A stretch of DNA of 62,321 bases from Pricia antarctica. Lineage in GTDB: Bacteria > Bacteroidota > Bacteroidia > Flavobacteriales > Flavobacteriaceae. Within the stretch, counting starts at the first letter, position 1; every line of letters starts with the position of its first letter. Below, piece by piece: positions 1 through 62,321 of this stretch. Below the pieces are notes generated by a model. The model saw nothing but the letters and a program-made list of their open reading frames with translations. It searched no databases and had not been told where the DNA came from. The position numbers and the translations under genes were made by a program. Location: contig DRGL01000023.1 of the NCBI GenBank assembly GCA_011050085.1, positions 372,571 through 434,891 of the forward strand, written 5' to 3'.

Positions 1-814
1 CAATGTAATCATGGGCCGTATAAACGCCTAGACGTTGGGCACAATTCGAGAAATTTTCAAAAGCCGTACCAATAGTACCGCCCGACTCCCTCAAAAAATG
101 TGCTGGCATAACAATTTTCTTTTTCATCATATCGGCAAAGGCAAGTACCATGCCTGATGGGTCTTCGCCCAAAATAGTCTTTACGAATTCACGATAGGCT
201 AAATGATGACGCATTTCATCACCTGCGATTATGGTACACATTTTTCCCAACAGTACATTTCCCTTTTTCTTTGCCATCTGACCTACGCGTTTGTGGGAGA
301 TATTCGTCGCTAATTCTTGGAAGGTAGTATAAACGAAGTTTTTGTAAGGATCTCTATCGGTACCGATATCGAAACCATCGGCAATCAGATGCTGTGTAGT
401 GACTTCTATTTCCCTCATGTTGACTCTTCCTGAGAGATAGAGGTATTTGTTGAGCACGTCACCATGTCGATTTTCTTCGCCCGTCCAGGCTCGAACCCAT
501 TTGGCCCAACCGTTCGTTTTATTATCACCGTGCTGATCGATACCTTCTACGTCCATCAACCATGACTCATACGTTGGCAAGGCCTCTTCCGTTATGGTAT
601 CAGCCACCATTGTGACCCAAAAGTCATAGCCTAGTTCTTTAGATTCCCCTCGCAAATCGCGAACCTCTTCTAAAAAATTATCATTCTCAGAATCTGGCAA
701 AAAATCTGAAGGCTGCCAGATTTCTTCTATGGGCATCAAAAAAGAATCCATAAAACCCTCAACTTGCGGCTCGATTGCCTGCATTACCTCTAATCGTATA
801 TTCTTCTCGGCCAT
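1..814 (-). CDS. Acyl-ACP desaturase (stearoyl-ACP desaturase family), 3' end cut by window edge
   Basis: Soluble di-iron desaturase that introduces a double bond into acyl chains on acyl carrier protein, for unsaturated membrane lipids. Reading the minus strand from the ATG at 814 gives an uninterrupted frame of 271 codons to the window edge. It contains the two family carboxylate/histidine motifs: EENRHGD about one third of the way in and DEMRHH further on, which supply the di-iron ligands, plus a late FENFSNCAQRLGVYTA segment typical of bacterial members. The C-terminus lies outside the window. No partner gene is adjacent; a metallophosphatase lies upstream on the same strand with a gap of about 115 bp. 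Family assignment is firm; substrate chain length cannot be read. Confidence 0.9.
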   Translation of the reverse strand, partial: MAEKNIRLEVMQAIEPQVEGFMDSFLMPIEEIWQPSDFLPDSENDNFLEEVRDLRGESKELGYDFWVTMVADTITEEALPTYESWLMDVEGIDQHGDNKTNGWAKWVRAWTGEENRHGDVLNKYLYLSGRVNMREIEVTTQHLIADGFDIGTDRDPYKNFVYTTFQELATNISHKRVGQMAKKKGNVLLGKMCTIIAGDEMRHHLAYREFVKTILGEDPSGMVLAFADMMKKKIVMPAHFLRESGGTIGTAFENFSNCAQRLGVYTAHDYI

Positions 815-930
815 AATGTGGTAATCTTGTAGTTCTGTGTAAGACAGGCCCGTGGTTACGGGTAGTTTATAGCAATTTATGCAAAAATCGGTATTAAATT
901 AATTATTATGGTAAAATACGCGAACTGATT

Positions 931-1659
931 TCAATTTCTTCCTTGCTCATTCGGGTAAAAGCTGTGTACTGGGTCGCTTTGCCAAATCACTTTGGTGTCT
1001 ACGTCCAACATCGATAAAGCGCCTTTAAAAGCGGCACCAGTATCGATATTCCAAACATTACCGGCATTTTTGGGTTGTGCTATGCCTGTTTTCGAGATGG
1101 GTGTATGACCGATGAATATCGCTTGGTAATGTGATAGTCGCTTGGGATAAAACGGACTTCCTTTCTCAAGATCTGGGTTTAACGATTGGGCCAATTCCCA
1201 AAGCGTGCGATCCCAATAAAAGGTTTCAGGATAATATTCGTAGTCGATACCTTTGAGGTTTGTAAATCCGGCATGTAAAAATAAACGGTTCGAATCATCA
1301 ATATAGGTGTTCTGTAAGTTTTCAAAAAATAGGATATGCGCCTCCTTCGTTTTAGCATCCGTCTTAGTATAGGATTTTAAAGTAGCACCTCCTCCATGCT
1401 GAAGCCAGAGCGGATTGTCTTTGCCACCTCGTAACCACGCTAAACAAAGTTCATCATGATTGCCACGTATAAATGTACAGTTATGCGATTCTCTTAGCTG
1501 AATCAAAAAATCGACGGTTTCAACAGCTTCACTCCATCCATCTACATAATCGCCCAAAAATATAAGTCGGTCATCCGAAGAAACATCCGCCCTTTCTAAA
1601 AGTTGTTTTAGTGCCCTTAATCCCGAATGGATATCTCCTATTACAAGCGTTCTATTCAT
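931..1659 (-). CDS. Metallophosphoesterase, bacterial Ser/Thr phosphatase (PPP)-like
   Basis: Small calcineurin-like phosphatase of about 242 residues. The metal-binding signature is complete and ordered: GDIHSG near residue 8, GDYVDG near 36, RGNHDE near 65, then a late GHTP motif and a final DTGA motif. This matches the bacterial serine/threonine phosphatase-1 and diadenosine tetraphosphatase-like group; the true substrate cannot be decided from sequence. I chose the ATG at 1659 because the protein then begins MNRTLVIGDIH, as is usual in the family; a longer frame starts at 1686 but its extra nine residues look unlike a conserved N-terminus. No signal peptide, so cytoplasmic. It may share a transcript with the desaturase downstream. 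Confidence 0.85.
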   Translation of the reverse strand: MNRTLVIGDIHSGLRALKQLLERADVSSDDRLIFLGDYVDGWSEAVETVDFLIQLRESHNCTFIRGNHDELCLAWLRGGKDNPLWLQHGGGATLKSYTKTDAKTKEAHILFFENLQNTYIDDSNRLFLHAGFTNLKGIDYEYYPETFYWDRTLWELAQSLNPDLEKGSPFYPKRLSHYQAIFIGHTPISKTGIAQPKNAGNVWNIDTGAAFKGALSMLDVDTKVIWQSDPVHSFYPNEQGRN

Positions 1660-1858
1660 GGTGCAAAAATAAAGAGGTTTATACAATTATTAGATGAACG
1701 GGGAAAATTTCTAATATTTGCTGACTTTATAGTTTTACCTAGTAATAATTTTAGAAACTATAATTGTCCATAAATTAGGATAGACTCGACTAATAATTCG
1801 AAATGTTGGTGTGACAGGCATTTTGTAATTACTTTAGAGGAAATTAAGCACTTTACAA

Positions 1859-2809
1859 ATGAAGACTATATACTGTATTGGGGAACTTCTTATTGATTTC
1901 GTAGCCGAAAACCAAGGTAGCGACCTTTCAAAAGCTGATGTATTCACCAAAAAACCTGGTGGTGCTCCTGCCAACGTAGCTTGTGCTATTGCAAAACTAG
2001 GTGGTAAAAGTAAATTTGTAGGTTGTATCGGTTATGATCCCTTCGGCACCTTTTTGCTATCCGTTTTAAAGGATAATGATGTGGACACTTCCCTTACTCA
2101 GCGTTCGAAGACCTTCACAACCCTAGCCTATGTTTCTATTGCCGAAGATGGAGAACGTGACTTTGTCTTCAGTCGCGGCGCCGATAAAAAATTAAAATAC
2201 GATTCAGCAATCAAGAAAGACTTCAAGGATAATATGGTGCATCTAGGTGCCGCCACGGCATTATTGGGGGGCGGACTAGAAGAAGCCTATAGCCGCTACC
2301 TCTTCGATGCCCTTACCCAAAAGGCATTCATAAGTTTCGATCCCAACTTTCGAAGTGACCTATGGAAGAATGAGGAGAAAACCTTCATAAAAAAATGTGT
2401 GCCCTTTATCGAAAAGGCCCATCTGTGCAAATTTAGTTTAGAGGAAGCGTATTTACTGTCAGGCGAAAAAGAGCTCGAAAAAGCCTGTGCCGTATTGCAT
2501 GAAATCGGCACACAAGTCATAACCATAACCTTAGGAAAAGAAGGCACTCTAATTAGTACCCCAAACTTTAAAACTACAGTTAGCAGTATCAAGGTAGAGC
2601 CAGTTGACACCACTGGGGCTGGTGATGCATTTATAGGCTGCCTACTTTACCAAATCTCCCAACTGCGGGATGCCCACATGATTCTAAATGATACTGACCG
2701 ATTGGTTGAAATGGTCAAAATGGCGAACAAAGCAGGGGCTATTACCACGAAAAACTACGGGGCAATACCGTCGTTACCGAGCCTTGAACAACTTAGCGGA
2801 GCACTATGA
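1859..2809 (+). CDS. PfkB-family carbohydrate kinase, probable fructokinase
   Basis: A 316-residue ribokinase/PfkB-family kinase. The N-terminal segment GELLIDFVAE, the first PfkB signature (GGAPANVACAIAKLGG, about 32-47) and the second signature DTTGAGDAF with the catalytic base at Asp256 are intact. The residues around the sugar site resemble fructokinases. The stop overlaps the start of the amylosucrase-like gene (ATGA, 2806-2809), so the pair is translationally coupled. Amylosucrase releases fructose from sucrose, so phosphorylation of that fructose to fructose-6-phosphate is the likely job. Seen: motifs and overlap. Known: family reaction. Inferred: fructose as substrate. Confidence 0.88.
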   Translation: MKTIYCIGELLIDFVAENQGSDLSKADVFTKKPGGAPANVACAIAKLGGKSKFVGCIGYDPFGTFLLSVLKDNDVDTSLTQRSKTFTTLAYVSIAEDGERDFVFSRGADKKLKYDSAIKKDFKDNMVHLGAATALLGGGLEEAYSRYLFDALTQKAFISFDPNFRSDLWKNEEKTFIKKCVPFIEKAHLCKFSLEEAYLLSGEKELEKACAVLHEIGTQVITITLGKEGTLISTPNFKTTVSSIKVEPVDTTGAGDAFIGCLLYQISQLRDAHMILNDTDRLVEMVKMANKAGAITTKNYGAIPSLPSLEQLSGAL

Positions 2810-4737
2810 ACCAAGCCTCCCTCCACCGACTGATTGCATCGGCACAAACCGATACCGATATGCCATCTGAACTTGGAAAACTTTTTCATCTTAGGTTAGC
2901 TGGCAATCTTACTTTAATCAAGGATTTATTTTTTACGCTTTATCCTGAAAATGAAAATACAGAATCCTTTGAAAAGCTGTTATCCGAATTTCTTGTGCTT
3001 TTCGAGGAAAGACCTGAGAACCTTCAGTTGCAAGATGTAGACCGACTTCGTGGTGGAGACTGGTATCGGTCAGAGCAGCTTGCGGGTATGCAATTATACG
3101 TTGACCACTTTAATAAAGACCTAAAAGGTCTCAAAAACAAATTAGGTTATTTTGAAAAATTAGGTATCAACTTTCTCCATCTTATGCCTATTACCCCGAG
3201 ACCTAAAGGCGAGAACGATGGTGGATATGCGGTTAATAGCTACCATGAAGTTGATGAAAAATACGGAACACGGCAAGACTTATTGACGCTGACGGAAACC
3301 ATGCGTAAGAAGAACATGTTCTTAATGATGGATTTTGTCGCCAATCATACCTCTAACGAATTTTCATGGGCGAAAAAAGCCATCTCCGGAGATGAAAAAT
3401 ACCAAGGTTACTACTATATGTACCCGAATAGAAGCATGCCCGATGCTTTTGAACAAACCTTACCCGAAATTTTTCCGATGACCTCCCCAGGTAATTTCAC
3501 CTACGAACCGGAAATGAAAAAGTGGGTTATGACCGTGTTTAATAACTATCAGTGGGACTTAAACTATACAAACCCTGAGGTTTTTATTGAGATGTTACGC
3601 AACTTGATGAAGTTGGTGAATCTCGGGGTCGATGTAGTACGTTTGGATGCCTTGGCATTTATGTGGAAAAAATTGGGCACCCAGTCTCAAAACCTGCCCG
3701 AGGCCCACGCCTTGATTTCTTTATTTCGGCTGTGTTTGCAAATAATCGCCCCTGGCGTAGTATTACTAGCGGAAGCTATCGTAGCCCCAAATGAAATCAT
3801 TAAATATTTTGGCTCGGGAAGATTAAAAGGCAATGAATGCGAAATCGCATACAATGCAACGCTCATGGCACTTTTGTGGGACGCGATAGCTACAAAAAAA
3901 ACAGCTCTAGTGTACAAGAATTTGTACAACCTACCTAAAAAGCCCGAAGCGGCCACTTGGATCAATTACATTCGGTGCCATGATGATATCGGTCTAGGTT
4001 TTGAAGACCAGTTCATTGATGAAATAGGATGGAACGCCCAAAACCATCGTCGCTTCTTATTAAATTATTACTGTCAAGGTTTGGATTGGTCTCCGGCGAA
4101 AGGTGAAATTTTTATGTACAATCCAAAAACGGGTGATGGAAGAATTACCGGTAGTGCTGCTTCGTTGCTAGGATTGGAAAAGGCACTTGAACAAAAAAAT
4201 AAGGCCAAAATTGACTTGGCCATCGCCAAAATAATTATGATGCATGGCATCGTACTATCATATGGTGGCATCCCATTAATTTATGCTGGGGATGAAATAG
4301 GTACGCTTAACGACTACTCGTATTTAGAAGATACGCATAAAAAGGAGGATAGCCGGTGGGTAAATAGGCCTCAACAAGACTGGACAACCGTTGAGAACCT
4401 TGACGATAAGACATCCTATCAATCCACAATTTTCTTTGCGTTACAAAACTTAATCCGTATCCGTAAGCAGCATCTTGCCTTTGCCGATACGAACAATCTT
4501 GCATTATACGATAACCCTAACCCACACGTACTTTTGTATGAGAGAACTCTGAACAATGAGGAGGGGGTTTTGGTAGTCTGTAACTTTAATGATGAGCCGC
4601 AGCTTTTGGACAAAATAACATTAGGGGCTTATGGCACAAAAGCAGGGTTGGAAGATTTAATTACAGGCAACAGCATAACGTTCGAATACGGTAAAGTAAA
4701 AGTTGAGCCTTACCAATTATTTTGGTTTCAGAGCTAG
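2806..4737 (+). CDS. Amylosucrase / sucrose hydrolase-type GH13 enzyme
   Basis: A 643-residue alpha-amylase-clan enzyme resembling amylosucrase (GH13 subfamily 4) along its length. The N-terminal helical domain is followed by a (beta/alpha)8 barrel with DFVANHTSNE, the nucleophile in DVVRLDALAF (Asp281), the acid/base in LLAEAIVAP (Glu323) and the transition-state stabiliser in IRCHDDIG (His392-Asp393). The family-typical segments TSPGNFTYEP, QWDLNY, IYAGDEIGTLND and DSRW are present. Amylosucrase moves glucose from sucrose onto an alpha-1,4-glucan and releases fructose; some close relatives mainly hydrolyse sucrose, and sequence inspection cannot separate the two. There is no signal peptide, so it should act in the cytoplasm on imported or self-made sucrose. 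Coupled to the upstream fructokinase; no sucrose transporter lies in the window. Confidence 0.9.
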   Translation: MNQASLHRLIASAQTDTDMPSELGKLFHLRLAGNLTLIKDLFFTLYPENENTESFEKLLSEFLVLFEERPENLQLQDVDRLRGGDWYRSEQLAGMQLYVDHFNKDLKGLKNKLGYFEKLGINFLHLMPITPRPKGENDGGYAVNSYHEVDEKYGTRQDLLTLTETMRKKNMFLMMDFVANHTSNEFSWAKKAISGDEKYQGYYYMYPNRSMPDAFEQTLPEIFPMTSPGNFTYEPEMKKWVMTVFNNYQWDLNYTNPEVFIEMLRNLMKLVNLGVDVVRLDALAFMWKKLGTQSQNLPEAHALISLFRLCLQIIAPGVVLLAEAIVAPNEIIKYFGSGRLKGNECEIAYNATLMALLWDAIATKKTALVYKNLYNLPKKPEAATWINYIRCHDDIGLGFEDQFIDEIGWNAQNHRRFLLNYYCQGLDWSPAKGEIFMYNPKTGDGRITGSAASLLGLEKALEQKNKAKIDLAIAKIIMMHGIVLSYGGIPLIYAGDEIGTLNDYSYLEDTHKKEDSRWVNRPQQDWTTVENLDDKTSYQSTIFFALQNLIRIRKQHLAFADTNNLALYDNPNPHVLLYERTLNNEEGVLVVCNFNDEPQLLDKITLGAYGTKAGLEDLITGNSITFEYGKVKVEPYQLFWFQS

Positions 4738-4952
4738 AGAGTCCGCTATTACCTGTTCTTTTACTTTGGGGCTATCTGCTTATCGGAAATTACAACAGGT
4801 AGAAATTTAATATTCTTAATATTTCGGAAATGAAATTCTGCTCCTTCCGATTCAAGACGTAGATATCAAATCCGGATTGGCACCTATCTTCGGACGTCGA
4901 AAGCTGGATTTTTTTAAATCAGTTGTTTTTTAATTTAGCCAAGTTTTACATT

Positions 4953-6089
4953 CTAATTATATTGAACCTTCCGAAGAATCCGTATCGCCTCCTTAAGTGA
5001 ACGATACACTTTTTCATTATAACTTTTTAATACGGATCTTGCCATATGCATTTGCTCTTTCGCTTCATCAAATCCGTTCAGATAACAAATCAGATAGGTG
5101 CCCGGCAAATGCTCAACATCTTTCTTCTCAGCAGGCGTCAAGGCCGTGTTCTTCTTCAATTTTTCCAATAGTACGTTATTGGCATTGAATATATGGAACA
5201 AGCTTTTTTTGTCAAATTTTGGTGCCTCAAAAAGTAGTTTGCTCTGAATTTGATAGGTGCCGTTATCCTCAAAAGTGATAACGACTTCCTCTAATGGATA
5301 GTAGGTCTGCTTTTTACCAAGGCCTAGTTGAACATACTCCTTTGTAGTAAATGAATGCTCATCGTAGTCAATAGTGATTTCATCCAAAGTAGAATAAAAA
5401 AGTTTTACCTGTTCATTAATCAGTTCAATATCGACCCTTGAAAAATACGTTTTGTCATTTACCTTTTTAAGGTTCCCGGCCCAGCAGAGCACGAACTGTT
5501 CCTTGAATACCTTATAATCGCTTTCCAAATCGGGATGTCGATGGTTAATAAAGTCTATTACACCGTCTAGCGTGAGCTCGATATTGTTTTTCGCATGTTG
5601 TTCTACGGTAGCTACGGCATCGGAATTTATATCCTTTAATTCTATATCATAGGCTTTTGGCATGCTGATACTACCTTCTCTAAAGAAAACCATGCCACCG
5701 TAGTATTTCCAAATGTTCTTGCGAAGGGCGCACACCTTACCGTTCGATTTTATAGTAACCAGACCAACAACTTTTCCTTCTGGCAAATGTGGAAAGGGAA
5801 TGTTCTCATACGATATCAACGGCGGATTATCTAAATACGCATTGACCAGGTTCTGGATTTTACTATCGTCAAAAAAGTCAACGCCTACGATTTTATTATC
5901 CTCGTCTTCGACACCGATAACAATGAACGAATGGTTTTTTGGATTGCTGTTCGCCAGGGCACAAACGTGCTTTAAAAATTTTGCCTTGCCTTCTTTTTGT
6001 CCGATATCAACAAATCGTTTTTTGTCATAAAAGCTGTTCTCGTCGTTATGGGCGAGCAGATTTTTGACAAGAAGACGTTTGTTGATCAT
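4953..6089 (-). CDS. AlbA_2 (Schlafen-type) domain protein
   Basis: A 378-residue protein with an N-terminal AlbA_2/Schlafen-like putative nucleic-acid-binding domain (about 1-135). Visible pieces are the acidic-aromatic start, the ALANSN helix, the strand FIVIGVED and VVGLVTI, and a final YGGMVFFREGS strand. The remaining 240 residues are charged, contain no motif I recognise, and form a conserved-looking C-terminal extension. Many such proteins are annotated as ATP-binding proteins or transcriptional regulators; the molecular role is not known to me. An AT-rich inverted repeat lies 54-78 bp upstream of the start and could be an autoregulatory site. Monocistronic, with opposing or distant neighbours. 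Confidence 0.65.
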   Translation of the reverse strand: MINKRLLVKNLLAHNDENSFYDKKRFVDIGQKEGKAKFLKHVCALANSNPKNHSFIVIGVEDEDNKIVGVDFFDDSKIQNLVNAYLDNPPLISYENIPFPHLPEGKVVGLVTIKSNGKVCALRKNIWKYYGGMVFFREGSISMPKAYDIELKDINSDAVATVEQHAKNNIELTLDGVIDFINHRHPDLESDYKVFKEQFVLCWAGNLKKVNDKTYFSRVDIELINEQVKLFYSTLDEITIDYDEHSFTTKEYVQLGLGKKQTYYPLEEVVITFEDNGTYQIQSKLLFEAPKFDKKSLFHIFNANNVLLEKLKKNTALTPAEKKDVEHLPGTYLICYLNGFDEAKEQMHMARSVLKSYNEKVYRSLKEAIRILRKVQYN

Positions 6090-6142
6090 GGGTTGAACTA
6101 CTTGTTAAATTCAGCTCCGGTAGTGGCAAGCAGCTGGCTATA

Positions 6143-6167
6143 ATGATATTATATAATACTATCATTA
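6143..6167. promoter_or_regulatory. AT-rich inverted repeat upstream of the AlbA_2 gene
   Basis: Seven-base arms AATGATA and TATCATT flank an 11-base AT-only or nearly AT-only centre. The site is 54-78 bp before the AlbA_2 start codon on the minus strand, a plausible operator position. The sequence is AT-rich, so chance symmetry is possible, and no regulator is identified. Confidence 0.3.
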
Positions 6168-6247
6168 ATTTGGAAAATTGCCGCTTGAGCAAAAAATTGC
6201 TAAATCTTCCGCTGCCGCCGCTTTGCAACTCCTTTTTTATTTTTGCC

Positions 6248-7000
6248 CTATTCTTTGTTCCAAACGGTCGCCGATGCCTGAGCCGTGGGTGTAATTACCA
6301 AATCGGCAATGTTTACGTGCGCCGGGCGGGTCACCACGAAATACAAAGTTTCGGCGATATCCTCTGGTTCTAAAGGTTTGAAACCATTGTAAACACTGTC
6401 AGCCTTTTCGCCATCGCCTTTAAAACGCACGTTACTGAATTCGGTTTCCACCGCCCCTGGGTTAACGGCACCCACTTTGATACCATATGGGTTCAAGTCC
6501 ATTCGCATACCAGTGGTCAGCGCGTCGACGGCATGCTTACTGGCGCAATACACATTACCCTTCGGATAAACTTCTTTACCTGCCGTAGAACCAATATTAA
6601 TGATTTGTCCATATTTTCTTTCGACCATTACTGGGATGACCGCTTTTGAGACATATAACAATCCTTTTACATTGATATCTAGCATTGCATCCCAATCATC
6701 AGTACTACCCTCTTCAATAGGGTCGAGACCATGGGCATTACCTGCATTATTGATCAAAATGTCAATATTTGCGAATTCTTCTGGAAGCGATGCGATGGCC
6801 TTGAAAACCTCATCCTTATCGCGAACATCAAAATTTAAAGTGGTAACAGCGGTCTGTTTAGACAATTCCGCTTGAAGGGCATCTAACCGATCTTGACGCC
6901 TTCCGCAAAGTATTAAATGTATGCCTTCCACTGCAAAAAGTATGGCCGTCGCTTTTCCGATGCCGCTAGTTGCTCCTGTAATCAATGCTATTTTGCTCAT
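6248..7000 (-). CDS. Short-chain dehydrogenase, YdfG-like (3-hydroxy acid dehydrogenase type)
   Basis: A 250-residue classical SDR. The cofactor motif TGATSGIG (about 8-15) is followed by an Arg-Arg pair (GRRQDR), which favours NADPH. NNAG sits near 86, the catalytic Ser in IINIGSTAGK, and the Tyr-Lys pair in YCASK. Overall it resembles the YdfG/serine 3-dehydrogenase group, which oxidises L-serine and 3-hydroxy acids or reduces malonic semialdehyde. The aldo-keto reductase gene lies 17 bp upstream on the same strand, so the two NADPH-type oxidoreductases are probably cotranscribed. The natural substrate cannot be read. Confidence 0.88.
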   Translation of the reverse strand: MSKIALITGATSGIGKATAILFAVEGIHLILCGRRQDRLDALQAELSKQTAVTTLNFDVRDKDEVFKAIASLPEEFANIDILINNAGNAHGLDPIEEGSTDDWDAMLDINVKGLLYVSKAVIPVMVERKYGQIINIGSTAGKEVYPKGNVYCASKHAVDALTTGMRMDLNPYGIKVGAVNPGAVETEFSNVRFKGDGEKADSVYNGFKPLEPEDIAETLYFVVTRPAHVNIADLVITPTAQASATVWNKE

Positions 7001-7017
7001 TGTATTCTTTTTTTATT

Positions 7018-7893
7018 TTAAGGTACTTCATTTCCGTTACTTGCCTCTAATAATATAAACCAATCTTGCAAGTCTAGATTGATTTCGGTCGCTTTGATTG
7101 CGGCTTCCAATCGTGATTTGGTCGTTGTGCCTACTACAGGACAAACTTGTGCTGGATGCTTCAAAACCCACGCCAACAAAAGCTGATCTACTGTGCAATT
7201 ATAGTTAACCGATAAAGGTTCGATGGCTTTTGTAATCCTTTCAGAAACCGTATTGTTCTCTCGAAAGTATGTACCTAACGGACTCCAGCTCATCGCTAGC
7301 CTTTTATTAATTATGCAATCGTCTAACGTACCATCATACATGACGTTGTTTTGGGTCAAAGAAAATTCGACCTGGTTACTTGTTACCGGAACAGCTTTTT
7401 CCAAGAGGGCAACTTGCGAGGGATTGAAATTTGAGACCCCAAAATCTATCAGTTTACCTTCTTTTTGTAATCTCGTTATGGCCTCCCCTATTTCATCGGG
7501 GTGCATCAGTGGGCTCGGTCTATGCAGCAAAAGCATATCTAAATAATCTGTCTGCAAAAGCCGGAGCGAACGCTCCACCGAGGTAATAATATACGCTTTG
7601 GAATACTCGTAATGCTTCACCCTATTTTGTCTGCCCTTGGCATCGAACTGAATGCCACACTTACTTATCAACTGAATTTTCTCCCTAGAAATACCAGACT
7701 CCGAAAAAGCCTTACCAAAGTCTGCTTCGTTGGTGTAGTCACCATAAATATCGGCGTGGTCAAACGTAGTGATTCCGATTTCCAAACAATGCTGCATCAG
7801 CTCGGCCATTTCCCTTTTGGAAAATTGTTTTCCCCACGCACCCCAGGTCATGGTTCCCGCAACGATTTTTGAATACGAACTCTTCTTTTGCAT
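7018..7893 (-). CDS. Aldo/keto reductase, YdhF-like
   Basis: A 291-residue aldo/keto reductase barrel. The family tetrad is visible: Asp in the DHADIYGDY segment (Asp and Tyr), Lys in LISKCG, and His in LLLHRPSP. The nicotinamide/phosphate-binding end shows VVGTTTKSRLEAA. It most resembles the E. coli YdhF-type oxidoreductases. It is the first gene of a likely two-gene unit with the SDR downstream. The upstream region faces the divergently transcribed moxR gene. The physiological substrate is unknown. Confidence 0.87.
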   Translation of the reverse strand: MQKKSSYSKIVAGTMTWGAWGKQFSKREMAELMQHCLEIGITTFDHADIYGDYTNEADFGKAFSESGISREKIQLISKCGIQFDAKGRQNRVKHYEYSKAYIITSVERSLRLLQTDYLDMLLLHRPSPLMHPDEIGEAITRLQKEGKLIDFGVSNFNPSQVALLEKAVPVTSNQVEFSLTQNNVMYDGTLDDCIINKRLAMSWSPLGTYFRENNTVSERITKAIEPLSVNYNCTVDQLLLAWVLKHPAQVCPVVGTTTKSRLEAAIKATEINLDLQDWFILLEASNGNEVP

Positions 7894-8051
7894 AAGCGGA
7901 TGAAATTAAAAATAAATCCCTTAAATCCTTCATAAAAATAGGGGCTTCGCTCATTTTTTAACCAATTGTTAACAGCGATGCAAGTAATAAATTTTCAATT
8001 TGCGTCTCTATAAAATTCAAACCGACCTACCCAAAAATATATTTAAATTCT

Positions 8052-9053
8052 ATGGAAGAACATACTGCTGTCGATATTAGTGCGGTGAACGAAAAAATCG
8101 AGCGCGAAAGTGCCTTTATCGATTTGTTGATTACAGAAATGAATAAGGTAATCGTTGGTCAAAAACACATGATCGAACGTTTACTAATCGGTTTACTCGG
8201 TCAAGGCCACATTTTGTTGGAAGGTGTTCCGGGATTAGCAAAGACCTTAGCTATAAATACGCTGGCGAAGGCCGTAAAAGGTAGTTTTAGCCGGATTCAG
8301 TTTACGCCAGATCTTTTGCCCGCCGACGTTGTGGGTACTTTGATTTATAACATGAAACTCAGTGATTTCTCCATTAAAAAAGGACCGATTTTCGCAAATT
8401 TCGTTCTTGCCGACGAAATTAACAGAGCGCCTGCAAAAGTTCAGTCCGCGCTTTTAGAGGCAATGCAGGAAAAACAAGTAACTATCGGTGACGAAACTTT
8501 TATTTTAGATAAGCCTTTCTTGGTTATGGCCACTCAAAACCCGGTCGAGCAAGAAGGAACCTATCCCTTACCGGAAGCCCAAGTTGACCGATTTATGCTC
8601 AAAACCGTTATTGACTATCCGAAGATGAACGAAGAGCAGTTAATAATGCGGCAAAATTTTATGGGGGCTTACGAGACGGTAAATGCCGTGGTCAGTATTG
8701 AACAGATTTTAAGTGCCCAGAAGGCGGTGCGTGAAGTATATATGGATGAAAAAATCGAGAAATACATTCTCGACCTGGTCTTCGCCACACGATATCCTGA
8801 AAAATACAATTTAGAGGACTTAAAACCGCTCATAAGTTTTGGAGCATCTCCAAGGGGAAGCATTAATTTAGGGATTGCCGCCAAATGTTTCGCATTTATC
8901 AAACGTCGCGGCTATGTAGTGCCAGAAGATGTGCGCGCCGTGGTACACGATGTTTTGCGGCATAGAATTGGCATTACCTATGAGGCCGAGGCCGAGAATA
9001 TAACTTCCGAAGAAATCATCAACAAGATTGTCAACGAAATTGAAGTACCCTAA
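8052..9053 (+). CDS. MoxR family AAA+ ATPase, first gene of the Bat operon
   Basis: A 333-residue MoxR-type AAA+ ATPase. Walker A is GVPGLAKT (58-65), Walker B FVLADE (Asp121-Glu122), and sensor 1 is in MATQNPVEQEGTYPLPEAQVD. The C-terminal lid contains GASPRGSINL, typical of MoxR. MoxR ATPases are thought to act as chaperones for partner von Willebrand factor A (VWA) proteins. Here DUF58 and two VWA proteins follow in the same direction. The gap to the next gene is 72 bp; the operon continues through batE. Confidence 0.94.
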   Translation: MEEHTAVDISAVNEKIERESAFIDLLITEMNKVIVGQKHMIERLLIGLLGQGHILLEGVPGLAKTLAINTLAKAVKGSFSRIQFTPDLLPADVVGTLIYNMKLSDFSIKKGPIFANFVLADEINRAPAKVQSALLEAMQEKQVTIGDETFILDKPFLVMATQNPVEQEGTYPLPEAQVDRFMLKTVIDYPKMNEEQLIMRQNFMGAYETVNAVVSIEQILSAQKAVREVYMDEKIEKYILDLVFATRYPEKYNLEDLKPLISFGASPRGSINLGIAAKCFAFIKRRGYVVPEDVRAVVHDVLRHRIGITYEAEAENITSEEIINKIVNEIEVP

Positions 9054-9125
9054 ATGGGTTAGAAGCTGCAGGTTAAAGGTTAATAGTTTCTCGAACCTGT
9101 GACCGTACACTTTGAACCTTCAAAC

Positions 9126-9992
9126 ATGAACACCAAAGAATTACTTAAGAAAGTACGTAAGATCGAGATTAAGACACGCCGTCTATCCGATCACATTTTT
9201 GGTGGGGAATATCATTCCACTTTCAAGGGTCGAGGCATGACTTTTAGCGAAGTGCGGCAATATCAATTCGGCGACGATGTACGAAGTATTGATTGGAACG
9301 TTACCGCACGCTACAACGAACCGTATATAAAAGTTTTTGAGGAAGAGCGTGAACTGACAATGATGCTGATGGTCGATGTGAGTGGCTCTGAACTTTTCGG
9401 GACCACGAATCAGTTCAAGAAAGATATCATAACCGAAATATCGGCAACTTTAGCCTTTTCGGCACTTCAAAACAATGATAAAGCGGGACTGATCTTGTTT
9501 TCCGATACGGTGGAATTATACATTCCTCCTAAAAAAGGAAAAAGCCACGTGCTTCGAATTATACGGGAGTTACTGGAATTCAAGCCTAATAGTAATCGTA
9601 CCGACCTTGCAGAGGCCTTGAAATTTCTGAGTAGCGTCATGAAAAAAAAGGCTATCGTATTCGTGATGTCCGATTTTATAGCTGATGATTATGAAAAGAC
9701 GCTAAAGATATCTGGAAATAAACATGACTTGACGGGAATACGCATTTATGATGAAAGGGAAGAAAGCATACCGAATTTAGGCATGGTGCAAATGCAGGAT
9801 GCCGAAACAGGAAAAGTGAAATTGGTAAACACACAATCAAAAAGCGTCCGGAACGCCTATGGTGAGTATTACCGCCAGCGGATAGATTATTTCATGGAAA
9901 CGTTTAAGAAATCAGGTTGTGGTACGTTGAGCTGTCGTGTCGATGAAAGCTATGTGAAGAAATTGTTGGGATATTTTAAGCGAAGAGGATAA
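9126..9992 (+). CDS. DUF58 protein of the Bat operon (VWA-like)
   Basis: A 288-residue protein with the DUF58 core: GEYHSTFKGRGMTFSEVRQY, then GDDVRSIDWNVTARYNEPYIK, and a VWA-like stretch beginning LMVDVSGS with a DxSxS-type metal site and later ALQNNDKAGLILF. It carries no membrane segment. The start at ATG 9126 is preferred over the in-frame GTG at 9099, as the extra nine residues look like untranslated leader. Its stop overlaps the next start (TAATG at 9990-9994), so the two are coupled. DUF58 proteins occur beside MoxR and are thought to be part of the same assembly. Confidence 0.9.
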   Translation: MNTKELLKKVRKIEIKTRRLSDHIFGGEYHSTFKGRGMTFSEVRQYQFGDDVRSIDWNVTARYNEPYIKVFEEERELTMMLMVDVSGSELFGTTNQFKKDIITEISATLAFSALQNNDKAGLILFSDTVELYIPPKKGKSHVLRIIRELLEFKPNSNRTDLAEALKFLSSVMKKKAIVFVMSDFIADDYEKTLKISGNKHDLTGIRIYDEREESIPNLGMVQMQDAETGKVKLVNTQSKSVRNAYGEYYRQRIDYFMETFKKSGCGTLSCRVDESYVKKLLGYFKRRG

Positions 9993-11653
9993 TGCGAATT
10001 ACAAGATATAAGTTAAGGCCTATTGTTTGCCCGTCGTTTTTAAAACGATGCGCTCTTTTATGCTTTCTCTTCTTTGAATTCATCGGTTTTTCCCAAAAAA
10101 ATCCGTCTGTAAGTTCAAAAGTTGATTCAACTAACATAAAAATTGGGGAACAGGTAAGATTTACTGTAACGGTGGAGGCGGATACCACGGCACAGGTGAT
10201 TTTTCCAGAAGGGCAGACATTTTCTCCTTTAGAGACTGTAGAAGCTTTTGCTACGGATTCGACGCGAAAGAATGACCGGATGACCTTGCAAAAAATATAT
10301 GCGCTGACCCAGTTCGATTCCGGCGCCTATAAACTTCCAGCACAACGTATCGAAATAAATGGGAAAGGCTTTTTTACCGATTCGGCGATGGTCAATGTGG
10401 CCAATGTAGCGGTGGATACCTTGAATCAGAAAATGTTCGACATTAAGCCGCTGATGGAAGTTGAAAAAAGTCGGTCAGAACTTTGGATTTGGATCTTGGG
10501 CATTCTGTTGGGCCTAGCAATCATTGGCGGATTGCTGTACTGGTTCGTATTCCGGAAAAAACCCTTGTCAGAGGAAGAAAAAGTAGCGTTACTTCCTGCG
10601 TATGACCGTGCGCTTTTGGAACTAAAAAAATTGGAAAATTCCAAATATCTCATCCAAGATGAGTACAAACAATATTACTCCGAACTGACAGACATCGTAC
10701 GTTCGTATCTCGAAGAAGATGTACATGTTTCCGCAATGGAAAGCACTACTGATGAGCTTATACAAAAATTGGAATTGCGTAGGGACGCCGGTGAATTGAA
10801 ACTCGAAGACGATACGCTAAAACAGTTCAAACGTATTTTGCAAACCGCCGATTTGGTCAAGTTCGCAAAATCGAGACCGGAATCTTCGGTAGCGCAAAAC
10901 GACCGAAAATCTATAGAGGAAATTGTTACCAAGACCCATGATGCCCTACCCGAACCAACGCTCGCAGAGCTTATGGAACAGGAAGAATATAAAGAAGCAC
11001 AGGCTCATAAAAAACAGCGCCGTAAAATGGTTATTAGCGTTGCCGCGGTACTGGGTTTTTTGTTCGTGGCTATTGGAATTGCCGTAACCCAGTACGGATT
11101 TGACCCGGTTAAGGATACCGTATTCGGGCATCCTACTAAGACCTTGCTCGAAGGGGAATGGGTTGCTAGTACATACGGTTTTCCTCCTATAAGTTTGGAG
11201 ACCCCTCGGGTTCTAAAAAGAAAATCCCTGAAAATAACGCCGGAACAGCAGGCCGAGGTACAAGATGTACAGGCCTTCGAGTATGAGAGCACAGATGGTA
11301 TGTTCACGGTCACCGCGATTTCAACAATGCTTGCCGCAGAAACCGAACCTGATTATGAGAAGTCTATTGAAGGTTTCATTAAGAGCCTTGAAGCCAAGGG
11401 CGCCAAGAATATCATTACTAAAGACGAGGAGTTTACCACGGTGACCGGAGTTAAAGGAGTAAAAGTATTTGGAAGTGCAAAATTCGCGGTACCGGATTCG
11501 AAAGAACTGGTGCAAGGAAAATACAATGTGCTCCTATTTGGCGGTAAAGGCTTCCAGCAGCTTGTAATGCTCACCTGGGCCGATGGCGATACGTATGCTG
11601 AACAGATAATAGAACGTATTCTAAGAACAGTAGAAGTCAAAACGGAAGTATAA
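9992..11653 (+). CDS. BatD/DUF4381-like membrane protein of the Bat operon
   Basis: A 553-residue protein with a hydrophobic N-terminal signal (about 17-35), a beta-rich exported domain (about 36-145) resembling the first module of BatD, a membrane span (about 164-187) and a cytosolic helical segment. That segment carries the SRPESSVAQNDRKSIEEIV motif seen in proteins between DUF58 and BatA. A second membrane span lies near 343-366, followed by a C-terminal domain of about 180 residues that I do not recognise. The start overlaps the DUF58 stop by one base, and batA begins directly after its stop. The position suggests a membrane partner of the MoxR-VWA complex; function unproven. Compared with simpler relatives, the C-terminal exported domain looks like an addition. 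Confidence 0.78.
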   Translation: MRITRYKLRPIVCPSFLKRCALLCFLFFEFIGFSQKNPSVSSKVDSTNIKIGEQVRFTVTVEADTTAQVIFPEGQTFSPLETVEAFATDSTRKNDRMTLQKIYALTQFDSGAYKLPAQRIEINGKGFFTDSAMVNVANVAVDTLNQKMFDIKPLMEVEKSRSELWIWILGILLGLAIIGGLLYWFVFRKKPLSEEEKVALLPAYDRALLELKKLENSKYLIQDEYKQYYSELTDIVRSYLEEDVHVSAMESTTDELIQKLELRRDAGELKLEDDTLKQFKRILQTADLVKFAKSRPESSVAQNDRKSIEEIVTKTHDALPEPTLAELMEQEEYKEAQAHKKQRRKMVISVAAVLGFLFVAIGIAVTQYGFDPVKDTVFGHPTKTLLEGEWVASTYGFPPISLETPRVLKRKSLKITPEQQAEVQDVQAFEYESTDGMFTVTAISTMLAAETEPDYEKSIEGFIKSLEAKGAKNIITKDEEFTTVTGVKGVKVFGSAKFAVPDSKELVQGKYNVLLFGGKGFQQLVMLTWADGDTYAEQIIERILRTVEVKTEV

Positions 11654-12652
11654 ATGCTCGACAATGTAACCTTCGCGAACCCTGAATTTTTCTGGTTGCT
11701 TTTATTGCTTCCATTAGCGGTGCTATGGTATTTCTACAAGCGTAAAGAACAAGTGGCTTCGCTTAAAATGCCGACAATCAAAGGTTTCTCAAACGATAAT
11801 TTTCTTCCGAAATTAAAACCGGCACTGTTTGTATTACGCCTCTTGGCTCTTGCGGCCATTATAACGGCTATGGCCCGCCCGCAAACCGAAGATATTTCTA
11901 CGAGAACCAAAACAACCAAGGGTATTGATATTGTAATGGCTATCGACGTGTCATCAAGTATGTTGGCGCGCGACCTGAAGCCGAACCGTTTGGCGGCACT
12001 AAAAGAGGTGGCAGGGGAATTTATCAAAGAACGCCCCAACGATCGAATCGGATTGGTAGCTTATGCAGGAGAAGCTTATACGAAAACGCCTATCACAAGT
12101 GATAAGTCAATCGTATTAAGTGCACTGCGTGAAATTACATATGGGCAATTGAATGATGGTACTGCCATTGGAATGGGGCTCGCCACTTCGGTAAATCGTC
12201 TCAAAGAAAGTAAGGCTGTTAGTAAGATAATTATTTTACTGACCGATGGGGTGAATAATTCAGGTTTTATAGAGCCACAGACTGCGGCAGATCTCGCCAT
12301 TGAATATGGAATTAAAACCTATACCATTGGCATTGGAACAAATGGGAACGCACTTTCACCTATTGCCTATAATGCCGATGGCTCGTACCGTTACGGTATG
12401 CGACAGGTAGAAATAGACGAGCCTCTGTTGAAGGATATCGCCGAGGTAACCGGCGGAAAGTATTTCAGGGCAACCGATAACGAAAAATTGGAAGCGATCT
12501 ATGAAGAAATCAACAAACTTGAAAAAACCGATGTGGAGGAATTTAAATATTTCAGGTACGAAGAGAGATTTCGATCTTGGGTACTTTTGGCAGGCGGTTT
12601 GCTATTACTGGAATGGGTAATGCGAAATACACTTTTCCGAAGTTTTATTTAA
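11654..12652 (+). CDS. batA: BatA, VWA-domain membrane protein
   Basis: A 332-residue aerotolerance-type protein. An N-terminal membrane helix (about 12-29) and a second near 58-73 precede a VWA domain with the metal site DVSSSM (Asp98) and the later LTDG. The VWA domain ends near residue 300 and a C-terminal helix (about 308-325) returns to the membrane. The start codon follows the upstream stop with no gap. BatA and BatB have the same topology and adjacent position. In Bacteroides the Bat proteins are linked to oxidative-stress tolerance and in Francisella and Leptospira to stress survival; the molecular mechanism is open. Confidence 0.93.
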   Translation: MLDNVTFANPEFFWLLLLLPLAVLWYFYKRKEQVASLKMPTIKGFSNDNFLPKLKPALFVLRLLALAAIITAMARPQTEDISTRTKTTKGIDIVMAIDVSSSMLARDLKPNRLAALKEVAGEFIKERPNDRIGLVAYAGEAYTKTPITSDKSIVLSALREITYGQLNDGTAIGMGLATSVNRLKESKAVSKIIILLTDGVNNSGFIEPQTAADLAIEYGIKTYTIGIGTNGNALSPIAYNADGSYRYGMRQVEIDEPLLKDIAEVTGGKYFRATDNEKLEAIYEEINKLEKTDVEEFKYFRYEERFRSWVLLAGGLLLLEWVMRNTLFRSFI

Positions 12653-12686
12653 TTCTGATTACAGAGTTTGCGTTAAAATTTTCCAT

Positions 12687-13733
12687 ATGATTCAATTCGA
12701 CGAAAAAATCTACTTCTACTTGCTGGCGATACTTCCAGTAGTGGTGGTCGTGTTCTTGGCGCTACAGCTCTGGCGGAAGCGTACACGTGATAATTTCGCA
12801 GATGAAAGCCTACTAAAACGATTAACACCCGACAGATCGAAATTCAAATCAGGCCTTAAATTACTTTTCCTATTACTCGGACTCGCATTTTTGACACTGG
12901 GATTGGTCAATCCAAAAATTGGCACGAAATTGGAAACGGTCAAGCGCGAAGGGGTAGATATTGTATTTGCCATCGATGTTTCCAAAAGTATGCTGGCAGA
13001 GGATATTGCACCCAATCGGTTGGAAAAAACAAAACGTTTGGTATCTGAAATCATTAACCAATTGGCCAGTGACCGTATCGGTATTATCGCCTACGCCGGA
13101 CAAGCATTCCCCCAGCTGCCGATTACCACCGACTATGGTGCCGCAAAGATGTTTTTACAGAGCATGAATACCGATATGCTAACCTCCCAGGGTACTGCTA
13201 TCGATCAGGCCATTGAACTCGCAACCACGTATTACAATGATTCAGAGCAGACGAACCGAGTGCTTTTTATAATCTCCGACGGCGAAGACCATTCTGGAGA
13301 TTCAACCTTGGATGCCGTTGAAAACGCTACTGAAGAGGGCATCCGTATATTTACGATTGGCGTAGGACAAACCAAGGGGGCTCCCATACCTATCAAAAGA
13401 AACGGTGTTGTCGAAAGGCTAAAGAAAAATAACAATGGGGAAACGGTCATCACCAAATTGGACGAATCTTTTCTTAAGGAAATTGCCGATGAGGGCAACG
13501 GGGAATATATCAATGGATCAAATACCGAAGAGGCCGTTGCATTCATAAAGGAACAATTGTTGCAGATGGATAAAAAAGAATTCGAAGCCAAACAATTTGC
13601 CGAGTTCAAAGATCAATTTCAATGGTTTCTAGGCCTTGGGCTTCTATTTTTATTTCTTGATATTTTTACATTGGAAAAAAAGACCACGTGGTTACGAAAG
13701 TTGAACCTCTTCAATGAGAAAGAAGTAAAATAA
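12687..13733 (+). CDS. batB: BatB, VWA-domain membrane protein
   Basis: A 348-residue paralogue of BatA. Two N-terminal helices (about 9-29 and 57-75) are followed by a VWA domain with metal site DVSKSM (Asp97), the IISDGEDHSG strand and GVGQTKGAPIP, and a final helix near 312-330. A 34-bp gap separates it from batA. After it comes an unusually long 157-bp intergenic stretch for this operon, with an inverted repeat, before batC. The paired VWA proteins probably face the periplasm and meet the TPR proteins BatC and BatE. Confidence 0.93.
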   Translation: MIQFDEKIYFYLLAILPVVVVVFLALQLWRKRTRDNFADESLLKRLTPDRSKFKSGLKLLFLLLGLAFLTLGLVNPKIGTKLETVKREGVDIVFAIDVSKSMLAEDIAPNRLEKTKRLVSEIINQLASDRIGIIAYAGQAFPQLPITTDYGAAKMFLQSMNTDMLTSQGTAIDQAIELATTYYNDSEQTNRVLFIISDGEDHSGDSTLDAVENATEEGIRIFTIGVGQTKGAPIPIKRNGVVERLKKNNNGETVITKLDESFLKEIADEGNGEYINGSNTEEAVAFIKEQLLQMDKKEFEAKQFAEFKDQFQWFLGLGLLFLFLDIFTLEKKTTWLRKLNLFNEKEVK

Positions 13734-13745
13734 TAAAATTAGAAA

Positions 13746-13826
13746 GTTACAGTAGGCAAAAAAATATGATCTGCGCCTGTTTTCGGATTTCGATTCGACC
13801 TCGACCTTGGGCTTGAGCACTGTAAC
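13746..13826. repeat. Intergenic element with 8-bp inverted ends between batB and batC
   Basis: The arms GTTACAGT (13746-13753) and ACTGTAAC (13819-13826) are perfect inverted copies separated by 65 bp. The inner part includes AGGC and GCCT complements and a TTCGATTCGACCTCGACC-like run whose composition differs from nearby coding DNA. It may be a small non-autonomous repeat or a processing/attenuation structure. Only one copy was noticed in the window. Confidence 0.35.
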
Positions 13827-13890
13827 AAGTGCAACTAAAACCAAGCACGAAGAAAGTCTTAATTTGCACAGGTCTATTTAAAATACAATT

Positions 13891-14751
13891 ATGTACTCAA
13901 AACTAACATATCTCTTTATATTCATAGGATGTCTTGCTTATGCACAAAATGAGGAAGAAGCAAAGCAGAAAGCACTTTCGCAATCTAACGACCTAACTTG
14001 GGAGGGCAACAAACAGCTTTCAGAGAATAAATTCGTAGACGCCGAGATGGACTATCGTAGGGCAATCGCAAAAAGTGAAGAAAATGCGGCCGCACGCTAC
14101 AATTTGGGAAATGCCTATTACAACAATGAAACCTATAGCGAGGCGTTTGGCCGTTTTAAGGAAGCTGGGGAAGCGGCTACCGATAAAGGTGAAAAGCACG
14201 TTGCCTACCACAATATGGGTAATGTATTCATGAAGCGAAAGGAATACGAAAAAGCCGTAGAGGCCTATAAGGAAGCGTTGCGTAACGACCCCACTGATGA
14301 AGAGACCCGGTACAATCTGGCCCTCGCCAAAGAAATGTTGAAAAAAGAGGAGCAAGAGAACGAGCAGAACAAAGACAATCAAGATAAGGAAGACAAGAAA
14401 GACGAAAAGGATAAGGACGAGGACAAAAAAGAGGGTGACAACCAAGACGAAAACAAAGAAGATAAAGAAGACGAAGGCGATAAAAGTGACAAGGGCGACG
14501 AAGGTGATGAAAACGAAGAAAATAAAGACGAAAATAAAGAGGGCGAGGGTGACGAAAAGAAAGAACAGGAAAAAAAACCCGATGAAGGCGACCAGCAAGA
14601 GCAGCCTCAACAGCGCCGACCTGATCAATTAAGTAAGCAACAGGTTCAGAATTTATTGGAAGCCATGCAGAACGAAGAGAAAAAAGTACAGGACAAAATA
14701 GACGCCCAAAAAGTAAAAGGTGTGAAAACCAAAAATGAAAAAGATTGGTAA
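13891..14751 (+). CDS. batC: BatC, TPR protein with highly charged tail
   Basis: A 286-residue exported protein. A signal peptide ends near YAQ (about 17-19). Tetratricopeptide repeats fill about 35-150, with AAARYNLGNAYYNNE and AYHNMGNVFMKRKEYEKA as two clear units. Residues 150-240 are an extreme Lys/Asp/Glu/Asn low-complexity tail, and the last 45 residues return to a regular helix ending NEKDW, as in other BatC proteins. Its 3' end is 49 bp before the preferred start of batD. The charged tail produces a long open frame on the other strand that is not a gene. Confidence 0.9.
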   Translation: MYSKLTYLFIFIGCLAYAQNEEEAKQKALSQSNDLTWEGNKQLSENKFVDAEMDYRRAIAKSEENAAARYNLGNAYYNNETYSEAFGRFKEAGEAATDKGEKHVAYHNMGNVFMKRKEYEKAVEAYKEALRNDPTDEETRYNLALAKEMLKKEEQENEQNKDNQDKEDKKDEKDKDEDKKEGDNQDENKEDKEDEGDKSDKGDEGDENEENKDENKEGEGDEKKEQEKKPDEGDQQEQPQQRRPDQLSKQQVQNLLEAMQNEEKKVQDKIDAQKVKGVKTKNEKDW

Positions 14752-14800
14752 AAAAGTTCCATTCTACATCGAAAATGAAGTAGCCGTATACCGTAAAAGA

Positions 14801-16579
14801 ATGATCTCGATTAATAAGTTTATCACCTTTCTTCCTATTTTGTTTTTAGCGATTACGCTAAACGCACAAGATAGTGATGCCGTAACTTTCGAAATGAACC
14901 TTAGTAAAGACAAACTGGGTATCAACGAAAGGCTACGTGTTGATTTTGCTATGAACAAGGACGGGGATAATTTTAATCCACCAGATTTTACAGGTTTTCG
15001 TGTGCTTATGGGGCCTTCACAGTCGATAAGTTCATCATGGATCAATGGCGTACGCAGTTATTCCAAAACCTATTCTTACACATTGGCTCCGAGGTCACAA
15101 GGTAGTTTCACACTAAAACAAGCAACCATTGTAATCGACGGTAAGACCTATAAAACTACACCCAAGGTAATTGAAGTAACGGCGGCTGTCGATAAGCCCA
15201 GCGATGAAATGACGGCCGATGATGTAGCCGATGAGAGCCTGCACCTGGTCGCGGAAGTCTCAAAGTCAGATCCCTATATGAACGAGGGAATCAGCGTGGT
15301 CTATAAAATGTATATCAGTCCTGCAATATCCATATCTAACTATCAACCTCTGGATAATCCGAAATATAATAATTTCTGGAGCCAAGATATTCCTGTGTCA
15401 AGACCCGATGTTAAAAATGGGACTTATAAAGGTAAACCGTATCGATATGTCATTTTGAAGCGCGTAGTGCTTTATCCACAAAAATCTGGAAAATTAACCA
15501 TAGAGCCTTTGTCCTTGGAAGTTACTGTAGATGTGCCCACCAACAAGCGCGATTTCTTTGGGGGCCGTATCTATTCACAAACTACAAAAACGGTTTCCGC
15601 GGGTAATCGCACGATTGATGTAAAGGCGCTACCAGAAAAAGGGAAACCGATAGATTTCAGTGGTGCTGTTGGTAAGTTCGATTTTACGGTTACAACCAGT
15701 AAAACCGTTCTTAACGCTAGCGAGTCATTACAGGCCAAAGTGCAGATAAACGGTAAAGGCAACCTAAAACTTTTTCAATTGCCTGAACCCAGTCTGCCTA
15801 GCGCACTTGAGGTTTACGAACCGGAATTCGAAGAAAGTGTTCGTACTACGCTTTCGGGAACACAAGGCACGGTGAGTAACAATTATACCATTGTCCCTTC
15901 TTTTAAAGGAAAATATCCCATACCACCAATTTCGTTTTCTTATTTTGATCCCAATACAAAGAGTTACCATACGCTTTCTTCCGATGAGATACTGATCAAT
16001 GTGAAGGAAGGTCCGATGAGTGCAAATACGGCTACTGAGTCGTCTGATTCTGCCGGAAAACAATCGGTAGCTACTGGCGACCAGTTTAATTTTATAAAAC
16101 TAAGACCTAACCTAACCGAGATAGGCCAAAATTATTTCTTTGGTTCAACACGTTTTTTCCTGTGGTTATTATTACCGCTATTACTAATTCCCTTGGCTAT
16201 AGTATTCGGCAAAAAACGGGAAGCCATTGCCGGTGATGTGGTCGGTAATCGTATTCGGAGAGCCAATAAACTTGCCCGCAAATATCTTTCAAAGGCACGT
16301 AAGGAACTTGGGAACAAAGAGCCTTTTTACATCGCCCTTGAAAAAGGACTTCATAATTATTTAAAGGCCAAGCTGAAAATAGAGACCTCTGAGTTCAGTA
16401 AAGAGCGAATTGCATCCCTTTTAGATGAAAAAAAGGTAGACCCAACGACCAAAAACGGATTTATTTCCCTACTTCAGAATTGCGAAATGGCTCGCTATAG
16501 CCCCTTTTCCGAAGTACAGATGCAACAAGATTATGATGGGGCGAGTGAGGTAATTTCACAGTTGGATAAACAGCTTTAA
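14801..16579 (+). CDS. batD: BatD, oxygen-tolerance membrane protein
   Basis: About 592 residues from the ATG at 14801. The start is chosen because it places a signal peptide (MISINKFITFLPILFLAITL then NAQ) at the N-terminus; a longer in-frame start at 14735 would overlap batC and put 22 charged residues before the signal. Three immunoglobulin-like beta modules with the BatD segments SWINGVRSYSKTYSYTL, RYVILKRVVLYPQKSG and FKGKYPIPPISFSYFDP are followed by one membrane helix near residue 465 and a helical cytosolic tail. Known as the periplasmic scaffold of the Bat system; mechanism not established. Confidence 0.92.
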   Translation: MISINKFITFLPILFLAITLNAQDSDAVTFEMNLSKDKLGINERLRVDFAMNKDGDNFNPPDFTGFRVLMGPSQSISSSWINGVRSYSKTYSYTLAPRSQGSFTLKQATIVIDGKTYKTTPKVIEVTAAVDKPSDEMTADDVADESLHLVAEVSKSDPYMNEGISVVYKMYISPAISISNYQPLDNPKYNNFWSQDIPVSRPDVKNGTYKGKPYRYVILKRVVLYPQKSGKLTIEPLSLEVTVDVPTNKRDFFGGRIYSQTTKTVSAGNRTIDVKALPEKGKPIDFSGAVGKFDFTVTTSKTVLNASESLQAKVQINGKGNLKLFQLPEPSLPSALEVYEPEFEESVRTTLSGTQGTVSNNYTIVPSFKGKYPIPPISFSYFDPNTKSYHTLSSDEILINVKEGPMSANTATESSDSAGKQSVATGDQFNFIKLRPNLTEIGQNYFFGSTRFFLWLLLPLLLIPLAIVFGKKREAIAGDVVGNRIRRANKLARKYLSKARKELGNKEPFYIALEKGLHNYLKAKLKIETSEFSKERIASLLDEKKVDPTTKNGFISLLQNCEMARYSPFSEVQMQQDYDGASEVISQLDKQL

Positions 16580-16593
16580 ATTTAAAACATCCA

Positions 16594-17352
16594 TTGAAAA
16601 AATTAATCTACATATTATTTTTAGTAGTAGGCATAACGGCTTCCGCCCAAAAGGAGAATCTATTCGAACGCTCTACAAAAGCCTATAACGGGGGGGAGTA
16701 TCAAACTGCCGTTGACAATTATCTAGAAATTTTGAATAGTGGCCAGCATAGCGCGGCATTATACTATAACTTGGGGAACGCCTACTATAAGCTTAATCAA
16801 ATAGCGCCTAGCATTTATTATTATGAAAAGGCCCTTTTGTTAGACCCCAATGATGCTGAGATACAAAACAATCTGGGATATGCCCGGAACATGACTCTCG
16901 ATGCTATAAATACGATGCCTGCAACCGGCTTCGCAAAAATTTACGATAGTGTCATCGGCCTTCTATCCTTTGATCAATGGGCCTATCTAGCCGTTGCCTT
17001 CATACTTCTATTCGTAGTACTTTATATTGCGTTCTATTACTTCCGCTTTTCATCACGCAAGCGGTTGTCTTTTATTTTAAGTATCGTTTCGCTATTTTTT
17101 TCGATAATAGCGGTCGTATTTGCATATGTAGAGTACAGCGCTTTTAAAGCGGAAAGATTTGCTATCGTTTTTGCCAAAGAGTCCAGTGTGAAATCAGAAC
17201 CGAACAAAACCAGTCAAGAGGCTTTTGAACTGCATGAGGGAACCAAAGTAAACGTTTTGGACGAGCTCAACGAATGGAAAAAAATCCGAATAGCAGATGG
17301 CACTATAGGATGGATGCCTTCCGAAGATCTAAAACTGTTAAGGGATTTTTAA
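16594..17352 (+). CDS. batE: BatE, TPR and SH3-domain membrane protein
   Basis: A 252-residue protein, last gene of the Bat operon. It begins at a TTG codon (16594), after which MKKLIYILFLVVGITASAQ forms a signal peptide; no ATG fits. Two TPR units (about 25-95, including YYNLGNAYYKLNQIAPSI) precede two membrane helices (about 128-150 and 157-178). A C-terminal bacterial SH3-like module holds VFAKESSVKSEPN and DGTIGWMPSEDLKLL. The gap from batD is 14 bp. No clear terminator follows within 60 bp. Confidence 0.9.
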   Translation: MKKLIYILFLVVGITASAQKENLFERSTKAYNGGEYQTAVDNYLEILNSGQHSAALYYNLGNAYYKLNQIAPSIYYYEKALLLDPNDAEIQNNLGYARNMTLDAINTMPATGFAKIYDSVIGLLSFDQWAYLAVAFILLFVVLYIAFYYFRFSSRKRLSFILSIVSLFFSIIAVVFAYVEYSAFKAERFAIVFAKESSVKSEPNKTSQEAFELHEGTKVNVLDELNEWKKIRIADGTIGWMPSEDLKLLRDF

Positions 17353-17410
17353 AAGTTCCTAAACGATTATTTAATATATTTACTTTTATCTTTACTTTTT
17401 AAACGTCTAA

Positions 17411-17707
17411 ATGAAGGGTTTCGCTCAAATAATTTTACTTTCCCTATGGTTTTTTGCCATTGTGGCCCCGAGCGTTATCACCTTATTAGACAAAGAGAAT
17501 CCGGTTTGGGTTACTAACCTCAACGAGGAAGAGCAACAGGAAGCCGGGAAAAAAGCCCAAGCGAGCCAAAAAATCATAAATGATGGGCATTTTGATTTTT
17601 CCCTTATAGCCCAATCTAATAAGATTGTACTCGGTGATTGCCATTCTATAGGGTACTTTGACTATACGCTAGAAATTCTTCTCCCCCCCCCTGAACATAT
17701 CGGTTAG
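17411..17707 (+). CDS. Small membrane-anchored hypothetical protein ahead of SulP
   Basis: A 98-residue protein with one N-terminal hydrophobic helix (about 4-25), a charged Glu/Gln/Lys stretch and a C-terminal proline run (LLPPPEHIG). No known domain is recognised. It lies 58 bp after batE and 95 bp before the SulP start, so it could belong to either unit. The codons for the prolines lie in a run of nine C residues (17683-17691) eight codons or fewer from the stop; loss or gain of one base would change only the last residues. Membrane topology suggests an accessory peptide, but no role can be assigned. Confidence 0.6.
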   Translation: MKGFAQIILLSLWFFAIVAPSVITLLDKENPVWVTNLNEEEQQEAGKKAQASQKIINDGHFDFSLIAQSNKIVLGDCHSIGYFDYTLEILLPPPEHIG

Positions 17708-17802
17708 TTTTATTACAAACATTTTTCATGTACACTGAACCTTAAAAAGGTTCATTTACTAACTTGTTTTCAATACCTATTGAAAACACAACCTTTTATG
17801 AT

Positions 17803-19395
17803 ATGTTCAAACATTTAAAAAGCGATTTGCCGGCGAGTATCGTCGTATTTTTTGTTGCGTTACCATTATGCCTTGGTATTGCCCTTGCGAGCGGCGCACC
17901 TTTATTTTCCGGTTTAATCGCCGGAATCATTGGGGGTATAGTCGTAGGCGCTTTGAGCGGTTCAAAAATTGGGGTTAGTGGTCCTGCAGCAGGTCTGGCT
18001 GCTATCGTTTTGACGGCTATTGGCACACTAGGAGGTTATGAAAATTTTCTCGTTGCCGTGGTCTTGGGGGGTGTTATTCAAATTGTGTTCGGTATTCTAA
18101 AAGCAGGTATTATTGGCTATTACTTTCCTTCTTCCGTAATTAAAGGGATGCTCACCGGTATAGGTATTATTATAATTTTAAAGCAAATACCCCATTTTTT
18201 TGGGTATGATGCCGAGGCCGAAGGTGCCGATAGTTTTTTCGAGGCCTCCGGTGAAAATACATTTTCCGCAATTCTCAATATTTCCGATAACATTATCCTT
18301 GGGTCATTAATTATAGGCGTGGCTGGGCTGGCTGTCATTTTAATTTGGGATAACTATTTAGCGAAAAAAGCTAAATTCTTTCAAATAGTTCAAGGTCCGC
18401 TGGTGGCAGTAGTATTAGGCATACTGTATTATTTATTTACTAAATCCAGTGACACATTTGCCATTGAGCAAACCCATTTGGTCAGTGTTCCGGTTCCTGA
18501 CGATGCTGCTTCTTTCATTAATCAGTTCAGCTTTCCCAATTTCTCAGCAATAACGAATCCACAGATTTGGATAACCGCTTTTACAATTGCACTGGTTGCC
18601 AGTTTGGAAACTCTACTATGCGTCGAAGCTACTGATAAATTAGACCCTCATAAAAATGTAACACCGACCAATAGGGAACTTTTGGCACAAGGCACCGGAA
18701 ACATTATATCGGGTTTAATCGGCGGATTGCCCATTACTCAAGTTATCGTTCGCAGTTCTGCTAACATCCAATCTGGGGGAAGAACAAAATTATCAGCAAT
18801 AATACATGGTTTCTTCTTATTGATTTCGGTCATCTTGATTCCGAATTTATTAAATAAGATTCCGCTCTCAGTATTAGCAGCCATTCTCTTTGTCGTTGGG
18901 TATAAACTGGCCAAACCAGCCTTATTCAAGAGTATGTACAATTTAGGATGGAAACAGTCTGTACCCTTTGCCGTTACGGTAGTAGGGATTGTTTTTACTG
19001 ATCTTTTGACCGGTATCGGACTTGGACTCGCAGTAGGTATCGTGGTGATTTTAATTAAAAGTTATCAAAACTCCCACTTTTTACATATCGAGGATAAAAG
19101 CGATGGAAAACATAGAATAAAAATGTCTTTGGCAGAGGAAGTAACGTTTTTTAATAAAGGTGCCATCCTCAAAGAATTGGAGAGCTTACCAAGGGATACT
19201 TACCTGGAGCTTGATCTAATAAAGACCCGATATCTTGACAATGATATTATCGAAATTTTGGATGACTTCTCAGTAAAGGCGAAGGAAAGAAATATAGATA
19301 TTAAGTTGGTTTCTAAGCGCGGTGTTGAAGAAAATCCGGATAATTTCTATCAATTTTTTAAAGAAAGACCCAAATCAAAAATAAGCCTTAGCTAG
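17803..19395 (+). CDS. SulP family anion transporter with STAS domain (candidate bicarbonate transporter)
   Basis: About 530 residues from ATG 17803; the frame opens earlier at a TTG (17764), but homologue-like sequence begins MFKHLKSDLPASIVVFFVALP. Around a dozen hydrophobic helices carry SulP signatures: PLCLGIALASGAP, SGPAAGLAAIVLTAIG and the later ALVASLETLLCVEATDKLD and GGLPITQVIVRSSANIQSGG. A C-terminal STAS domain follows (about 445-520). SulP proteins move sulfate, bicarbonate or other anions. The adjacent UspA-like protein, beta-carbonic anhydrase and second SulP favour bicarbonate here, which is inference. The Usp gene begins 6 bp downstream. Confidence 0.9.
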   Translation: MFKHLKSDLPASIVVFFVALPLCLGIALASGAPLFSGLIAGIIGGIVVGALSGSKIGVSGPAAGLAAIVLTAIGTLGGYENFLVAVVLGGVIQIVFGILKAGIIGYYFPSSVIKGMLTGIGIIIILKQIPHFFGYDAEAEGADSFFEASGENTFSAILNISDNIILGSLIIGVAGLAVILIWDNYLAKKAKFFQIVQGPLVAVVLGILYYLFTKSSDTFAIEQTHLVSVPVPDDAASFINQFSFPNFSAITNPQIWITAFTIALVASLETLLCVEATDKLDPHKNVTPTNRELLAQGTGNIISGLIGGLPITQVIVRSSANIQSGGRTKLSAIIHGFFLLISVILIPNLLNKIPLSVLAAILFVVGYKLAKPALFKSMYNLGWKQSVPFAVTVVGIVFTDLLTGIGLGLAVGIVVILIKSYQNSHFLHIEDKSDGKHRIKMSLAEEVTFFNKGAILKELESLPRDTYLELDLIKTRYLDNDIIEILDDFSVKAKERNIDIKLVSKRGVEENPDNFYQFFKERPKSKISLS

Positions 19396-19401
19396 AGCGT
19401 C

Positions 19402-20229
19402 ATGGAAAATAACTTGTATAAAATAATGGTGCTTTCAGATTTGAGTAGTACTACAAAGGAAACCCTCAAAACTACGATTGAGGTTGCGAAGATAATTGGA
19501 GGTGAGATACAGGTATTCAGTGTTAAAAGACTTACAGAAGTTGTAGATGTCGATAATCAATTATCTGCTATGAGGTCAATTAATACCGAACATTCGGTAA
19601 TCGATAAGAAATTGAAGAAAATGATAGACTCGATTTCTGGTAGCCAAGATATTACTATAAGCTATTCATTTGCTTTCGGAAATATAAAAAATCAAATTAG
19701 CAGGTATATCGATGAAAAAGCTCCTGATATCATCGTGTTGGGCAAACGGAAGAATAAGCCCTTAAGTTTTATCGGAGATAGTATTACGGAATTTGTGTTA
19801 ACTACATTTGAGGGACCGATATTGATTGCTTCAGATAAACTCACATGGGAACCGGAACAAAAATTATCCATAGGAATATTGAACGGATGCTCCCCTTCCC
19901 AAAGTACCAGATTTGCATCCGACTTAATGCTTAAAGTCAAGAAACCTATAAAATCTTTTAAATTCGTAAATGATTCGGAAGGTTCAGAAACACAAAATAT
20001 TTTGCAAGAGGAACAAATGGTAGAATATGCCTTCGATTATACCAAAGGAGCTATCAACGGGCTTTCAAAATATGTGTCGCAGAATAAGGTAGATCTGCTG
20101 TTTTTGGATAGAGAATCTAATAATTTGAATTCCCAAACAACTTTGGAGACATCTGATATAAGGCATATAATCAATAAAAGTAAGGTTTCCCTATTAATAT
20201 CCGATACAAGGATTCAACGCCTTGTCTAA
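19402..20229 (+). CDS. Universal stress protein-like (UspA) protein
   Basis: A 275-residue cytoplasmic protein. The N-terminal half follows the Usp fold: IMVLSDLSSTTKETL strand-helix, then IVLGKRKNKPLSFIGDS, close to the Usp GxRxxx-SxxxxS nucleotide loop, and GPILIAS as the closing strand. The second half is a weaker repeat of the same fold (LDRESNN and SLLISDT). It starts 6 bp after the SulP stop and precedes the carbonic anhydrase by 39 bp. Usp domains are sometimes fused or adjacent to transporters and bind ATP or AMP, so a regulatory role for the SulP transporter is plausible but unproven. Confidence 0.78.
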   Translation: MENNLYKIMVLSDLSSTTKETLKTTIEVAKIIGGEIQVFSVKRLTEVVDVDNQLSAMRSINTEHSVIDKKLKKMIDSISGSQDITISYSFAFGNIKNQISRYIDEKAPDIIVLGKRKNKPLSFIGDSITEFVLTTFEGPILIASDKLTWEPEQKLSIGILNGCSPSQSTRFASDLMLKVKKPIKSFKFVNDSEGSETQNILQEEQMVEYAFDYTKGAINGLSKYVSQNKVDLLFLDRESNNLNSQTTLETSDIRHIINKSKVSLLISDTRIQRLV

Positions 20230-20268
20230 AAAAAACTACATTATTATAAACGTAATATTTACAATTTT

Positions 20269-20898
20269 ATGAAAGCACATACTAAAGAATCACAGGCAAC
20301 GATGACACCTAAAAAGTCGTTGGAGTTTTTAATTGAAGGAAACAAACGTTTCCAGAATAACCTAAAGGCCAATCGCAACCTTTTAGAACAGGTAAACGAC
20401 ACCAGTGAGGGCCAGTTTCCGTTCGCGACCATATTGAGTTGTATCGATTCGAGAGTATCTGCCGAACTTGTTTTTGATCAAGGCCTTGGTGATGTTTTCA
20501 GCGTGCGCATCGCGGGCAACTTTGTTAACGAAGATATTCTTGGAAGTATGGAGTTCGGCTGTAAATTGGCAGGTACAAAATTAGTAGTCGTTTTAGGCCA
20601 TACAAGTTGCGGTGCCATAAAAGGAGCCTGCGATCATGCTAGAATGGGTAACTTGACAGCGTTGATCAATAAAATCGAACCTGCGGTAGCGGCCGTCAAA
20701 GATCCCGTTGATGAAAGCAAAAGAAATTCTAAAAATCTTGATTTCGTAGATAAGGTTTCCGCAAAGAATGTCGAACTCACTCTAGAGAATATCAGGGAAC
20801 GTAGCCGTATTTTATCGGATATGGAGAAAAATGGGGAAGTAATGATTGTTGGTGCTATGTATGATATATCTACAGGCGAGGTCGAATTTTATAATTAA
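20269..20898 (+). CDS. Beta-carbonic anhydrase
   Basis: A 209-residue zinc enzyme that interconverts CO2 and bicarbonate. The zinc ligands are Cys58 (SCIDSRVS), His111 and Cys114 (GHTSCGA), with the Asp60-Arg62 dyad in CIDSR. The segment GDVFSVRIAGN is the classic second motif. No signal peptide, so cytoplasmic. It lies between two SulP transporters, matching an arrangement where imported bicarbonate is buffered for carboxylation. Length and motifs are normal for the bacterial type. Confidence 0.95.
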   Translation: MKAHTKESQATMTPKKSLEFLIEGNKRFQNNLKANRNLLEQVNDTSEGQFPFATILSCIDSRVSAELVFDQGLGDVFSVRIAGNFVNEDILGSMEFGCKLAGTKLVVVLGHTSCGAIKGACDHARMGNLTALINKIEPAVAAVKDPVDESKRNSKNLDFVDKVSAKNVELTLENIRERSRILSDMEKNGEVMIVGAMYDISTGEVEFYN

Positions 20899-21075
20899 GC
20901 GATATAAAGGTTTAGTAAATTGATTTAAACCGGTTCAAGAAAAATACTTCTTTCGAAGATTTACGCAACCCATCAGTTTTGATGGACATTTTTACGCTCT
21001 AAATTGTATGTTATGACATAATTCAAACTTTTCATGCTAGATGAGTGTAATATCATAGTAAATCATTAGATTCCT

Positions 21076-21111
21076 AAAAAAAGCCGATGTTTCCATATTG
21101 GCTTTTTTTTT
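21076..21111 (+). terminator. Rho-independent terminator, possibly attenuator, before the second SulP gene
   Basis: An A-run followed by GCCGAT (21083-21088), an 8-base loop, ATTGGC (21097-21102) and nine T residues. The loop segment GTTTCCATA (21089-21097) is also a perfect complement of TATGGAAAC (21111-21119) just downstream, so two mutually exclusive hairpins can form. A further small palindrome, CCAATT-TG-AATTGG, occupies 21119-21132. The structure ends 26 bp before the SulP start. Confidence 0.7.
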
Positions 21112-21157
21112 ATGGAAACCAATTTGAATTGGATAACCTAACCGCTCTAATAACCAT

Positions 21158-23044
21158 ATGAAAAACCTATTCGCTCACTTTAAAGGTGACCTTTTTGGTG
21201 GCGTCACTGCCGGAATCGTTGCCCTTCCCTTAGCTCTTGCCTTTGGGGTGAGTTCTGGAATGGGCCCAAGTGCCGGACTTTACGGTGCCATTTTTATTAG
21301 TTTTTTCGCTGCACTTTTTGGCGGTACGAATACACAAATTTCAGGACCTACCGCACCGATGACCGCAGTAAGTATGGTTGTTATTGCTGGTATCGTCGCC
21401 GCCAATGATGGAAGTCTTGAAAAAGCCCTACCTGCGATTCTCATTGTTTTCTTGCTAGCAGGCCTGATGCAAATTGGACTAGGGTTAATCGGCGTTGGCA
21501 AGTATATTCGGTATATTCCTTATCCTGTAGTTTCTGGATTTATGACCGCTATTGGAGTTATAATATTAGTTACACAGGTTTTACCCGCAATGGGCTATTA
21601 CCCTAAAGAGGATGCCGAACTTGTGAACAAGTACAAGCCGCAGGCCGAAGAGATTATTCTCGATAATATCTTGAAGGAAGAGGCAGGTGAAGGTATTCTC
21701 GTACTTGAAGATTTTGAGCAAACTATTAAAAGGGCAGGTAAGATTACCGAAGAAGACATGCTAAAAGAGGCCAGAACCCTCGCCAAGTCAGAGACTTCGG
21801 GTGTTGTTGGTGCGATTAAAGTTTTACCAAGGGCGATTCAGAACATCAATTGGCTTGAATTGATATTGGCCTTGGCCACCATTATTATCATTTACGGCTT
21901 TAAAAAAATCACCACAACCATACCCAGTGCCCTGGTCGCCTTAGTGGTCGTTTCAGGTGTCGCGTACGGTTTTGGGTTGAATTATCGACCAATCGAGCAG
22001 ATACCTGGCGGACTCCCTATGCCGAACTTAGGTATCTTCACCAATTTCGAATTAGGTCAGGTTACCCCTTATGTATTTACCGCATTGACTTTGGCACTTT
22101 TGGGTGCCATCGATTCACTATTGACGTCAGTAGTGGCCGATAACATGACAAAGACTAAACACCAACCCAATAAAGAACTTGTCGGCCAAGGCATCGGCAA
22201 CAGCATCGCTGCCATTTTCGGCGGTATACCCGGTGCTGGTGCAACTATAAGAACAGTTGTCAATATCAATGCTGGCGGCAAGAGTAAATTGTCAGGTATG
22301 GTCGCAGGATTGTTGTTGCTAGTTATTCTTTTGGCCCTGGGTCCTGTTGCATCGCAAATTCCTGCAGCCGTTCTTGCGGGCATTCTAGTAACTGTGGGTA
22401 TCGGCGTGATGGACTACAAAGGGTTAAAGGCTATCCCCAGCCTTCCAAAAGACCTTAGTTTGGGTCCGATAAAATTCAGTTCCGAAGTTATAATTATGCT
22501 GGTAGTACTTGTGTTATCTTCCGTATGGAACTTGGTTTACGCTGTGGGGGTCGGGTTGATAATCGCTTCATTGATGTTTATGAAAAAGATGGGCGACCTT
22601 ACTGCTGAGCGTTCTGATGTAAAGGCCTTGGTCGAAGAAGAAGGTTGGATGGACGAGGTCAACTTTCCTCAAAATTTAAAGGAAGAGGTATACGTAAAGC
22701 ACCTTAAAGGCCCTTTATTTTTTGGTTCTACCAATGAGTTTCAGCAAATGGCCGATCAGATACCGAGAACGGCGTCTACCGTAATTATTCGTATGGATAG
22801 AATGCAGTACATGGATCAATCGGGCTTGTACACCTTGGAGGATGTTCTTATCGATTTAAAAAAATCAGAAATTAACGTGTTGTTCGTTGAAGTGCTACCC
22901 CAACCCCGCTATATGATGGAGCGGGTTGATGTCATTCCAGACTTGATTCCTGAAGAGCATATCTTCGAGAATTTTGCCGATTGTTTACATTGGATAGATG
23001 TAAACGTGAAAGAAAAATACACCAAGCGTGAAATTAATGGATGA
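21158..23044 (+). CDS. SulP family anion transporter with STAS domain, second copy
   Basis: A 628-residue transporter. SulP signatures are visible: GGVTAGIVALPLALAFGVSSG, where the count here covers helix 1, ISGPTAPMTAVSM, and later AIDSLLTSVVADNMTKTKHQ and GIPGAGATIRTVVNINAGG. An unusual soluble insertion of roughly 70 charged residues (about 145-215) sits between membrane helices. A STAS domain follows (about 500-600) with the conserved-type MDQSGLYTLED loop. It belongs to the BicA-like branch by its GxGA and threonine-rich segment, although substrate cannot be proven. A terminator-like hairpin in its leader suggests separate control from the carbonic anhydrase. Confidence 0.9.
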   Translation: MKNLFAHFKGDLFGGVTAGIVALPLALAFGVSSGMGPSAGLYGAIFISFFAALFGGTNTQISGPTAPMTAVSMVVIAGIVAANDGSLEKALPAILIVFLLAGLMQIGLGLIGVGKYIRYIPYPVVSGFMTAIGVIILVTQVLPAMGYYPKEDAELVNKYKPQAEEIILDNILKEEAGEGILVLEDFEQTIKRAGKITEEDMLKEARTLAKSETSGVVGAIKVLPRAIQNINWLELILALATIIIIYGFKKITTTIPSALVALVVVSGVAYGFGLNYRPIEQIPGGLPMPNLGIFTNFELGQVTPYVFTALTLALLGAIDSLLTSVVADNMTKTKHQPNKELVGQGIGNSIAAIFGGIPGAGATIRTVVNINAGGKSKLSGMVAGLLLLVILLALGPVASQIPAAVLAGILVTVGIGVMDYKGLKAIPSLPKDLSLGPIKFSSEVIIMLVVLVLSSVWNLVYAVGVGLIIASLMFMKKMGDLTAERSDVKALVEEEGWMDEVNFPQNLKEEVYVKHLKGPLFFGSTNEFQQMADQIPRTASTVIIRMDRMQYMDQSGLYTLEDVLIDLKKSEINVLFVEVLPQPRYMMERVDVIPDLIPEEHIFENFADCLHWIDVNVKEKYTKREING

Positions 23045-23221
23045 CGCTCAATTTCCACTTGTAGTCGCACTACTATAAACATGTATTGGAAATGGGAACG
23101 TTTTTATTGCAAACGAGTTTCTAATTTTATTTTTCTTCGTACTCCAAAACCGTATCTTTGCGCAACATTGAACCGGAGCAAAATGAGTATCAGCTTCGGT
23201 TTGTAAAATTTGAAATAGTAC

Positions 23222-24148
23222 ATGGGTAAACTTCTGATAGTAGGCACTGTAGCCTTTGACGAAATAGAGACTCCTTTTGGCAAAACGGATAAAATATTGG
23301 GCGGTGCGGCAACGTTTATCGGATTGGCAGCATCACAATTTGAGAACGAATCGGCCATTGTATCCATAGTTGGCGACGACTTACCGAAAGAGTATCTAGA
23401 TTTACTCGAAAACAAAAACATTGACATATCGGGCATTGAGATAGTAAAGGGTGGAAAGACTTTTTATTGGAAAGGTAAATATCATAACGATTTAAATTCA
23501 AGGGATACATTAGCTACCGAACTGAATACCTTGGCCGATTTCAATCCCAGGGTCCCTGAAAAATTTAAGGATGCCGATGTGGTCATGTTGGGAAATTTAC
23601 ATCCCGGGGTTCAACTGAGCGTCATCAATCAAATGTCAAAACGCCCGAAACTTATCGTACTAGACACCATGAATTTTTGGATGGATAATGCTTTGGATGA
23701 CCTTAAAGAGGTTATTAAGCACATAGACGTAATCACTATTAACGATGAAGAAGCCCGTCAGTTGACCAATGAGTATTCACTCGTAAAAGCCGCCGAAGAA
23801 ATCCAGAAAATGGGTCCGAAGTATGTTGTCATCAAGAAGGGGGAACATGGCGCACTATTGTTCCATGATGAGAAAGTGTTCTTCGCTCCTGCATTGCCGC
23901 TAGAAGAGGTGTTTGACCCAACTGGTGCAGGTGACACCTTTGCAGGGGGATTCGCAGGATATTTGGCCGCCACTAGTGGTGTTTCCTTTGGAAACCTCAA
24001 AAATGCGGTTATTCATGGGTCTAATTTAGCATCGTTTTGTGTAGAACGTTTTGGAACCAAACGGATGCAAGACCTGAAAAGGGAAGAAGTAAATCAACGC
24101 TTGCATCAGTTCAAGACCTTGACCCAATTCGATATAGAATTAAGATAA
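23222..24148 (+). CDS. PfkB/ribokinase-family kinase
   Basis: A 308-residue sugar or nucleoside kinase. The start GKLLIVGTVAFDEIETPFG and GGAATFIGLAAS form the first substrate-binding region, and DPTGAGDTFAGGF near 237 holds the catalytic Asp and anion hole. NDEEARQL is a typical pre-ATP motif. It differs from the fructokinase at 1859: there is no fructokinase-type GGAPAN segment, and general similarity is to adenosine kinase-like or ribokinase-like proteins. A terminator follows at 24159, so it is transcribed apart from the purF-like gene. The substrate is unknown. Confidence 0.86.
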   Translation: MGKLLIVGTVAFDEIETPFGKTDKILGGAATFIGLAASQFENESAIVSIVGDDLPKEYLDLLENKNIDISGIEIVKGGKTFYWKGKYHNDLNSRDTLATELNTLADFNPRVPEKFKDADVVMLGNLHPGVQLSVINQMSKRPKLIVLDTMNFWMDNALDDLKEVIKHIDVITINDEEARQLTNEYSLVKAAEEIQKMGPKYVVIKKGEHGALLFHDEKVFFAPALPLEEVFDPTGAGDTFAGGFAGYLAATSGVSFGNLKNAVIHGSNLASFCVERFGTKRMQDLKREEVNQRLHQFKTLTQFDIELR

Positions 24149-24158
24149 AAAATAATCT

Positions 24159-24181
24159 GCCCCAATGTTCGGGGCTTTTTT
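24159..24181 (+). terminator. Rho-independent terminator after the PfkB kinase
   Basis: GCCCC and GGGGC arms with a 7-base loop, followed by six or seven T residues, 10 bp after the kinase stop. It separates the kinase from the purF-like gene. Confidence 0.75.
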
Positions 24182-24242
24182 GATCCATAAGCATTAGCTT
24201 TTTAATTATTTATACGTAACGCTTTTAATCACGCAAACCTCA

Positions 24243-26141
24243 ATGAGCGACGCTATCAAACATGAATGTGGTATTTCGGTAATCCGATTGCTAAAACCCT
24301 TGGAATATTATAAGGAAAAATATGGTACTGCCTTTTATGGGGTCAACAAGATGTACCTCATGATGGAAAAGCAGCACAACCGTGGTCAAGACGGTGCAGG
24401 CTTTGCCAGTATTAAATTGGATATGAAGGCCGGTGAGCGCTACATGAGCAGAGTTCGCTCTGCGGAGCAACAACCCATACAGGATATCTTTGACCAAATC
24501 AACGATCGAATCAATACTACTTTAAAAGAACATCCGGAATATGTAGATGATGTTGCGATGCAAAAAAAACATATCCCTTATATCGGCGAAGTGCTTTTAG
24601 GCCATGTTCGCTATGGTACTTTCGGTAAAAATAGTATCGAAAGCGTTCATCCATTCTTAAGGCAGAACAATTGGATGCACCGCAACCTCATAATAGCCGG
24701 AAACTTCAACATGACCAATGTGAACGAACTGTTCGATAATTTGATTCAGTTGGGGCAACATCCCAAGGAAATGGCGGATACGGTCACAGTAATGGAAAAA
24801 ATTGGTCATTTTCTTGACGATGCTGTTGCAAAGCTCTATAAACAGATTAAGAAACAAGGCCATACAAAACAAGAAGCTTCCCCATTGATTGCCGAACGAT
24901 TAAAAGTTCATAAGATTTTAAGAAGAGCGGCAAAAAATTGGGATGGTGGGTATGCTATGGCCGGACTGTTGGGCCATGGTGATGCTTTCGTTTTGCGGGA
25001 CCCTGCAGGCATACGTCCAGTTTATCACTATCAAGACGACGAAGTGGTAGTGGTCGCTTCCGAAAGACCTGCAATACAAACTGTATTCAACGTTCCTTAT
25101 GAAGAAGTCAAAGAATTGACTCCGGGCCATGCCATTATCGTGAAAAAGAACGGCAGTACATCCGTCATGGAAATATTGCATCCAGTAGAGAGAAAGGCCT
25201 GCTCATTCGAACGCATCTATTTCTCAAGAGGCAGTGATAAAGAAATATATCAAGAACGTAAAATGCTGGGGAAATTACTTTTCCCCCAAATATTAAAATC
25301 GATTGAAAACGACATTAAGAACACCGTATTCTCCTATATACCCAATACCGCTGAAACCTCATTTTATGGAATGGTCAAGGAGGCTCAAAATTATCTAAAC
25401 AAGCGAAAGGAAGAGCAAATTTTAGCCTTAGGTACCAAAATTACTAGCAAGCAACTTCATGAAATTCTCGAAATACGTCCACGTATAGAAAAGGTGGCCA
25501 TCAAGGATGCAAAATTACGTACGTTTATTACACAAGATAGCAGCAGGGATGATTTGGTCGCACACATTTATGATATTTCATATGGTTCTGTGGATAAAGG
25601 GGACAATTTGGTCATTATAGATGATAGCATTGTTCGTGGTACGACCCTTAAAAAAAGTATTCTCCGTATTTTAGACAGGTTATGGCCTAAAAAAATAATT
25701 GTAGTTTCTTCTGCCCCACAGATTCGTTATCCCGATTGTTACGGTATCGATATGGCCAAGCTAGAAGATTTCATAGCCTTTAAAGCTGCTTTGGCATTGC
25801 ACCAAGAACGTCTTACTATGAATGTGGTCGATGACATTTATGACAAATGTTTGGCGCAGACCGATTCTAAAGATATCGATGTAATTAATTACGTAAAGGA
25901 TTTTTACGCTCCTTTTACCGCACAGGAAATTTCCCAAAAAATCGGTGAGTTATTGAGTCCTGATGGTATTAATGCCGAAGTGGAAATTATTTATCAAACT
26001 ATAGAAAACCTACATAAAGCTTGTCCAAAAAACTTGGGTGATTGGTATTTCACTGGAAACTATCCTACCGCAGGTGGCAATAGAGTAGTTAATAGAGCAT
26101 TTATAAATTTTTACGAAGGTAAAAACGAACGAGCTTACTAA
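24243..26141 (+). CDS. Long amidophosphoribosyltransferase-like protein (PurF family)
   Basis: A 632-residue protein with a class II glutamine amidotransferase domain followed by a phosphoribosyltransferase domain. The catalytic nucleophile would be Cys9 (HECGISVIR), so an eight-residue propeptide must be removed. Other GATase motifs are GHVRYGTFG and AGNFNMTN; the linker contains RDPAGIRPVYHY and the PRPP loop is VIIDDSIVRGTTLKK. Ordinary PurF is about 470-510 residues; here the extra length is a long N-terminal insertion and a C-terminal extension of about 100 residues. Many Flavobacteria seem to have such a long homologue beside the usual purF, so purine synthesis is not certain as its role. 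Four small RNA units follow directly. Confidence 0.85.
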   Translation: MSDAIKHECGISVIRLLKPLEYYKEKYGTAFYGVNKMYLMMEKQHNRGQDGAGFASIKLDMKAGERYMSRVRSAEQQPIQDIFDQINDRINTTLKEHPEYVDDVAMQKKHIPYIGEVLLGHVRYGTFGKNSIESVHPFLRQNNWMHRNLIIAGNFNMTNVNELFDNLIQLGQHPKEMADTVTVMEKIGHFLDDAVAKLYKQIKKQGHTKQEASPLIAERLKVHKILRRAAKNWDGGYAMAGLLGHGDAFVLRDPAGIRPVYHYQDDEVVVVASERPAIQTVFNVPYEEVKELTPGHAIIVKKNGSTSVMEILHPVERKACSFERIYFSRGSDKEIYQERKMLGKLLFPQILKSIENDIKNTVFSYIPNTAETSFYGMVKEAQNYLNKRKEEQILALGTKITSKQLHEILEIRPRIEKVAIKDAKLRTFITQDSSRDDLVAHIYDISYGSVDKGDNLVIIDDSIVRGTTLKKSILRILDRLWPKKIIVVSSAPQIRYPDCYGIDMAKLEDFIAFKAALALHQERLTMNVVDDIYDKCLAQTDSKDIDVINYVKDFYAPFTAQEISQKIGELLSPDGINAEVEIIYQTIENLHKACPKNLGDWYFTGNYPTAGGNRVVNRAFINFYEGKNERAY

Positions 26142-26257
26142 TGTGCATTAATTAGCTGATTTATAGGATTTCATCGATGAACTACTTTTAAACGTGTATT
26201 TCATCGACAATTTCCGCTATATGTCGTTTTTTGAACGATACAACTATTTTCCCAAGC

Positions 26258-26265
26258 TACATTTG
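26258..26265 (+). promoter_or_regulatory. -7 box of small RNA unit 1
   Basis: TACATTTG matches the Bacteroidota primary-sigma consensus TAnnTTTG and lies 5 bp before the conserved RNA start. No clear -33 TTTG box at the usual spacing. Confidence 0.6.
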
Positions 26266-26270
26266 AGCTT

Positions 26271-26342
26271 ACCATAGCATAAGTAGGTTAAGTTCATGGT
26301 AAGATTTGGGGCAAAAAAGGCGGAGACTTCTCCGCCTTTTTT
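26271..26342 (+). ncRNA. Candidate small RNA, unit 1 of 4
   Basis: A predicted 72-nt transcript. Its 5' part is a hairpin, here extended to CTTACCAT/ATGGTAAG (stem from 26268), around a 20-base loop AGCATAAGTAGGTTAAGTTC. A constant AAGATTTGGGG linker follows. The 3' part is an intrinsic terminator: GGCGGAGA, loop CT, TCTCCGCC and six T (26319-26342). The four units share about 40 identical or nearly identical bases while their spacers do not align by eye. No reading frame is shared beyond ATGGTAAGATTTGGG (MVRFG), after which frames diverge through the terminator. Function unknown. The terminator also ends the purF-like transcript. Confidence 0.72.
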
Positions 26343-26559
26343 ATTTTAGAAGTGTTTGCTTTTTGATTAATTCCCTGCTTATAATGTATTAATACCAACG
26401 GACGAACAAGTCTTAAGGTAGTTTGACTAATTCAGGAAGTATACCACGACTTTCTAGAATATTACAAAAGGTCTCTAAAATCGATAGTAGTTAGAATGCT
26501 ACTTAACCCAAATATTCCTCCATACAACAAGAAATATTTTCCTCGCTGGCACTCTGTCA
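26343..26559. other. Spacer between small RNA units 1 and 2
   Basis: 217 bp of AT-rich DNA without a supported gene. It does not align by eye with the other two spacers, so the whole unit was not simply duplicated recently with its flanks. Short open frames on both strands here run through the RNA units and look accidental. Confidence 0.6.
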
Positions 26560-26567
26560 TACATTTG
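26560..26567 (+). promoter_or_regulatory. -7 box of small RNA unit 2
   Basis: TACATTTG, an exact TAnnTTTG match, 4 bp before the conserved ACCAT start. Confidence 0.6.
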
Positions 26568-26571
26568 TGGA

Positions 26572-26643
26572 ACCATAGCATAAGTAGGTTAAGTTCATGG
26601 TAAGATTTGGGGAAAAGGCGGAACAAATTTGTTCCGCCTTTTT
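26572..26643 (+). ncRNA. Candidate small RNA, unit 2 of 4
   Basis: A second 72-nt unit. Bases from ACCAT to TTTGGGG are identical to unit 1. The 5' stem here is five pairs (ACCAT/ATGGT). The terminator is GGCGGAACAAA/TTTGTTCCGCC, a perfect 11-base inverted repeat (26617-26638) followed by five T. The terminator arms differ from unit 1 but still pair, a compensatory pattern that supports selection on RNA structure. Confidence 0.72.
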
Positions 26644-26899
26644 ATATATGGGCTTTTTTGACTGGCATAAGTCTAACAACCAATTTATAAAGAAACCGCA
26701 TTTAAGAAGGTTCACTTTCCTAGTAGTAATGGAATTGTCTAGGAATAGGCATATACGGTCTCCCTCTAGAGCTTCTTTTGGTTTGAAATCAATACTCATA
26801 ATCTCTGTTATAAAAAAATCCGATATTGATAGAATTCTGTAGTTCAACCGAGGAAACGACCGTTTACCTAATTCATTTTAAAATAGAATAGAGTTATCC

Positions 26900-26907
26900 T
26901 ATTTTTG
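26900..26907 (+). promoter_or_regulatory. -7 box of small RNA unit 3
   Basis: TATTTTTG, an exact TAnnTTTG match, 4 bp before the conserved ACCAT start. Confidence 0.6.
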
Positions 26908-26911
26908 GAGA

Positions 26912-26983
26912 ACCATAGCATAAGTAGGTTAAGTTCATGGTAAGATTTGGGGAAAAGGCGGAACGTACATGTTCCGCCTTTTT
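26912..26983 (+). ncRNA. Candidate small RNA, unit 3 of 4
   Basis: A third 72-nt unit, identical to unit 2 through the first 53 bases. Its terminator is GGCGGAAC, loop GTACAT, GTTCCGCC and five T (26957-26983). The loop differs from unit 2 while the stem is kept. The 256-bp spacer before it holds no supported gene. Confidence 0.72.
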
Positions 26984-27103
26984 ATTTGTCTAAAATTGAG
27001 TGACTGTCGTATTAACCCCAACCCATACCAAGATAAACCTCATTATTGAACAAAAAAAACCATAATATTGAGAATATTTCTTTTTTATTTGTAGCAATAC
27101 CAG

Positions 27104-27111
27104 TATTTTTG
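27104..27111 (+). promoter_or_regulatory. -7 box of small RNA unit 4
   Basis: TATTTTTG, an exact TAnnTTTG match, 5 bp before the conserved CCAT segment. Confidence 0.6.
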
Positions 27112-27115
27112 AGTT

Positions 27116-27186
27116 GCCATAGCATAAGTAGGTTAAGTTTATGGTAAGATTTGGGACGAAAAGGGTGGAGACTTCTCCGCCCTTTT
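27116..27186 (+). ncRNA. Candidate small RNA, unit 4 of 4 (most divergent)
   Basis: A 71-nt unit. It starts GCCAT instead of ACCAT, with TTGCCAT still pairing with ATGGTAA through one G-U pair, and has one C to T change before ATGGT. The linker reads TTTGGGACGAAAA. The terminator is GGGTGGAGA, loop CT, TCTCCGCCC and four T (27163-27186), with one T-G wobble pair. Changes in stems keep pairing, and the 20-base loop differs by one base from the others. Confidence 0.7.
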
Positions 27187-27211
27187 CTATTTTGCAGTAG
27201 TACTATAAAAA

Positions 27212-27245
27212 AGCCCGTCACACAATGAAGTGTGACGGGCTTTTA
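27212..27245 (-). terminator. Strong terminator of sodA, usable from both sides
   Basis: A perfect 12-bp stem, AGCCCGTCACAC and GTGTGACGGGCT, with a 6-base loop. On the minus strand it is followed by a run of T (plus-strand A-run at 27206-27211), about 25 bp after the sodA stop. The plus side also has a T-rich tail, so it can insulate sodA from the small RNA array. Confidence 0.85.
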
Positions 27246-27269
27246 TTTTGATTAGATGTGTATCTAATA

Positions 27270-27878
27270 TTACTTACCATCGGCGTAGCGCTTCGCTACT
27301 TCATCCCAATTGATTACGTTAAAAAACGCTTCTATATACTCAGGTCTTTTATTTTGATAATTCAAATAATATGCATGTTCCCATACATCAAGACCTAAAA
27401 TAGGGTGGCCTCCACAACCTGTGTCAGGCATAACCGGGTTATCTTGGTTAGGTGTAGAGCAAATTTCTACTTTTCCACCTTCGTGTACGCAGAGCCATGC
27501 CCAACCTGAACCAAAACGTGAACCTGCAGCTTCAGTAAATTTCTCTTTGAAGCCATCGAAAGACCCAAACGCAGAATCTATGGCGTCTGCCAATTCTCCC
27601 GATGGGTTTCCACCACCGTCTGGTGACATAACCTTCCAAAATAAGGAGTGGTTATAAAATCCACCTCCGTTATTTCGCACAGCAGAGTTAGACATATCGA
27701 GATTACTTAATATATCTTCGATTTCTTTTCCATCATGAGTAGTGCCTTCAATAGCATCATTTAATTTTTTCGTGTATCCCGCATGGTGTTTATCATGGTG
27801 AATTTCCATAGTTCGCGCATCTATATTAGGTTCTAATGCGTCAAATGCATACGGTAATTTTGGTAGTTCAAAAGCCAT
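27270..27878 (-). CDS. Superoxide dismutase, Fe/Mn type
   Basis: A 202-residue cytoplasmic superoxide dismutase. Metal ligands are His27 (in MEIHHDKHH), a His in YNHSLFW, and Asp and His in [13 protein letters not shown]. The order and length are normal. I cannot decide between iron and manganese by eye. The gene is monocistronic, with a strong terminator after it. It is divergent from the AddA-like gene, and the shared intergenic region contains the palindrome TTCGATATCGAA (27940-27951). Confidence 0.95.
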
Positions 27879-27939
27879 TGTTTTCGTATTTTTAAAATTA
27901 ACAGCCGCAAGCGTTCATTACGCATCGACCTCATACTTT

Positions 27940-27951
27940 TTCGATATCGAA
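27940..27951. promoter_or_regulatory. Perfect 12-bp palindrome between sodA and the AddA-like gene
   Basis: TTCGATATCGAA, placed about 62-73 bp upstream of the sodA start and about 81-92 bp upstream of the preferred start of the divergent helicase gene. It could be an operator, but a 12-bp palindrome in AT-rich DNA may be chance. Confidence 0.25.
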
Positions 27952-28031
27952 TATACATTTTTTAACATTTAAATCCCCCTAATTATTTGTTAAGAACGCC
28001 ATTAGAATCCGTATTTTGCGTAAAAAAGCAC

Positions 28032-31000
28032 TTGCAGCATTCTCCCTTCAGCATATTCAATGCTTCCGCCGGTTCGGGCAAGACACATACCCTTACAAAG
28101 GCGTATCTGAAGATTGCGCTATCTGGTGTTGGAAATTTTAAAAAAATCCTGGCCATTACGTTCACAAATAAAGCGGTGAACGAAATGAAACATCGTATTT
28201 TAGATAGTCTGAACCAATTCAGTGAAGTAATCGATATTGAAAAGGCACCACCCCTTTTCCTTGATCTCATGGATGAACTTCATATAGAAGCGCCGGCACT
28301 TCGCGAGCGATCAAAGCTTACGCTAAAGGAGATTCTACATAACTATGCCTTTTTCGATATCTCGACCATCGATACCTTTACCCATCGGCTCATTCGCACA
28401 TTTGCGAAAGACTTAAAACTACCCCAGAACTTTGAAGTGGTACTCGATACCGACCTCATATTGGACGAAGCTGTAGCCAGACTTTTATATAAAGCAGGAA
28501 CCAATCGGAAACTGACGAAAGTTCTTCTTGATTTTGCATTGGAAAAAATCGATGAGGATAAAAGTTGGGATATAGGTTTCGATCTTTTCAATATCGGAAA
28601 ATTACTGTTCAATGAAACACACGCCGAGCATCTTGAAAAGATTCGGGACAAGGGCATAGATGATTTCTTAGGATTAAAGAAAGTACTGCGCAAAAGAATG
28701 TTATCACTAAAGGATAGCCTTGCTCAAACTGCAACCCAGACCTTACAGCTGATTTCCGAAGAAGGCTTAGAAACAACCGACTTCACAAGAAGCTCATTTC
28801 CTAATTTTCTAATAAAATTTTCAAAGGGAGATTTAAGAATCGATTTTTCAACCGGTTGGATCCAAAATTTTGAATCCGCCAATTTGTACAATAAATCGGC
28901 TCCAAACGAAGTAAAAGCAACTCTTGATCGGCTTCATCCTGAATTCTTCCTCGTTTTTAAAGCGCTAAAATCCGGTTTTTACGAAATGGCCTTTCTTAAA
29001 AATGCTTATGGCAATATCGTACCCTTAACCGTACTAAACGCGATCCAGCAAGAGGTGAAAGCGGTTCAGCTCGAAAACGATCAGCTTTCCATATCCGAAT
29101 TCAATACGTTGATTTCCAAAGAGATTAGAAATCAGCCAGCTCCTTTTATCTACGAGCGACTTGGGGAGAAATACCGACATTACTTTGTCGATGAATTTCA
29201 GGATACCTCTGCCCTACAATGGAAAAACCTAGTTCCTTTGATTGGTAATGCCCTTGAAAGCGAAGATATGCAGGGCAAACGGGGCTCTCTATTTTTGGTC
29301 GGTGATGCTAAACAGGCCATTTACAGATGGCGGGGCGGCAGGGCAGAGCAATTTTTAAACCTGGCCAACGCCGTTGACAATCCATTTATAGTTCCTCCTA
29401 AAACAGAGTTATTGCCGGTCAATTATCGAAGCCATGAGGAAGTCATCAAATTCAATAATGCTTTTTTTACCGCTACCAGTGCATTTTTAAATAGCGAACT
29501 CTATAAGGATTTATTTCTAGAGGGTAATAAACAAGGCTACAATACCAAAAAAGGCGGAATTGTACAATTAGATTTCATAACAAAGAATGAAGAGATTGAT
29601 ACAGACCGAGCCTATTGTAAAGCCGTTCTGAAAACTATACGCGAAGTTGTGGACAGAAAATATGGCTACGGATCAATCTGTATTTTGGTAAGGGGTAAAA
29701 AAGACGGCGTCTTATTGGCCGATTTTTTGGCACATCAAGAAATACCAACCATATCTTCAGAAAGTCTTTTGCTTAGGAGTAGCGATAAGGTGCGTTTTCT
29801 TACCCATTTAATGGAATATGGCAATGACGATAAAAATTTAGAAGTAGCTTACGAATTGTTATCTTATTTGTCTTCAGATAAAAAATATCGTCACGCCTAT
29901 ATTACAAGTAATCTTTGGGAAGTCACTACACTACTTAAAACCGAATTTGATTTTGATTTAGGCGTTCTCAAACGCCTTTCGGTTTACGACGGTATGGAAC
30001 TGGCCATAAAGCAATTTGACTTAGCTCCTTTGTCTGATGCCTATATAACCTATTTCATGGACGTAGTTCACCAAGTCGAACAAAAGGAAGGAACCGGAAT
30101 TCAAGCATTTTTATCCTATTGGAACAAAAAAAAGGACAGATTAAGCATTTCTGCCCCAGAAAATATCGATGCCGTTCGCATCATGACCATTCACAAAGCG
30201 AAGGGATTGGAATTTCCCATCGTAATTTTCCCTTTTGCTAATGAAAATATGTATAAGCGAATGGACAAAAAGCTTTGGATACCTTTAAACGCAGATATCT
30301 ACAGTGGTTTTGAAGAAATCTTAGTCAATGAAAAGAAAGAGGTAGAAAACTATAGTGACGTAGCCGCAGCGCTTTATTATGATGAAGAGCATAAAATGGA
30401 ACTTGACGCATTAAATGTATTGTACGTGGCACTGACCCGTGCTGAAAAAGCATTATATATTATAAGCGAGAAAGACCTATCGCAGAATGGCGCCCACAAA
30501 CCGGATTTATATTCCGGACTATTTATCGATTATTTAAAAAATAAAGGAATTTGGGAAGATGATCGCACTAGTTATTGCTTTGGTGCTCTAGATGTAAATA
30601 TTTCCGAATCAGAGAGCTTGTCCAATGAAATCATTTCTTTTGGCTATACACATAAAAATAGACCGGGATTCCGCATTTTGACCACATCGGGTATGCTTTG
30701 GGATACGGACAGGGAGGCAGCCATATCAAAAGGAAATTTTCTTCATCACATCTTGGGTATGATTGAAACCGAAGATGATGTAGAAAAGGCTTTTAAATAC
30801 CTTATCCAAAATGGGGATATAGCTCACGATGAAATTGAAAGCGCTAAGAATAGCGTCCGGCAAGTGGTGAATCATCCTGATTTAGGTGTATATTTTAGAA
30901 GCGGTGTCAAAGTAAGGAATGAAAAAGATATTATCACTGAAAATGGTAGATTAATGAGACCAGATAGAATTAATTTTAAAGGCAATATGGTAAGTCTTAT

Positions 31001-31142
31001 TGATTATAAAACGGGTAAGTCAAATCCGAAGTACAAAGAACAACTGTATACCTATACCGATGCCTTGGAAAGCATGGGCTATACAGTTGAAAACCGTATG
31101 ATTGTTTATATTAATGATGAGGTAACCTTTGAGAAGGTATAA
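28032..31142 (+). CDS. UvrD/RecB-like helicase-nuclease (AddA type)
   Basis: A protein of about 1036 residues with SF1 helicase and C-terminal RecB-type nuclease. Walker A is ASAGSGKTHT near the N-terminus, motif II is FVDEFQDTS, motif III area GDAKQAIYRWRGG, motif IV PVNYRSHEEVI, motif V IHKAKGLEFPIVIFPF and motif VI LYVALTRAEKALY. The nuclease domain ends with RPDRINFKGNMVSLIDYKTG, which carries the Asp and the Asp-Tyr-Lys of RecB nucleases. Starts: TTG at 28032 gives MQHSPFSIFNASAGSGKT; an earlier TTG at 27987 would add 15 residues. No ATG fits. The AddB partner is not beside it in this window. Role: double-strand break end processing. Confidence 0.87.
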   Translation: MQHSPFSIFNASAGSGKTHTLTKAYLKIALSGVGNFKKILAITFTNKAVNEMKHRILDSLNQFSEVIDIEKAPPLFLDLMDELHIEAPALRERSKLTLKEILHNYAFFDISTIDTFTHRLIRTFAKDLKLPQNFEVVLDTDLILDEAVARLLYKAGTNRKLTKVLLDFALEKIDEDKSWDIGFDLFNIGKLLFNETHAEHLEKIRDKGIDDFLGLKKVLRKRMLSLKDSLAQTATQTLQLISEEGLETTDFTRSSFPNFLIKFSKGDLRIDFSTGWIQNFESANLYNKSAPNEVKATLDRLHPEFFLVFKALKSGFYEMAFLKNAYGNIVPLTVLNAIQQEVKAVQLENDQLSISEFNTLISKEIRNQPAPFIYERLGEKYRHYFVDEFQDTSALQWKNLVPLIGNALESEDMQGKRGSLFLVGDAKQAIYRWRGGRAEQFLNLANAVDNPFIVPPKTELLPVNYRSHEEVIKFNNAFFTATSAFLNSELYKDLFLEGNKQGYNTKKGGIVQLDFITKNEEIDTDRAYCKAVLKTIREVVDRKYGYGSICILVRGKKDGVLLADFLAHQEIPTISSESLLLRSSDKVRFLTHLMEYGNDDKNLEVAYELLSYLSSDKKYRHAYITSNLWEVTTLLKTEFDFDLGVLKRLSVYDGMELAIKQFDLAPLSDAYITYFMDVVHQVEQKEGTGIQAFLSYWNKKKDRLSISAPENIDAVRIMTIHKAKGLEFPIVIFPFANENMYKRMDKKLWIPLNADIYSGFEEILVNEKKEVENYSDVAAALYYDEEHKMELDALNVLYVALTRAEKALYIISEKDLSQNGAHKPDLYSGLFIDYLKNKGIWEDDRTSYCFGALDVNISESESLSNEIISFGYTHKNRPGFRILTTSGMLWDTDREAAISKGNFLHHILGMIETEDDVEKAFKYLIQNGDIAHDEIESAKNSVRQVVNHPDLGVYFRSGVKVRNEKDIITENGRLMRPDRINFKGNMVSLIDYKTGKSNPKYKEQLYTYTDALESMGYTVENRMIVYINDEVTFEKV

Positions 31143-31189
31143 ATAGTTATCTTATAACACTTGTGTAATAGCTTAAAATCAAATACAGA

Positions 31190-32860
31190 ATGGCAAAAAA
31201 CATAAAATTCTCTAATCTAGATAGAAAGAAGTCTATAGAGACGCTGTCTAAAACTAAATATGATCTTGTGGTCATTGGAGGAGGAATTACGGGTGGTGGA
31301 ATCGCCCTTGATGCTGCCTCACGTGGATTAAAAGTGGCTTTGGTCGAAAAAGGAGATTTTGCCTCCGGTACCAGTAGCAAATCTACGAAGTTGATTCATG
31401 GCGGCTTGAGATACCTAAAACAGTTCGATTTTTGGTTGGTTAAAGAGGTCGGATCTGAACGGGCCATCGTGCATAAATTGGCACCGCATCTAGTTATCCC
31501 AGAAAAGATGCTTTTACCGCTAATCGAAAATGGATCTTACGGTAAATGGTTGACATCGATTGGCTTAAAGGTGTATGATATTTTGGCTCAGGTAGAAGGC
31601 GAGGACAAGCGTAAAATGTTAGAGAAAAAAGAAGCTTTAAAATTAGAGCCACTTCTTCCAAAGAAAATTTTAAAGGGAGCAGGATATTATGCGGAATATC
31701 GCACAGACGACGCTCGATTGACTATAGAAAACATAAAAACCAGTCTTCAATTTGGTACCCAGGCTATCAATTATGCATCCGTCGAAGATTTCATATATGA
31801 GGAGGAGAAAGTTGCCGGTGTCAAAGTTAAAGATGTGCTTACAAATAAATCGTTCGATATAAAATCAAAATATGTGATTAGCGCTGCTGGACCTTGGGTT
31901 GATGAGCTAAGAAGCGTAAACAACTCTAAAAAAGGAAAACAGTTGCATTTGACTAAAGGTGTGCATTTAGTGTTTCCAAAAGAAAAACTTCCTATAAAAC
32001 AATCTGTATATTTTGATGTGCCCGATGGGCGCATGATGTTCGCCATTCCTCGTGGAAATGTAACGTACGTTGGCACTACCGATACTAATTATAACAATGA
32101 CAAAGACCATGTAACCACTGATCTTGCCGATGCCATATACCTAATTTCAGCGGTTAATAATATGTTTCCGAGTATTGAATTGGAAATGGAAGATATCATA
32201 TCTTCTTGGGCAGGTCTTCGTCCCTTGATACACGAAGAAGGCAAATCGGCTTCTGAACTTTCTAGAAAAGATGAGATTTTCACATCCGATAATGGTTTAA
32301 TAAGTATTGCTGGCGGAAAATTGACCGGATATCGCAAAATGGCGGAAAGGGTAGTAGATCGTATTGCCAAAAAAATGGAGGAGGAAAATGGAACGGAGCT
32401 TAAAAAATGTTTCACTGAAGACATCCCCTTAAGCGGTAATGACGGCTTTAAAAAATTCAAATATGTAACCAAATATATTGCTGATGTTTATGAACGTATG
32501 ATGCCTGATGGTTTCAATGAACACGATGCTTGGGCACTAGTTACGCGTTATGGTAAACAGACCGAAACTATTTTAAAATCATATACTAGCTACAGTGATA
32601 CCGACCAGTATGTTCGTATGATTAAGGCAGAACTTCATTTCTGTATCGATTATGAAATGGTACAGAACCCAATGGATTTTTTTATTCGCAGAACGGGTAG
32701 GTTGTATTTCGATATCGACAGTATCCGAAAGTATATGGAGCCTATTTTGGATGAGTTCGAAACCATTTATAAAGTTGATGAAGCGCAGATTTTGCAGTGG
32801 CGTGAAACTTTGCAAGCAGAGTTGGAAGAGCATTCCAATTTTTCATTGGAGCGGGTTTGA
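31190..32860 (+). CDS. glpD: Aerobic glycerol-3-phosphate dehydrogenase
   Basis: A 556-residue FAD enzyme that oxidises sn-glycerol-3-phosphate to dihydroxyacetone phosphate and passes electrons to quinone. The FAD motif GGGITGGGIALDAASRG begins near residue 30, then FASGTSSKSTKLIHGGLRYL, and later TKGVHLVFP, GRMMFAIPRG, TYVGTTDT and AGGKLTGYRKMAERVVD. The C-terminal alpha domain is complete. It is peripheral at the inner membrane. It starts 47 bp after the helicase gene and converges on gpsA across a gene-poor stretch. No glycerol kinase or facilitator is adjacent. Confidence 0.93.
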   Translation: MAKNIKFSNLDRKKSIETLSKTKYDLVVIGGGITGGGIALDAASRGLKVALVEKGDFASGTSSKSTKLIHGGLRYLKQFDFWLVKEVGSERAIVHKLAPHLVIPEKMLLPLIENGSYGKWLTSIGLKVYDILAQVEGEDKRKMLEKKEALKLEPLLPKKILKGAGYYAEYRTDDARLTIENIKTSLQFGTQAINYASVEDFIYEEEKVAGVKVKDVLTNKSFDIKSKYVISAAGPWVDELRSVNNSKKGKQLHLTKGVHLVFPKEKLPIKQSVYFDVPDGRMMFAIPRGNVTYVGTTDTNYNNDKDHVTTDLADAIYLISAVNNMFPSIELEMEDIISSWAGLRPLIHEEGKSASELSRKDEIFTSDNGLISIAGGKLTGYRKMAERVVDRIAKKMEEENGTELKKCFTEDIPLSGNDGFKKFKYVTKYIADVYERMMPDGFNEHDAWALVTRYGKQTETILKSYTSYSDTDQYVRMIKAELHFCIDYEMVQNPMDFFIRRTGRLYFDIDSIRKYMEPILDEFETIYKVDEAQILQWRETLQAELEEHSNFSLERV

Positions 32861-33622
32861 TAAATTCCACTCTATTGGGTTCCTCCCTGAGCTGCAACTT
32901 ACATCGGTTTGATGGAGCGAGTCGTTGAAAATATTTTCAGCAATCTGAAAAAATACGGATTATATAAGTCATGGCCTTCATTTTAAAGTATGACTTCATA
33001 ACTATTTTTCAAATATCGTAATACTGCAATGGCATAACCTACTGTGGCAACACGGTCTAAGCTGCCATTTTTCATCATTGTCGGTATATCTGAATTTTCG
33101 GGTTGGTTCTCAAAGGCTTGGGCCCTAAATGTATGCTAATTCGTCAATGATTATACAAATGAATTATAATACGCTAAATCAAATTTCAGCTCAGAATTTT
33201 TACCGATTGATTCATAGCGGCAGCCCCATAGAACGGTAATTCTTAATAGGCAAAATTGCATAAACCATAGGCCAACTGACGAGATTATAGAGAAATTTGA
33301 AACCTTTCAAGGCGTTGCTAACTGGTTCATCTTCTCCATTTTCAAAGCCTCAATTAGAAGGGGAGTCTGACCGATAGAATTCCGATTATATAGATGTCTA
33401 AAAAGCAAGAACAAGACATTTTGAGAATTAAGCACGAAAGGTTGGTCTTCATTGAGAAAGTGCAAGGAGTCAGACTTTTGAGGTTTTTTGGAACTTCAAA
33501 AACTCAACCTATGGTCTTCTATTTAGGAGTTGTGTTATAGGCAAAGAAAAGTACTGCGGAAATTAAAAGTGGCCAAAGTCGCACGGTCTTGAATTGTCTT
33601 ATCTTAAGTTAGAAAATTTACC
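32861..33622 (-). pseudogene. Gene-poor stretch with possible minus-strand gene remnants
   Basis: 762 bp without an intact gene. On the minus strand three short open stretches in different frames look protein-like. About 33420-33300 reads KSDSLHFLNEDQPF and NSIGQTPLLIEALKMEKM. About 33330-33205 reads GEDEPVSNALKGFKFLYNLV, then SWPMVYAILPIKNYRSMGLPL before a stop. About 33135-32985 reads ENQPENSDIPTMMKNGSLDR then VATVGYAIAVLRYLKNSYEV before a stop. They are separated by stops or frame changes. I do not recognise the parent family, and they may come from more than one gene. The alternative is ordinary noncoding DNA with chance frames. No terminator was found for glpD. Confidence 0.3.
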
Positions 33623-34624
33623 TTAATCCAACTCTTCAGTCAAATCCATAAAAATACGTTTTGCATTTTTTCCCTCATACAAAACGCTGTAAACCGCGTC
33701 TATAATGGGTGCTTTCACTTCCTTTTTAAACTTCGATTTAATGTCGAAGGCACTTTTGGCCGCATAATAGCCTTCTGCAACCATACTCATTTCCATTTGA
33801 GCACTTTTAACTGTGTAGCCCTTACCAATCATATTTCCAAACATTCGGTTCCTGCTAAAAGTGGAATAGCCCGTTACCAATAGGTCACCCAAATAGGCGG
33901 AGTTATTGATATTCCTGTCGATTTTATGGATGCGTTTGGTAAATCGCTTCATCTCGCGAATGGCGTTACTCATAAGAACGGCTTGAAAGTTATCGCCATA
34001 ACCTAAACCATGGGCGATACCCGCTGCAATGGCGTAAATATTCTTGAGCATGGCAGCGTATTCTGCACCGATGATATCTTCGGTAACTTTGGTTTTTATA
34101 TAATCGCTGCTGAGATTTTTTGCTACATATTCCGCCTTTTCAGGGTCGGCGCATGCAATGGTAAGGTATGAAAGGCGTTCTAGAGCGACCTCTTCGGCAT
34201 GGCAAGGCCCGGTAATCACTCCAATATTTTCATAAGGTATACCATATACTTTGTGGAAATGCTTTCCAACAATCATTCCGGTTTCCGGCACTATCCCTTT
34301 AATGGCCGAGAATATGGTTTTGTCTTGTATAGGAGCGGTTAGTTTCTCTAATTCTTTACCCAGAAAGGCAGATGGAACCGCAAAGATTAGAATATCAGCC
34401 TTCTCAACAGCCACATTGATATCGTCGGTCAACTCAAGTTTATTTGTGTCGAAAGTGACCGAGGTCAGATAATTCGGATTATGCTTTTGAATATTAATAA
34501 ATCCTACGGCATCTGAATTACGCATGTACCAGCCCACTTTCTCTTGATTTACACAGAGCATTTTAACAATGGCTGTAGCCCAACTCCCACCCCCGATTAC
34601 TGCGAATTTCTTTGTTTTGTTCAT
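33623..34624 (-). CDS. gpsA: NAD(P)H-dependent glycerol-3-phosphate dehydrogenase
   Basis: A 333-residue soluble enzyme that reduces dihydroxyacetone phosphate to sn-glycerol-3-phosphate for phospholipid synthesis. The nucleotide motif IGGGSWATAIVKML is at the N-terminus; FAVPSAFL, FSAIKGI, GPCHAEEVA, EYAAMLKNIYAIAAGI with the catalytic Lys, and the late NRMFGNMIGKG are all present. The start at 34624 (MNKTKKFAVIGGG) is preferred over the in-frame ATG at 34669, which adds 15 residues not expected in the family. It converges on glpD. Confidence 0.93.
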   Translation of the reverse strand: MNKTKKFAVIGGGSWATAIVKMLCVNQEKVGWYMRNSDAVGFINIQKHNPNYLTSVTFDTNKLELTDDINVAVEKADILIFAVPSAFLGKELEKLTAPIQDKTIFSAIKGIVPETGMIVGKHFHKVYGIPYENIGVITGPCHAEEVALERLSYLTIACADPEKAEYVAKNLSSDYIKTKVTEDIIGAEYAAMLKNIYAIAAGIAHGLGYGDNFQAVLMSNAIREMKRFTKRIHKIDRNINNSAYLGDLLVTGYSTFSRNRMFGNMIGKGYTVKSAQMEMSMVAEGYYAAKSAFDIKSKFKKEVKAPIIDAVYSVLYEGKNAKRIFMDLTEELD

Positions 34625-34669
34625 GTTGATTTTTAATTTATATCCAAAACTAATTAAATAGTATGGCAA

Positions 34670-34986
34670 AGACTTATTGGATGGGTTTAAATGTAAATTA
34701 CGATGAAATACATAAAATTTTAACGTCCACTTAGCATGAAACAGGCAATGATTCTAAGCAGTAGGCGTTATTATTAGTAGTATGTATCAAACAATATTCC
34801 TGCGATCAATAATCGCAGATGACATGTTTTTGGTTGGTTATTTAGTTAGAGACCGCCCTTGCTTCAACAGTGAGGGCGGTTTTGTTTATTGAATAATTAG
34901 TAATTCAATCACATGTGACTTTTTAAAAGAAATTCAAATCGGTGTTGACTTCAGAAGGCCCAACTGGAAACCTGTAGATTTCAATT
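34670..34986. other. Intergenic region between gpsA and the DUF421 gene
   Basis: 317 bp without a supported gene. The plus strand carries two hairpins (34800-34818 and a terminator at 34852-34885), which could belong to a small RNA. The rest is AT-rich DNA containing the gpsA leader on the minus strand. Confidence 0.6.
34800..34888 (+). ncRNA. Weak candidate for a plus-strand small RNA
   Basis: A 7-bp hairpin, CTGCGAT/ATCGCAG with loop CAATA (34800-34818), is followed 33 bp later by an intrinsic terminator: ACCGCCCT (34852-34859), AGGGCGGT (34873-34880) and TTTGTTTATT. Both flanking genes are on the minus strand and no plus-strand gene ends nearby, so the terminator needs another explanation. 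No exact TAnnTTTG box was found upstream, so the 5' end is not set. Confidence 0.35.
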
Positions 34987-35514
34987 CTATGTCTGTCCAC
35001 TAACATCTTCCATAATGGCAGGTTCGATAGTTGTATCATCTGTAGAATGCAAAACCGAAATATCGCCCGTTGTCTCGAAAACTACAGCTCTAACCTGTGA
35101 GAATTGTAGCACATTGGCTTCCCTTAATTTTCCCATTAAATCTGCCCTACTTACCAGAGCCTTTTTTAAATTATCCTCAAAAATTTCCCCATCTTTCATT
35201 AACAGAATTGGTGTGTTTGTTAGCAACTTTTCCGCACTATCCGAAGAAGATAAAATTTTGGAGAATAAAACTTGTAAAAAAGCTAAGAGCGCTAAGGAGA
35301 CGAATGCTGGCATTAAGCTCGACACCGGTTTGTTTACGGCATCCGCTAGAATTGACCCCATAGCAATGGTTACCGCAAAATCAAAGCTCGACATCTTGGC
35401 AAAAGTCCGTTTGCCGGCGATACGGGTAATCAACATGATGTACAGATAGATACAAATTGCCGCAATGCACATCTGAACAATAGTCCATGGCTCTAATGAA
35501 GTAAAAATTTCCAT
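34987..35514 (-). CDS. DUF421 membrane protein (YetF-like)
   Basis: A 175-residue protein. Three hydrophobic helices (about 14-32, 46-60 and 66-84) with the family segment RIAGKRTFAKMSSFDFAVTI and MGSILADAV are followed by a cytosolic domain holding PILLMKDGEIFEDNLKKALV and DLMGKLREANVLQFSQVRAV. This matches DUF421/YetF proteins, whose role is not well defined although some are linked to spore or membrane functions in Firmicutes. The length is a little shorter than the Bacillus members. Monocistronic. Confidence 0.88.
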   Translation of the reverse strand: MEIFTSLEPWTIVQMCIAAICIYLYIMLITRIAGKRTFAKMSSFDFAVTIAMGSILADAVNKPVSSLMPAFVSLALLAFLQVLFSKILSSSDSAEKLLTNTPILLMKDGEIFEDNLKKALVSRADLMGKLREANVLQFSQVRAVVFETTGDISVLHSTDDTTIEPAIMEDVSGQT

Positions 35515-35673
35515 ATGTTTAGGTTTTGCGATTTACATTTCTAATTTTCGGTTGCTTACTTTAGTTTGTTAATCATTTTGACCTTTATGCTACACGACAA
35601 ATCAAAGCAGCACCCTATCTCTTTTGTAACGAACCTAGCGTGCCAGTAGGATTTCGTATTTAAAAAATATTAC

Positions 35674-36063
35674 CTATTGCTTTACCAGCTCTAAGGTCTG
35701 TACCTGATTTTTACCGTCAGTTGATTTCCATTTCTGGCTCTTATTTTTGTTTTCCAGATAAATCCAAGTTTTTGATATCTCGTCGTCAGTGCCTTCAATG
35801 GTTATATAGGTTTCAGTAGCAGACCATTTAAATGGTGTACTTTCATCTCTTTCGATTCCCAGTACTGAATAGTTCATCATTTTTTGACCCGTGCCATCCT
35901 TATCGAAGGAAATAGTACCTACGTTCTGTAATGATATTCCCTTGTTTGCCGGCCTTACGGTTTCATAATTTTGCACCGACCATGTGCCTACCAAACGAGG
36001 AGCGCAAGATGCTGCCAATAATAGCAACGAAAAGTATAGTATTTTCAATGATTTTGTTTTCAT
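35674..36063 (-). CDS. Small lipoprotein, lipocalin-like
   Basis: A 129-residue lipoprotein. The signal ends at a lipobox LAASC (Cys20), followed by APRLVGTWSVQNYETV, then beta-strand-rich sequence with GTISFDKDGTGQ and TYITIEGTDDE. The GTW start and strand pattern resemble lipocalin-like proteins common in Bacteroidota. No enzymatic motif. Monocistronic and divergent from the third SulP gene, with a 155-bp gap. Confidence 0.7.
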   Translation of the reverse strand: MKTKSLKILYFSLLLLAASCAPRLVGTWSVQNYETVRPANKGISLQNVGTISFDKDGTGQKMMNYSVLGIERDESTPFKWSATETYITIEGTDDEISKTWIYLENKNKSQKWKSTDGKNQVQTLELVKQ

Positions 36064-36218
36064 GGTAAATAAGTTTTATTTTTAGAATGATAACGTAATT
36101 TTTTGGTAATGGTTGCCCTCGAAGACAAATTTTTGAGCACGTTTTGTAATGGTAGAATTTGAGGTCGGGGGGAGTTCAGTGAAATTGCGTATTTTTGCGC
36201 GCTTAAAAATCCCACTCA

Positions 36219-37847
36219 TTGAAAAAGTACCTCAACCTCTTCGACTTCAGGCAAAAAGTAGATTATAAAACGGAAATTCTTTCCGGTCTCACTGTAGCCT
36301 TGGCGCTAGTACCCGAGGCTATCGCCTTTGCCCTAATTCCAGGTTTTTCACCCCTGACCGGACTCTATGCGGCATTTATATTGTGTTTGATAACATCAGT
36401 TTTTGGAGGGCGACCAGGAATGATTTCAGGTGCTACCGGTGCAGTTGCGGTAGTTTTTATCGGATTGATTTTAGAACTAAAACGTAATTTTCCAGGAATT
36501 GAGCCGGAAACCATATTGAACTATGTTTTTGCCACCGTTATATTAGCTGGCACACTACAAATTACAGCAGGGCTTTTACGTCTGGGTAAATTTATCCGTT
36601 TGGTACCACAGCCCGTAATGTTCGGTTTTGTAAACGGACTGGCCATCATCATATTCATGGCCCAGTTCCCCAACTTTTATCAAAAAGGAACAGAAAACCT
36701 TTTACCAACAGGTCCGTTTTTGACCATGCTAGGTTTGGCTCTGTTAACCATGCTCATTATTTGGGGACTCCCCAAACTGACGAAGGCCGTACCCTCATCA
36801 TTAGTAGCCATAGTAGTCGTTTCGGCAATTGTCATAGGCTTTGGGGTAGACACCCTTACTGTGGCCGGAATTATGGGCGAAGGTGAATCGATCAGTGGGG
36901 GCTTTCCTCCAATATCAATTCCACAGATACCTTTAAATTTCGAATCGTTTAAGATTATTTTCCCTTATGCGGCCATTGTGGCGGGTGTAGGCTTGATAGA
37001 AAGTTTGTTGACACTCAATATTATCGATGAAATTACGGAGACTCGAGGCAGTGGCAATCGGGAATGTGTCGCTCAAGGTACGGCGAACATCTTTTCCGGA
37101 TTTCTATCGGGCATGGGAGGTTGTGCAATGATTGGGCAGAGTTTAATTAATGTTTCGGCAGGTGCACGCGCTAGATTATCAGGTATAACTGCAGCGGTCA
37201 TGCTGCTGATTTTTATTATGTTCGGTTCTAGTCTTATAGAGCGATTGCCGATGGCCGCTTTGGTCGGACTGATGTTCATGGTTGCAATCGGTACGTTCGA
37301 ATGGGCTAGTTTTAAGACATTTCGAAAAATGCCGAATTCAGACGTAGTGGTAATGGTATTGGTTACCCTGATTACAGCAATTACCCATAATTTAGCTATA
37401 GCCGTGCTCTTAGGGGTTATCATATCTGCACTTGCTTATTCGTGGGAAAATGCTAAACGTATCCGGGCACGAAAGCTTATAGATGAAAATGGCGTAAAGC
37501 ATTATGAAATCTATGGACCCTTGTTTTTTGGTTCTACAACCTTATTCGGCGAAAAATTCGATGTGCCAAATGACCCGGAAGAAATCATCATTGATTTTAA
37601 GGAAAGCCGTGTGGCGGATATGTCTGGTATAGACGCTCTGAATAAGATTACGGAGCGCTATGCCAAAGTTGGGAAGAAGGTGCATCTACGTCATTTGAGC
37701 AAAGATTGCATCCGACTATTAAAAAATGCCGATGAAATCATCGACGTTAACGTACTTGAAGACCCTACCTATACCGTTATGGCTGATAAGTTGAATAAAA
37801 AAGATGATGAAGAGATGAAGAATCCTTATAAAATATGGGGTCTTTAA
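36219..37847 (+). CDS. SulP family anion transporter with STAS domain, third copy
   Basis: A 542-residue transporter, best start TTG at 36219 (MKKYLNLFDFRQKVDYKTE); no ATG fits. SulP signatures are ALALVPEAIAFALIPG, SGATGAVAVVFIGLI, GLIESLLTLNIIDEITETRG and GGCAMIGQSLINVSAGA. A STAS domain follows (about 425-520) with KESRVADMSGIDALNKI as the conserved loop. It resembles the sulfate-permease/YchM branch, unlike the two members beside the carbonic anhydrase. It stands alone in its transcription unit. Confidence 0.9.
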   Translation: MKKYLNLFDFRQKVDYKTEILSGLTVALALVPEAIAFALIPGFSPLTGLYAAFILCLITSVFGGRPGMISGATGAVAVVFIGLILELKRNFPGIEPETILNYVFATVILAGTLQITAGLLRLGKFIRLVPQPVMFGFVNGLAIIIFMAQFPNFYQKGTENLLPTGPFLTMLGLALLTMLIIWGLPKLTKAVPSSLVAIVVVSAIVIGFGVDTLTVAGIMGEGESISGGFPPISIPQIPLNFESFKIIFPYAAIVAGVGLIESLLTLNIIDEITETRGSGNRECVAQGTANIFSGFLSGMGGCAMIGQSLINVSAGARARLSGITAAVMLLIFIMFGSSLIERLPMAALVGLMFMVAIGTFEWASFKTFRKMPNSDVVVMVLVTLITAITHNLAIAVLLGVIISALAYSWENAKRIRARKLIDENGVKHYEIYGPLFFGSTTLFGEKFDVPNDPEEIIIDFKESRVADMSGIDALNKITERYAKVGKKVHLRHLSKDCIRLLKNADEIIDVNVLEDPTYTVMADKLNKKDDEEMKNPYKIWGL

Positions 37848-37981
37848 AGGATTGTTAATTGGATGGACAAAATGCGAAGTACTATTGGCAGATAACCATC
37901 TACCTATTGTTTTATTATTCTTTAAAACCTCGATAGTTCAAATTGGACATTCCAAGGTGGCAATGTGCTTTCAAATACCTC

Positions 37982-39550
37982 TCAATCCTCATTAATTTCT
38001 AGGATGGTTTTCTTATCTAGTATTGGCGGTTTTCGATGCTTAGTGCCCTGCTCATAAGAGTAGGCTAATTTGATTAAGGTAGGTTCGTCGTACATTCTTC
38101 CCAAAAATTGTAGACCTGCCGGTAAATTTCCATTACTATATCCCATTGGAACCGTAAAAGCGGGTTGACCCGTGTGGGGAGCGATAATCTGGCTGTTATC
38201 TCCTTTATATTCTTCCTCAAAATATTCAATGCGCGCCGGTTTATTGTTCCAAGAAGGATAGATAATAGCATTTAAATTCAGGGAATCCATAACGCCCTCT
38301 ATAGCTTCCCTAAAAGCAATTCGCTTTTCATCTCGATAGGCATCATTACATTCCGCATCTGAATCTCCCCAACGCCCGATAGCATTTGTGCTTTCTAATA
38401 ATTGCTGTTTTGCATAATCGGATGTCGTGCCGATGCGGATAATATCTTCTATGGTTTTTACAGTGTCATTCTTTACATAAGTCTCCAAAAAGGATTCTAC
38501 ATCCGTGCGAAAGTCTGCACACCATTGATTTTTTCTAAGGATATCGAAATTCGGAATGACTAATGGGTCTATAATTTCAGCTCCCAATGCCCTCAAATCA
38601 ATAATGGCGGTTTCGAACAAAGCTTTTATCTCAGCATTTGTGCCGTCTTCGCTCAGTTCTCGTAGTACACCTATTCGAGCGCCTTCAAGTCCGTTTTCAT
38701 TTAAATATTGCCTATAATTATCCGGCGTCTTGCCGCGAGAATTCAGTGTAATCGAATCTTCAGTATCAACCCCTACCATTACTTCCATCATACGAGTGGC
38801 ATCCTCAACATTTCGACACATCGGGCCGACCATATCATTTCGTAAAAATAAGGGTACGATTCCCTCCCTACTTATCAATCCAAGCGTAGTTCTAAAACCG
38901 ACCAGTGCATTGTGCGAAGATGGCCCGCGGATAGAGTTACCGGTGTCGGTACCCAGCCCGCCTACCGCTAGGTTCGCAGCAATGGCTGCCGCCGTACCTC
39001 CGCTTGAACCCGCTGGTACATATTTTAAATTATACGGATTCAACGTTGTACCCTTAGTAGAACTTTCTGTGTGCATTGCAGAAAAGGCCCATTCGGCCAT
39101 GTTCGATTTTGCCAGAATTATGGCGCCGGCTTCCACAAGCTTATCTATGATAAAAGCATTTTTTTCGGGAATAAAATCTCTAAGTGCGAGAGAACCTGCT
39201 GTTGTCGGCATTCCAACCGTATTGATATTGTCTTTAACGATAATAGGAATGCCATGTAACGGCCGTAATACTTTAGTCCGCTGGTATTCTTTGTCTAAAG
39301 CGTTGGCAATATTTCGCACATCTTTGTTGAGTACGGTAATGGCATTGATTTGTCCATCAATTTCGTCAATAGCAGAAAGATATCCCTCTACCAAGTCTAA
39401 ACTATTGTACGATCCATCAACGTAAGCCTTATGAATTTCAGAAATGCTTAGTTCTTTTAAAACTAGACCTGCTTCACCTTCGTTTACCTGACAAGCCGTG
39501 AGGTAATGTATCAAGAACAAGGCTAAGGAAATGGACTTCATTTTAATCAT
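37982..39550 (-). CDS. Amidase, amidase-signature family, lipoprotein
   Basis: A 522-residue amidase. The Ser-cisSer-Lys triad is visible: Lys in IIVKDNINT, Ser in PAGSSGGTAAAIAA and Ser in GTDTGNSIRGPSS. The C-terminus has APHTGQPAFTVPMGY and GLQFLGRMYDEPTL. The N-terminus is a lipoprotein signal with lipobox LTAC, so the enzyme should be membrane-anchored outside the cytoplasm, unlike GatA. An in-frame ATG at 39541 is an equally good start. Exported amidases of this group are common in Bacteroidota; substrate unknown. Monocistronic. Confidence 0.9.
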   Translation of the reverse strand: MIKMKSISLALFLIHYLTACQVNEGEAGLVLKELSISEIHKAYVDGSYNSLDLVEGYLSAIDEIDGQINAITVLNKDVRNIANALDKEYQRTKVLRPLHGIPIIVKDNINTVGMPTTAGSLALRDFIPEKNAFIIDKLVEAGAIILAKSNMAEWAFSAMHTESSTKGTTLNPYNLKYVPAGSSGGTAAAIAANLAVGGLGTDTGNSIRGPSSHNALVGFRTTLGLISREGIVPLFLRNDMVGPMCRNVEDATRMMEVMVGVDTEDSITLNSRGKTPDNYRQYLNENGLEGARIGVLRELSEDGTNAEIKALFETAIIDLRALGAEIIDPLVIPNFDILRKNQWCADFRTDVESFLETYVKNDTVKTIEDIIRIGTTSDYAKQQLLESTNAIGRWGDSDAECNDAYRDEKRIAFREAIEGVMDSLNLNAIIYPSWNNKPARIEYFEEEYKGDNSQIIAPHTGQPAFTVPMGYSNGNLPAGLQFLGRMYDEPTLIKLAYSYEQGTKHRKPPILDKKTILEINED

Positions 39551-39787
39551 AGAAAAAGAATTACTTACAATAGTATTAGAAATACATTAACAAGAACCGT
39601 CGGCAATCCGAGATGGTAACCATTTTATGTATCCTTTCAACTAATTTCATGGACTACTCAATCCTAAAAATTAATTTCCCAGAAATATCAATGTTTTTCG
39701 TAGATATACTGACTGTTATAAAATAATCAAGTTGACTATTAAACCTATCTTGATTTCCACTGCAGGGTCGATAAAAGTCGAAAGCTC

Positions 39788-40318
39788 TTATTTTAAAACT
39801 ATGCTATCAATCAATAGTTTGAAGTTTTCTTCCTTCTTATTCCCGATTAAAAAAGTGATTTCCTCAATGTAATCCTCCGAAAAGTTAGGCATGTCAAGTC
39901 TTCTTCCTCTATATTGGGGGTACATATCCGCTAGAAATATTTCTATTTCTTGCCAGTCACCAGTGGTGGAAAATGGTTTGATGTATGAATGTGACGTTTC
40001 TGTATTATCCTTGATTCTAAACTGAAAATCTTTACCATCCCCTTTGATCTTGATATGTATCTTGGTATAGTGGTTCACGTTGATTTTCTGAAAATCGTAA
40101 CGTAAAGATGAAAATCCACCATTATTTTCCAAGGATATGCTGCCCTCAAAAACACCAAGACCAGTTGCATCCAATCGAAATGTACTCGATGATTCACCTC
40201 CCATAACTACATCGTCTACAGTTCTCCAATTTTCAATATTTGCAGTTTTATCGAAGTCAAAAATTACTTTTGGGGTCAGTGAAGCGAATAATACTATCAT
40301 GCTTATACTATATTTCAA
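39788..40318 (-). CDS. CIA30 family protein
   Basis: A 176-residue protein with the CIA30 (complex I intermediate-associated protein 30) carbohydrate-binding-like beta fold: FDFDKTANIENWRTVDDVVMGG, where Trp and VMGG are typical, then GGFSSLRYDF, FQFRIKDN and DWQEIEIFL. The first 17 residues are hydrophobic and may form a signal peptide, although no clear cleavage site is seen. Bacterial CIA30 proteins have no agreed function. It lies 44 bp downstream of the adenine-deaminase-like gene on the same strand and may share its transcript. Confidence 0.8.
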   Translation of the reverse strand: MKYSISMIVLFASLTPKVIFDFDKTANIENWRTVDDVVMGGESSSTFRLDATGLGVFEGSISLENNGGFSSLRYDFQKINVNHYTKIHIKIKGDGKDFQFRIKDNTETSHSYIKPFSTTGDWQEIEIFLADMYPQYRGRRLDMPNFSEDYIEEITFLIGNKKEENFKLLIDSIVLK

Positions 40319-40361
40319 AATTGTTCACTTTTTAATTAGGCCTTATCAACTATAATAATGT

Positions 40362-41387
40362 TCAAACATTGTAAGTATCAAAATAGTGTTTTACTCGATC
40401 AATGTGTTTCGCTTTAGATGCTTTACTTAACCAACTTGCTTCAAAAGCATTAATGGCTAGCTGCATCAATTGGCCTTTGTTTAAGTTCAGCGCTCTAGCG
40501 GTTTCATAATAATTTTCATTCATGTAACCACCGAAATATGCTGGGTCGTCGGAGTGAATAGACGCTAGAATTCCTAAGTCGAGCATTTTTTCAATGGGAT
40601 GGTCTTCCAATCTTTCAATCACCTTCAACGCAACGTTACTCAATGGGCACAAGGTTAATGGTATGCTCTTGTATAACAAGCGGTCAATTAAAGTTCCATC
40701 GTCCAAACAACGATTACCATGATCTATACGTTCAACCTTCAAAGTATCAAGTGCATCCCGAATATAGTCGACAGGGCCTTCTTCCCCTGCATGGGCAACC
40801 AATTTGTAACCATGTTTTGCCGATGCTTTAAATACACTGACAAATTTAGCCGGAGGATTACCCAATTCTGAGGAGTCTAAACCTACTCCATCGATATATT
40901 GTTTGAAAGGTACAGACATGTTAAGGGTCTTAAATGCCGCTTCTTCGCTCAAATGCCTTAAATACGACATTATAAGTCTAAAGGATATATTTAATTCTTG
41001 CTTCCCTTTTTCGAGTGCCTTATAAATACCCATTAAAACCACCTCAAATTCAATACCTCTATCGGTATGGGTCTGTGGATCGAAAAAGATTTCTACATGC
41101 ACCACATTTTGACTGTGAACTTTAATTAAATAAGCCCAAGTCAAATCATAAAAATCCTGTTCGTGAATGAGCACTTGCGCACCTTCATAGTAAATGTCCA
41201 AAAATTCTTGAAGATTACCGAACCTGTAGGCATCCTTTAACGACGAAATGCTATCATACTTAAGGCTGATATTATTTCTACGAGCTATCTCAAACATAAG
41301 CTCAGGTTCAAAACTTCCTTCAATATGTAAATGAAGTTCTGCCTTTGGAATACCTTCGATTAATTTCCTAAGATGAGGTAGGTGCAT
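40362..41387 (-). CDS. Adenine deaminase, Aah1-like (adenosine deaminase family)
   Basis: A 341-residue zinc deaminase. The ligands His19 and His21 lie in AELHLHIEG, His in VAHAGEEGP with the catalytic Glu, and Asp in HSDDPAYFGGY. The YFGGY segment after the DD pair, PQTHTDRGIEFE and LTLCPLSNVAL resemble fungal Aah1 and bacterial adenine deaminases, not adenosine deaminases, which usually show SINTDDP without YFGGY. The likely reaction is adenine to hypoxanthine plus ammonia. No signal peptide. The SDR gene lies upstream on the same strand but ends in a terminator, so transcription is separate. Confidence 0.85.
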   Translation of the reverse strand: MHLPHLRKLIEGIPKAELHLHIEGSFEPELMFEIARRNNISLKYDSISSLKDAYRFGNLQEFLDIYYEGAQVLIHEQDFYDLTWAYLIKVHSQNVVHVEIFFDPQTHTDRGIEFEVVLMGIYKALEKGKQELNISFRLIMSYLRHLSEEAAFKTLNMSVPFKQYIDGVGLDSSELGNPPAKFVSVFKASAKHGYKLVAHAGEEGPVDYIRDALDTLKVERIDHGNRCLDDGTLIDRLLYKSIPLTLCPLSNVALKVIERLEDHPIEKMLDLGILASIHSDDPAYFGGYMNENYYETARALNLNKGQLMQLAINAFEASWLSKASKAKHIDRVKHYFDTYNV

Positions 41388-41403
41388 TTAAATTATAATA
41401 AAA

Positions 41404-41451
41404 AGAACTGCACAATGCATTTAAGATATACTTGCAACATTGTACAGTTCT
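41404..41451 (-). terminator. Terminator after the SDR gene (minus strand)
   Basis: Inverted arms AGAACTGCACAATG (41404-41417) and CATTGTACAGTTCT (41438-41451), 14 positions with one mismatch. On the minus strand the stem is followed by TTTTATTAT. It lies 9 bp after the SDR stop. Confidence 0.7.
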
Positions 41452-41459
41452 GACCAACT

Positions 41460-42173
41460 CTATTTTTTGTCCGGTCTACTCGGACGTACTTCTATCTTAC
41501 TAGGTAAAGTTCTTGAATTTAATTTTAAAAGATCCACTACAATTTCACCGATATCCTCGGGCTGTATCTTCCATTCATCTGAAGCGTCCGGTTCGTTACC
41601 ATCAAAATGAGTAGCAACAGAACCTGGCATAATCGTGGAAACCTTTATGTCATATTTTCTAAGATCTAACATAACGGCTTGAGAAAATCCTACTACACCA
41701 AATTTTGTAGCGTTATACCCTGCCCCTGTCGCAAAGAAATTACAGCCTGCCAAACTTGCCAAGGTCATGTAATATCCCTTTGATTCTTTAAGCGCTTCGA
41801 CCGAAGCTTTTAGCGTATGAAATACACCGTTTAAGTTTGTGTTAATCATTTGATGCCAATCTTCATCCGACATTTCGTCTATAGGAGCAAAGTTGCCTAC
41901 CCCTGCATTGGCTAAAACGACATCTAACTGACCCCATTTGTCCAAAATCTTTTGTACTGCTTTTTTTTCGTCACCATGCTCGGTTACATCTGATTCTATG
42001 GCCAATATTTGACTATCATTGCCAAGTTGTTCAGCAGCTTTTTCAACCGATTTAAGTGTACGGCCACTGATAGCAACTCTCATTCCCGCTTCGATAAGCT
42101 TTTCAGCTACTCCGTAGCCTATCCCTTTTGATCCTCCGGTAATATAGGCTACTTTATCTTTTAAGTCTTTCAT
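41460..42173 (-). CDS. Short-chain dehydrogenase/reductase
   Basis: A 237-residue classical SDR: cofactor motif TGGSKGIG near 12-19, SGRTLKS suggesting NADP, ANAG near 88-91, catalytic Ser in MTLASLAG, Tyr-Lys in YNATK, and PGSVATHF after it. It resembles 3-oxoacyl-ACP reductase-like general SDRs of Flavobacteria. It is divergent from uxaC across 206 bp. A role in uronate metabolism is possible from position only, since no specific fructuronate reductase features are seen. Ends at a terminator. Confidence 0.88.
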   Translation of the reverse strand: MKDLKDKVAYITGGSKGIGYGVAEKLIEAGMRVAISGRTLKSVEKAAEQLGNDSQILAIESDVTEHGDEKKAVQKILDKWGQLDVVLANAGVGNFAPIDEMSDEDWHQMINTNLNGVFHTLKASVEALKESKGYYMTLASLAGCNFFATGAGYNATKFGVVGFSQAVMLDLRKYDIKVSTIMPGSVATHFDGNEPDASDEWKIQPEDIGEIVVDLLKLNSRTLPSKIEVRPSRPDKK

Positions 42174-42379
42174 CTGTAAATTTTTAGTTATAGGTGAAGG
42201 TATTGTATAATGCCCAAAAATTTTGTTGTTATCCGAATATGGTTTTGCTCATATCACATCTTTATCCGTTTTTCTTGTTTATACGGTAATAGAAAACTAT
42301 TTTTAGAATCTATACAATCGTTTGTAACCAGAATATTATTTCAATCCATAAGTACGCTATATCAATCCTTTTTGCATAG

Positions 42380-43786
42380 ATGAAAAACGAAAATCCCTTT
42401 TTAAAAAATAATTTTTTACTGGAAAGCAAGTATGCAGAAACCCTTTACCACGATTTTGCGGCGCAGATGCCTATAATTGATTACCACAATCACCTTCCTC
42501 CGAAAGCTTTGGCTGACGACCACGTTTTCGAAAATATTACCCAGGCTTGGATTAACGGCGACCATTACAAATGGCGTGCGATGAGAAATTTGGGCATTGA
42601 CGAAAAATTTATCACTGGAAACGCCCCCGATAAAGAAAAATTTGAAAAATGGGCCTCCACTGTGCCCTACACTATGCGAAACCCCTTATATCATTGGACG
42701 CATATGGAGTTATCGCGATACTTTGACTGTGGTGAACTTCTCTCCCAAAAAAATGCATCTTCGATCTACTCATCGGTTTCGGAAAAGCTAAATACACCTG
42801 AATTCAGTTGCCGCAACCTTATGTCAAAGATGAACGTAGAATTAGTGTGTACCACAGAAGACCCGACAGACACACTAGAACATCATCAAAAATTGGCAAA
42901 AAGTGATTTTGATACCAAGGTCAGTACTGCTTTTAGACCTGACAAATCTATTCTAATTACTAGTGAAAATTATAACGCTTATATCAATACCCTGGGAGAG
43001 GTTTCTGGGGTTTCCATTGATACCTACGATGCACTTTGTGATGCCCTAACTAAACGCGTTTCGTTTTTTCACGATAATGGCTGCCGGCTTTGCGACCATG
43101 GGCTGAGCCATTTATCCGCCGACGACTTTACAGAATCGGAAGTAAAAGCTATCTTTAAAAAACGCCGGGAAGGCCATTCCATTTCGCCGACCGAGGCCAG
43201 TAAATTTCAAAGTGCCCTTTTATTGTTCCTTTCGGAAACCTATCATGATTTCGGTTGGGTACAACAGTTCCATTTGGGCGCTTTACGTAACAACAATGGG
43301 CGTATGCTCGAAAAACTAGGTCCTGATACAGGTTGGGATTCCATCGGCGATTACAAGCAGGCGGAAAGCTTGTCGAAATTTTTAGATACTTTGGATGGAA
43401 AGGACAAATTGACCAAAACAATAATTTACAACGTTAATCCAACGGATAACGCAGTGATGGCCACCATGATTGGTAACTTCAACGATGGTAGCTTGAAGGG
43501 GAAAATACAATGGGGCTCTGGTTGGTGGTTTTTAGATCAGAAGGATGGTATGACCGAACAGATGAATACGCTCTCAAATATGGGACTTATTAGCTGCTTT
43601 ATCGGAATGCTTACCGATTCCCGAAGTTTTTTATCTTTTCCAAGACATGAATATTTTCGTCGCATTTTATGTAACCTTTTCGGTGAAGATGTCAAAAATG
43701 GTGAATTACCCAACGATATGGACTGGATTGGCAAATTGGTGCAAGATATCAGCTATAATAACGCTAAAGCCTATTTTGACTTTTAA
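42380..43786 (+). CDS. uxaC: Glucuronate isomerase (uronate isomerase)
   Basis: A 468-residue amidohydrolase-fold isomerase that converts D-glucuronate to D-fructuronate and D-galacturonate to D-tagaturonate. The metal motif is PIIDYHNHLPP near residue 30. Other family markers are NPLYHWTHMELSRYF, VCTTEDPTDTLEHH, CRLCDHGLSH, LGALRNNNGRMLEKLGPDTG and FIGMLTDSRSFLSFPRHEYFRR. Length is normal. Its stop overlaps the dctP start by one base (TAATG), so uxaC and the TRAP transporter are translationally coupled, implicating hexuronate as the transported substrate. Confidence 0.97.
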   Translation: MKNENPFLKNNFLLESKYAETLYHDFAAQMPIIDYHNHLPPKALADDHVFENITQAWINGDHYKWRAMRNLGIDEKFITGNAPDKEKFEKWASTVPYTMRNPLYHWTHMELSRYFDCGELLSQKNASSIYSSVSEKLNTPEFSCRNLMSKMNVELVCTTEDPTDTLEHHQKLAKSDFDTKVSTAFRPDKSILITSENYNAYINTLGEVSGVSIDTYDALCDALTKRVSFFHDNGCRLCDHGLSHLSADDFTESEVKAIFKKRREGHSISPTEASKFQSALLLFLSETYHDFGWVQQFHLGALRNNNGRMLEKLGPDTGWDSIGDYKQAESLSKFLDTLDGKDKLTKTIIYNVNPTDNAVMATMIGNFNDGSLKGKIQWGSGWWFLDQKDGMTEQMNTLSNMGLISCFIGMLTDSRSFLSFPRHEYFRRILCNLFGEDVKNGELPNDMDWIGKLVQDISYNNAKAYFDF

Positions 43787-44766
43787 TGAAAATATATCTA
43801 AAATATTTCCTTTGCTCTTTTCTTCTGGTGAGTTCGTTTTCCTGCGATAAATTGAGCAGTGTTCGCACTATTCGATTGGGACATGGTCTCGATACCGGCC
43901 ATTCAGTACACAAGGCTATGGTCAAAATGGGAGAGAATCTCGAGGAGATTTCTGGAGGTAAAATGGTTTTGAAAATTTATCCCAGTCAACAGTTGGGAAC
44001 TGAAAGACAATGCCTTGAACTATTGCAAATCGGCAGTCTAGATATGACAAAGGTTTCAGTAGGCACTTTGGAGAACTTTGCCCCTAAAATGAGGGTCTTG
44101 GGTCTTCCGTTTTTGTTTCGTGACCGGCAGCACTCCTTTGATGTTCTTGACGGCCCTATCGGACAAGGTTTACTAAATGAAGGAGAACAATATTGGCTTA
44201 AAGGCCTTGGGTATTATGACGCCGGAAGTCGTAGTTTTTATACGAAAGACCGTCCGGTCAATAATCCAGAAGACTTAAAAGGACTTAAAATCAGGGTCAT
44301 GGAAAGTGTTACTGCCGTAAATATGGTCAAAGAATTAGGAGGTTCCCCTACCCCTATATCTTGGGGAGAATTGTACACCGCCTTGCAGCAAGGCGTAGTA
44401 GACGGCGCCGAAAATAATCCGCCCAGTTTTTACCTATCTAGGCATTATGAGGTATGTAAATATTATACGTTGGATGAGCATACCGTTCTTCCAGATGTAC
44501 TTTTGGCAGGTACACATTTGTGGGATAGATTATCGGAAGAAGAGCAAGGTTGGTTAAAACAGGCCGTTGATAATTCAGTTGGCTACCAAAGAAAATTATG
44601 GGCCGAATCGGAGGAAGAGGCGTTAGCAGAAGTACAGAAAGCTGGCGTAGAAATCATCAGACCCAATAAAGAATTATTTTCATCGGAAGTAGAGAACATC
44701 TACGACAAGTATAAAGATGATAAAGAAATGTATCAGCTGATACAGGATATACGAGCGACCAAATAA
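43786..44766 (+). CDS. dctP: TRAP transporter substrate-binding protein, lipoprotein
   Basis: A 326-residue DctP-family binding protein. It starts at the base that ends uxaC. The signal peptide leads to a lipobox SSFSC (Cys20), so the protein is a lipoprotein and not a free periplasmic one as in most proteobacteria. DctP motifs include LGHGLDTGHSVHKA, VLGLPFLFRDRQHSF, DLKGLKIRVMES with the substrate-carboxylate Arg, and GELYTALQQGVVDGAENN. The pairing with uxaC suggests glucuronate or galacturonate. Confidence 0.93.
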   Translation: MKIYLKYFLCSFLLVSSFSCDKLSSVRTIRLGHGLDTGHSVHKAMVKMGENLEEISGGKMVLKIYPSQQLGTERQCLELLQIGSLDMTKVSVGTLENFAPKMRVLGLPFLFRDRQHSFDVLDGPIGQGLLNEGEQYWLKGLGYYDAGSRSFYTKDRPVNNPEDLKGLKIRVMESVTAVNMVKELGGSPTPISWGELYTALQQGVVDGAENNPPSFYLSRHYEVCKYYTLDEHTVLPDVLLAGTHLWDRLSEEEQGWLKQAVDNSVGYQRKLWAESEEEALAEVQKAGVEIIRPNKELFSSEVENIYDKYKDDKEMYQLIQDIRATK

Positions 44767-44782
44767 ACAATCTGTTTTAAGA

Positions 44783-45241
44783 ATGCAATTACGAAAAACA
44801 ATAGATAAAGTGCTGGCGAATGCACTGGTTATCATCATGGCCGTTATGGTACTAAACGTATTGTGGCAGGTTTTTAGCCGATTTTTATTGGGTGCACCCA
44901 GTTCATTCACTGATGAACTTGCCCGATACCTTTTGATATGGATAGGTATCTTGGGCGCTGCCTATGTTTCAGGTCAGAACCTTCATGTAGCTATTGATGT
45001 ATTGCCCAAGCGATTCAGTGAAAAAACACAGAAGATTTTAAAATCTATTGTCAGTTGGCTCATCATTTTGTTCAGCCTATTTGCTCTAGTGGTAGGTGGG
45101 GCAAGGCTTGTATACATAACGTATGTGCTCGATCAGCATTCACCGGCGCTTCAAATGCCTTTAGCATTGGTTTATTTGGTAATTCCCATTAGTGGTGTCT
45201 TGATTATTTATTACAAACTTTCCGATATTTTAACAAAATAA
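44783..45241 (+). CDS. dctQ: TRAP transporter small permease
   Basis: A 152-residue four-helix membrane protein (about 12-34, 46-62, 85-106 and 125-147). Family markers are VLWQVFSRFLLGAPSSFTDEL and ARYLLIWIGILGAAY. It starts 16 bp after dctP and ends 4 bp before dctM. It should pair with DctM in the inner membrane. Confidence 0.92.
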   Translation: MQLRKTIDKVLANALVIIMAVMVLNVLWQVFSRFLLGAPSSFTDELARYLLIWIGILGAAYVSGQNLHVAIDVLPKRFSEKTQKILKSIVSWLIILFSLFALVVGGARLVYITYVLDQHSPALQMPLALVYLVIPISGVLIIYYKLSDILTK

Positions 45242-45245
45242 TTTT

Positions 45246-46541
45246 ATGGAATATGCTCCCGTATTGGTATTGGTCATCAGTTTTATCGTCTTACTGGCCA
45301 TTGGTACGCCCGTAGCGTGGAGTATCGCTATATCATCAGTGTTAACCATGTTGGTTAGTATACCCTTCATACCTGCATTTACAACAGTTTCGCAGCGCAT
45401 TGGTACTGGTCTAGATAGTTTTGCATTGTTGGCTATACCCCTCTTTATTCTTTCTGGAGAATTGATGAACAAGGGTGGCATAGCACATCGTCTGATTGCC
45501 TTTGCCAAGACTTTAGTCGGTGCATTGCCAGGTGGATTAGCTTTAATCAATATCATTTCCGCTATGTTGATGGGAGCCATTGCCGGATCTGCAATGGCAG
45601 CAGCATCTGCCATGGGAAGTATCATTGGACCGGAAATGGAAAAAGAAGGGTACTCTAGGGAATTTGGTGCCGCAGTAAATATAACGGCCGCAACAACGGG
45701 TCTCGTAATTCCACCAAGTAACGTATTGATAGTTTATTCTCTGGCTAGCGGTGGTGCATCGATAGCCGCATTGTTTCTTGCCGGATATATACCAGGTATA
45801 CTTACCGGGTTATTTCTTATGATCGTAGCCTCTTTGTGGGCCAAGAAAAAAGGATTCAAATTGGGAAAACGAAGCTCTCTAAGGGAGATTTTCAAGTCCT
45901 TTATAGAAGCATTACCTAGTTTATTCATGTTGATTGTTGTTATCGGGGGAATTGTAGCCGGTATTTTTACAGCTACCGAAGCTTCTGCCATCGCAGTACT
46001 CTACAGCCTGATTCTTGGCTTTATATATAAAGAAATTTCATTCCCTAAACTTCCAAAAATTTTACTGGATTCCTCGGCCACAACAGCCATAGTTATGCTG
46101 CTCATCGGTACCTCTATAAGTATGTCTTGGGCGTTATCTTATGAGAACATACCTCAGGATATCAGTTCAGGACTCTTGAATATCAGTGATAACAAAATTA
46201 TCATTCTTCTGATTATCAACTTATTATTATTATTCGTCGGTATTTTTATGGACATGACCCCTGCCGTACTCATATTTACTCCGATTTTCTTGCCCGTAGT
46301 AACGAAATTGGGAATAGACCCGGTTCATTTCGGTATTATCATGGTGTTAAACCTTTGTATCGGTCTATGTACGCCACCTGTTGGCTCAGTGTTATTCGTC
46401 GGGGTGGGTATTGCCAAAACTACCATTGAGAAAGTCGTGAAACCGCTGCTACCTCTTTTTGTTGCGATGATTATTGCCCTTATGCTCGTCACGTATATAC
46501 CAGCATTAAGTTTATGGTTGCCAAGTTTGTTCGATTTGTAG
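45246..46541 (+). CDS. dctM: TRAP transporter large permease
   Basis: A 431-residue permease with about twelve hydrophobic helices. Markers are LLAIPLFILSGELMNKGGIA, GGLALINIISAMLMGAIAGSA, GLVIPPSNVLIVYSLASGGA and the late TPPVGSVLFVG. It carries out sodium-coupled uptake with DctP and DctQ. The gene ends 5 bp before the end of the convergent metallophosphoesterase, with no obvious terminator in the gap. Confidence 0.95.
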   Translation: MEYAPVLVLVISFIVLLAIGTPVAWSIAISSVLTMLVSIPFIPAFTTVSQRIGTGLDSFALLAIPLFILSGELMNKGGIAHRLIAFAKTLVGALPGGLALINIISAMLMGAIAGSAMAAASAMGSIIGPEMEKEGYSREFGAAVNITAATTGLVIPPSNVLIVYSLASGGASIAALFLAGYIPGILTGLFLMIVASLWAKKKGFKLGKRSSLREIFKSFIEALPSLFMLIVVIGGIVAGIFTATEASAIAVLYSLILGFIYKEISFPKLPKILLDSSATTAIVMLLIGTSISMSWALSYENIPQDISSGLLNISDNKIIILLIINLLLLFVGIFMDMTPAVLIFTPIFLPVVTKLGIDPVHFGIIMVLNLCIGLCTPPVGSVLFVGVGIAKTTIEKVVKPLLPLFVAMIIALMLVTYIPALSLWLPSLFDL

Positions 46542-46546
46542 AAGTC

Positions 46547-48499
46547 TTACTTTGGTGTTACTTTACCTTCTTTTAAGTCTATGGTAAATTCATTGGCTGG
46601 CTCACCGGATAATTGCTTTTTGAAAATACGTGCAAACTGCCATAGTTCCGGGAAATTTTGGTTCTGAGTTGTATTTTCCAATGATTCGAATAGCATCTCG
46701 TATTGTCGGACTCTATCTTCTCCGATATCTTGTAATGCTAGTTTATCTGCACTGCGCAATCGATAGAAATCGTAAATGAGGTCGAAACCTCCCCATTGCT
46801 TAAAATTTTCAATATCAAGTCCTTTTTGGCTACATAAGCTTTCCGCTTTTTTGCGAGCATCACGCCATAAAGTCGAATCTGTCGTGCCTTGTAATACTTT
46901 CATTAGCTCATCTTTAGTAAATATAGGGTCGGTTAAGGATAAAATAAGAAATTGTTCCCCATTAAGACTTCGAAAAAAATCAGCTATTGCTTTCGGCCAA
47001 TCGTCATACAGAAATCGCAAGCGAACAAGCTCTTTTAAATGCCAATTGGTATATTCCTTATAACTTACTGATTTCAAAATACTTTCGTTCCATACAGCCT
47101 CGGAGTTAACCCCTTTCAAAAACCTATACTCTTCCTCGTAAAGCTCAAAGAACATATCAAAATCTAAAACAGAATCCAACACCACCGTTTTCACTTCAAT
47201 CATATCATCAGCCTTTATGCTTGCGATTTTATATGCTGGTTTATAGGCGGCTAAGGAAGGCACTTGTATATTAACCAATGTATTGCCGGATACAGAGGTA
47301 TATATTCCAGTATCATTTAGATGCATATGTCCTCCTATATGTACTTGTATTCCGGCGTCTGCAAACACCTCTGCTACCTTTTCAACGGGAATGCGATAAG
47401 CCTGCGACGCATCCTCTCCTAGCAAATCCGAAATTTCGTCCGACGCGCCATCATTGAAATCGACCATCGGATAATGGCTGAACGCAATTAAGGTTTTCCC
47501 CAAGCGCTTAGCTTCACTCGCAATCTCTGTAACCCAATTTATTAAATATTGCTTATGATGGAGTACTTCATTATATCCTATACCCGCACCCGCATATTGA
47601 TTGGGTTCATCTGCAAGAATATATACGTTGGCATCCAAAGCCAATACCCAGATTCCATTAACGGGCTCAACAACATAACTGACATCGGGCAGCGCCGATT
47701 CGCCATTCGCTTTAAAGTTTTTGCGTTTTTCAAAAAGAGAAGCATCTTTTGCCCTTTCTAAGGAGTACGTCTCATAGGTATAGTTTGAAAAAGGAGTAGC
47801 CCAATATTTGTAGTTTGCTTTGGGGAAAAAACCATGTTCGGAAAGGCGGTTTACAATGCCTTCGTAACCAAGTGCCTTAATATCTTTACTAATTATTGTT
47901 GGATGCTCTGTTCGGAGGTTGGAAAAGTACATCCCAGCTTCACTCATTATAGGTTGCGCCTTTCCTGCACTTCCTAAAAAGTCGGATTTGCCTGCCTCCA
48001 TATCGAATGGTCTAATTGGGTCGTGGTTACCAGTTGTAAGAAAAAAAGAAATATCATGTTCTTCAGAATACTCCTGAAGTATGCGATTAAGACCCTCTAC
48101 ATTTAATGGCTGCCCATCGTCGCTAAAGTCACCAGGTAAGGCAATAAGGGTAATGCCCCTTTGCACTGCATCATCTAATGCGGCCCGAAAAGCGAAGTAA
48201 TTTTCGTTGAAGAGCCGGGTGGAATGCAATTGCGCGTTCATCGTCCGAATTAGTGCATTGGTGTTGGTTTTCGGGTTTTTTACCCCGCTATATCCGACGT
48301 CGTGTAATGTACCGTAGACATCTAGCAAATGCACGTCGGACATAAAGGCGATACGAATACCGGATTCGGTATTTGATGTTTTGTCGATATGTTTATTTGT
48401 AGAACATGCCGTTGCCCAAAAAGTGAAAATGAGGCATACGCCAATCTGTAAAAGTTGAACCACGGATGGTTGTGAAATCAATAGTTTACTACTAACCAA
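46547..48499 (-). CDS. Large calcineurin-like metallophosphoesterase, lipoprotein
   Basis: A 650-residue protein. A signal peptide ends at lipobox ATAC (about residue 32). The metal-site motifs are ordered: MSDVHLLD, LPGDFSDDGQP, TTGNHDP, FSHYPMVDF and HIGGHMHLN. The C-terminal 250 residues are helical and unknown to me. It lies last in a minus-strand series behind susC, susD and the PI-PLC-like gene, with only 9 bp to the latter. This context suggests release of phosphate from an imported or surface-bound organophosphate; the exact substrate is open. Confidence 0.85.
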   Translation of the reverse strand: MVSSKLLISQPSVVQLLQIGVCLIFTFWATACSTNKHIDKTSNTESGIRIAFMSDVHLLDVYGTLHDVGYSGVKNPKTNTNALIRTMNAQLHSTRLFNENYFAFRAALDDAVQRGITLIALPGDFSDDGQPLNVEGLNRILQEYSEEHDISFFLTTGNHDPIRPFDMEAGKSDFLGSAGKAQPIMSEAGMYFSNLRTEHPTIISKDIKALGYEGIVNRLSEHGFFPKANYKYWATPFSNYTYETYSLERAKDASLFEKRKNFKANGESALPDVSYVVEPVNGIWVLALDANVYILADEPNQYAGAGIGYNEVLHHKQYLINWVTEIASEAKRLGKTLIAFSHYPMVDFNDGASDEISDLLGEDASQAYRIPVEKVAEVFADAGIQVHIGGHMHLNDTGIYTSVSGNTLVNIQVPSLAAYKPAYKIASIKADDMIEVKTVVLDSVLDFDMFFELYEEEYRFLKGVNSEAVWNESILKSVSYKEYTNWHLKELVRLRFLYDDWPKAIADFFRSLNGEQFLILSLTDPIFTKDELMKVLQGTTDSTLWRDARKKAESLCSQKGLDIENFKQWGGFDLIYDFYRLRSADKLALQDIGEDRVRQYEMLFESLENTTQNQNFPELWQFARIFKKQLSGEPANEFTIDLKEGKVTPK

Positions 48500-48508
48500 A
48501 ATTTGACA

Positions 48509-49591
48509 TTATTTCTTGATACGTTCATACGTACCATTCTCAAAGATAACTTTGTAATCCGATTCAAATAATTTGCTGGGAAGATAGTAGTCGGTGGTAA
48601 TTACTTGGGCCCCTGATGCTTTTGCTTTTTCAAATTTGCTGTAGTCGATAGTTCGTGCCTCTTGGGTATCTGCATCGGAACGTGTTCTTACCATATAACC
48701 CAAGGTAACCAGCTCTTTTATTTTATTAAAATCGGCGATTGGATCATTACAAATACGAAAGGCCGCTTCTGGGTTTCCTTCGGTTTGATTTACGAACATA
48801 GCAGCCCCTTTAAGTTTTGGAAATACCTGCAAGTAGCGTTCTAGCTTCTCACCGACTTCATCGAGAACAAAAAGAAATTTCCCTTCTATATTGCTTAGTT
48901 CAGGCCATCCATCGTTGAGCACCGCATCTTCTAAAGTATTTCGATTACCTCGCACCAAATCAGGAGTTACTAATTTTCCTTCGGGGAAAATACTGCGAAT
49001 TTCGCTATCAATACTTTTTAAGGCATCGGTATCGAAAACCAACGGCTTTCGAGTATTAGGAATTTCCCCATCTTTAGCATTTATGGTTACGATAATAGGC
49101 GTATGATTTGCATTTTTATCCGACCAAGCCTTTAATTCGGAAAGAGCATCCTTAAAAAGCAATTGGTTACTTCGAAAATCAACTTCCTGCACATGAAATA
49201 CCTTAAGTCCGGGTACATTCAACCTCTCGTTCAGGTCAAAGGGCAATGGCGTATTTCCTGATTTCCTAACGATATCTAGACCAGCAGGATTTGAATAGTG
49301 GCCGCCTTTCGGATCGTAGTAAACGTCAAGTTCTAAACTGCGTAAGCCCAAGTCTAACTGTTCCGTAAGTGGTGGGTGTTCGTACTGCAGGCTTCTGCCG
49401 GTTGCCGAATCGCGCTTAAATAAATAATCTAACAAAGGTCGTTCAATCGCAATTTTATAACTGTTATGGCTCCCAATAACCTGTATGTCGTTCAAACGTA
49501 TCGATTTCGCAAAGTCTTCTGGGGATACTGAGGGATTTATAGGATAAATTGAAATCAATACAAAGAACAGAAAGAAAAAAGCTTTATCCAT
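48509..49591 (-). CDS. Phosphatidylinositol-specific phospholipase C-like (Ca2+-dependent PI-PLC1 type)
   Basis: About 360 residues from the ATG at 49591, which places a signal peptide (MDKAFFFLFFVLISIYPINP) at the N-terminus; a longer start at 49669 would bury it. The PLC fold is shown by IQVIGSHNSYKIA with the first catalytic His, LTEQLDLGLRSLELDVYYD with the metal-binding acidic residues, and LKVFHVQEVDF with the second His. Later segments FLFVLDEVG and VRTRSDADTQEART fit. It resembles secreted calcium-dependent PI-PLC proteins that cleave inositol phosphodiesters. Lies 168 bp downstream of susD and 9 bp before the metallophosphoesterase. Confidence 0.87.
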   Translation of the reverse strand: MDKAFFFLFFVLISIYPINPSVSPEDFAKSIRLNDIQVIGSHNSYKIAIERPLLDYLFKRDSATGRSLQYEHPPLTEQLDLGLRSLELDVYYDPKGGHYSNPAGLDIVRKSGNTPLPFDLNERLNVPGLKVFHVQEVDFRSNQLLFKDALSELKAWSDKNANHTPIIVTINAKDGEIPNTRKPLVFDTDALKSIDSEIRSIFPEGKLVTPDLVRGNRNTLEDAVLNDGWPELSNIEGKFLFVLDEVGEKLERYLQVFPKLKGAAMFVNQTEGNPEAAFRICNDPIADFNKIKELVTLGYMVRTRSDADTQEARTIDYSKFEKAKASGAQVITTDYYLPSKLFESDYKVIFENGTYERIKK

Positions 49592-49759
49592 TATATTTTG
49601 AAATAAGCAACTTCTAAAGTTTCCTCGACAAACGAAGTAAACAATGTGCAAAAGTTGTGTTACAGTCATTTAGGAAATATGTAAATCTTTGACGAAGACT
49701 CACTTCTCAAAACAACGAACCAGACAAATTAGTCTGGCCCATTTCTACATATCTTCTAC

Positions 49760-51469
49760 TTAATAACCTGGATTCTGAACTAAATACCCTGGTTCACTGG
49801 AAGCTCCATCAATTGCGGTTTGCGGAATTGGAAAAACGCGTTTGTTAACATCTGCGTCGGACTTCTCCGTCCATGTATCCTCATATTTTCCAAAACGTAT
49901 CATATCGGTACGTCTTTGATGCTCCCAATAGAACTCAAAACCACGTTCTCGATACAGAATATCAATGGTCATAGCCTCAAGTGCCGGAGGAATTAGTTCG
50001 GGTCTTGCGGTTCTGGAAGCCCTTACGAAGTTTACATCTGCCAAAGCCCCTGCCGCATCTCCTTTTCGCATTAAGGCTTCGGCGCGCATCAAGTATACAT
50101 CGGCAAATCGAATGATTATTAAATCGGCTTCCCCTTTATTTCGACCAGAATCGGATTTTTTGCTGAACTCGTACTTTTCAACACGAAAACCAGTGCTGTA
50201 ATCACTTCCCGCTGGTGAAAAATCGATAAACTCCGTATGGTCTACCAAAGATGCAATGGCCCTGCCATTGTTGCGCAATTTACCGATACGATAGCTTCCG
50301 TCTGAACAGCGTTCAAAGGGTTGTCCATTTTCTTCTGATAAAAGTCCGTATTGTTGTCCTCGGTAGATGCCGCGATTGATTTCAAAATTATCACCAACAA
50401 TACATGAATCTGCAGGAATAATAAGGTTCTCTTTGAAAAAACGTGCATCTGCTTCAGCTGGGTCGATGGGTGCGTACGCCTGTTCCCAAGTTTGATAGTA
50501 ATCAGAGGTAATACCTGGCCCATCAGTTCCATTAGCCTGGGGAAATTCAGGGTTTGGGTATAAATTTCCTGACATTGAAAAATAGGCCATTCGATTATGT
50601 CCGTTCAAATCGGCACGTTGGTCTACGGCAAATATAAGTTCGGGGTTATCGTGATTTTCGTCATCAAAAATCTCAAAGAATTCTGCGGAAAGTGAATATT
50701 GACCTGAATTAATCACTTTATCACTGTATTCAATAACCTTGTCCATATCTGCCGCATCAAAAGATGGGGTTCCATAAGGATCGCTCCAAACAGCCTTGTT
50801 CAAGTAGAGACGTGCCAAAAGGCCCTCCACAGCGTATTTTGAAATTCGACCTGGACCTATGACAGTCGGAAGTTCATTCTCCACCGCCAAAAATTCATTT
50901 TCTATGTGGGCAACAGCTTCAGCACCCCTCAGTATAGTTGAATTCTCATCGGGGTTTTCACCATCTTTTACGAAAACCAACCCAAAGAGGTCTAAGGCGA
51001 CCATGTTGTAATAGGCTCCAAGGGCTCTCGCCTCGGCTAAAAAAGCCTGTGCTTTTACATCGCCATTATCCGCAAGGGGTCCCAAAACGTTTAAAGCCGT
51101 CGCGACCCGAGAAATCATGTTGGAGGTAAGGTACTCCCAACATTGGTTGACGTTGCTGTGCGAAGGAGTATACGTATGTCGATGTAAGTCAATGTAGATA
51201 TTATTGTCACCCCAATCGGTTCCTCCTCGATATGGGAGTATGGCCTCATCCGTAGAAATCTCTTGGAGGGCAAAATAGCGAGTATGCCTAAAAAATTCAG
51301 GTAAGGGGGCATAGGCAGGTACAAGACTACCCTCTATGATATCGTTCTGCCCGGCACCACCAGTCAATGATTCATCTAAAACCTCTTCTTCAAGATCTGT
51401 ACAGCTGTAGGATAGGCCTAAGCTTAGTGACAGTAAAAATATTGTTATCTTATTTCTCATTGTAATCAT
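49760..51469 (-). CDS. SusD/RagB-family surface substrate-binding lipoprotein
   Basis: A 569-residue SusD-type lipoprotein: lipobox SYSC near residue 23, TPR-like helices, LAEARALGAYYNMVALDLFGLV and the C-terminal RFADVYLMRAEALMRKGDAA with RERGFEFYWEHQRRTDMIRF. These are standard RagB/SusD signatures. Starts at 51469 or 51460 (MRNK) are both possible; the gap from susC is 3-12 bp, so the pair is coupled. The flanking phosphodiesterases and phosphatases suggest a phosphorylated ligand such as glycerophospho-inositol; this is inference. Confidence 0.95.
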   Translation of the reverse strand: MITMRNKITIFLLSLSLGLSYSCTDLEEEVLDESLTGGAGQNDIIEGSLVPAYAPLPEFFRHTRYFALQEISTDEAILPYRGGTDWGDNNIYIDLHRHTYTPSHSNVNQCWEYLTSNMISRVATALNVLGPLADNGDVKAQAFLAEARALGAYYNMVALDLFGLVFVKDGENPDENSTILRGAEAVAHIENEFLAVENELPTVIGPGRISKYAVEGLLARLYLNKAVWSDPYGTPSFDAADMDKVIEYSDKVINSGQYSLSAEFFEIFDDENHDNPELIFAVDQRADLNGHNRMAYFSMSGNLYPNPEFPQANGTDGPGITSDYYQTWEQAYAPIDPAEADARFFKENLIIPADSCIVGDNFEINRGIYRGQQYGLLSEENGQPFERCSDGSYRIGKLRNNGRAIASLVDHTEFIDFSPAGSDYSTGFRVEKYEFSKKSDSGRNKGEADLIIIRFADVYLMRAEALMRKGDAAGALADVNFVRASRTARPELIPPALEAMTIDILYRERGFEFYWEHQRRTDMIRFGKYEDTWTEKSDADVNKRVFPIPQTAIDGASSEPGYLVQNPGY

Positions 51470-51472
51470 TTT

Positions 51473-54436
51473 TTAGAATGTTGCGTTTAGACCAAATACA
51501 AATGTTCTTGCCCTAGGATAGCCCTGTTTGTCTATTCCGAAAGATTGGATACCATCGGTTGAACTATCTTGATTCACTTCGGGATCAAAGCCGTCATAGT
51601 CGGTTATCACAAAGAGGTTTTGACCTGTGACCGATATTCGAACGCTCTTGACCCAATCTTCAAGACCGACCTTGTTCATGTCGAAATTATAGCCAAGGGA
51701 AGCATTATTCAATCGTAGAAAAGCTCCATTTTTCAGATATCGGGAGGAAACAGCCGCCGCATTTAGTATATCCTCGTTTGGAAATTCAGTCGCGGAATCG
51801 GTAGTATTTAAAGATTTTGCTAAGCGAGCCTTATAAAAAGCAGAATTTGCTGTATTGTCGTACACCTTGTTGCCCGCAATTCCATTAAAATTTACACTAA
51901 ACTCAAACCCTTTATAATTAAGGTTACCATAAAAATTATAAAGTTTAGTTGGTAAAGCGCTGCCCACTACGGTTCGGTCATCATCGGTATCAAGTCCGTC
52001 GCCATTAACATCGCGAAATTGGTTCAGTCCATCAGCGCCAATACCTATAAAATCTTTCATGTAGAATGCACCAATGGGCTCGCCGTTAACATATCCATTA
52101 ACGGTAGCTCCAGTAAGTCCAGACCCGGAGGCACTTCCCGTGGTCAAAACTGTAAATGGTGAATCTTCCACTACGTTGTCTATAAACGTAATATTCCCGC
52201 CAAGACTATAGGAAAGCCCCTCGGCATTTCGTTTGGAAAAATCCAATGCTAGCTCAAGACCTGTGTTTGTGATGGTCATATCAGGTACATTCGACCATAG
52301 TGTAGAGGCTGGCTGTATAGGATCGGGCGGAACCACTTCTAGCAAGATATTATCGGACACCTTATGGAAATAATCTACGGTACCCGACAATGCACCCTCG
52401 AACAGACCAAAATCAAGACCGACGTTGGTTTGTGTAGATACTTCCCATTGGATATCAGGATTGGCAAAGCGTGTAAATGTGGTTCCGGCGGGATAGTTTT
52501 CGGAATTATCTAGAGGATAACTCGTGCCACCGCTTACTTCAGAAGTAAAGAGGGCCTTGGTAATTTTTGGAGGAATCTCCTGATTACCGGTTTGCCCCCA
52601 TCCTGCCCGAAGCTTTAGATTACTAAAAATGGATGAATCTCCCATAAAGTTTTCCTCTGAAATACGCCATGCCGCCGCAAAGGATGGAAAGACACCGTAT
52701 TTGTTGTTTTCCCCGAATTTTGAAGAGCCATCGGCACGTACGGTGGCATCAATCAAATACCTATCCCTGTAATTGTAATTCACCCTACCAAAGAAAGATT
52801 GCAGTTCATTTTTGAACGCATATCCCGAAGGGCGCTCATTATCATCAGCCAAATCAATCTCTTGACCCAGACCGGGGTTATATCGAGGTTCGATGCCGGT
52901 ATCCGCGAAGTTATCAATATACCACCTCCGTTGTTGCACAAATATATTCTGGTATGAATGTCCCGCCAATATTGAGAAGGCATGAACATCATTCAGATCA
53001 AAATTATAGGTAATATAATTTTCGATAAGCACATTTCTATTATTATTGAAAAAAGACTCTAAAGATCCCTGCTCAAAAGGAGTTGTGCTGGGATTATTTT
53101 GCACATCCCTATCGGCGGAAGAATTATCGATACCGAAGTTCAGTTTGTAAACCAGACCATCGATGATCTCAAGAGATGGGGTAATGTTTCCTATAATCCG
53201 TCGGGTATTTGTAATGTCATCATACAGATTCGACCGAATTAACGGGTTGAATACATCGGGGTAAATAGCCGGATTTCCGTTGGCATCACGCGCGGGATAG
53301 GTAGGGTTAAGGGTCAAGGCATCGCCTACCAATGTGCCTATTGGCGGTCTTTCAGTGTTAGTTCGGGTAACATTCATATTAAAGTCTATCTTCAATCGGT
53401 CGTTAAATAGTTTTTGCGTAATGTTTACCCGCCCCGAATACCGTTTTAAGCCACTTTTCAATAGAACTCCCTGTTGGTCTTGTACTCCAAGGGAAGCATA
53501 ATAAGTAAGCTTATCGGTTCCTCCACTAAAAATAAGATTTTGATTGTGCGACAGCGCGGCTCTTGTGACCTCATCTTGCCAATTGGTATCTCCACCAAGA
53601 TCCACCAATTCGCCCCCTATTGCCACTACGTTGGTTCTGAACTCTTCAGCATTGAAAACGTCGATTTCACGAGAGATGTTCGATATGCCGATGTTAGAGG
53701 ATATTTGCATAGTTGAAATCCCCGATTTCCCCTTTTTCGTTGTAATCAAAACAACACCATTCGCACCACGTGACCCATAGATAGCGGTAGCAGAAGCATC
53801 CTTCAATATATCTATCGATTCTATATCTTGAGGATTGATGAAATTTAAAGGATTTGTTGGTGCACCTGTACTAGAATTATCTAAGGCAAAACCGTCAACT
53901 ACAAAAAGTGGGGTGCTACCGGATCGAACACTGCCTACTCCGCGGATAGTAATATTTTGACCGCTACCGGGTTCACCGCTAGCGCCCGTAACATTTACAC
54001 CGGAAACCTTTCCTTGAATCAGTTGTTCCGGGGAGGTTACGACGCCTTGATTAAAATCTTCGCTCTTGACGGAAGTGACTGCACCCGTCAAATCTTTTTT
54101 ACGCTGCGAGCCATATCCGACTAAGACGACCTCATCGAGTTGTGCAGCATCCTCGGTTAAAGACACTTGCAGGCTAGTTTGGTCATTTACAGGAACTTCC
54201 TGAGTGGCATAACCAAGATAAGAAAATTCCAAAACGGCATCTTCCGAAGTCTCAATCGAAAAATTACCATCAAAATCAGTAGTAGTTCCGTTGGAAGTCC
54301 CTTGTTCGACGACGCTTGTTCCGGGCAATGGTAGATTATCAAGGTCTGTTACCGTACCTGTTACAGTTGTCTGAGCCCAAATGCTTGAGGCAACTAAAAG
54401 GCAACCTATGGACATCAAGAATTTTACTTTTTTCAT
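51473..54436 (-). CDS. SusC/RagA-family TonB-dependent outer-membrane transporter
   Basis: A 987-residue protein. The signal peptide ends at IWAQ. A carboxypeptidase-regulatory-like beta domain (about 22-105) follows with PLPGTSVVEQGTSNGTTTDF, then the SusC TonB box LDEVVLVGYGSQ, a plug with SPEQLIQGKVSGVNV and SVRSGSTPLFVVDG and DIESIDILKDASATAIYGSR, and a 22-strand barrel ending RARTFVFGLNATF. There is no STN domain, so it is not the anti-sigma-linked type. An inverted repeat lies 58-85 bp upstream of the start. It works with the coupled SusD protein. Confidence 0.96.
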   Translation of the reverse strand: MKKVKFLMSIGCLLVASSIWAQTTVTGTVTDLDNLPLPGTSVVEQGTSNGTTTDFDGNFSIETSEDAVLEFSYLGYATQEVPVNDQTSLQVSLTEDAAQLDEVVLVGYGSQRKKDLTGAVTSVKSEDFNQGVVTSPEQLIQGKVSGVNVTGASGEPGSGQNITIRGVGSVRSGSTPLFVVDGFALDNSSTGAPTNPLNFINPQDIESIDILKDASATAIYGSRGANGVVLITTKKGKSGISTMQISSNIGISNISREIDVFNAEEFRTNVVAIGGELVDLGGDTNWQDEVTRAALSHNQNLIFSGGTDKLTYYASLGVQDQQGVLLKSGLKRYSGRVNITQKLFNDRLKIDFNMNVTRTNTERPPIGTLVGDALTLNPTYPARDANGNPAIYPDVFNPLIRSNLYDDITNTRRIIGNITPSLEIIDGLVYKLNFGIDNSSADRDVQNNPSTTPFEQGSLESFFNNNRNVLIENYITYNFDLNDVHAFSILAGHSYQNIFVQQRRWYIDNFADTGIEPRYNPGLGQEIDLADDNERPSGYAFKNELQSFFGRVNYNYRDRYLIDATVRADGSSKFGENNKYGVFPSFAAAWRISEENFMGDSSIFSNLKLRAGWGQTGNQEIPPKITKALFTSEVSGGTSYPLDNSENYPAGTTFTRFANPDIQWEVSTQTNVGLDFGLFEGALSGTVDYFHKVSDNILLEVVPPDPIQPASTLWSNVPDMTITNTGLELALDFSKRNAEGLSYSLGGNITFIDNVVEDSPFTVLTTGSASGSGLTGATVNGYVNGEPIGAFYMKDFIGIGADGLNQFRDVNGDGLDTDDDRTVVGSALPTKLYNFYGNLNYKGFEFSVNFNGIAGNKVYDNTANSAFYKARLAKSLNTTDSATEFPNEDILNAAAVSSRYLKNGAFLRLNNASLGYNFDMNKVGLEDWVKSVRISVTGQNLFVITDYDGFDPEVNQDSSTDGIQSFGIDKQGYPRARTFVFGLNATF

Positions 54437-54493
54437 ATAGTTTGGGTTATTTTACTGATAAAACTTCGGAAAAATAAATAATAAATTGGGTGA

Positions 54494-54521
54494 TTGATAA
54501 TTTCCTATAATTAATTATCAA
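54494..54521. promoter_or_regulatory. Inverted repeat upstream of susC
   Basis: Perfect 9-base arms TTGATAATT and AATTATCAA with a 10-base AT-rich centre, 58-85 bp upstream of the susC start. The spacing and symmetry fit a dimeric repressor or activator site. No regulator gene is present in the locus, so the binding protein is unknown. Confidence 0.4.
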
Positions 54522-54672
54522 CCGTTTTACATACATATTTGTTGATAAAGAGCTTTTTAAGAATGCCCAAAAATAGCATAGTGCAGGTCTAGGTTATGTT
54601 ATCTAAACATTAGGCTTGCTTTAACAAATGTCAGTAGCATTAATACGGAGGGTGATTTGATATACATTTTTT

Positions 54673-54712
54673 CTCTATTCTCGCTAATACCAAATTGCGA
54701 AATAGAATAGAG
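54673..54712. repeat. Imperfect hairpin between the phosphatase gene and susC
   Basis: Arms CTCTATTCTCGC (54673-54684) and GCG-AAAT-AGAATAGAG (54697-54712) pair over 12 positions with a 4-base bulge. It lies 43-82 bp after the phosphatase stop on the minus strand. The T-tail expected of an intrinsic terminator is missing in that direction, so it is either a weak terminator or an RNA processing or stability structure between the two transcripts. Confidence 0.4.
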
Positions 54713-54754
54713 ATTTCTACAGAAAACTAGAGGGGTGTTGCCAGAAGATTATAT

Positions 54755-56527
54755 CTATTGTTTTAAGATCTTAAGAATTTTATTAAATACCTCAGTGTTT
54801 TCGTAAACCCCTTGAAATTCATCAGATTGCGGGCCGTATGCAAAAATAGGAACCATCATTCCAGTATGATCATGAGTGGTAAAATCCCCTTCAATTTCAT
54901 TTTTTTCAGCATTCCCCTGTGGTAGGGTAAGACCCCCAGTTTCATGATCTGCCGTGACGATAACCAAAGTACCGGGATTTGAATCTGCAAATTTCAAACT
55001 GGCTGTTACGGCCTTATCAAAGCTGATACCTTCAGAAATAACGCCTCCAATACTATTTTCATGGGCGTAGGTATCGATTTTTGCGCCCTCAACAAGCAAA
55101 AAGAAGGATTTGTCCTTATTTTTTAAAAATTGAAGTGCACTATCGGTAGCTGCGGCAAGTTGGCTATTGTTGTTAGAAGTTGTATTGCCATTAGTGAAAT
55201 ATCCTACTTTTTCTTTCTTGTAGTTTGCGACCTCATCTAAGGATGCAAGCATGGCATACTCACCCATCGCATTATTCTTTATCGTATCCCTATTACCTTC
55301 AGATATAAATAGAGAAAGTGGACTCTTCAAAAGGTCATTGAGAATTTCTTCGGTCATTGATCTATCCGTTTGATGTGCATAGAACGCAGATGGCGTAGCC
55401 CCTGAAATTTCATCCGTTGTAACTATACCGGAAACAAAACCCCTTTTGCTGAGTAACTCCATAATATTTTCCTCATGAACACCAGCATTACCTGTTCCGA
55501 TTGCCCGATTAGGTACTTTTTTTCCAGTAGCAATTGCGGTACCTGCCCCGGCTGAATCCGTTGTAAAATCATCGAAGGACTGCGTTTTTAAAAAGCCTAA
55601 ATTTTTGAGTTGCGTCAGGGAAAGAGAACCTTTGTTGGCCAATGCGGTAGCAGAGATTTGTGCAAGGCCGTTACCATCACCAATCATTAAAATAACATTT
55701 TTAACGGCTTTATCAGAACCATCTGTTGCAAAAGTTGGTCGATAAATTTCTGAAAATTCAGAATTTTGATAATATCTATCCGGCAAGGTATTAAGGTATT
55801 GTGCGCATTCGAAAGGCATGTCTGTATTGATAAAATCAACCCCCATATCCGAAAAGACCTTCCATGAGGTCTTTGAATCGGGTGTGGCCCAAAAGCGAAA
55901 TGGTTTACCTAAAGCATGTGCTTTATCGATAGCCTGAGATACCTTATTAAAATCGTCTGCAGTCAGTCTTCCTTTACCGTTCCACTCTGAAACAATTTTG
56001 AAGCTTAAACTTATTAAAGCTATTTTATTAAGAATCGCGGTATTTTCAATAGCATTCAAACTTTGGTAATCAAAAAAGATATTGTCCGGATAGTTTAGAT
56101 AGTCCGGTAGCTTTGGCTGATTACCGGAAATAGTAATCGATATAGCATTATCTTGAGAAATTGATGAATATTTTTTTAAGCTGTTTACGATTGCCTCTAA
56201 TGTAGCGTAAGGTTCCGATTTAATATCAACAAGCAATTGCAGCTGATTTGGACCTTCCAAACCAAGCATTAGAACTTCTTTTAAAGGGTCGAAATACATT
56301 CTTTCCAACGTACGCCCGATGTCGATTTCTTCGATTGTATGTGCTACATACAATGTGTCGTTAACTAAAAATACATCGGCCTCGATTGAACTTGCTCCTG
56401 CTGCATAGGCTTTCCAAAAAGGAACGTTTTGCAGGTAATCATTATGGGAATGTATTCGGCTCGATGCGCTGTTTTGTGCCATCAGGCCGTTCGTCAATAC
56501 TAGTAGAAAAAGAACTATTTTAAACAT
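54755..56527 (-). CDS. Fusion of a GDPD-like phosphodiesterase domain and alkaline phosphatase
   Basis: A 590-residue secreted protein with a signal peptide ending near MAQ (about 17-19). The first domain (about 24-260) has the GDPD/PI-PLC superfamily pattern: SRIHSHNDY, SSIEADVFLV and LYVAHT, giving the His, Glu-Asp and His of the active site. The second domain (about 280-590) is an alkaline phosphatase with MIGDGNG, the nucleophile Ser in TTDSAGAGTA, KIDTYAHEN, VTADHETGG and THDHTGMMVPIFAYGP. Such a fusion could cleave a phosphodiester and then the resulting monoester. It heads the minus-strand series leading to susC-susD. Confidence 0.9.
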   Translation of the reverse strand: MFKIVLFLLVLTNGLMAQNSASSRIHSHNDYLQNVPFWKAYAAGASSIEADVFLVNDTLYVAHTIEEIDIGRTLERMYFDPLKEVLMLGLEGPNQLQLLVDIKSEPYATLEAIVNSLKKYSSISQDNAISITISGNQPKLPDYLNYPDNIFFDYQSLNAIENTAILNKIALISLSFKIVSEWNGKGRLTADDFNKVSQAIDKAHALGKPFRFWATPDSKTSWKVFSDMGVDFINTDMPFECAQYLNTLPDRYYQNSEFSEIYRPTFATDGSDKAVKNVILMIGDGNGLAQISATALANKGSLSLTQLKNLGFLKTQSFDDFTTDSAGAGTAIATGKKVPNRAIGTGNAGVHEENIMELLSKRGFVSGIVTTDEISGATPSAFYAHQTDRSMTEEILNDLLKSPLSLFISEGNRDTIKNNAMGEYAMLASLDEVANYKKEKVGYFTNGNTTSNNNSQLAAATDSALQFLKNKDKSFFLLVEGAKIDTYAHENSIGGVISEGISFDKAVTASLKFADSNPGTLVIVTADHETGGLTLPQGNAEKNEIEGDFTTHDHTGMMVPIFAYGPQSDEFQGVYENTEVFNKILKILKQ

Positions 56528-56833
56528 ACTTGCTTTAATTAGGTAGCAATGTATGAAATGTAGGTTGTATTAAAAGTTTTGAGGGTTAAGAAATTGTTAG
56601 GCCAATTATTGAATTCCCGCTTGAGTAGTAGCCTTTTTAAAATAAAAAATCCCGAAAAAAAGGCGAACCAAACTTTACTGTTGTGGGGCAAACGACAGTG
56701 AAGAAAAAGGTTGCTTATTTAATTCGGGAATACTATTTTAATATTAATGCCCAATGGGTTTGGAACTCTTTGCCAAAACACAATTTACCTGAAATTGTTC
56801 AAGACTGGTATTTTAATCAATTGGGCAAATGTA
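56528..56833. other. Intergenic region upstream of the phosphatase gene
   Basis: 306 bp. A frame from a GTG at 56683 runs to 56937 on the plus strand and encodes an aromatic-rich 84-residue sequence, but it overlaps the 3' end of the convincing opposite-strand gene at 56834 and has no recognised domain. I do not call it a gene. The minus-strand leader of the phosphatase gene lies here. Confidence 0.5.
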
Positions 56834-57052
56834 TTAAGCGGCCTCTTGTGCGGCCCTATGTCTTTTCTGGAAGATATTTTCTAAAGTTTTATTTATATCC
56901 TGTAGTTCTGGGGTCAGTGTCGATAGATTTCCGCTAACATCAGTGGTAACTTCTTTCCCACAATGTATACATTCATATTCTTTGATATGTAGCGTTACTT
57001 TTTTAGAGACCGTATAGTGATGACCGAATAGATTACAGAATATTTTTTTCAT
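56834..57052 (-). CDS. Small zinc-ribbon-like protein (DUF1660-like)
   Basis: A 72-residue protein starting at ATG 57052 (MKKIFCNLFGHHY). Cysteine and histidine pattern: FCNLFGHHY, then YECIHCGKEV, giving Cys-x-x-Cys plus Cys and His earlier, consistent with one metal-binding knuckle. The tail is helical and charged. A longer start at 57139 adds 29 residues with a different look. It recalls the small DUF1660 family associated with phages, but similar short proteins are chromosomal in Flavobacteria; function unknown. Confidence 0.6.
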   Translation of the reverse strand: MKKIFCNLFGHHYTVSKKVTLHIKEYECIHCGKEVTTDVSGNLSTLTPELQDINKTLENIFQKRHRAAQEAA

Positions 57053-57358
57053 GGTTGTAGGTTTAAAAAGCATCGATGGCTTTGGAGACCAGTAATGCTG
57101 CGTTCGAGATTTGGGTTCGATAGTGTTATATTGGGACACTTCATAGTATTAACGACACCATAGCTTTATTTATTGGGCATCTTTAAGTTATCGGTTCATT
57201 TTTTCGATGAATGACATTTTTTTCGACAAGGAGCGACATTTTGAAGGTTAAATCACACTTTTAGCGGTTAAAATGCACTTTTGCAGTGCGACTAATTTCT
57301 TCTATCTTTCGCCTCTTATCACTTGATTTCCTATATTAAAAGATTAAGTCTCATAAAC

Positions 57359-58651
57359 ATGTCCAAGATCAAAGAGACCCTAGTAACGGCCTTCGCCCTC
57401 TTTTCATTATTCTTTGGCGCTGGAAACCTTATTCTACCCCCTTTACTAGGATTTGGTTCCGGAGAGTTTTGGTGGCTTATCGCTATGGGATTCTGTGTTT
57501 CGGCCGTTCTGATTCCAATTTTGGGCATTCTGGCACACGCACGATTGCAGGGTACTATATACGACTTTGGTAAAAAGGTGTCGCCTACCTTTAGTTTGGT
57601 TTACTCATTTCTCGTTTACGCCATATCGATAAGCCTACCTTCTCCACGAACAGCATCGGTTACCCATGAAATGGCAGTACAGCCTTTTTTCGATTCGCCA
57701 TCGATTATTACAAGTGTCGTGTATTTTATTTTAGTATTTGTTTTTGTAGTCAATCGATCTAAAATCCTGGATATTCTAGGCAAACTATTGACGCCAGCAA
57801 TCATACTTATCTTATTGCTTATTATTGGCACCGCACTTTTCTCTTATGATTTTGTCTTTGGGGACACCGTATTTGCCAGTCCTTTTACAGATGGTATTTT
57901 GGAAGGATATCAAACCTTCGATGCCATCGGGGCTGTTGTTGTAGGTGGCGTAATTATCATTTCCATTAATTTAAAGAAAAAGGATGTGCATTATGCCGAG
58001 AAGAGAACTTTAATACGAAACGCCGGATGGCTGGCAGGTTTGGGCCTTTTACTCATTTACGCCGGACTTATATTTACAGGAGCCCTTATGCATGGTAATT
58101 TCGACACTGATATTTCTCGAACGGCCCTTTTAAAAGGTATAAGTACCCTAACCTTGGGCAACACGGGTAATCTTTTTTTGAGCATATTAGTCAGCTTGGC
58201 CTGTTTTACTACCGCTGTCGGAATCGTCACGGGTACCTCAGATTTTATTAGGGAGCGTTTCAATGATTCGAAACAAGCCTATTTGATTACAGCAGTTATA
58301 GGATGTGTTCTAGGTATCACCATGGGTCAGTTCGATGTCGGATACATCATCGCTGTCGCTCTTCCCGCGCTAATGTTCATCTATCCGATTACTATTGCTT
58401 TAATCTTGTTAAATGTAGTGCCGGAACGGTTTGCTTCTAACAGCGTTTTTAAAGCCGTGGTAATTACAACTATACTATTTAGCATTCCCGATTTTTTAGG
58501 GAGTATTGGGCTACGGGACGCTATTATGGGAATACAAAACTACATTCCATTGAGTCGTTTTAGTATGGGGTGGGTGTTGCCGGCAGCTGCTATTTTTATA
58601 GTTGCCAATGCCACATTTATTTTTGAAAAACCCACTCGCTTCAAACCGTAA
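57359..58651 (+). CDS. brnQ: Branched-chain amino acid:cation symporter, BrnQ-type (LIV-II)
   Basis: A 430-residue membrane protein from ATG 57359 (MSKIKETLVTAFALFSLFFG). The earlier in-frame ATG at 57323 adds 12 residues that do not look conserved. About twelve hydrophobic helices carry BrnQ markers: FALFSLFFGAGNLILPPLLG, LPSPRTASVTHEMA and VTGTSDFIRERF. It imports leucine, isoleucine and valine with sodium or protons. Monocistronic. Confidence 0.93.
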   Translation: MSKIKETLVTAFALFSLFFGAGNLILPPLLGFGSGEFWWLIAMGFCVSAVLIPILGILAHARLQGTIYDFGKKVSPTFSLVYSFLVYAISISLPSPRTASVTHEMAVQPFFDSPSIITSVVYFILVFVFVVNRSKILDILGKLLTPAIILILLLIIGTALFSYDFVFGDTVFASPFTDGILEGYQTFDAIGAVVVGGVIIISINLKKKDVHYAEKRTLIRNAGWLAGLGLLLIYAGLIFTGALMHGNFDTDISRTALLKGISTLTLGNTGNLFLSILVSLACFTTAVGIVTGTSDFIRERFNDSKQAYLITAVIGCVLGITMGQFDVGYIIAVALPALMFIYPITIALILLNVVPERFASNSVFKAVVITTILFSIPDFLGSIGLRDAIMGIQNYIPLSRFSMGWVLPAAAIFIVANATFIFEKPTRFKP

Positions 58652-58765
58652 CGCTATCAGCTGCGTTATAAGGTAATCCTCATTAAGTACATTTTGCACA
58701 AATACTGTTAACCTCCAATATACTTCTATGAATTTAAATGCGCTTCTGATATTGGCATTTGAATA

Positions 58766-60058
58766 TTAGGCATTCATCAACTCTTCGATTTCCCCGACTT
58801 CAATCGGAATATCGGCCATTAAATTAAAAGGTTCTCCATTGGGCTGAATTACCACATCATCTTCCAACCGAATTCCCATTTTTTCTTGGGGAATATAAAT
58901 ACCAGGCTCAACGGTAAAGACCATATTGGCCTTCATAGGTGTTTTTAATGCGCCATAATCGTGAGTGTTAAGACCGATATGATGGCTCGTGCCATGCATA
59001 AAGTATTTTTTATAGGCCGGTTTGGCCTCGGTCTGGTTTTGAATATCCGCTTTGTCCAATAATCCAAGACCTAATAATTCAGAGGTCATGAGTTTACCAC
59101 ATTCTTTGTGATATTGTGCCCATAGGGTAGCAGGAACGAGCAATTTTGTCGCCTCATTCTTAACACGAAGAACTGCTTCGTAGACTTCCTTTTGGCGCTT
59201 TGTGAATTTTCCATTCACTGGGATTGTACGTGTGAGGTCGCTGGAGTAATTGGCATATTCCGCAGCGGTATCCATTAAAATCATATCGCCATCTTGGCAC
59301 TGCTTATTATTTTCTAAATAATGTAGCACGTTCGCATTATTTCCTGCAGCGATAATAGGTGGATAAGCAAATCCCTTAGAGCGATTACGGACAAATTGAT
59401 GCACTAGTTCGGCTTCAATTTCATACTCCCAAACACCAGGCTTTACAAAAGCTAAAACCCGTCGGAAGCCTTTTTCAGTGATCTCGCAGGCCGTTTGCAT
59501 CAATGCTATTTCTTCAGGTTCCTTTACGCCTCTTATTTCCTGCAAAATCGGATTACTCTTGGCCACTTGATGTGCCGGAAATTTTTGTCTATATGTTTCG
59601 ATAAAGCGAGCCTCTCGAGTCTGTGTTTCCACAGCTTGGCGATAATGCTCATTGGTATTATAGTAAATCGTTTCTGTTTCCGTCATCAAGTCAAAAAACA
59701 CGGTATCAAAATCTTTTAACCAATATATTGTATGAATCCCCGTTACCTCGGTAGCTTTTTCTTTTGTTAGTTTTTCACCTTCCCAAACGGCGATATGGTC
59801 GTTGGTTTCACGTACAAATAGAATTTCTCGATGTTTTTCGTTTAAAGCATCTGGAAAAAGCACAAGTATGGTTTCTTCCTGATCGGCACCACTTAGGTAG
59901 AAAATATCGCGGTGTTGCTCAAAAGGTAAAACGCTATCGGCACTAATTGGATAAATATCGTTGGAGTTAAAGACCGCAAGACTATTGGGCTTCATCTGAG
60001 CCATAAACTTCTTTCGGTTCTTTTTAAATAGGGAGTTCGGAATCTGTTCGTATTTCAT
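58766..60058 (-). CDS. Xaa-Pro aminopeptidase (aminopeptidase P)
   Basis: A 430-residue metallopeptidase that removes an N-terminal residue before proline. The N-terminal AMP_N domain (FNSNDIYPISADSVLPFEQH) is followed by the pita-bread fold. The two-metal ligands are Asp in LMDTAAEY, Asp in SSDLTRTIP, His in HGTSHHIG, Glu in FTVEPGIYI and Glu in RLEDDVVI. The start at ATG 60058 (MKYEQIP) is preferred to an in-frame ATG at 60079. No signal peptide, so cytoplasmic. The gene lies alone. Confidence 0.93.
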   Translation of the reverse strand: MKYEQIPNSLFKKNRKKFMAQMKPNSLAVFNSNDIYPISADSVLPFEQHRDIFYLSGADQEETILVLFPDALNEKHREILFVRETNDHIAVWEGEKLTKEKATEVTGIHTIYWLKDFDTVFFDLMTETETIYYNTNEHYRQAVETQTREARFIETYRQKFPAHQVAKSNPILQEIRGVKEPEEIALMQTACEITEKGFRRVLAFVKPGVWEYEIEAELVHQFVRNRSKGFAYPPIIAAGNNANVLHYLENNKQCQDGDMILMDTAAEYANYSSDLTRTIPVNGKFTKRQKEVYEAVLRVKNEATKLLVPATLWAQYHKECGKLMTSELLGLGLLDKADIQNQTEAKPAYKKYFMHGTSHHIGLNTHDYGALKTPMKANMVFTVEPGIYIPQEKMGIRLEDDVVIQPNGEPFNLMADIPIEVGEIEELMNA

Positions 60059-60115
60059 AATTAAATAGATTGATCCCAAAAATAAGAATTAATGAGAGCC
60101 TTAAGAACGTAAAGA

Positions 60116-60142
60116 CCCCGAAGGTTTTAAAAACTTTCGGGG
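60116..60142. terminator. Inverted repeat after the Vsr-like gene
   Basis: CCCCGAA and TTCGGGG arms around a T/A-rich centre, about 118-144 bp after the Vsr-like stop and before the aminopeptidase start on the same strand. The T-tail on either side is poor, so it is a weak terminator at best. Confidence 0.4.
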
Positions 60143-60259
60143 CCTAAAACTAAAGTTGGTTAATTGACTGTAAATTAACAAAATATTAAGTTATCTCGCA
60201 ATTTTTATTATACCTCATTTTTGAATGATGCTCACTATTATTCTGCGACCTACCTTAGA

Positions 60260-60736
60260 CTATCGCACCTGAACCGAATCTAAATGTGCAATAACTTTTT
60301 GAAGACAGGTATCGAGCTCTTTCTTAATTTCCGATTCCCAAAATCTGAAAACGGTATAGCCTAAACGCTTTAGTTCTGTATTGACTTCACCATCGCGTTG
60401 CATATTACGCTCTATCTTTGCAATCCAGAATTCGCGGTTGGTCTTTACTTTTGGCTTTCTTTCTGCCCAATTGTGGCCGTGCCAATATTCGCCATCTATA
60501 AAAACAGCAGTCTTATATTTTTTTAAAAGAATATCAGGCTTACCTATCAACTTTTTATAGTCTATCCGGTAGCGGTAGCCTGATGCATACAAAGCTTTTC
60601 GAAAAGCAAGTTCAGGCTTTGTATTTTTGCCCCGAATTTTACTCATAATCTTTGAGCGCTTTGGGGTAGTATAAAATCCTGATGCTTCGTTAAAGCGTGG
60701 GACTTTTATACGTTCTTCGGAATAATTCTTCGGCAT
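60260..60736 (-). CDS. Vsr-like very-short-patch repair endonuclease without the usual zinc cysteines
   Basis: A 158-residue nuclease of the Vsr/DUF559 group. The conserved start KIRGKNTKPELAFRKALY, the catalytic Asp68 in GKPDIL, and the FIDGEYWHGHNW and FWESE segments identify it. In E. coli Vsr a structural zinc is held by Cys-His-Cys-Cys. At the matching places here the residues are Glu83, His86, Asn89 or Trp90, and Ser135, so the site appears lost. No DNA cytosine methyltransferase gene is near, although Vsr normally corrects T:G mismatches arising from such methylation. It could be an unlinked partner or have another role. Confidence 0.82.
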   Translation of the reverse strand: MPKNYSEERIKVPRFNEASGFYTTPKRSKIMSKIRGKNTKPELAFRKALYASGYRYRIDYKKLIGKPDILLKKYKTAVFIDGEYWHGHNWAERKPKVKTNREFWIAKIERNMQRDGEVNTELKRLGYTVFRFWESEIKKELDTCLQKVIAHLDSVQVR

Positions 60737-60793
60737 AGTTTAAAAATAAGCATCCCCAAAAAAAAATGCTGTTAAGTAAAAGCCAAGAAAAAA

Positions 60794-60819
60794 TCCCAAA
60801 CGCTATATTTCGTTTGGGA
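60794..60819 (-). terminator. Terminator of the sdh operon
   Basis: Arms TCCCAAACG (60794-60802) and CGTTTGGGA (60811-60819), a perfect 9-bp stem with an 8-base loop. On the minus strand six T follow (plus-strand A-run 60788-60793). It lies about 60 bp after the sdhB stop. Confidence 0.85.
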
Positions 60820-60877
60820 CTTTATATTTGTTTTGGATATTTCTGAAATAGCCAGGATATAGTAAATTATGTAAGAC

Positions 60878-61624
60878 CTATCCTTTTAAATTAGCGGACA
60901 GATATTCGCGGTTCATTCTTGCGATGTTCTCCAACGAAATTCCTTTAGGGCACTCTACCTCACAAGCACCGGTATTCGTACAGTTACCAAAACCTTCAAG
61001 ATCCATTTGTCGTACCATACTCTGTACACGTTCGGTCGCTTCGACTTTACCCTGAGGCAGTAGAGCGAACTGAGATACTTTTGCAGAAGTAAACAACATC
61101 GCACTGGCGTTCTTACAGGCAGCAACACAAGCACCACAACCGATACATGTAGCGGCGTAAAAAGAATCGTCAGCGTTTTCTTTTTCAATAGGCGTAGCGT
61201 TGGCATCAACGGTGTTCCCCGAAGTATTTACCGAAATATAGCCGCCGACCTGCTGAATTCTATCAAAAGCACTACGATCGATTACTAAATCTTTAATTAC
61301 TGGGAAAGCCGTCGCCCTAAAAGGCTCGATAACGATGGTATCACCATCGTTGAACTTTCGCATATGTAATTGACAAGTGGTCACCAATCGATCAGGGCCA
61401 TGAGGTTCACCATTGATCTGCAACGAACAGGAACCACAAATACCTTCACGGCAATCATGGTCAAACTGTACCGGCTCTTCTCCTTTATTTATAAGTTCTT
61501 CGTTCAGTACATCCAGCATTTCCAGAAAAGACATATCACCTTCAATACCTTTGATAGGATAATCTTTCATTTCTCCTTTGGACTTGGCATTTTTTTGACG
61601 CCAAATTTTCAAGTTTAACTTCAT
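60878..61624 (-). CDS. sdhB: Succinate dehydrogenase / fumarate reductase iron-sulfur subunit
   Basis: A 248-residue iron-sulfur subunit. The 2Fe-2S cysteines are in CREGICGSC and the later TCQLHM, the 4Fe-4S set in [11 protein letters not shown] and the 3Fe-4S set in [14 protein letters not shown]. It transfers electrons from the flavoprotein to the membrane subunit of complex II. It starts 6 bp after sdhA ends, and a strong terminator follows. The sequence is of the Bacteroidota type with a spacer of about 20 residues before the second cluster. Confidence 0.96.
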
Positions 61625-61630
61625 AGCTTT

Positions 61631-62321
61631 TTATTTATAGGAGCGGGTCTTCAATTCAATATTCTCATACTTCAAATCTTCTTTGTGTAAAACCGCATCT
61701 TTTGGTTCCCCTTTGTATTCCCATGCAGAAACAAATTTGAAGTTTTCATCATCGCGAAGAGCCTCGCCTTCCTTGGTTTGATATTCTTCACGGAAATGAC
61801 CTCCACAAGATTCATTTCTGGTTAATGCATCCTTTGCAAAAAGTTCCCCCAGTTCTAAGAAATCGGCTACCCTTCCCGCTTTTTCAAGCTCGGAATTCAT
61901 CGCATCTCCTTCTCCAGGAATTTTTACGTTCGCCCAAAAATCGGCACGTAGCGCTGCAATCTCGTCAATGGCTTCCTGCAACTCCTCGCCATTTCGGCTC
62001 ATACCGCATTTATTCCACATGATCAATCCGAGTTTTTTGTGATAATAATCGACGGAGTGCTTTCCACCGGCTGACATCAGTTTTTCAATTCGATTACGCA
62101 CTTCTTTTTCGGCCTGATCAAATTCAGGGGAATCCGTATCAATTTTACCTGTTCGAATATCATTTGACAAGTAGTCCCCAATGGTATAAGGAAGCACGAA
62201 GTACCCATCGGCTAAACCTTGCATCAAAGCAGATGCACCTAATCGGTTTGCACCGTGGTCACTGAAGTTCGCTTCACCTACACTATAACAGCCTTCGATA
62301 GTAGTCTGCAGATTGTAATCG
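61631..62321 (-). CDS. sdhA: Succinate dehydrogenase / fumarate reductase flavoprotein subunit, 3' part
   Basis: The C-terminal 229 codons of sdhA; the frame continues without a stop to the window edge, so the gene starts outside. Reading from the edge, LQTTIEGCYSVGEANFSDHG and ANRLGASALMQGLADGYF give the glycine-rich end of the FAD domain and the small cap. The C-terminal domain carries RNESCGGHFREE, where the Arg and His take part in substrate binding. An internal ATG (62227) could be mistaken for the start. Partner gene sdhB lies 6 bp downstream; the membrane subunit is presumably upstream. Confidence 0.95.
   Translation of the reverse strand, partial: DYNLQTTIEGCYSVGEANFSDHGANRLGASALMQGLADGYFVLPYTIGDYLSNDIRTGKIDTDSPEFDQAEKEVRNRIEKLMSAGGKHSVDYYHKKLGLIMWNKCGMSRNGEELQEAIDEIAALRADFWANVKIPGEGDAMNSELEKAGRVADFLELGELFAKDALTRNESCGGHFREEYQTKEGEALRDDENFKFVSAWEYKGEPKDAVLHKEDLKYENIELKTRSYK

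Follow-up and report, generated by a model that had tools for sequence, protein, structure and literature searches.

Tandem sibling small RNAs of the Flavobacteriaceae with complements at mRNA starts and a putative yidC-linked sponge

The window, by which we mean the whole 62,321-nucleotide stretch of Pricia antarctica DNA analysed here, carries four tandem copies of a small RNA unit between a purF-like gene and sodA. We consider it likely that these are sibling sRNAs that act in trans by pairing with mRNA starts and that, in a subclade including this genome, they are titrated by a second RNA linked to yidC. Each RNA would be about 72 nt long, with its own housekeeping-type promoter and terminator, and would offer two conserved segments for pairing: UAAGUAGGUUAA, in the region of the apical loop, and AGAUUUGGGG, the linker, which is single-stranded. 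The predicted partner on the mRNA is bipartite, 5'-CCCAAAU(C)-(0-11 nt)-UUAACCUACUU-3', and immediately precedes the AUG; as an alternative mode of pairing, gldL and gldM would be bound at single sites some 35-50 nt upstream. Pairing would most likely block translation start, repressing rather than activating its targets, which are predicted to be envelope and secreted proteins (lipoproteins, peptidases, esterases) together with gldL and gldM of the type IX secretion (T9SS) and gliding motor. The second RNA, whose gene usually lies beside yidC, would mimic the target site and probably titrate the siblings. We give roughly even chances to a broader, family-wide circuit in which the siblings repress GldL/GldM along with secreted peptidases and lipoproteins, the yidC-linked mimic, in some genomes a tandem set too, releases them, no RRM protein takes part, and motor dosage is tied to cargo.

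To our knowledge, targets have been assigned to few flavobacteriaceal sRNAs. The array RNA would be an sRNA found in most genera sampled, with predicted envelope and type IX secretion/gliding motor targets and a candidate sponge in one subclade, and it opens T9SS and gliding to direct tests of post-transcriptional control. If the reading is true, it would extend the sibling-plus-sponge design beyond the Proteobacteria. Flavobacteriaceae make up a large share of communities in soil, marine and freshwater settings, according to the available text of PMC9723704.

The array units, their conservation and their spread

The four copies lie on the plus strand at 26271..26342, 26572..26643, 26912..26983 and 27116..27187, each recognised by sequence, alignment, folding and a match to R1, a covariance model built from 40 units (matches at E 0.01 or better). 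Upstream is the purF-like amidophosphoribosyltransferase gene (24243..26141, plus strand; best NCBIfam match TIGR01134, below cut-off), and downstream, in convergent orientation, is sodA, encoding a superoxide dismutase of the Mn/Fe type (27270..27878, minus strand). Every unit consists of an exact TAnnTTTG box, a gap of 4-5 bp, then ACCATAGCATAAGTAGGTTAAGTTCATGGTAAGATTTGGGG, then a terminator. The boxes read TACATTTG in copies 1 and 2 (26258..26265 and 26560..26567, plus strand) and TATTTTTG in copies 3 and 4 (26900..26907 and 27104..27111, plus strand); TAnnTTTG is the -7 box consensus given in the accessible part of PMC9723704. Copy 1 has the linker AAGATTTGGGG, and copy 4 departs from ACCATAGCATAAGTAGGTTAAGTTCATGGTAAGATTTGGGG by a first G, a T for C and GGGA (GCCATAG start, TTTATGG variant, GGGACG linker end). 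Aligned, all four share CCATAGCATAAGTAGGTTAAGTT(C/T)ATGGTAAGATTTGGG, identical save for the single C/T. The arrangement proposed in an earlier, sequence-only reading, with four boxed and separately terminated units giving predicted RNAs of about 72 nt around a near-invariant core, is thus borne out.

The predicted structure of each copy has a 5' hairpin and a terminator hairpin with an unpaired linker between them, and it is more stable than those of dinucleotide-shuffled sequences (z -3.8 to -5.7; 0, 0, 0 and 1 of 200 shuffles were as good). The 5' hairpin had been described as keeping a 20-base loop; further weak pairs are predicted inside it (AGC/GUU and UAA/UUA around GUAGG). A separate hairpin, AAAAAAGCCCGTCACAC...GTGTGACGGGCTTTT, lies between copy 4 and sodA (window 27206-27246) and is probably the sodA terminator.

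The core is present in 398 non-redundant units, drawn from 182 loci, which puts the array units far beyond chance. Across these units there is almost no variation in AGTAGGTTAAGTT, ATGGTA or the linker GATTTGGG. Linkers fall into two main classes, GGTAAGATTTGGGG and GGTAGATTTGGGG, that differ by a one-base indel (GGTAAGATTT versus GGTAGATTT); this difference shifts the frame and so rules out a conserved reading frame. In 23 units and a few more, a core variant, CATTAGTAGG, has a single-base change in the predicted apical stem; it was noted alongside loci L097-L116, which are mostly of one genus (g146).

Pairing-preserving variation had been claimed for both helices. It was found in the terminator, where 4/9 pairs show two-sided (compensatory) changes: two-sided cells number 24 against 9.2 in shuffles, and covarying pairs 4 against 2.5, a count that 58/500 shuffles reach. 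None of the 11 pairs in the 5' hairpin has a two-sided change, which leaves that hairpin unproven by covariation. Upstream of the core, an EM search of 396 regions returned a shared motif, GcatTTcATCtAAaA, starting 60-61 bp before the core in 227/396 and 80-82 bp before it in 100/396. Its recurrence suggests a common regulator of the array sRNAs. In the window, the sequence before copy 1 resembles this possible regulator motif in 11/14 letters (26196..26213, plus strand), and copies 2-4 match it poorly (8-9/14).

Searching with R1, we found the array sRNA in 165/199 genomes of the same family, Flavobacteriaceae, with 1-6 copies per positive genome among those listed; the genome of the window has four, all at the purF-sodA locus. 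Of 395 genomes drawn from the phylum, 37 matched, 34 of them belonging to the same family. The three others (E 0.0045-0.0068) are at chance level, since about that many are expected over some 350 genomes. The wide search proposed earlier therefore places the RNA in most of the family and at chance level elsewhere. In a scan of named contigs for the core, the matches listed include Maribacter, Zobellia, Cellulophaga, Arenibacter, Allomuricauda, Winogradskyella, Aquimarina, Flavobacterium and others. In a sample of 30 loci (L004-L033), 26 hold real units and 4 are two-mismatch matches without a unit. The order purF-array-sodA is mostly kept: purF adjoins the array in 24/26 unit-bearing loci, and sodA lies within 3 kb or less in 20/26. 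In two same-genus relatives (L023, L026) the units are identical at 67-72 of 72 positions and the spacers at 27-66%, and in a Pricia MAG (L117) the copies are spaced as in G003, a genome of the same genus. Single core copies were also seen away from the main array (G008 C13, G009 C32, G010 C24, G017 C1, G027 C2), and of these only that in G027 (L016) was seen to belong to a complete unit lying outside the purF-sodA locus.

The suggestion that the units might match an existing Rfam motif did not hold, as no family reached its gathering score in a scan of the window. The weak matches all lie below every gathering score, and that to STnc40 is mostly terminator. A literature search covering flavobacterial sRNAs, RNA sponges and gliding turned up no paper that we recognised as describing the array sRNA, and the core sequence searched as text gave a single match, which is unrelated.

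The units had been interpreted as either trans-acting RNAs or protein-binding decoys. As a decoy array of the CsrB or 6S kind, the core would titrate an RNA-binding protein and the copies would provide dosage, and both the multicopy design and the roughly 40 nearly fixed nucleotides, more than a seed usually needs, fit such a role. RRM_1 proteins (PF00076) of the RbpB type that partners FopS were found in 0/24 same-family genomes scanned, our own included, with a positive Bacteroides control. Moreover, the mRNA-start sites and the second RNA described below are complementary to the array RNA, and complementarity calls for pairing. We regard the decoy array as improbable; the same two sets of complements support the trans-acting half of the earlier proposal, to which a decoy function need not be added, though the array RNA may have a protein partner.

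Complementary sites before start codons

The proposed pairing of the siblings with mRNA starts takes its target pattern from two loci (L415 and L418) in which the loop and linker complements stand side by side before an ATG; it was chosen because it was first seen there. Written as CCAAATN{0,11}TAACCTACTT, the reverse complement of linker plus loop, it gave 45 rows at 44 distinct places in 299 genomes, against 24, by our own tally, for the reversed pattern. At 25/44 places an ATG opening at least 20 codons follows within 0-5 nt. After one place antisense to an sRNA copy (G220) and one in a second-RNA gene (G615) were dropped, 23/44 stand directly before an ATG, where 2.3 are expected from the 5.2% of 34,400 random positions in the same loci that meet the ATG criterion; 3 of these 23 were known beforehand, two having suggested the pattern and one (contig C8 of our own genome, L040) having been seen earlier. 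This and related patterns were picked after early matches had been seen. Target prediction, another check proposed at the outset, thus leads to sites at mRNA starts. The other 19/44 places lie elsewhere, one of them in the gldL region of G085.

The 23 genes, grouped partly by eye, include a lipoprotein with an NNDPILGIW-like string (5 genomes), a tiny membrane protein, MKN(V/I)KRIV (5), a CAP-domain lipoprotein (3; Pfam run on one), an MTCLECN-type protein (3, plus G021), M28, S8 and M10-type peptidases (1 each), an esterase, a protein with a T9SS sorting domain and two proteins without a family. The same gene types bear the bipartite site in several genomes. All 16 start sites that fall in R1-scored genomes are in RNA-bearing ones, where about 13 would be expected. 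The bipartite target-like pattern is also present in ten viral contigs (L531-L540). Spread by phage was considered and rejected, the array sRNA core and the second-RNA 5' end having no exact match in viral contigs.

In our own genome, we scanned the 70 nt upstream of 893 gene starts, taken from our own ORF calls in a 1.26 Mb sample. Linker-complementary 8-mers are enriched relative to shuffles (CCCAAATC, 6 versus 1.3; CCAAATCT, 5 versus 1.4), and the 38 complementary 8-mers tested total 75 versus 51 (sd 8); core-complementary 7-mers before these genes show no total excess (211 versus 208). Two of the starts with enriched 8-mers belong to gldL and gldM, adjacent T9SS motor genes. A start with a loop-complementary site belongs to a PorP/SprF protein, and an esterase with CCCAAATCTTAgaccATG is of the same Pfam family as the esterase with the bipartite site.

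The gldL site was compared among 71 genomes (30 loci, for which 80 genomes had been searched, 40 regions and our own genome), sorted into RNA-bearing and RNA-lacking by the R1 search. The mean longest complement in the gldL 5' region is 8.76 nt in 59 RNA-bearing genomes (6.28 shuffled) and 5.83 nt in 12 RNA-lacking ones (5.97 shuffled), a difference with a p of 4e-6; related genomes are not independent, and kinship inflates the counts of target sites. Complements of at least 9 nt occur in 22/59 RNA-bearing genomes and 0/12 RNA-lacking ones, those of 12 nt in 14/59, and 37/59 RNA-bearing genomes are without a gldL complement of at least 9 nt. The signal at gldM is weak (6.44 in 57 versus 5.0 in 11 genomes; p 0.016). 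As a target, sodA shows no excess (48 5' regions; mean 6.08, none of at least 9 nt), and 200 randomly drawn other genes near arrays gave a mean of 5.82 with 6 complements of at least 9 nt. The type of gldL site depends on lineage, being the loop-complementary TTAACCTACTTA at -44 to -51 in one group and the linker-complementary CCAAATCTT or CCCCAAATC in the group of the window. Exact TTAACCTACTTAA occurs at 36 places in 80 whole genomes, 14/36 of them gldL 5' regions (12 seen directly, two assigned from their coordinates); its reversed control is commoner (about 66 places, by our own tally), and TTAACCTACTTAA is informative by placement only, not by frequency.

A few complement matches were set aside because they lie in repeated, mobile-element-like sequence and not at gene starts (contig C9 of our own genome, G003 and G021). 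At these three loci (L038, L053 and L050, respectively), CCCAAATCT(T/C)ACCATAAC is followed by a repeated ...CTGCGCGTGGAT... resembling a mobile-element end, which in G003 comes shortly after a tRNA-Leu-like sequence, as judged by eye. Also by eye, the likewise sRNA-complementary CCCAAATCTGACCATAACTTAATC stands about 30 nt before a phage-capsid-like gene (L046; own C64:102394-102411, minus strand).

Could the sites before ATG be an ordinary flavobacterial translation-start motif that resembles the sRNA by chance? Flavobacterial starts are A/T-rich, and TTAACCTACTTAA is without overall over-representation. A general start motif would be at odds with the joint occurrence of both seeds at the ATG, with the absence of the site from gldL in the 12 RNA-lacking genomes and with the confinement of the scored start sites to RNA-bearing genomes. 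We give this explanation only a slight chance and favour pairing of the array sRNAs with these mRNAs.

The second RNA next to yidC

In three genomes (G615, G076 and G607) a terminator follows right after the bipartite site and a common promoter-like block precedes it. R2, a sequence-only model of these three loci, has strong matches (E<1e-7) in 65/397 family genomes by our own tally, the three source genomes included; weaker R2 matches are largely the antisense of array sRNA copies. Our own genome has two copies beside yidC (G000:C36:62995-63126 and 63872-64003, equivalent to L511:1996-2127 and 2873-3004), G154 has four in tandem, and yidC adjoins the second RNA in 43/50 loci. A scan of the three source sequences against Rfam gave no match. 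One further locus with a bipartite site before a terminator, L463 (G177), was not counted as a second-RNA gene because it is without the common upstream block.

The second RNA thus comes with a promoter-like block and a terminator of its own, and its conserved 5' end, predicted to be unstructured, is complementary to the array sRNA. For the RNAs of our own genome, the predicted duplex reaches -35 to -38 kcal/mol, compared with -13.5 to -15.4 (sd about 3) in shuffles. Among 53 distinct second-RNA genes, CCAAATCT is found in 45, CCAAATCTTACCA in 33 and AACCTA in 23; of its two complements, the one to the linker is better conserved, and that to the loop (AACCTA, 23/53) is variable. The working part of the array RNA appears to comprise the constant loop, earlier singled out as that part, and also the linker AGAUUUGGGG behind the hairpin. 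Since the second RNA has the same sense as the mRNA sites, it can act as a target mimic, and it is probably a sponge (decoy) for the array sRNAs.

The roles might be reversed, with the yidC-linked RNA regulating mRNAs and the tandem array serving as its sponge, as the four array copies against two of the second RNA in our own genome and the unstructured, conserved 5' end of the latter might suggest. The shared sense of the mRNA sites and the second RNA means, however, that only the array RNA can pair with those sites, and the array RNA is far more widespread (165/199 versus 65/397 genomes), so that we find reversed roles very improbable and retain the array RNAs as the mRNA regulators. A mobile or coding repeat in place of RNA genes, which the several copies of one core and the few copies elsewhere in some genomes might bring to mind and which had been named at the outset as a reason to abandon the reading, can be dismissed: position and neighbours are conserved, units are conserved while spacers diverge, each copy has a box and a terminator, and the indel between linker classes shifts the frame.

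Relation to known sibling sRNAs

The likeness to SisA-D and CrfA of Caulobacter, as presented in the accessible text of PMC12559287, is one of design. There, too, four siblings have a weak hairpin, then a conserved stretch that is single-stranded, and a terminator, and the unlinked CrfA is complementary to that stretch, as the second RNA is to the linker. According to the same text, SisA-D are dispersed, with unrelated promoters, and depend on Hfq, whereas the array is in tandem at one conserved locus and has a bipartite loop-plus-linker match. Qrr1-4 and QrrX of Vibrio cholerae are likewise multicopy siblings inactivated by a base-pairing sponge, in the portion of PMC9732341 at hand; unlike the array RNAs, which belong to another phylum and have predicted secretion, gliding and envelope targets, the Qrr RNAs are described there as quorum-sensing RNAs acting with Hfq. 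With both systems the array shares several near-identical siblings (four in our own genome), and a separate seed-complementary RNA gene has its counterpart here in the yidC-linked gene as judged from its sequence.

Within the Bacteroidota, the nearest system is FopS of Bacteroides (RF04319), going by the available part of PMC11697453, in which multicopy sRNAs pair near start codons. The two RNAs have a short string in common, UUCAUGGUA(..)AGAUUU, and their local alignment scores 25 (p 0.019 versus shuffles, uncorrected for choosing FopS). FopS differs, in that text, by its single-stranded 5' end, dispersed copies, RRM partner RbpB and SusC targets. Identity of the array with FopS is not supported: copy 1 scores 20.3 bits against a threshold of 56, and the window has no gathering match. 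SusC-like starts (40 versus 318 controls, one in both sets) show no clear excess of predicted pairing (p 0.44 by energy, 0.03 by z).

Rfp18 of Flavobacterium psychrophilum is, like the array RNA, a conserved flavobacterial sRNA, and it affects secreted metalloproteases, as reported in the available text of PMC9723704. It is described there as pairing through its third stem-loop, while the array RNA has two hairpins, a comparison made by description. The array sRNA could itself be among the Rfp transcripts that this text reports for F. psychrophilum.
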